This document shows positions 1-20,459 of a stretch of DNA of 20,459 nucleotides, piece by piece. How positions within the stretch are numbered: the stretch's first letter is position 1; each line of letters opens with the position of its first letter. Origin of the DNA: a virus. Position numbers and translations under genes: made by a program. The DNA lies in IMG/VR virus record IMGVR_UViG_3300047462_000173, positions 1-20,459 of that record. The stretch is one strand, 5' to 3'. The notes under the pieces were generated by a model. It was not told the origin of the DNA. It saw only the letters and a list, made by a program, of their open reading frames with translations, and ran no database searches.

Positions 1-724
1 ATGCACCCGCACCTGTTAGTGTTGTAACTCCGTTAACCTGAGCTAGATTAACGCTTGAATTAGGTGCAATTGTTACAGAACCGGAGACAACAACCGATCC
101 GCCGCCCGACGCAAGGGGAATAGCATAGGCATTCGTACCATCATTGCCGCCGACTTGAAGAACATTCGCGGGTTTGGTGGCTCCCAATACCGCATCAAGA
201 GCTACACCGAGGCTCCCTAAGATATCAACTTTGCCGATTATGTTTGATCCGGTAGGTAACGCGTTCGTAATGGCTGTAACAGCAGATATCGTTCCAGAAT
301 CTACAACCACATGTAAGTTAGTCCCAGTGGCTTGGACTACGGTGACGCTCCCGGTTACAGCCGTAGTAGATCCGGAATCGGTAATAACATGCCCTATAAC
401 GTTCGTGCCTGCGGGCAAAGCGTTTGTAATAGCCGTGACTGCTGTTACCGTAGAAACTGTAGTGAGGGTTCCGCTATCGATAACCATATGAAGATTGGTC
501 CCGGTTGCCTGTGTGGCAGTTACAGTACCTGAAACAGGTTGAACCGTTGTTCCAGTTGGATCAATTCTAAGAGCCTGTCCCGAGGTTCCAATTTCCGTAT
601 TATCGCTGCTACGAACAAGAACAACCGCTTCCGCCTCAACGGTATTCCCGCTGACGGTGTTCTCAAACGTTTGCATTTTCTTGCCGGTTGAATCCGGCGG
701 AACCTGGACGTAATTATTAGACAC
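1..724 (-). CDS. Repeat-containing phage structural protein (partial, runs off left edge)
   Basis: The visible N-terminal 241 residues are Thr/Val/Ala/Gly-rich with no Cys, typical of beta-structured tail or baseplate-associated virion proteins. Two internal repeats are seen at about residues 66-112 and 125-166; both carry QATGTNLH, a V-I/V-D-S-G-T segment and AITNALP. A VGGNDGTNAYAIPL segment follows, a pattern common in phage structural proteins. The start is GTG at 722-724, preceded by AAGAGGA on the minus strand with about 6 nt spacing. The GTG overlaps the stop codon of the upstream 52-aa ORF by one base (TAGTG). The gene is last of the visible minus-strand virion operon, and its C-terminus lies beyond position 1. 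The exact virion role cannot be told from this sequence. Confidence 0.8.
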   Translation of the reverse strand, partial: MSNNYVQVPPDSTGKKMQTFENTVSGNTVEAEAVVLVRSSDNTEIGTSGQALRIDPTGTTVQPVSGTVTATQATGTNLHMVIDSGTLTTVSTVTAVTAITNALPAGTNVIGHVITDSGSTTAVTGSVTVVQATGTNLHVVVDSGTISAVTAITNALPTGSNIIGKVDILGSLGVALDAVLGATKPANVLQVGGNDGTNAYAIPLASGGGSVVVSGSVTIAPNSSVNLAQVNGVTTLTGAGA

Positions 725-882
725 TAGAACATCCTCTTAATAGCGGTAAATATGCTAAATATCCACATTAAACGAACCAAATGATTTGTATGGCAATGAG
801 TAGATTGAATGATGGTTGGAGGAAAGGAAGTGCCGGTTGGCCCGTTTGGGTTGAAATCAAACTCCATAATTGGAATTAGCAT
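724..882 (-). CDS. Small hypothetical protein, 52 aa
   Basis: A short ORF that fills exactly the gap between its neighbours. Its ATG overlaps the stop of the upstream Cys/His-rich gene (TAATG), and its TAG overlaps the GTG start of the downstream structural gene (TAGTG). No strong Shine-Dalgarno is seen, so translation would depend on coupling. The C-terminal half is basic and hydrophobic, with His residues (HCHTNH) followed by a short hydrophobic stretch (LMWIFSIFTAI). No family is recognised. Support comes only from the perfect fit between neighbouring stop and start codons; it could be a chance ORF in an untranslated spacer. Confidence 0.45.
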   Translation of the reverse strand: MLIPIMEFDFNPNGPTGTSFPPTIIQSTHCHTNHLVRLMWIFSIFTAIKRMF

Positions 883-1214
883 TAGTACTCTGTGACCTTG
901 CCATCTTCGCTTTCGATCTTGACCCTCACCCCATGCTTTTCGAGGTTGGCAATGTCGAGGGTTCCAGCTCGATCCGCCTCGACAAGATGGTGAATGCTGT
1001 ATTCAAGGTTTTCAAGAATCTCTTCCCGGCGTTCCTCGGGGACAGCCATGATAAGGCCAAGGTGTTGAACAAGGTGGCATCCGTGACAACCGGGGGTTGC
1101 AAGCTGATTCGGTTTGTAACTAAAGACGTGCTTCTTGCAGGTTAGGAAGACCTTCCCGTTAAAGGTATCCGCAACCACACCGAACATGTCTAGGTTTTCA
1201 GCGGCGTCTATCAT
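882..1214 (-). CDS. Cys/His-rich small hypothetical protein, 110 aa
   Basis: A soluble protein with a potential metal site: C26 and H29, then a CHGCH cluster at residues 43-47 and H51. An acidic helical segment follows (EERREEILENLEYSIHHL, residues 60-77), and a charged C-terminus (KIESEDGKVTEY). The ORF is open further upstream to 1403, but the ATG at 1214 is preferred: it follows GAGGGTGATA with good spacing and leaves only a 17-nt overlap with the upstream membrane-protein gene instead of about 200 nt. The function is not recognised. The CxxC-type motif suggests a zinc-binding fold (inference). Confidence 0.7.
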   Translation of the reverse strand: MIDAAENLDMFGVVADTFNGKVFLTCKKHVFSYKPNQLATPGCHGCHLVQHLGLIMAVPEERREEILENLEYSIHHLVEADRAGTLDIANLEKHGVRVKIESEDGKVTEY

Positions 1215-1635
1215 TATCACCCTCAGAAAAAGGTCCGGCAGTTCTTGGCTCAACCTTATCATCAAACAAGGGAGCAACGCAGGAGGGATGTGCGTGACTG
1301 CCGGAGATCGATGCGGATTTGAGACTATCCGCAAATTCGCGAATCTGTTTCTCAAACACAATTGACTCAACTTGCACAAAGAACGCTCTGAGCCTGAACC
1401 CAATCATCATGCCAAGGACCCATTGGAGGTGGGCCATCAAGCACAGAACGATGAGGGCAGTGGAGGGGACCATAACACCCAGGATCGCACCTAATTCAGG
1501 TCCTACAACAGTTGAAAGCTTGCTGATGGCTCGGTTAAGCTCAACCGTTGGCCCATACTTGCGAATCCGGGATTGCGTGATCCAAGCATCAAACCCACTC
1601 AACAGAAACAACACTATGGCCAGGATAACAAGCAT
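1198..1635 (-). CDS. Small integral membrane protein (DUF5658-like or holin candidate), 145 aa
   Basis: Hydrophobic segments at about residues 1-17, 47-67 and 70-85 predict an inner-membrane protein with a charged C-terminal tail that ends in DNDRRR. The pattern FDAWIT, then a loop with VELNRAIS, then further membrane segments loosely resembles DUF5658-type membrane proteins. I hold that comparison only weakly. The ATG overlaps the stop codon of the tail-spike gene (TAATG), and the end overlaps the next gene by 17 nt, so it is embedded in the virion operon. Its position after a tail spike and its size would also fit a holin, but no endolysin is adjacent in the visible sequence. Confidence 0.65.
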   Translation of the reverse strand: MLVILAIVLFLLSGFDAWITQSRIRKYGPTVELNRAISKLSTVVGPELGAILGVMVPSTALIVLCLMAHLQWVLGMMIGFRLRAFFVQVESIVFEKQIREFADSLKSASISGSHAHPSCVAPLFDDKVEPRTAGPFSEGDNDRRR

Positions 1636-3308
1636 TAGATTATCTTATTGACCGCCACGTAGACGTTATAGTGCGGGGTGCCGACAACGCTGCTGAAGGA
1701 GGTAGAGAAATTCACAGTGGTGTTTGCCGCTGCCTTGATGACAATAGAGCCCTGAACGTAATTGGTTGCACTAACATCAAGGCTGCTTCCGTTTAAGGAT
1801 CGCGCCCCGACTTCATCGGTCCATGCTAGAGCTGGGATGATATGACCGCTTGTGGCTGCCGTAGTGCATTCTATGTAGTAGCTGACGTTGAACAGCCCAA
1901 CCGCATCGGATGGCAGTGTAAAAACATTGGTACTTCCAAGAGCGGCGGTTAAGTTCGTCTGAAAGATAGGGCTGGCTGAGGATGTGATGGTTCCAAACCA
2001 ACACCCAGGGCCGATCTGAAGGTTAACCCCCGTGTTTTGGAGGTCAAGAGTGTTATTGAATCCGATGCAGGATTGCATCGTGACATAGCCATTAGTCAGG
2101 AACCCAACAGTTGTGCATCCCTCAGCGATACAACCGATCAAGGTAACAGGGCAATGGGCGACGCCGGTAAGGTTGAACCCGGTCTCAACCCCAACATTCC
2201 CGGCGCAAATGCAATCCTGAAACACAACCCCAATAAAGTTTGATTGCCCGGTATATGAAAACCCCGCATCGGTTCGTGGGCTTAGTGGATCTAAATATCC
2301 AATAGACAAACAATCAATTGCATATCCGCCCAATCCGTTCTGAGTGAATAAGAAACTCCCCGCTTGAGAACTAAGAATAACCCCATTATCTAACGCAATT
2401 TGGCTTTGTGAAACATCGAGGAGAGCTGAGATAGTGCCATTGGTTATATAGGCGTAGATACCGTTTTGAAACCGGGTTCTGTAACATGCGATTTCATAGA
2501 TTTGCGAAGAGCTAAAGTGCTCGAAGGCAACCTCATATCCCACGGTCGGAGATGCAGCACTAGCAAGAGATGCCCCAATCACCCCAAATCGCCCAATATC
2601 ACAGCTTCTCTCCCCGGCGTTAAAGTCAATTAGAGGAGAGGCAGAAGAGGCAAATGCTTGACTACGCACAAGAATGGTACTCTCACTGCCGTCGCCAATC
2701 ACCGAAGTTGGGATACCACCGGAACCTGGGAAGGTTAAAGTGGCAGATATTAAATAAACCCCCGCTGGAATATAAACCCCAACCGGCGGAATAGCAGCAG
2801 CGGCAGCGTTTATTGCAGCCTGAATCGCTGCGGTGTCATCCGTGCCACCGACTACAAACGTTGCGTCAAGATCGGTTGTTACGGTAAACAGGGCGTTTGT
2901 AGCTAAGGTAACTTGAGTCGCGCTTTGATACGAAAGAACTGTGGTATAGAGATCAACCCCACCTGCGCCCGCCGCTTGCACCAAAATCGGCTGGCCGACC
3001 ATGCTGGGGGTGAAGCTATCAAATGAAGCAGTGAGGATGGGGGACCCACTTGTGATTGTGATGGAAGATAGGGTGGTCTGGCCGTTGCCTTTTGCATTAT
3101 ATGGCGCTGATTTGACATTTAGAGCGGTTGTGCCAGTTCCGCTTCCAGAACCCCCGCCAGTGATTAAAACCTTCTTACCGTTGACGATGATATATAGATT
3201 GCCGTCATTGTCCCACCACATGTAGCCATTAGAGGCAACAATGGGTTGTTCTGTTGGAACCCATGAAAGGGCTTCAGCATTGACATTTTCTCTTGCGAAG
3301 TTTCCCAT
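1635..3308 (-). CDS. Tail spike / receptor-binding protein with pectate-lyase-like beta-helix
   Basis: A 557-aa protein. The N-terminal about 50 residues (with NGYMWWDNDGNLYIIVNGKK) look like a virion-attachment module, followed by a Gly/Ser linker at 51-60. A right-handed beta-helix region of the Pectate_lyase_3 type follows. Its diagnostic entry motif is DDTAAIQAAINAA (157-169), then VGVYIPAGVYLIS (176-188) and a long series of short beta-coil repeats with Asn/Gly turns to about residue 430. A separate beta-rich C-terminal domain (about 450-557) may trimerise or bind the receptor. Such proteins bind and often cleave host surface polysaccharide. No catalytic residues can be assigned from sequence alone. 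The gene sits in the virion operon, upstream of the membrane-protein gene with a one-base overlap. Confidence 0.85.
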   Translation of the reverse strand: MGNFARENVNAEALSWVPTEQPIVASNGYMWWDNDGNLYIIVNGKKVLITGGGSGSGTGTTALNVKSAPYNAKGNGQTTLSSITITSGSPILTASFDSFTPSMVGQPILVQAAGAGGVDLYTTVLSYQSATQVTLATNALFTVTTDLDATFVVGGTDDTAAIQAAINAAAAAIPPVGVYIPAGVYLISATLTFPGSGGIPTSVIGDGSESTILVRSQAFASSASPLIDFNAGERSCDIGRFGVIGASLASAASPTVGYEVAFEHFSSSQIYEIACYRTRFQNGIYAYITNGTISALLDVSQSQIALDNGVILSSQAGSFLFTQNGLGGYAIDCLSIGYLDPLSPRTDAGFSYTGQSNFIGVVFQDCICAGNVGVETGFNLTGVAHCPVTLIGCIAEGCTTVGFLTNGYVTMQSCIGFNNTLDLQNTGVNLQIGPGCWFGTITSSASPIFQTNLTAALGSTNVFTLPSDAVGLFNVSYYIECTTAATSGHIIPALAWTDEVGARSLNGSSLDVSATNYVQGSIVIKAAANTTVNFSTSFSSVVGTPHYNVYVAVNKII

Positions 3309-3341
3309 TTTTCTCTTTGGTGGGGACCCTCATAAAATTGT

Positions 3342-3365
3342 GGCCACATTGTTAGGTCCGTGGCC
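3342..3365 (-). terminator. GGCCAC/GTGGCC inverted repeat, possible weak terminator
   Basis: In the 70-nt gap between the 3379-3876 gene and the tail-spike gene, a 6-bp inverted repeat with a 12-nt loop is followed on the minus strand by ACAATTTTAT. This could act as a weak terminator or an mRNA-processing hairpin. The U-tract is poor and the stem short, so the call is tentative. Confidence 0.25.
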
Positions 3366-3378
3366 GAAGACCTACTAA

Positions 3379-3876
3379 CTATAACCCAGGGGTAAGCTTT
3401 TTCAGATACACCTGGACAATCATTGCAGTCAAACCCGTTTGAGTGGCGCTGGAGATAGACACGCCAATCTTATTGCCGGGGAGGATAGTCAACGCGCTCG
3501 CCGACGTAACCAACGACCCCGTTTGCATGGTGTTGGCTGTGGAGTCGAGGGTGAACGGCGTTGTGAGCAACTCAATGACCGTTGCACCGGCGGCAGCCGT
3601 TGGAGCCGTAGCCGGAGCCGTGATCTTCCTAACTGCCATCGTCAAGCCGGACGGACCCGCAACCGCGTAATCTACTGTTATTTGGGTAACGATTTCAGTT
3701 TCCGTGGACAAAGACCCAGCCCCGTTCTCATACAACCAATACCCCTGAATGGCACTGGCACTGATGGGACTGAGAGTGAGAATGCGGGATTGATATAGAA
3801 CACTTGAACTGCCTGACAGTCCGGTATACGTTGTATACGGACCGAGGTTGGGAGACTCATTTTTAAAGAGAGACAA
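3379..3876 (-). CDS. Beta-rich phage structural protein, about 165 aa
   Basis: A Ser/Thr/Ala-rich, Cys-free protein with alternating hydrophobic and polar strands (TEIVTQITVDYAVAG, LTILPGNKIGVSISS, LTAMIVQVYLKKL). This suits a jelly-roll or Ig-like virion component. No specific family is recognised. A GTG five codons upstream (3891) keeps the frame open but has no ribosome-binding site. That GTG is directly followed by AAGGAG, which lies 6 nt before a TTG at 3876, so TTG is chosen as the start and the protein begins M-S-L-F-K-N. It is flanked by other minus-strand virion genes and lies just upstream of the tail spike, so a tail or capsid-decoration role is likely (inference). Confidence 0.75.
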   Translation of the reverse strand: MSLFKNESPNLGPYTTYTGLSGSSSVLYQSRILTLSPISASAIQGYWLYENGAGSLSTETEIVTQITVDYAVAGPSGLTMAVRKITAPATAPTAAAGATVIELLTTPFTLDSTANTMQTGSLVTSASALTILPGNKIGVSISSATQTGLTAMIVQVYLKKLTPGL

Positions 3877-3916
3877 GGTAAACTCCTTCACTGAAGATTT
3901 CTTTGATTCAGTAATC

Positions 3917-3957
3917 CGGGGCCATCCTGCGCATAAGCCACTAAAGAGGCAGCCCCG
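3917..3957. repeat. CGGGGC/GCCCCG inverted repeat in intergenic spacer
   Basis: A 6-bp GC-rich inverted repeat flanks a 29-nt loop in the spacer between two structural genes. The loop contains smaller pairings. It may form an RNA stem on the polycistronic messenger; no U-tract follows on either strand. Confidence 0.3.
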
Positions 3958-3965
3958 TTAAGGAG

Positions 3966-4808
3966 TTAGACTCCAGGGAAGAACAACGTTGCTACGATAT
4001 TGAGGGTCTTCCCAGCCGTTCCAGCCCCACTGTACACAAGCGTGAAGCCCGTGGAAGTGATGGTCGAAACCGTCGCGCCCACATAGGCCGTGGCTTGCTG
4101 GGTGCCGCCGCTAACCGTCGCCATAACAGCAACTGGGGTCCCGTTCTGAACATCAGAGAGGGTGGCAGCCGGGTTCGTTTCCGCCACAGCCGAGGGGTTA
4201 TTAACGGTAACAGTCGTCGCACTCGTGGCGATAACCGTGAAGGTCCCGTTATTAGCGGAGTTATTGAAACCCGCGATGACAACCGAATCTCCAACCGCAA
4301 TCGAGCTATCCGCACTGGTGGAGTGATAAGCCGCAGTTCCGGCCTGAGCCGTACCCGCGTGGGTTTCGGCAATCGCTGCCGGATTCGCCAGCGTCAAGGT
4401 TGTGGTCGTGGAAGCAACCGCAATCCACACGCCGTTGTTCGCCGCGTTCACAAAGCCCGCAACCGTGAAATAGTAGCCAACGAGGGCGTTCGAGCCGCCG
4501 CCAGTAATCGTACCCGTGTAGACCGCATTGCCGCCGGAGGAAGCTGCAACCGCCGTTAGCGTGAGGGAGGCCGTGGTGTTGATAGAGGCATCCACACTCT
4601 GGAGCGGGAGAACAATCTGCTTTCCAAAACTCGCGGAACCATCAATGAAGTTAATGGTGCTCGTGGTAAGAGAGCCGTCGAGGACAACGGTTGCCGTGCC
4701 GGTAAGGGTTCGCCCCAGGGGACCGCCGTTGTTATTTGCAAGAATCTGACCAGCCGCCGCAGTGGAGGGCTGACCGATGTAGCGAAGAGAAACCGCTGGA
4801 ATTGCCAT
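3966..4808 (-). CDS. Virion structural protein with two internal beta-repeats, 280 aa
   Basis: An Ala/Thr/Gly-rich, Cys-free protein typical of phage tail or capsid-decoration proteins. Two homologous blocks are seen at about residues 111-150 and 173-212. Each has V-x-I/V-AGF-x-N-x-ANNG, then a beta strand, then NP-x-A-x-AET. The C-terminal third (VSGGTQQATAYVGATV to the end) forms another beta-rich module ending in hydrophobic strands (LNIVATLFFPGV). The ATG at 4808 follows AGGTAGG on the minus strand. The upstream neighbour is the 52-aa zinc-ribbon gene and the downstream one another structural gene. The exact role is unknown; major or minor tail component and fibre are all possible. Confidence 0.8.
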   Translation of the reverse strand: MAIPAVSLRYIGQPSTAAAGQILANNNGGPLGRTLTGTATVVLDGSLTTSTINFIDGSASFGKQIVLPLQSVDASINTTASLTLTAVAASSGGNAVYTGTITGGGSNALVGYYFTVAGFVNAANNGVWIAVASTTTTLTLANPAAIAETHAGTAQAGTAAYHSTSADSSIAVGDSVVIAGFNNSANNGTFTVIATSATTVTVNNPSAVAETNPAATLSDVQNGTPVAVMATVSGGTQQATAYVGATVSTITSTGFTLVYSGAGTAGKTLNIVATLFFPGV

Positions 4809-4839
4809 TTCGTGTACCTACCTTTTTTTATTTTGAGGT

Positions 4840-4998
4840 TTACTGCTTGATTGGCTTGGTGGGATCGAGGGGGATGATAACTCGTCGCGCCTCACCACAA
4901 CTTGTGCAAATTAAGATTACCCAAGCTTCTGTGTTACTTTGATTGGTCTTTGGTTCTGAAACGAAAAACCGATGGTCGCCACTACAACTATTGGCCAT
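4840..4998 (-). CDS. 52-aa zinc-ribbon-like small protein
   Basis: A very short gene that begins inside the end of the histidine phosphatase gene (11-nt overlap) and ends 31 nt before the next start. The product contains DHRFFVS near residues 8-14 and a knuckle CTSCGEARRV (31-40). The pattern H, strand, C-x2-C-G-E resembles small phage zinc-binding proteins. G-rich SD-like sequence (GAGGGGAAGCAAGGAT) precedes the ATG. Composition is protein-like: charged, with few repeats and a Pro/Lys-rich end. The zinc site would need more ligands, such as C5 or H9. Function is unknown; DNA, RNA or protein binding is possible. Confidence 0.65.
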   Translation of the reverse strand: MANSCSGDHRFFVSEPKTNQSNTEAWVILICTSCGEARRVIIPLDPTKPIKQ

Positions 4999-5611
4999 AT
5001 CCTTGCTTCCCCTCTTTGCCCTTTAAAACTGGATGCACCTTGAAGCCATTCTCATCCTTCACTACCTGCAAAATCCCACCCGGCTTCACGTTTCCTGCAT
5101 TGTGGTCTCCGTGCAGCATGTTTCCAACTTCCTTGCAGATACTGGAGTGCGCGAAGACGATGGAGGGTTTGCCGGTGGAGATACCAGATTGTAGCGCTTT
5201 AAGTATGCTTGGATGTACTCGTTGACGGAACTGGTTGAGGCTTTCGCCGTTTGGGATTTGTTCATCAGGGTGGCGCTGGAAATAGGAGATGTCATCTTGG
5301 TGTTCGGACTTGGGCTGCCCAGCCAGGTAGCCGACATTCCAGGCTCGAAGGTTGGGGTCCGACTCGAATTGCATTCCCTTGGGTTGGAGGACGGCCCGAG
5401 CCGTGGTCTCGGCTCGTTGCTTGTCTGAGCTATACGCATCCCCGAGGTCGATGTCCTTGAAGAAGTCCGCAATCTCGTGGGCGTCTTTGAGACCGTTCTC
5501 GTCTAAAGGTGGATCAAGCGGACCCCTAAAAGCTTTCTGGGCGTTTAGGAGCGTCTCACCATGCCTCACAATGTATGCGATTATCTTTGGTTCAGAGGAT
5601 GAGGGACCCAT
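4988..5611 (-). CDS. Histidine phosphatase (phosphoglycerate mutase-like) family protein
   Basis: A 207-aa member of the histidine phosphatase clan branch 1. The phospho-acceptor motif IVRHGET is at residues 14-20 (catalytic H17, with R16). The phosphate-pocket region SSDKQRAETTA is at 61-71 (R66), the PNGES acid motif at 120-124 (E123), and the second catalytic His in VFAHSSI at 152-158 (H155). All the usual active-site residues are present, so the enzyme should be active. Length is normal for the family. The substrate cannot be told from sequence: small phosphometabolites, nucleotides, or a phosphoprotein. The gene lies in the late operon between a membrane-protein gene (1-nt gap) and a zinc-ribbon gene (11-nt overlap). 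A phosphatase is unusual among packaging and virion genes. Confidence 0.9.
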   Translation of the reverse strand: MGPSSSEPKIIAYIVRHGETLLNAQKAFRGPLDPPLDENGLKDAHEIADFFKDIDLGDAYSSDKQRAETTARAVLQPKGMQFESDPNLRAWNVGYLAGQPKSEHQDDISYFQRHPDEQIPNGESLNQFRQRVHPSILKALQSGISTGKPSIVFAHSSICKEVGNMLHGDHNAGNVKPGGILQVVKDENGFKVHPVLKGKEGKQGYGQ

Positions 5612-5612
5612 T

Positions 5613-5996
5613 TTAGGTGGCCTTGCTGGTGAAGCCGATTGCGGTTAGCCAAGCCGCGATGCACGGGACTTTTAACCACTCCCCAAGCATGAGAAGCTCA
5701 TCCCCAATGCTTGTAACCTCAGTTGCGTGATTTTGAGCAAAAATATCGGCTAACCATTTAAGGTGATCGCTATGCTGGATTATGCGATGTACTTCATCAA
5801 TCATCTTGCCGGGATAGAGACCTGTCCCGGTGGAGGCCGCCTCCGTCCATTCTCTAGCGGGAACCATAACCGGCATCGTCCCTTGATTGACGCTGATGAC
5901 CAAGATATTCAGCCACTCCCCAAGGTGATAGAGCGCGAACGGTAGGATCAGCAGCCAGAGGTAAGGGATTTTAAACTTCAAAGAATGTGGTCCCAT
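5613..5996 (-). CDS. DUF5317-like membrane protein, 127 aa
   Basis: A hydrophobic N-terminus (about residues 8-35, LWLLILPFALYHLGEWL) leads into LNILVISVNQGTMPVM. This matches the LN-x-L-V-x-x-x-N-x-G-x-MPV signature I associate with DUF5317. Near the C-terminus, LKWLADIFAQ and TSIGDELLMLGEWL correspond to the second conserved block of that family (aspartate plus S-I-G-D), followed by a last membrane segment. The ATG lies 12 nt after the terminase stop, and its TAA is one base before the phosphatase ATG, so it is cotranscribed. Function of the family is unknown. The family assignment is from memory of the motif and should be tested by a profile search. Confidence 0.7.
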   Translation of the reverse strand: MGPHSLKFKIPYLWLLILPFALYHLGEWLNILVISVNQGTMPVMVPAREWTEAASTGTGLYPGKMIDEVHRIIQHSDHLKWLADIFAQNHATEVTSIGDELLMLGEWLKVPCIAAWLTAIGFTSKAT

Positions 5997-6008
5997 TCAT
6001 CGTTAGAT

Positions 6009-7535
6009 TTAGGTGTAGGAGGCGAGGTTTTTCTTTTGGATCGGATCGCCGAAGAAATCAGCATCCGCATCCCGGCGAACTTGCTTACGACCCTTTGGAC
6101 GAAGCGTACAAAGATATTGGAACGCATTGAGAAGATGATCGTTCCGTTTCTTGGGCTTCTCCTTGCTCAAACCCTTTTGCGGCCCGGCAGTGAAGGAATC
6201 CCAGGTATAGTGGGTAATCTCATGCTCAAAGTTTGGACAACCCTCCACTAGATAAAACTTAGGATGTCTACTATTCGGGGTGATGGTGGCGTTGATGTAT
6301 TCCCGGCTAACGTTCAAGCCGAAGTCTTCTCCAACATCAGGGAGACGTACGGGGATTCCGGCCTCTCTCCATAGTTGAGCGCCGGTTTTGTGAGTTTCAG
6401 CGTTGCGCTGTGATCCCCATGTAGGATCAAGAAGCCAGATGTCGATGGGGTCACCGCCGCATTTGATTTTGATGCTTTTGGCATGTTCACTTACGATTAA
6501 CTCCCTCTCGTAGTATTCTCTATAGCCGAATATGTCCCCAGTATCTGACACGGCACACCAGATAGCAGCAGTAACTCCGGTGGCCGCCGGGTCAATTGAT
6601 ACAATTCGTTGCCAATGGCGTGGTATGGAGAAGGGCCGGATCACGTGCTTACTTCGGTCCCACATGGGATAAACCAGGCCGGACCTACGGACAAATTTTC
6701 CATATAATCTCGCGCCTTCCTCCGGGTCGCCAGTCCACATCTCCAACAACCGAGTCTTCTCTACTTCTGGGACGAAAGGAGAATTAAGTGTACTGAGCTG
6801 GCAGAACTGAAGATCGCTATTGCCGCTAAGAAACTCTTCGTAAAGGTCGTAGACCCAAGGATTGCGCACACCAGAATTGATATCAGTAAGAGGGGTGAGA
6901 GTAAGTAAGACTTTGCCGCCGCAGTCAACAGTCCTCTGATAGCACTCATCATAGACATCCGATTCACACTCTTCATCTATCCATACCAAATCGACTGAAG
7001 CGCCTTGGAATTTCTCTCTACCCGCATCCGCTGACTTACCCGTAATGATGCTGCCATTTTCGAAGAAGACTTGGAAATCGCCTTCTTTGATATCCCTGAC
7101 GGAGCCATCACTGGGAAGAAACGGCGGATGACTTTTACCATAGCGGAGTTTTTCATGCCAGATGACATCGCGGAGAACACTAAAATCGAGGCCGACGATC
7201 CAGATGTTCTTGGGACCGTCTGGAATAGGCAGGTCTTTCACCCACTCCCACGCCGGTTCATTAAAAAAATACTGTTTTCCTAGTGCCCATGCAACCGCTA
7301 TAAACGCGCCTAAGAGGGTCTTCCCGCTGCGATTTCCTCCCAGGATTCCCATGACCTTGACTTTAGATGTAAATAACTTCAGAGCCACTTGTTGCTCTGC
7401 CCAAGGTTCCACGTACTTCACAAAGGCTTTTTGTCGGCGCTTCGAAACCAACATGTCCAAAGCCGCCAACCGCTGATCTTCAGGTAGCCTTGACAGTTCT
7501 TCCAGCGCCTTCTGTCGTACTACGTGATCTGCCAT
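6009..7535 (-). CDS. terL: Terminase large subunit (packaging ATPase-nuclease)
   Basis: A 508-aa DNA-packaging motor with both domains intact. ATPase: Walker A GGNRSGKT at residues 66-73, Walker B VDLVWIDEE at 181-189 with the catalytic Glu, and the coupling motif LLTLTP at 210-215. RNase-H-fold nuclease: first acidic residue in VSIDPAATG (D315), second in LLDPTWG (D370), and the late acidic motif KRNDHLLNAFQYL (D466). The layout fits Terminase_6/Terminase_3-type large subunits. It docks on the portal to cut and translocate genome concatemers. It is separated from the small subunit-like gene by one small structural gene. The TAA-AAC-ATG junction with the upstream gene leaves only 2 nt. Confidence 0.96.
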   Translation of the reverse strand: MADHVVRQKALEELSRLPEDQRLAALDMLVSKRRQKAFVKYVEPWAEQQVALKLFTSKVKVMGILGGNRSGKTLLGAFIAVAWALGKQYFFNEPAWEWVKDLPIPDGPKNIWIVGLDFSVLRDVIWHEKLRYGKSHPPFLPSDGSVRDIKEGDFQVFFENGSIITGKSADAGREKFQGASVDLVWIDEECESDVYDECYQRTVDCGGKVLLTLTPLTDINSGVRNPWVYDLYEEFLSGNSDLQFCQLSTLNSPFVPEVEKTRLLEMWTGDPEEGARLYGKFVRRSGLVYPMWDRSKHVIRPFSIPRHWQRIVSIDPAATGVTAAIWCAVSDTGDIFGYREYYERELIVSEHAKSIKIKCGGDPIDIWLLDPTWGSQRNAETHKTGAQLWREAGIPVRLPDVGEDFGLNVSREYINATITPNSRHPKFYLVEGCPNFEHEITHYTWDSFTAGPQKGLSKEKPKKRNDHLLNAFQYLCTLRPKGRKQVRRDADADFFGDPIQKKNLASYT

Positions 7536-7537
7536 GT

Positions 7538-7921
7538 TTACCCGGCCAAGAGGTATTCAGCGGTCGTGGCTGCCGCACTTCCGGTCAGGCTTAAGGCTGT
7601 GATCCCACCACCGGCCGTGGCCTCTTGAAACTGAATCCCGCTTCCTGGCTGGAGGGTCAACACGGTGTTGCTGGAGCCCCCATTCGGCGTCCAGGTTACG
7701 GTAAGGTTCTGGGTGGCATGGGTGTTCTTCACCGACAGAAAGTTAACCGGGCTGATTGGAAGCGTGATCGAAACCGGGCTGGTTCCAACCGTCGCATAGG
7801 AGACTTCCCCAAATGCCGTGCCAGTAACCGCCAACCCCGTGAGGGTCTTGGTATAGGCAACGGTGCCAGTTTCGCCGTCTGTAATAGTGATGTTGCCGTT
7901 CAGAGCTGCTGTAATGGACAT
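7538..7921 (-). CDS. Small beta-sandwich virion protein between the terminase genes, 127 aa
   Basis: An Ile/Thr/Val/Gly-rich, Cys-free protein. The core segment reads INFLxVKN-like (VNFLSVKNTHA, 59-69), then LTVTWTPNGGSS (73-84), TLQPGSGIQFQ (89-99), and ends in AEYLLAG. This strand pattern is common in small phage virion proteins of capsid or tail-decoration type. Its ATG directly follows the small-terminase stop (TAAATG). A structural gene sandwiched between terS and terL is slightly unusual. Exact role unknown. Confidence 0.75.
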   Translation of the reverse strand: MSITAALNGNITITDGETGTVAYTKTLTGLAVTGTAFGEVSYATVGTSPVSITLPISPVNFLSVKNTHATQNLTVTWTPNGGSSNTVLTLQPGSGIQFQEATAGGGITALSLTGSAAATTAEYLLAG

Positions 7922-8356
7922 TTATTGAACCTTGTGTTTGGGGGTTACTGTTTCTCGGATGGCATCCAGGTCTTTTTGGGTCAACTCACCAAAGATATTC
8001 ACGGCGTTCTCGGGGCCTGTCCACCCTTTAATCTTGCACAATTTTAGCAGCACTTCAGCCGCCTTGTCGTTCGCGCCCTCTTCCTCCAGCTTCGTGGCTA
8101 GAATAAGCATCTTCCCAACCACCGAGTCCTGGTTGAAATCAGGGTCTCGGGCCATGTCAATGTTAAACTTGTGTTTGGCGGTCCAGAGTTCCTTTTGGAA
8201 GGATGGCCGATTAAAAAGCGCCCGGCACTCCTCGCTGGTAACTTCCTGCCCAAGCTCCACAGCCGCCTGTTTAAGGGAACATCCCGACCTTGCCATCAAT
8301 GCCGCGGCTGCCAACTCCCAATCCTGAAGTTTGATCGGCCTTGCCATAACCACCAT
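7922..8356 (-). CDS. Terminase small subunit-like DNA-binding protein
   Basis: A 144-aa protein with an N-terminal helix-turn-helix: LAAAALMARSGCSLKQAA, then a turn, then SEECRALFNRPSFQKEL (residues 15-57). A long helical stretch follows (SVVGKMLILATKLEEEG, KAAEVLLKLCKIKGWTGPE). This architecture, and its place at the head of the operon upstream of terL, fit a terminase small subunit that recognises the packaging site. The family is too variable for certainty. Starts at ATG 8356 or ATG 8347 (MARPIKL) are both possible; neither has a strong ribosome-binding site. It is the first gene after the divergent region. Confidence 0.7.
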   Translation of the reverse strand: MVVMARPIKLQDWELAAAALMARSGCSLKQAAVELGQEVTSEECRALFNRPSFQKELWTAKHKFNIDMARDPDFNQDSVVGKMLILATKLEEEGANDKAAEVLLKLCKIKGWTGPENAVNIFGELTQKDLDAIRETVTPKHKVQ

Positions 8357-8382
8357 CGTGTAGACAGAGTGAGTCCGAAACT

Positions 8383-8420
8383 CTAATCAGTTCCAGGCCC
8401 CTAAAGGGCCTACTGATTAG
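8383..8420. repeat. Bulged 15-bp hairpin upstream of the virion operon
   Basis: Arms CTAATCAGT (8383-8391) and ACTGATTAG (8412-8420) pair perfectly. The inner AGGCCC (8395-8400) pairs with GGGCCT (8406-8411) around the loop CTAAA. A three-base TCC bulge interrupts the left arm. It lies 27 nt upstream of the small-terminase-like start on the minus strand. It could be an operator, a 5' UTR hairpin or a divergent terminator; there is no clean U-tract directly after it on either strand. Confidence 0.6.
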
Positions 8421-8440
8421 GCGATTGAAACAGTCATTTT

Positions 8441-8485
8441 TATGGAAAATCATGTATATGAAAATAAACGACTTATGAAAATAAA
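8441..8485. repeat. Three iteron-like repeats TATGAAAATAAA
   Basis: Exact copies of TATGAAAATAAA begin at 8457 and 8474. A related TATGGAAAATCA begins at 8441, giving a spacing of 16-17 nt in an AT-rich tract. Regular spacing near one and a half helical turns is compatible with a protein-binding array such as an operator or replication iterons. It is short and could be chance. Confidence 0.4.
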
Positions 8486-8658
8486 TCCAAAAAATGCTAT
8501 GTGGTTACAAGCATTAGAGTTAAAATCCTTTGTTTTCAACAAGCCTCGATTTGGCGCAATTTATTTTAAAATATTTTCGCATGTACCAATAATTCAGGTA
8601 AAAACCGCGTTTGTGGGGCTATAACTACCACCGTGGGCCCTAACCCCCCTATTTGCCG

Positions 8659-8850
8659 TTACATTGATGGTACCACCCATAACCCTATGATTCTATTGGT
8701 GTTTAAGTCCTCTACTATCACCACCACGCGCCCCCCTATCTCGTTGATTCTGAATTCTTTAAAGTTGCCGGAGGGGCACCAAATCACCCACTCCTTCGCG
8801 ATTTCGGGAAGCCCCAACTTGTGGGATATTTCCAATGTTTTCATAGACAT
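8659..8850 (-). CDS. Possible small protein in the divergent region, 63 aa
   Basis: Read from ATG at 8850, the ORF gives a balanced, protein-like sequence with PEIAKEWVIWCPSGNFKEF and EIGGRVVVIVEDLNTNR segments, suggesting two beta hairpins. No Shine-Dalgarno is visible before this ATG, nor before a TTG at 8874 that would extend it into the 25-bp repeat. It is separated from the small-terminase-like gene by about 300 bp. The opposite-strand ORF across the same bases looks less protein-like. No family is recognised. Confidence 0.4.
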   Translation of the reverse strand: MSMKTLEISHKLGLPEIAKEWVIWCPSGNFKEFRINEIGGRVVVIVEDLNTNRIIGLWVVPSM

Positions 8851-8869
8851 AGCACGCGCGTGTGATGTT

Positions 8870-8894
8870 GGCAATTTCAGCGCAATTTTCTGAA
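8870..8894 (+). repeat. 25-bp dispersed repeat, copy 1
   Basis: Family consensus begins GGCAATGGCAGCGCGA and ends TTTTCTGAA. This copy has TTTC in place of TGGC and A for G before the T run. It lies in the divergent region on the plus orientation, 90 bp before copy 2 ends its first half. Confidence 0.7.
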
Positions 8895-8983
8895 TTTTGA
8901 GCCGGAAACGGCGGTAAGTGGTTCAGATTCACCCACTTCCAAGGGGTTTCGGCTTTGGAGCCAGCAATGGCAGCCTTGAAGAT

Positions 8984-9008
8984 GGCAGCGGCAGCGCGAT
9001 TTTCTGAA
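8984..9008 (+). repeat. 25-bp dispersed repeat, copy 2
   Basis: This copy matches the family consensus (GGCA-xxGGC-AGCGCGATTTTCTGAA) except for GC in place of AT after GGCA. It ends 19 nt before the ATG at 9028. The spacer carries CGAGGCAAA, a block also found before the start at 11168, downstream of copy 4. Confidence 0.75.
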
Positions 9009-9027
9009 GGGTGACGAGGCAAAGACG

Positions 9028-9240
9028 ATGAGAAACGACTGGCGCAAGGCGGAAGTATCCGACCTGAACACCCTGAAAATGATTGACGGTAAAGTTTACA
9101 AAGGCGTGGCCGAAGCGATGCTGGTAAATGGAGAGTATGAAACGCAAGTCCGCTGGCACCGCGCAAACTGGCGCGAAGTGTCTCGTTACATGAAGGCTCC
9201 TAAACTCCACGTTACGCGGACAGGAAGGAATTTCCGATGA
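9028..9240 (+). CDS. Small hypothetical protein, 70 aa
   Basis: The first confident plus-strand gene after the divergent region. A basic protein with an N-terminal MRNDWRKAEVSDL, a central VYKGVAEAMLVNGEYETQVRW and a basic Arg/Lys-rich tail (YMKAPKLHVTRTGRNFR). The ATG follows GAGG with 8 nt spacing, within a segment shared with the start at 11168. The TGA overlaps the next ATG (ATGA), so translation is coupled. No family is recognised; nucleic-acid binding is possible from the charge alone. Confidence 0.7.
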   Translation: MRNDWRKAEVSDLNTLKMIDGKVYKGVAEAMLVNGEYETQVRWHRANWREVSRYMKAPKLHVTRTGRNFR

Positions 9241-9530
9241 CCGATATGCGGAGACTGACTATCGAGGCGACTAAAGCAGATGGTTCTTACCGAGTTGTTT
9301 GGGTAGGAAGTTCATTTGAAAATGCGCTCGAATTTTTACAGAAAAGTACACTCAAAGAGCGTTTAGAGTTGTGGAGCAAAGAACATGCAGAATCCACAAA
9401 GGGCTTTTGTCCAATGGCGTATCGGGATGCGGATAGCAAGAATGTCCTGATTGCCAATACTCTCAAGATGCTTCCAGATGCCGACACACGACAGAGCGGC
9501 TTGATTCGCAATGGCAGCGCAAGTTTCTGA
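9237..9530 (+). CDS. Small hypothetical protein, 97 aa
   Basis: Coupled to the preceding gene by an ATGA overlap. The N-terminal half (RLTIEATKADGSYRVVWVGSS) looks like a beta hairpin. A helical segment follows (FENALEFLQKSTLKERLELW), then a looser C-terminus. The last codons (NGSASF) are encoded by copy 3 of the 25-bp dispersed repeat, so that repeat has become part of the reading frame. No family is recognised. Confidence 0.65.
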   Translation: MTDMRRLTIEATKADGSYRVVWVGSSFENALEFLQKSTLKERLELWSKEHAESTKGFCPMAYRDADSKNVLIANTLKMLPDADTRQSGLIRNGSASF

Positions 9531-9531
9531 A
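9507..9531 (+). repeat. 25-bp dispersed repeat, copy 3
   Basis: This copy begins CGCAATGGCAGCGCAAG and ends TTTCTGAA. It differs from the consensus at about three positions and overlaps the last codons and stop of the 97-aa gene, unlike copies 1, 2 and 4. Confidence 0.65.
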
Positions 9532-9594
9532 GGATGGAAGGGGGCAGCGCGACGGCCAAGTGAGCGTCGATAGCTAGCCAACAAGGTGGATGAC

Positions 9595-9774
9595 ATGGAC
9601 ATGGAGGCTGATGTGGAGGACATGTCTACAACCGTTGACCAAAGCATCGAAGAGTTGTACTGTGCGTTTGAGCACGGCGTTATCACGTATGAACGATACG
9701 TGGAGTTGGTGAGGGAGTTGAAATTCGATGCTTGGCCCAGTCAAGAAAATAAACAACTCGCATTGACGTTTTAG
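9595..9774 (+). CDS. Small acidic protein, 59 aa
   Basis: A strongly acidic N-terminus (MDMEADVEDM) is followed by a helical segment (SIEELYCAFEHGVITYERYVELVRELKFDAW). Such small acidic phage proteins are often inhibitors or DNA mimics, but no specific match is seen. The ATG at 9595 is chosen because AAGGTGG lies 5 nt upstream; a GTG at 9586 in frame overlaps that site and would add three residues. Function unknown. Confidence 0.6.
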   Translation: MDMEADVEDMSTTVDQSIEELYCAFEHGVITYERYVELVRELKFDAWPSQENKQLALTF

Positions 9775-9804
9775 AGCTAATGAATTTCCTGTTGGAGTGC
9801 GAAC

Positions 9805-9930
9805 ATGATTAACCGCGTGAAAGCGCCGTTTCGATGCTATCAAGGCAGAGTTTTGGGCGGCATGAGATATTTTCTGTTGGAGGGGTTTCAGCTATTCTGT
9901 TGGGTAAGGCAGCAGACGATGTGGTTTTAG
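9805..9930 (+). CDS. Small hypothetical protein, 41 aa
   Basis: A short ORF filling the gap between two small genes. TTGGAG precedes the ATG by about 8 nt. The product begins MINRVKAPFRCYQGRV and continues with an aromatic, hydrophobic middle (YFLLEGFQLFCWV). It ends 21 nt before the next ATG. No family is recognised; it may be a membrane-associated micro-protein or a chance ORF. Confidence 0.45.
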   Translation: MINRVKAPFRCYQGRVLGGMRYFLLEGFQLFCWVRQQTMWF

Positions 9931-9951
9931 AACTAAGAAAGGAGAAGGGCA

Positions 9952-10212
9952 ATGCAAGTTATTGTGGCTGGTAGGCGATTTAACACGTTTTTGATCGATG
10001 ATGGCTCGTTGGACACGGTTATTCGCGTTCAACCCGTCGTGACTGAGGACAAGCATGGGAAGTATTTTAGCGAGGACATTCGCTTTGATAGGGAATATGC
10101 GAACCAATTCCGATATGCGGATGGGCGGATGAAGAAGGACGGCTTACGGCGGTTATCTCGTGAGGCTGCTGAGGATTATGTGATGGGAGGCGAATGTGAT
10201 GAAAATTCTTGA
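9952..10212 (+). CDS. Small hypothetical protein, 86 aa
   Basis: A well-supported start: AAAGGAGAAGGGCA directly precedes the ATG. The sequence is charged and soluble (IVAGRRFNTFLIDD, VIRVQPVVTEDKHGKYF, REYANQFRYADGRMKKDG), with an acidic C-terminus. Its end overlaps the next gene by 14 nt. No family is recognised. Confidence 0.7.
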   Translation: MQVIVAGRRFNTFLIDDGSLDTVIRVQPVVTEDKHGKYFSEDIRFDREYANQFRYADGRMKKDGLRRLSREAAEDYVMGGECDENS

Positions 10213-10372
10213 GATTCTATTTCCACCTGTAATGGGTCCGTGGGTTGTAGATCACGCTTCTGAACACTGTGAGTTTGAAGGTATTGGTAAGGTGCGTGAG
10301 AAGCGATATCGGGATGCTATTGAAAGAATCCGCGCGGAAGGAGATGGCGATGCAACGCCTACAGCGAACTAG
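10199..10372 (+). CDS. Small hypothetical protein, 57 aa
   Basis: The ATG overlaps the end of the previous gene by 14 nt and is preceded by GGGAGG at 8 nt. The product starts MKILEILFPPVMGPWVVDHA. A charged helical segment follows (KVREKRYRDAIERIRAEGDG). Its 3' end overlaps the next small gene by 23 nt. No family is recognised. Confidence 0.6.
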   Translation: MKILEILFPPVMGPWVVDHASEHCEFEGIGKVREKRYRDAIERIRAEGDGDATPTAN

Positions 10373-10490
10373 ACATCGGGATGAGAAAGGGAATGTCATC
10401 TACAGGGTTGGCGGGATGCTGATTACGGCACAAGCAGCCAAGCAACTGTCAACGGCAATCCCACGCCATTACGCGAAAGGGAGCCGATGA
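10350..10490 (+). CDS. Small basic protein, 46 aa
   Basis: The ORF is open upstream to 10269, but the ATG at 10350 is preferred because AAGGAG lies 6 nt before it and it limits the overlap with the preceding gene to 23 nt. The product has an Arg-rich N-terminus (MQRLQRTRHRDEKGN), a short beta strand (VIYRVGGMLIT) and a basic end. It overlaps the next gene by ATGA. Function unknown. Confidence 0.55.
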   Translation: MQRLQRTRHRDEKGNVIYRVGGMLITAQAAKQLSTAIPRHYAKGSR

Positions 10491-10717
10491 TGGACGACGG
10501 AGATTTGGGATTACGCAATCAAGGAGATCGTATGAGAATCCAAACGCAAGATGGCAATATCTATGAGGTTGTGAATGCAGGTGGGACAAGGGTTTTGGTT
10601 GATTTCAAGGAGTTGGCGGTTGAGGCTGTGCAGGACCATTGTGAATGTGGGAGGTGTGAGAGGTTTCGGAGCATGAAGGCGGCGATGTCAAATCCACAGG
10701 CGGAGGCGATGGCATGA
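10487..10717 (+). CDS. Small protein with Cys cluster, 76 aa
   Basis: The first ATG (10487) overlaps the previous stop and has AGGGAG upstream. A second in-frame ATG at 10532 (M16) has an equally good AAGGAG, so the true N-terminus may be MRIQTQDGNIYEVV. The core resembles a small beta barrel (NIYEVVNAGGTRVLVDF), followed by HCECGRCERF, a compact Cys/His cluster that could bind zinc. The TGA overlaps the next ATG. No family is recognised. Confidence 0.65.
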   Translation: MMDDGDLGLRNQGDRMRIQTQDGNIYEVVNAGGTRVLVDFKELAVEAVQDHCECGRCERFRSMKAAMSNPQAEAMA

Positions 10718-10920
10718 AGCTGCGACTTGCAATCTATGTCGGGGCTGTGATTTTGGGTTTGTTACTTTCGACGATCATCGTTTTTGGTCAGGTATTAGCC
10801 AAGCAATACAAGACAATTGCGCTTGGGCCGTATGGAGTGGGGGTTGTTTGTTTGGATGGACAGGTGCCAACCGTGACTAACAACAGTGGCTTGGTGATTG
10901 TGAACTGTCCAAGCAAGTAG
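10714..10920 (+). CDS. Small exported or membrane-anchored protein, 68 aa
   Basis: Lys2/Arg4 followed by a hydrophobic segment (about residues 5-25, LAIYVGAVILGLLLSTIIVF) gives an N-in membrane anchor or uncleaved signal. A short extracytoplasmic domain follows with two Cys (VVCLDG and VNCPSK), which could form a disulfide. Coupled to the previous gene by ATGA. A 12-bp hairpin begins 6 nt after the stop. Function unknown. Confidence 0.65.
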   Translation: MKLRLAIYVGAVILGLLLSTIIVFGQVLAKQYKTIALGPYGVGVVCLDGQVPTVTNNSGLVIVNCPSK

Positions 10921-10925
10921 ATTGC

Positions 10926-10952
10926 AGGCTGAGTCACAATGTGGCTTAGCCT
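10926..10952 (+). terminator. 12-bp stem hairpin after the 68-aa gene
   Basis: AGGCTGAGTCAC and GTGGCTTAGCCT pair over 12 positions as RNA (two G-U wobbles) around an AAT loop, starting 6 nt after a stop codon. There is no U-tract downstream, so an RNA-processing or stability hairpin is as likely as termination. Confidence 0.45.
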
Positions 10953-10980
10953 AGAGTTTACTTGATGGTGGAGGTTGACA

Positions 10981-10998
10981 ATGGATGATGCACAATGA
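10981..10998 (+). CDS. Five-codon minigene (MDDAQ), possible leader peptide
   Basis: GGAGG stands 6 nt before an ATG that opens only five codons. Its TGA overlaps the ATG of the following membrane micro-ORF (ATGA). The best ribosome-binding site in this gap belongs to this minigene, so it may deliver ribosomes to the next ORF by coupling. It could also be fortuitous. Confidence 0.3.
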   Translation: MDDAQ

Positions 10999-11105
10999 GA
11001 ATCATGCAAGTGTTGGGAACGATTGCATTTGTTGGGGTGATGATTTTATTGATTGGCACCATTTGGCTCATTGGATTCATGATTGGGAGTTTGATGGCGC
11101 GGTGA
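10995..11105 (+). CDS. Single-span membrane micro-protein, 36 aa
   Basis: The product is almost entirely one hydrophobic span (MQVLGTIAFVGVMILLIG then TIWLIGFMIGSLMAR) with Arg at both ends, which suits a membrane micro-protein. It starts by ATGA overlap with a five-codon minigene. Copy 4 of the 25-bp repeat begins directly after its stop. No family can be assigned at this size. Confidence 0.5.
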   Translation: MRIMQVLGTIAFVGVMILLIGTIWLIGFMIGSLMAR

Positions 11106-11106
11106 T

Positions 11107-11131
11107 GGCAATGGTAGCGCGATTTTCTGAA
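11107..11131 (+). repeat. 25-bp dispersed repeat, copy 4
   Basis: This copy reads GGCAATGGTAGCGCGA followed by TTTTCTGAA and is closest to the consensus. It begins one base after the stop of the 36-aa ORF. It lies 36 nt upstream of the ATG at 11168, which is preceded by the same CGAGGCAAA block seen downstream of copy 2. Confidence 0.75.
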
Positions 11132-11167
11132 TTATGAACCGTCGTCCGTACAAAAGGCGAGGCAAAC

Positions 11168-11650
11168 ATGGCGCTAATGACAAGAAAGTTGCATGACCAT
11201 TATATGTTTGCGATTGACTCTGCGGAAAGTTGTATATCCGCCGCTATTGCGGGCAGCGATTATGCCGGACGTTTGTTGCCCTTCATGGATGACTATGTGG
11301 AAATTAGCATGATGTTCCACGATAGGTGCCCCAAGACTCATAAGCGCATGGATGAGCCTGGCAGAGATGTGCTTGAGACGGCAAGGATTTTTAATCACCT
11401 GGTATTGGGGTGTCCATTATCCGGGTTGTCGAGCTTCAAGTTCACATCGACGCTAGAACGGTGCAGGCGTAAGGTTAAGGGGCAGTTGTTCATGACGCGG
11501 ATGATTATGGGCGCCAAGAACGAACAATCCAATTGCAACGATGAGGAAAACCATCGGCAACCTTGTATGTGTAAGCCATTGAGATTGGCAGAACTGGCGC
11601 ATTTTGAAGATGACCGAGAATTTAAAACGCAACAAGGGCGCATTGAGTGA
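11168..11650 (+). CDS. Hypothetical protein, 160 aa
   Basis: Mixed-charge soluble protein with predicted helices (KLHDHYMFAIDSAESCISAA, EISMMFHDRCPKTHKRMDE, VLETARIFNHLVLG). The C-terminal third is richer in Asn, Glu and Cys (CNDEENHRQPCMCKPL) and could include a metal site. The ATG follows GAGGCAAAC in a segment shared with the 9028 start, downstream of repeat copy 4. No family is recognised. The less ordered C-terminus leaves some doubt about the true end. Confidence 0.6.
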   Translation: MALMTRKLHDHYMFAIDSAESCISAAIAGSDYAGRLLPFMDDYVEISMMFHDRCPKTHKRMDEPGRDVLETARIFNHLVLGCPLSGLSSFKFTSTLERCRRKVKGQLFMTRMIMGAKNEQSNCNDEENHRQPCMCKPLRLAELAHFEDDREFKTQQGRIE

Positions 11651-11674
11651 CCCATTTTAGGTGGGGGTTGAATC

Positions 11675-11968
11675 ATGGCCACAGGCGATCCACAAAACTT
11701 TTGGACCTGCCCACAGTGTCAGGTGACACTGAAGGCTTGGACAACGACGGGATTGGCGATTTCGCAGCGGTTGCACCTCGATTACCATCAGCGAAGGAAG
11801 CCGGAGGATGGGTGGAGGTTGACAGAGGGATCGGTTGCGGACCCTGAGACTGGGGTTTACAGGCCTTGGAGTGATAGTGCATGGCTGACAGATTTGGCGA
11901 TCAACCCGTTTGGACAGGATGAGCGCTTGGAGGCGGAGTTAGCAGCGAGGTACAAGCCAAAATCATGA
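11675..11968 (+). CDS. Zinc-finger-like small protein, 97 aa
   Basis: The N-terminus carries WTCPQCQVTLKAW (C12-x2-C15) and, 18 residues on, HLDYH (H34-x3-H38). This gives a C2H2-like metal site with a longer loop than classical fingers. The rest is soluble, with a Trp-rich middle (PEDGWRLTEG, YRPWSDSAWL) and an acidic-to-basic C-terminus. Preceded by AGGTGGGGG. Its TGA overlaps a 14-aa micro-ORF by ATGA. Role unknown; nucleic-acid or protein binding is plausible. Confidence 0.65.
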   Translation: MATGDPQNFWTCPQCQVTLKAWTTTGLAISQRLHLDYHQRRKPEDGWRLTEGSVADPETGVYRPWSDSAWLTDLAINPFGQDERLEAELAARYKPKS

Positions 11969-12009
11969 ACAAAGAACGTAACAGAATCGCAGAATGGGAT
12001 TGCATATGA
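11965..12009 (+). CDS. 14-aa micro-ORF linking two small genes
   Basis: The ATG overlaps the previous stop (ATGA), and its own TGA overlaps the ATG at 12006 (ATGA). It therefore forms a perfect stop-start chain between two genes. Peptide MNKERNRIAEWDCI. It is probably a coupling device if translated; no function is implied by the peptide. Confidence 0.3.
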   Translation: MNKERNRIAEWDCI

Positions 12010-12203
12010 CAGTCCCCAAACATTGGTGGGATCATCCACTTCTATACAAACGGTATCTTATTGACAGGCAAAAACTTAAAGAGCAATATCGGCTTGAGTT
12101 TGAGGAGATGAGCGATGAAGAAAAAGGGGTTGATAGCAGCGACCATTGCAGCGGCGATGGGGGGATGGGCGATTTTCTCGATACCTTCCTTGGACGTCAT
12201 TGA
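12006..12203 (+). CDS. Small charged protein, 65 aa
   Basis: The product starts MTVPKHWWDHPLLYKRY and continues with a charged helix (DRQKLKEQYRLEFEEMSDEE) and an acidic, Gly-rich tail. The start at 12006 is favoured by the ATGA link to the micro-ORF; an ATG at 11994 would add four residues. The 3' part overlaps the signal-peptide gene at 12115 by 89 nt in another frame, a long overlap that tempers confidence. No family is recognised. Confidence 0.5.
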   Translation: MTVPKHWWDHPLLYKRYLIDRQKLKEQYRLEFEEMSDEEKGVDSSDHCSGDGGMGDFLDTFLGRH

Positions 12204-12861
12204 CACGCGCACGCACGCGCCCACAGCACGCACGATTCATTTATATAAAACCGGCGGGGCTGCGGCATTTGGACACCCATTGGTCGCTGGCGGCATCCAT
12301 AACCTTGAGGAGTTGAGACTCCATGCCGGGTTGTATGATGGTTTGAACCCCGAGAATGCGATTTTCACCGTGTTGACGCATGGGACGTTTGCGTATGTTT
12401 CGTATGTGAAAAATGGTGTGTTGTATTGGACACGCCAGCCACGATATATCAAGGCGGGTGAGCCGATCATTATCGCTGGGAATGGGATGGTAATCCTTCA
12501 GAAGTGTGGGAATATCATTCGGTTTGATACGCCAGCGCCGGTTGAGACGCTGTTTGACCAGCCGGATGACCTATATCCGCCGGATACGGTTCCGGGTGAT
12601 ATCATTGAGATGCCGCTTCCAAAGGTGCCCATGACAACCATGTTGGTCCCGAGCGCGCCAATTATCCCGAGCGCGCCAATTACGCCACCTCAAATGGGTC
12701 AATCATCGCCAATAACAATTCCATCTTTCATTGGAGGATTTGCGCCGTTTGGAGCGCCATCTGTTGTAAGTGTGGATGAGCCATCAACACTGGCGATGTC
12801 GGTGATAGGGTTGTTTATTCTGTGTGTTGTTGCGCGGTTTCGGACATGGTTCAAACACTGA
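12115..12861 (+). CDS. Secreted protein with PEP-CTERM-like sorting signal, 248 aa
   Basis: An N-terminal signal sequence (MKKKGLIAATIAAAMGGWAI) is followed by a globular domain of about residues 35-140 that ends with VILQKCGNIIRF. A Pro-rich linker (about 139-200, with the repeat PSAPI) follows. The C-terminal 30 residues have the three-part form of a PEP-CTERM signal: VDEPSTLA (220-227), a hydrophobic span (MSVIGLFILCVVA, 228-240) and a basic end (RFRTWFKH). In bacteria such tails are processed by exosortase for display on, or export through, the outer envelope. GAGGAG lies 7 nt before the ATG. The gene stands immediately upstream of the first amidoligase. A host-derived function, such as envelope modification or superinfection control, is inferred only. 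Confidence 0.8.
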   Translation: MKKKGLIAATIAAAMGGWAIFSIPSLDVIDTRTHAPTARTIHLYKTGGAAAFGHPLVAGGIHNLEELRLHAGLYDGLNPENAIFTVLTHGTFAYVSYVKNGVLYWTRQPRYIKAGEPIIIAGNGMVILQKCGNIIRFDTPAPVETLFDQPDDLYPPDTVPGDIIEMPLPKVPMTTMLVPSAPIIPSAPITPPQMGQSSPITIPSFIGGFAPFGAPSVVSVDEPSTLAMSVIGLFILCVVARFRTWFKH

Positions 12862-12933
12862 AACCCATCCATGGGATGACAGTTCCTGCACGAAGCAATG
12901 GGGAAACAATTTGAGAGATAGGAGGCAGCTAGC

Positions 12934-14031
12934 ATGACAGCAACATTGCAAGCCAAAGCGCCGGTTGGTTCGATGTTTATAAGCCCAATCGCGAATCCTT
13001 TTGTCGGCTCCGACCCTGAAGTGTTTGTCATGAATGGAACCAAGGTGCTTCCGGCGTGGGAGTTTTTGCCGGATAAGGGGAATCCGCTAAAGACGTGGTA
13101 CGCACACGATGCGGACACACACCTTACACCCTATTTCACCCACCAATATTGGGACGGGTTTCAGGCTGAGTTGGCGCTGGGGTGGGCACCAACTTGCTTG
13201 ATGTTTTTGATGTGCTATGTGCAACAGGGATTGAGGACCATTCGGGATGAAGCAGTCAAGGTCGCCCCGAACGCGAAGTTATCTCTCAAGTCGGTGGTGA
13301 GAGTGCCACTTTCAACCTTGAGAACTGCCATGGACCCACATGTGTCACTCGGATGTGCGCCTTCACTCAACGCATATGGATTGAAGGGGATTGAGGCAGG
13401 GAATCCACGCCAACTGCGATATCGGTTTGCGGGTGGACACATGCACTTTGGTTGTACGGAACTCATCAAACACAAAAACATTACCCATGTTGTGAAGATG
13501 CTTGATGCAATTGTGGGGCTGTGGAGTGTTGGGGCAGCCAAGAGCTTTGACCATCCCATTCGACGGCGATATTATGGGATGGCGGGGGAGTTTAGAAGGC
13601 CGGAGCATGGATTGGAGTATCGAGTGTTGAGCAACTTCTGGCTCTCACATCCGGTTGTTTTTCATGCCACATGGGAAATTGCACGGCGGGCGGTTATGTT
13701 GGCTTTGAGTGAATATGCGAACTTATGGGTTGCGCCCGAGGAGATGGTTGTGGAGGCGATTCAGAATGGGGATGCCAAGATTGCACGCAAACTCTTGGAG
13801 TTGAACAAGCCGATTTTCACGTGGCTGATGGCGTCGCGGGGATGGACAATGGGGATGATTGACAAACTTTTCAACGTAGGGATTGATGGACTGGAAAGCA
13901 TCATCAAAGACCCGGAAGACATTGAGAATAATTGGCTGTTGAATCCAGGGCAGCCAACGATGAGTTGTAGACAAGAAGCACATTCTCTTTATACGTGGCA
14001 AGGGTTTGCAGCAACAACAACGAAGGTTTGA
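12934..14031 (+). CDS. COOH-NH2 amidoligase (phage type 2), copy A
   Basis: A 365-aa glutamine-synthetase-fold amidoligase of the phage COOH-NH2 ligase type 2 family, predicted to use ATP to join a carboxylate to an amine. Key motifs: GSDPE (25-29), the first acidic metal/ATP site; DGFQAEL (74-80); GGHMHFG (167-173), paired His ligands; RRRYYGMAGEFR (210-221); and GLEYR (226-230), the usual late Glu/Arg pair. A helical C-terminal domain follows. The ATG is preceded by AGGAGG. It heads the peptide-ligation module and has a second, divergent paralogue at 16013-17422. Substrates are unknown. Confidence 0.9.
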   Translation: MTATLQAKAPVGSMFISPIANPFVGSDPEVFVMNGTKVLPAWEFLPDKGNPLKTWYAHDADTHLTPYFTHQYWDGFQAELALGWAPTCLMFLMCYVQQGLRTIRDEAVKVAPNAKLSLKSVVRVPLSTLRTAMDPHVSLGCAPSLNAYGLKGIEAGNPRQLRYRFAGGHMHFGCTELIKHKNITHVVKMLDAIVGLWSVGAAKSFDHPIRRRYYGMAGEFRRPEHGLEYRVLSNFWLSHPVVFHATWEIARRAVMLALSEYANLWVAPEEMVVEAIQNGDAKIARKLLELNKPIFTWLMASRGWTMGMIDKLFNVGIDGLESIIKDPEDIENNWLLNPGQPTMSCRQEAHSLYTWQGFAATTTKV

Positions 14032-14086
14032 TGTTTGATGTGAAGGATAAAGGTTGAGGTTGGATGAGAAGGTTAGAGGTTTGAGG

Positions 14087-14359
14087 ATGAGAATCACATG
14101 TCCAATCTGCATGGGGAGGTTTTGGATTGACCCTAAGGGCGGGAAGTGTCCCCTTTGCGCGGATAACAAGTTTGTGGACGATGAGATGGTTTGTGAGTGT
14201 GGACGCCCGGTGACGAGGGTTGTGAATAAAACCCTCATCTGCAATTTCCTATGCTGTGAGCAACGGGCGCTCAAGAAGGATGCCTCAAAAACCATTGAGG
14301 TTAAGGCTGTTGAGGTCAATGACAGCCATCAAAACTGGTATACGGGGGATGTGTATTGA
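14087..14359 (+). CDS. Double zinc-ribbon small protein, 90 aa
   Basis: Paired knuckles CPIC (5-8) and CPLC (21-24) form one ribbon. CECG (37-40) with CNFLCC (52-57) suggest a second. The C-terminal 30 residues are charged and probably flexible. The ATG at 14087 is preferred because AGAGG lies 7 nt upstream; the frame stays open from 14054. It follows the first amidoligase by 55 nt and precedes the long non-coding gap. Zinc ribbons of this type bind nucleic acid or partner proteins. A role as a substrate or scaffold of the ligase module is speculative. Confidence 0.75.
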   Translation: MRITCPICMGRFWIDPKGGKCPLCADNKFVDDEMVCECGRPVTRVVNKTLICNFLCCEQRALKKDASKTIEVKAVEVNDSHQNWYTGDVY

Positions 14360-14369
14360 TGTGTATTGA
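14350..14369 (+). repeat. 10-bp tandem duplication TGTGTATTGA
   Basis: Two exact copies in tandem cover the stop codon of the zinc-ribbon gene and the first bases after it. It is probably a recent slippage event. Confidence 0.6.
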
Positions 14370-14844
14370 GGCACACAGAATATGATTGACCAAGTTAAGG
14401 TTATCAAGGGTTAATCAAAGATTCCGCTCGCCGTCTGGGATGAACGATTGGTTCATCGCCAATCTAACGCGCCTCGACGGTGACTAAATCGCAGTGGCTC
14501 TGTATGGGCCAAGGAGGGAGACCTTCGCGTTTGGTTGCTCTGGGACGATAGCTGTGACTGATCTATAACAACTCAAACCGCTACTTTTCGGGGAGCGTTG
14601 ACTGGATGTAAAAACCCTGCCCTCGGGTGGGTTTCTGGTTAAGTTGCGTTGATCCGAACGGATACGTTTGAGTTTTGGATTGGTTGAGGCTATCGAAGCA
14701 TCGAGACTGGACACAACCTCAGGAATGGCGAGCGGATACCCTATCATGAACAATAGAAACAATCAAGAAAAGAGCGGGTAATGAGAAAAGGTTGTGGAGG
14801 GGGGAATTAACACGGCCATGATATCGACAACAACCCGGATTGCG

Positions 14845-14876
14845 TTTGTGAATGTAGCGATTTGTGAATGTAGCGA
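14845..14876 (+). repeat. 16-bp perfect tandem duplication
   Basis: TTTGTGAATGTAGCGA occurs twice head-to-tail with no mismatch in the non-coding gap. Confidence 0.75.
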
Positions 14877-14978
14877 TTATACCTTGTAGCATCACGATAT
14901 TCGCGTTCTAACATAGAGCGCGATATAGACGGTTAAGAGCCTCGCAAGGGCCGATAACTGTCACCGCTATCCTGAAGC

Positions 14979-14992
14979 CTCCGTTCGCGGAG
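14979..14992 (+). ncRNA. UUCG tetraloop hairpin within possible structured RNA
   Basis: CTCCG-TTCG-CGGAG is a 5-bp stem closed by the very stable UUCG tetraloop in its canonical C-G closing context. It lies among further short GC-rich pairings (about 14935-15045). The tetraloop is clear; that it belongs to a functional RNA is inference. Confidence 0.4.
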
Positions 14993-15052
14993 CCAGTAAG
15001 GGGCCACCCCATACCTTAAGGACGCTTAGGGGCGGGATACAAACATGGGAGC

Positions 15053-15104
15053 CACCCACCCGAGAACCAGGTTGTTGAGACTGGGTTGCGGGTGGTTTAA
15101 TTTT
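15053..15104 (+). terminator. Terminator-like stem with T-rich tail upstream of 15151
   Basis: CCACCC (15053-15058) pairs with GGGTGG (15090-15095) and is directly followed by TTTAATTTT. An inner CCAG/CTGG stem shortens the loop. This fits an intrinsic terminator or attenuator on the plus strand, lying about 45 nt before the next gene. Confidence 0.5.
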
Positions 15105-15150
15105 GTGCGCGGCCTAAGAATGTGTTGGAGAGAGGAGGTGGAGGATAATT

Positions 15151-15492
15151 ATGAATGCAGCGGCAAAGAAGTGGGTTAAGGCGTTGAGGAGTGGGAAGTA
15201 CGAGCAGGGAAAGTATACACTAAAACAGGGGGACCGATATAGTTGCCTTGGGGTGGCTTGTGAGTTGGCGGTGAAGGCTGGGATCATCAAAAAGTTCTCA
15301 GGGTCGCGAGCGTTTCTTCCTAGTCAAGTTCGGGATTGGTTGGGACTTAGCTCGTGCCGCGGACAGTTTCAAGATGAGGGCAGGTATCATAAGCTTACCT
15401 TGGCTGATTTGAATAACAAGGGCCGCTCATTTAGATACCTTGCGTGGCTAATTGAACAGCAGCCAAAGGGGTTGTTCAAGTCTAAGGGCTAA
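15151..15492 (+). CDS. Conserved small phage protein (CLGVACE-type), 113 aa
   Basis: The N-terminus reads KKWVKALRSGKYEQGKYTL, then YSCLGVACELAVKAGI, then LPSQVRDWLGL and a C-terminal LTLADLNNKG with RYLAWLIEQ. This order (ALRSGKY-x-Q, CLGV, WLGL, DLN-x-G) matches a widespread family of small phage and plasmid proteins of unknown function. Strong ribosome-binding sequence (AGAGGAGG, then GGAGG) precedes the ATG. It is the first gene after the long non-coding gap and is followed 1 nt later by the next gene. No enzymatic role is known to me. Confidence 0.75.
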   Translation: MNAAAKKWVKALRSGKYEQGKYTLKQGDRYSCLGVACELAVKAGIIKKFSGSRAFLPSQVRDWLGLSSCRGQFQDEGRYHKLTLADLNNKGRSFRYLAWLIEQQPKGLFKSKG

Positions 15493-15493
15493 C

Positions 15494-16000
15494 ATGCCAA
15501 TACCAGACTATCTAATCGCAAAATCGTTCATGCCGGGGGGCAGAAGGTTGGCCAAGCGAGGGAAGGTGGAGTATTGGCAGCATCCACAGCTTCCGGCACA
15601 CTACGCCCCTAGGCAAGTTGAGGACATCTCTGGCGAAGGGGCTGTCTACGACGCCACCTTGCAATTCCGCCATTATGAATTTCGGTTTTGGGCGCTGGAG
15701 AACGTGGGGGCTAACATCACCACGGCGGTTTGCCGGTGTTGTGAGATGCCGGAGAACACCTTAGCTGAACGAATCAAGCATCAAAAGAAGTATGGATGCA
15801 CGACGACGCTGGTGGATGCGTATAAGCTGCTACTCAAAGGCAGCCCGATGCAATGTGTGATGTGTGATAAAGATACCACAAGAAGCAAGTTTGGCATCCC
15901 CATCTGCTATAATGATGAATGCCTGAACAATTGGTTCTTCACACCACAGCCGATCAATCTTTTGAATGCGTTGATATTGAGTGCGAAGGGGGTTGTATGA
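15494..16000 (+). CDS. Zinc-binding hypothetical protein, 168 aa
   Basis: Two Cys clusters are seen: CRCC (about residues 93-96) with a C about 20 residues later, and CVMC, then IPICYNDECLNNW (about 132-160). The latter is a C4 zinc ribbon typical of proteins that bind nucleic acid or recruit partners. The N-terminal half includes a basic stretch (GGRRLAKRGKVEYW). The ATG at 15494 is preferred over an upstream one at 15452 because it removes the overlap with the previous gene. It lies 12 nt upstream of the second amidoligase, in the same operon. Specific function unknown. Confidence 0.7.
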   Translation: MPIPDYLIAKSFMPGGRRLAKRGKVEYWQHPQLPAHYAPRQVEDISGEGAVYDATLQFRHYEFRFWALENVGANITTAVCRCCEMPENTLAERIKHQKKYGCTTTLVDAYKLLLKGSPMQCVMCDKDTTRSKFGIPICYNDECLNNWFFTPQPINLLNALILSAKGVV

Positions 16001-16012
16001 AGGAGCCGAAAC

Positions 16013-17422
16013 GTGGCTGATTATCGAGACGAAAAGCGCCGCCTTTATCACAGGTTGATTGTAAGGGGCGGGCGCAAAACCGAGTTTCAGGCTATAGCCC
16101 AGGCGGATTCCGTGGCGGCTCCCTCGGAGTTGCTGGCGAAGTGGGAGCAGAAGTTTTTCCAGTTGCCGATGGATTCGTATCCAACTGAGCCACGCCTTAT
16201 CAATCGCTTCTGTGTTGGGGCGGACCCGGAGTTTATTTTGGAGATGCCACAGATAGACGCAGCGGGGAACAGGGTTCGTGGCAGATATAGACATGCCCAA
16301 ACATGTGGCCTTGATACTCTCACGGCGTTTGGTTCGGATATGAGCGGGCGGCAGGCGGAGTTGAGGGCGTATCCATCCCGGTTCATATTAGACGTTATCG
16401 CCAGCCTTGTTGATACGGTAAGGTGGATGAATGAAGCCTACGGATTGGACAAGATTGATTGGATAGCTCCAGCAAAATATGGGGATGACGGGGTTGGTGG
16501 GCACATCCATATTGGCCGTAAGAGGCCGGATACGCCGGTTTGTATACAGAGCCTTGATGCGGTCACACAACTTCTGTTAGCCGCGAATGTGTTGGACTCA
16601 AAGGGGCAGGCTGCCCGACGCGAGGCAACTTATTATGGCAGATTTGGCGATTGGCGTCCACAGGTCCATGGATATGAATATCGTACTATGCCAAGTTGGA
16701 TGACTAGTCCGTGGGCGGCTTATTTCACTTTGGTTGTAAGTAAGCTGTGTATCCTGAATGACGCCACAGAGTTCTTGAGCAATGACAGGCCCCAAGAAAC
16801 ACTGATAAACCTGTTGAGGGCATATAAATTCAGGGATGACGATGCCCGCATCTGCCTGTTGGCGCTTCAGAAATTGGGGTTTCCGAAGTATGAGAACAGC
16901 GATTTTAAGAAGAGATGGGGGGTTGCGCCATCGACTTGCACGTTGAATACCATCAGAACATTCTTTCCGCCTGTGATTAAGCCGACGGAGGAGACGAAGC
17001 AACAATTGTTTGATTATCTTGTGCACGGGAAGGCGCTTCCGGCCAAGCTGCCGAATTGCAACTGGAAACCATTTGGGTTGCCGGAGGATGTTTATAAGGC
17101 GACAGCCCAACCGCATGTCTATGGAGTCAGTGATGTGGCACAGGGGTTGTTGAGTCGGGGATGTATGGTTCACTTTTCACGCGGGGATCGGAGACGTTTC
17201 ACAGTAACAAGCCAAACCCCGATGGATGCAAAGGCGTTGACGGCGGCAATTCGGAAGCATCCCGTTTTAGATTGGGTGGTGCATGTGGCGAAGTGTGACA
17301 AAAGTAGTCCGCCACAAATGCACATCAGCATCCCAAGCGACATCTACGACCAACACGCCCACGCCACAAACAAGGATCAGCGGGCGGCGATCAGGAGTGT
17401 GCTGACGGAGAGCGCCGGTTGA
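16013..17422 (+). CDS. COOH-NH2 amidoligase (phage type 2), copy B
   Basis: A 469-aa paralogue of the ligase at 12934-14031, with an N-terminal extension of about 65 residues. Motifs: GADPEF (69-74), SDMSGRQAEL (108-117), GGHIHIG (162-168), YYGRFGDWR (207-215) and YEYR (221-224), then a helical region. A separate C-terminal segment of about 100 residues ends in HPVLDWVVHVAKCD and PQMHISIPSD. The catalytic set looks complete. The start is GTG at 16013 with AAGGAG 7 nt upstream. Two different amidoligases in one operon suggest two successive condensations or two substrates (inference). Confidence 0.9.
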   Translation: MADYRDEKRRLYHRLIVRGGRKTEFQAIAQADSVAAPSELLAKWEQKFFQLPMDSYPTEPRLINRFCVGADPEFILEMPQIDAAGNRVRGRYRHAQTCGLDTLTAFGSDMSGRQAELRAYPSRFILDVIASLVDTVRWMNEAYGLDKIDWIAPAKYGDDGVGGHIHIGRKRPDTPVCIQSLDAVTQLLLAANVLDSKGQAARREATYYGRFGDWRPQVHGYEYRTMPSWMTSPWAAYFTLVVSKLCILNDATEFLSNDRPQETLINLLRAYKFRDDDARICLLALQKLGFPKYENSDFKKRWGVAPSTCTLNTIRTFFPPVIKPTEETKQQLFDYLVHGKALPAKLPNCNWKPFGLPEDVYKATAQPHVYGVSDVAQGLLSRGCMVHFSRGDRRRFTVTSQTPMDAKALTAAIRKHPVLDWVVHVAKCDKSSPPQMHISIPSDIYDQHAHATNKDQRAAIRSVLTESAG

Positions 17423-17538
17423 ACCACCGAAGCCGGTTAGAAAAAAGCCGCTGCCAAGCCGAGGAAGCATCGTTTCGATGGTAAGGGGCGAGGTTCAAAG
17501 AGACGATAACGATTCTAGATACGAGGAAGCATAAAAAG

Positions 17539-17547
17539 AAAGGAGGG
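17539..17547 (+). promoter_or_regulatory. Strong ribosome-binding site before a non-canonical AUC start
   Basis: AAAGGAGGG ends 7 nt before an ATC codon at 17555-17557, which is followed by TGC-GGT. No ATG, GTG or TTG occurs in frame between the upstream stop (17516-17518) and the ATG at 17582. The site defines the start of the amidotransferase gene. Confidence 0.75.
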
Positions 17548-17554
17548 TAGCTAT

Positions 17555-18601
17555 ATCTGCGGTCAAGCTGGAATAATTCGGATGGGCAGTAAGCCAATCC
17601 CAAAGGACGCTTTGAAACTTCTTTTGGTTGGAAATGAGCACCGCGGTGCTGATTCCACGGGACTGGCAATCTCTCAAGCGGACGGAACCATCAACATCCT
17701 CAAAGCTGACACCATCGCTTGGAGGTTTGTAACTCAAAAGATGTACACAGACTTCGTAGACGAGCATCTCCATGAGGATAGCTGGGCGGTGTTACTCCAC
17801 ACCCGCGCTGCTACCCAGGGCAGTCCACGAAACAATAAAAACAACCACCCCATGTTCAATGGGGCGGGGGCGATTGTTCACAATGGGATCATCCACAATG
17901 ATGACATGTTGTTCAAGTCCACGGGGATGGAGAGGGGGGCGGAGACAGACAGTGATATCATACGAGCGTTTGTGGACAAATATGGAATTACTGAAAAGTG
18001 CGTTTCAGAGCTTAACAAACTATCAGGATCGGCTGCTGGCTCTGCGATCCACCCATCCTATCCGAAGAAATTGCTGCTGTTTCGTTCGGGAAGCCCGATG
18101 GTTTTAGGGAGCAATGATGACTTTCTGGTGTGGAGCAGCGAGAAAGCTACCCTCCATCGCGCCATGAGACCCTGGATCGAGCGGTTTGGTGTGTGGTTTC
18201 AGGAACAGAGGCCGGAGATTGCGTTTGCGCCGATGGCCGATGACACTGCTTGGATCTTGGGGGAGCGAGGGTTGGAATATCACAACAGATTCAAAACCCT
18301 CCACGGCTCCTATAATGAACCCTATCGGCGGACGTATGAGGGGTATAAGGACCGCCAAACCAAGTGGGATCGGGAAGAACAACGGACCAAAAACATCGCC
18401 CGGTTCACGTTTGAGGAGAATGAGAAGGCCAAGAAGCACCACGGCAAACACAAGAAGTTTGGCAATGCGTATTGCCTGGATTGTAAGAAAGATTGGGAGA
18501 TTCCTGAAGGGGCGGTACCGAGCCACTTCACTTGCAACAAGGACAAGGGTGGTTGCGGGAAGAGTTTGACGTATAAGCCGATGATTTATGTTGTTAATTA
18601 A
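17555..18601 (+). CDS. Class II glutamine amidotransferase with C-terminal zinc ribbon (AUC start)
   Basis: Ntn-type (GATase class II) enzyme of 348 aa. Read from ATC at 17555 the protein begins M-C-G-Q-A-G-I-I-R, which places the catalytic Cys directly after the initiator, as the family requires. Starting at the ATG at 17582 would remove that Cys. Other motifs: NEHRGADSTGLA (27-38), HTRAATQG (82-89), NHP (97-99), VHNGIIHN (108-115) and ETDSDI (130-135). A charged linker (about 255-295) leads to a zinc ribbon, CLDC then CNKDKGGCGK. It hydrolyses glutamine to glutamate and ammonia, or handles glutamyl-type substrates, probably together with the neighbouring ligases. Confidence 0.88.
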   Translation: MCGQAGIIRMGSKPIPKDALKLLLVGNEHRGADSTGLAISQADGTINILKADTIAWRFVTQKMYTDFVDEHLHEDSWAVLLHTRAATQGSPRNNKNNHPMFNGAGAIVHNGIIHNDDMLFKSTGMERGAETDSDIIRAFVDKYGITEKCVSELNKLSGSAAGSAIHPSYPKKLLLFRSGSPMVLGSNDDFLVWSSEKATLHRAMRPWIERFGVWFQEQRPEIAFAPMADDTAWILGERGLEYHNRFKTLHGSYNEPYRRTYEGYKDRQTKWDREEQRTKNIARFTFEENEKAKKHHGKHKKFGNAYCLDCKKDWEIPEGAVPSHFTCNKDKGGCGKSLTYKPMIYVVN

Positions 18602-18640
18602 GGGCGCTATCACCATTATGCAGGTAAAGGACGCCATAAA

Positions 18641-19426
18641 ATGAACCTCGCACTACTAGTCGCAAAGATGAGCGCCCCAACCGGCAAGTTGTTGGCAGAT
18701 TTGCTGGTGGAAAAGGGCGCACGGTTGGTCATGGCGAATGAGGCTGAGGGCATCATCAGCTATGGGGTCCCATACAAGGGAAACCGCCCGTGCCTGAATG
18801 CCCAAGCAGGCAACCTCAACAACCTCCAACAAATCAAGCTTTTGGCCGAGAGGGGCGTGAGGGTGCCCCCGTTCGTCATCGACATCGAGCAAGCCGATTG
18901 GAGCAGGATAGAGTTTCCGATGTTTGCGAGGGAGGAGAAACATCATGGAGGGAAGGACATTCGGCCAGTGATGCAGATTGAAGAGATACAATGGCGCAAG
19001 GATAGTGGTTCCAAGTTCTTCACGCAATACATTCCGGTTGAGACTGAATATCGGGCGTGGGTGTACAGGCGGCGGATTCAGGCTGTGTATACCAAGGAGA
19101 TGAAGTATCCTGACAAGTTCAAGCGCATCGGGCGCAATTGGCAAAACGGCTTCGCGTTCTCGTTCATCGAGAAAACGGTAAGGCCACCTGAAGTGGGTCC
19201 CTTAGCGGCGAAGGCCGTGTTTGCGCTGGGGTTGGACTTCGGGGCGGTGGATATCATCAAGGGGAAGGACAACAGATTCTATGTGTTGGAGGTTAATAGC
19301 GCCCCTGGGGTGAGTGAGGGAATCCGGCAAGGGATATCCAGCCTCTCCAACAGCATCATCAAGTGGGCGAAGGGTGGATACAAAAAGCAGAACAAGACGA
19401 ACATTGTGTTTGGAGAGGAGGAATAA
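18641..19426 (+). CDS. RimK-like ATP-grasp ligase, 261 aa
   Basis: ATP-grasp enzyme expected to form acyl-phosphate intermediates and join an amino group to a carboxylate. Seen: FPMFAREEKHHGGKDI (92-107), matching the lysine-plus-glycine-loop strand; ETEYRAWVYRRRI (134-146), resembling the E-x-R-x-x-V strand of RimK-type ligases; and GLDFGAVDII (197-206) followed by FYVLEVNSAPG (213-223), with the metal-binding E217 and N219. Length is a little short of typical RimK. The ATG lies 39 nt after the amidotransferase gene. Substrate unknown; glutamate or another amino acid onto a peptide is the family norm. Confidence 0.88.
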   Translation: MNLALLVAKMSAPTGKLLADLLVEKGARLVMANEAEGIISYGVPYKGNRPCLNAQAGNLNNLQQIKLLAERGVRVPPFVIDIEQADWSRIEFPMFAREEKHHGGKDIRPVMQIEEIQWRKDSGSKFFTQYIPVETEYRAWVYRRRIQAVYTKEMKYPDKFKRIGRNWQNGFAFSFIEKTVRPPEVGPLAAKAVFALGLDFGAVDIIKGKDNRFYVLEVNSAPGVSEGIRQGISSLSNSIIKWAKGGYKKQNKTNIVFGEEE

Positions 19427-19427
19427 C

Positions 19428-19922
19428 TTGTCAACTAAACTCAGGATTCTCATCCAAAAACGCGGCCATCGCCCCATTACCGGCGCACGAGCCATTAAGT
19501 TCATGCTCAACATCGTCCGGGGGAAGATGCTGAATATGATGTGGCCGCCAGAGTGGGAACAGATGTCCAAGCAGTCTAAGCTAGAGTTTTTGGCTAAACA
19601 TCTCCCTGAGGACACCCGCCTCATGCTGATTCGAGAGCAGAGATGGACACGGAAATCCAGGAGTCTCTATGTGAAGATGTTGGGAGACACTTCACATCAG
19701 AGAAGGATGTTTGAGGAGGGAGAGGGGATGGATGAAGGGTTTGATGAATTTACTGGGCAATTTGATTCCTTTCGCACGACACCGTTATACAGAAGCGTTA
19801 CTTCTGGAAATCGTTCTCATTTGAATATACTTGAACCGCCTATAGCTTATACCACAACAAGCAACGCCACACGGGACCCGCAATTTCGTGTGATTGATTC
19901 ATCTCTCGGCGGCAACCGATGA
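19428..19922 (+). CDS. Hypothetical basic protein, 164 aa, TTG start
   Basis: AGGAGG overlaps the end of the ATP-grasp gene and lies 6 nt before TTG at 19428, which is taken as the start. An upstream ATG at 19314 would lie deep in the ligase gene. The N-terminal two thirds are basic and helical (KLRILIQKRGHRPITGARA, IVRGKMLNMMW, KQSKLEFLAKHL). An acidic Gly/Glu patch (EEGEGMDEGFDEF) follows, then a Ser/Thr/Asn-rich tail. No family is recognised. The tight coupling to the ligase suggests a related role, perhaps partner or substrate (speculative). It ends with an ATGA overlap. Confidence 0.65.
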   Translation: MSTKLRILIQKRGHRPITGARAIKFMLNIVRGKMLNMMWPPEWEQMSKQSKLEFLAKHLPEDTRLMLIREQRWTRKSRSLYVKMLGDTSHQRRMFEEGEGMDEGFDEFTGQFDSFRTTPLYRSVTSGNRSHLNILEPPIAYTTTSNATRDPQFRVIDSSLGGNR

Positions 19923-20191
19923 AACCGCAACCGATGAAACCCACCATCAAGATCGGGGATAGGATAGAGTTGGAATGGCTGGATAGCGTGTTTGTAGAAG
20001 GGTGGAGATACCCGCATCATCCCCAGAATCGCATGCTTCCAAAGATCAAGTCTATTGGGTTTGTAACTAGCGTCAGCGAATCTCACATTGAGATATCAAG
20101 CTCCACTGGCGAAACCGGGGGTGTGTTATCTCCGTTGATGATTCCTAGGGGGAGCGTATTGAAGATGGGACCCATTGGAGGTGGCAAATGA
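19919..20191 (+). CDS. Small SH3-like beta-barrel phage protein, 90 aa
   Basis: The pattern KIGDRIELEWLDSVFVEGW, then SIGFVTSVSESHIEISSS, then LSPLMIPRGSVLKM resembles a widespread small phage protein family with an SH3-like barrel and unknown function. It is coupled to the previous gene by ATGA. It overlaps the next small ORF by 11 nt. Confidence 0.75.
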   Translation: MKPQPMKPTIKIGDRIELEWLDSVFVEGWRYPHHPQNRMLPKIKSIGFVTSVSESHIEISSSTGETGGVLSPLMIPRGSVLKMGPIGGGK

Positions 20192-20279
20192 ACGACTTCG
20201 AGACCGCGTGCAGGTATTAGAATTAGAAGTATCTATCGTATCACACGAACTTCCAAAGGATGATACCATTGCTTATTGA
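20181..20279 (+). CDS. Possible small coiled-coil protein, 32 aa (GTG start)
   Basis: Read from GTG at 20181, the frame gives MANERLRDRVQVLELEVSIV followed by a short acidic end. This is a clear heptad-type amphipathic helix, typical of small phage coiled-coil proteins. It overlaps the preceding gene by 11 nt and the nuclease start by 20 nt. The alternative ATG at 20188, which has better ribosome-binding spacing, opens only a 10-codon ORF in another frame. Whether either is translated is open. Confidence 0.4.
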   Translation: MANERLRDRVQVLELEVSIVSHELPKDDTIAY

Positions 20280-20459
20280 CAACAGCGCCGCACAAATGTT
20301 TCGCATGTGCCCGTGGGCGTATTATGAGGCGTATTTGCGGAATGGCCGGGGCGTCCAACCAATCCCCGCGAAGGAGGGCGAGGAGTATTCCACCCTAGAG
20401 TTTGGGGAGAGGGTGCACGAAAAACTAGAGGTCTATTATAAAACGCTAAAAGCTATCCA
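20260..20459 (+). CDS. PD-(D/E)XK nuclease family protein (partial, runs off right edge)
   Basis: The first 66 residues show the N-terminal signature of RecB/Cas4-like PDDEXK_1 nucleases: NSAAQMFRMCPWAYYEAYLR (4-23 in the mature frame), then STLEFGERVHEKLEVYYKTL. The C-P-W-x-Y-Y motif and the G-x-x-x-H-x-x-L helix are typical. Catalytic D/E-x-K residues lie beyond the window. The start is uncertain: ATG at 20260 has AAAGG abutting it, while TTG at 20269 has the same site at a better distance. Such phage nucleases act in recombination or replication. Confidence 0.8.
   Translation, partial: MIPLLIDNSAAQMFRMCPWAYYEAYLRNGRGVQPIPAKEGEEYSTLEFGERVHEKLEVYYKTLKAI

Follow-up and report, generated by a model that had tools for sequence, protein, structure and literature searches.

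The window, a 20,459-base record from a virus of bacteria that ends 1 kb past the ATP-grasp gene, carries a divergent variant of a cassette of a kind already known in phages, with a deep PF14395 paralogue in the place of the PF12224 ligase. Two features of this variant look new: a structured RNA within the cassette and an apparent AUC start codon of the glutamine amidotransferase (GATase). On the plus strand, the four enzymes lie in the order ligase A, ligase B, class II GATase and RimK-like ATP-grasp (Table 1). An initial annotation, made from the window alone, had described just such a set of four amide-bond enzymes on one strand, and as the order is kept in 18 contigs, it is not due to chance. 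The families had also been named rightly, and with them the amide-bond chemistry: both ligases (PF14395) and the GATase (GATase_6) score over the Pfam cut-offs, while the ATP-grasp was recognized through phrog_2599 and a RimK profile. Moreover, the catalytic residues were intact in conserved-site comparisons of the enzymes. As an interpretation, the annotation is partly supported.

Table 1. Features of the cassette in the window and the evidence on which each is assigned.
Feature	Position	Strand	Evidence
Ligase A, PF14395 COOH-NH2 ligase	12934..14031	+	Pfam; phrog_3815 (E 1e-32); hhalign; motifs
zn1, small zinc-ribbon-like protein that has several pairs of Cys	14087..14359	+	Kept in 9 clade contigs
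Structured non-coding RNA	14423..14736	+	Identity to L003; covariation; closing helix; CM matches
113-aa protein, phrog_18067	15151..15492	+	phrog match; outside the conserved core
zn2, Cys/His-rich protein, just upstream of ligase B	15494..16000	+	In 18/18 clade contigs
Ligase B, PF14395 paralogue, GS/GCS/PafA-Dop fold, C-terminal extension	16013..17422	+	Pfam; structure model
Shine-Dalgarno GGAGG, conserved spacer and putative AUC start codon of the GATase	17541..17557	+	Upstream reading; homologue comparison
Class II glutamine amidotransferase, GlmS-type GAT domain, without SIS domain	17555..18601	+	GATase_6; GlmS profile
RimK-like ATP-grasp ligase	18641..19426	+	phrog_2599 (5e-23); family profile

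Ligases A and B scored 43.3 and 76.8 bits, respectively, against PF14395 (cut-off 25), and 39.5 and 78.3 bits in a second profile search. The motifs DPE, GHxH (both His) and EYR are invariant across the two ligases and the reference ligases. Judged by sequence comparison, ligase A is the orthologue of the PF14395 ligase of the known cassettes (hhalign, 1.5e-40). Ligase B is a distant member by profile comparison with the same cassette family (7e-9), and showed no similarity to PF12224, with which it could not be aligned by hhalign. A third ligase (C), present in several contigs of the clade described below, is nearest to ligase B (4e-43, profile comparison). In a tree for which the tool warns of long branches, ligase A and the cassette PF14395 ligases were split from ligases B and C with full support (100/100), and ligase B is thus a deep paralogue, not a recent copy of ligase A.

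No relatives of ligase B were found in the phage collection by tblastn or in bacterial genomes by a pattern scan, and its sequence matched no solved structure. A model built from 18 sequences (pLDDT 89.6) can nevertheless be confidently assigned a GS/GCS-like carboxylate-amine ligase fold. Its matches, over about 180-250 residues, were Dop and YbdK (Z 13.3), PafA and GCL (12-12.6) and GS (about 10); ties among the top matches mean that the fold does not fix the substrate class. The ATP-grasp, in turn, kept the E-x-N site and other conserved residues. Although its Pfam score is below the RimK cut-off (20.1 bits versus 21), its family profile matched RimK among solved structures (5zct, 3.6e-13), and for that reason it is called RimK-like only.

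A search of viral contigs with the PF14395 ligase alignment yielded a clade of 18 non-redundant contigs, including the window. This search, together with the profile scores above, supplied the profile and gene-neighbourhood checks that the initial annotation had proposed: similar cassettes occur in many phages, and the order ligase A, zn2, ligase B, GATase was found in all 18 clade contigs, with the ATP-grasp inside the fetched flank in 16. Every clade record contains at least two PF14395 genes, versus at most one in the reference phages; conversely, PF12224 was detected in 0 of the 18 clade records, which may be fragments, versus 10 of 10 reference phages in the same search. A gamma-glutamyl cyclotransferase (GGACT) gene accompanies the cassette in nine of the 18 contigs and is absent from the window fragment. 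Among phages with known cassettes, CW02, tf, 7-11, O4, phiM6, StenR_269, a crAss-like phage and others carry the ligase(s), GATase and ATP-grasp, often with a gamma-glutamyl cyclotransferase, near replication genes. Since these cassettes also have two ligases (one PF14395 and one PF12224), the earlier suggestion that two ligases make the window richer than a minimal set does not hold.

Both zn1 and zn2 lie between the ligases and have conserved CxxC and C/H sites. To that extent the several zinc-ribbon proteins of the initial annotation were borne out, as two Cys-rich proteins; neither reached a Pfam cut-off. The Cys and His pattern of zn2 is invariant, and zn2 is a conserved marker of the divergent variant. 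No clear PDB match was found for its model (pLDDT 82), and hhalign gave nothing in a comparison with the inter-ligase protein of the known cassettes, of which zn2 had been considered a candidate orthologue. Likewise, zn1 was rejected as a LysW-like carrier because its C-terminus has no conserved acidic residues. Positions 14360-15150 contain no credible gene and, by tblastn, no cyclotransferase remnant; this stretch contains the structured RNA.

In the RNA, a closing helix (14423-14434 with 14725-14736) encloses the landmarks AACGCG at 14466, a three-way junction downstream and GGACACAA at 14709. The stretch is 87% identical to that of L003 across 63 nt, compared with 64-72% for nearby genes, and CM matches placed homologues at the same cassette position in eight contigs. 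The closing helix has an unrelated sequence in each member and encloses about 280-345 nt; all eight members have a GGACAC-like motif ahead of its 3' strand. Own flanks paired with a mean score of 33.4 versus 16.6 (sd 2.6) for mismatched flank pairs, although one mismatched pair reached 25, L029 scored 24, and the helix of L018, anchored on a wrong motif, is underestimated. Across eight sequences, the 24-pair three-way junction had 95% of its cells paired and 15 pairs changed on both sides, in an alignment that was fitted to the structure and so favours it; in a five-sequence alignment made by sequence alone, double changes were already present at 13 of the 24 pairs. For the eight-sequence alignment, none of 500 shuffles was as good, and slid controls stayed below 50%. 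As G-U pairs far outnumber unpaired cells in the pair table, the plus strand appears to be favoured. Against the 4227 families of Rfam, the window gave no match at E<=1 and L003 none at E<=5, and L029 matched two snoRNAs only, far below their cut-offs. Outside the clade, the RNA was found neither in 88 sources nor, with a strict pattern, in bacterial genomes. The RNA probably either stands alone as a phage RNA or regulates the operon in cis.

The GATase scored 50 bits against GATase_6 (cut-off 27), and a profile from its relatives matched GlmS amidotransferase domains among solved structures (1e-23). Its conserved sites comprise the Cys nucleophile, His/Arg, HNG and Asp, and the hallmarks sought for a class II GATase, an Asn-Gly oxyanion site and an N-terminal Cys nucleophile that removal of Met would expose, are both present, the Cys codon being the one next to the putative start. 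At its C-terminus is a four-Cys zinc-ribbon-like motif, three to four Cys of which are conserved in homologues.

The listed open reading frame of the GATase begins too late: the catalytic Cys codon lies at 17558-17560, just behind an ATC at 17555-17557. No ATG, GTG or TTG start is available to this gene; instead, the ATC follows a GGAGG at a distance of eight to nine bases. Comparison with homologues thus suggests that translation of the GATase starts at AUC, with the catalytic Cys as the next residue. In 67 non-redundant GATases from fetched loci, the codon before the Cys was ATG in 51, GTG in two, TTG in one, ATC in seven, ATT in two, ACG in one and unrelated in three. Seven of the ten genes with ATC, ATT or ACG have no in-frame ATG, GTG or TTG from the upstream stop to the Cys. 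As a control, a canonical start is available in all 91 other (non-GATase) cassette genes tested in the clade, the GATase starts being counted separately among the 67 homologues. Phage O4 also has ATC before the Cys, and its annotated gene starts downstream of this residue and omits it; TC6, a relative of O4, has TTG where the O4 gene has ATC.

The nine bases before the GATase start, GGTAGCTAT, are nearly invariant within a subclade and also precede the very distant GATase of L060. In L020, the TAG within this string is the stop codon of ligase B, so that translational coupling is possible there. A 17-nt pattern was found in 22 viral contigs, mostly unrelated ones; its count was therefore rejected as evidence, and only its position at GATase starts is considered. 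A propeptide before the Cys (conserved GSYI) was considered as well, and is ruled out by L060, where the same nucleotide motif is accompanied by a stop that precedes the Cys by a few codons, and the interval contains no start. The different sequence in L029, and the ATG, GTG, TTG, ATC, ATT or ACG before the Cys in 64 of 67 genes, also disfavour a propeptide. Initiation at AUC would probably hold GATase output down, or else make it depend on initiation conditions (IF3); a precedent is provided by non-canonical starts repressed by IF3, namely AUU/AUC in infC and GTC in sigR (PMC5472188).

The chemistry of these families is well supported. In the scheme that we propose, the GATase would free ammonia from glutamine, and ligases A and B would activate carboxylates with ATP as acyl phosphates and then form amide bonds, probably of the gamma-glutamyl type. 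One ligase may use the released ammonia to turn a carboxylate into an amide cap. The RimK-like ATP-grasp would attach another amino acid, and the gamma-glutamyl cyclotransferase of relatives would trim or unmask the product. Less certain than the chemistry is the target, which we infer to be a peptide-bearing host envelope precursor, changed in the cytoplasm at an early stage of infection, to the detriment of adsorption or entry by competing phages. Most reference cassettes adjoin primase/helicase genes, which fits early, cytoplasmic action. In RIO1-like phages, a seven-gene peptidoglycan modification cassette is thought to prevent superinfection, and relatives of it occur in phiEco32, 7-11, PA11, tf, LUZ24, PaP3 and CW02 (PMC5498523). 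Surface or peptidoglycan modification was also predicted for the cassette in PMC10580990 and PMC11318856, both of which cite Iyer 2009. Our literature search found no experiment on the product, in agreement with the initial annotation, and the surface-modification idea traces back to predictions. Stepwise amide modification of an envelope precursor is the reading that we favour, at somewhat less than an even chance, with protein modification close behind. That the window has no cyclotransferase counts against the envelope-precursor explanation.

Also counted against an envelope precursor is that protein-acting enzymes (PafA and Dop) and enzymes of free amino acids (YbdK and GCL) stand at nearly equal Z among the best fold matches of ligase B. 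The cassette may instead modify a host or virion protein, in which case its RimK-like and PafA-like ligases would attach amino acids or an amide to the protein tail or a side chain. This is possible, if on balance unlikely: the ATP-grasp of the window is closest to RimK, no other fold fits the ligase B model better than PafA/Dop, the zinc-ribbon-like proteins could hold the target, and phage R2K ATP-grasps were predicted to modify host proteins (Burroughs 2015, PMC4431377). However, the ATP-grasp resembles RimK only remotely, a fold match does not settle what the substrate is, and no conserved target protein was found. We regard as decidedly unlikely the synthesis of a small peptide or amide metabolite (a signal, toxin or nutrient) in place of a polymer modification. 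Successive ligases with an amidotransferase and a cyclotransferase would, by analogy, resemble peptide-metabolite pathways, of which butirosin side-chain chemistry is an example, but no transporter, precursor peptide or carrier protein ending in conserved acidic residues was recognized, and the C-terminus of zn1 is not LysW-like.

Hypermodification of phage DNA bases with amino acids seems very improbable. The reference cassettes do lie near replication genes, several with MazG-like pyrophosphatases, but no base-modification gene was recognized among the cassettes inspected. The RNA and the non-AUG start are linked to the enzymes by position only. That the RNA serves the amidoligase enzymes as a dedicated scaffold, acceptor or regulator, and that non-AUG initiation sets GATase output, the whole forming an undescribed RNA-assisted amide-ligation system, is an idea that we hold to be quite improbable.

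Many phage lineages carry the cassette, and what it makes is a question that has stood since 2009. A variant with only PF14395-type ligases narrows the role required of the second ligase, and the conserved zn2 gene and the RNA are new handles on the cassette. As far as Rfam tells, the RNA represents an undescribed class of phage RNA. If confirmed, recurrent AUC/AUU starts would mean that gene callers can cut the catalytic Cys off phage GATases, as in the example of O4, and would suggest translational control of the GATase.

Several known systems invite comparison. The ligase B model can be superposed on members of the GS/GCS/PafA-Dop superfamily across 211-250 residues (Z 12-13), but its N-terminal helices and C-terminal domain lie outside the alignment. 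With RimK (ribosomal protein S6-L-glutamate ligase), the ATP-grasp shares a profile match of 3.6e-13, yet the similarity is remote and the single Pfam score is sub-cut-off. As in the IF3-repressed genes (PMC5472188), a non-canonical start stands behind a strong Shine-Dalgarno sequence; the present case differs in being a phage GATase gene whose AUC initiation is read from sequence only. Closest is the known amidoligase cassette (RIO-1/PSA-HP1, LUZ24, PaP3, tf, phiEco32, 7-11, PA11 and CW02), which likewise combines on a single strand a PF14395 ligase, another ligase, a class II GATase and a RimK-like ATP-grasp; many of these phages have a GGCT. Unlike it, the divergent clade has a PF14395 paralogue, sometimes two, instead of PF12224, and a zn2 not homologous to the known inter-ligase protein; the embedded RNA and, in a subclade, the AUC or AUU start of the GATase are features of the divergent clade.

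The glutamine amidotransferase (GATase) gene of the cassette appears, as read from the sequence, to have an AUC start codon within window 17541-17560, and apparent starts at AUC, AUU or ACG recur in the GATases of L003, L008, L012, L016, L018, L020, L024, L029, L030 and L060. The spacer at this start, GGTAGCTAT, is conserved within one subclade and recurs in the distant L060.

Features of the window and of the related locus L003
Feature	Location	Strand	Remark
Structured RNA, ~280-345 nt	window 14423-14736		within cassette; strong covariation
Structured RNA, L003 copy	L003 5517-5810		within cassette
Protein with signal-peptide-like start and PEP-CTERM-like end (DEPSTLAMSVIGLFILCVVARFRTWFKH)	window 12115-12861		
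Histidine-phosphatase gene (CobC/GpmB-like)	window 4988-5611	-	amid structural genes

The structured RNA is also present in L016, L018, L020, L021, L028 and L029, and Rfam holds no family for it. The PEP-CTERM-like protein, matched by the NCBIfam model at an E value of only 0.028, was not found in the relatives. Window 20287-20366 is 80% identical to L003 12893-12972, part of a PD-(D/E)XK nuclease gene, and the 3' end of the window probably falls inside the same gene.

In the cassette of phage CW02 (L126 2-7801), eight small proteins are interspersed, all with a common C-terminal tail, P-x-L/I-L-E-E/D-N plus one further residue (V, I, L or A), with which none of the listed proteins beyond that stretch ends. 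The eight possibly constitute a paralogous family, with the tail serving as substrate or signal.
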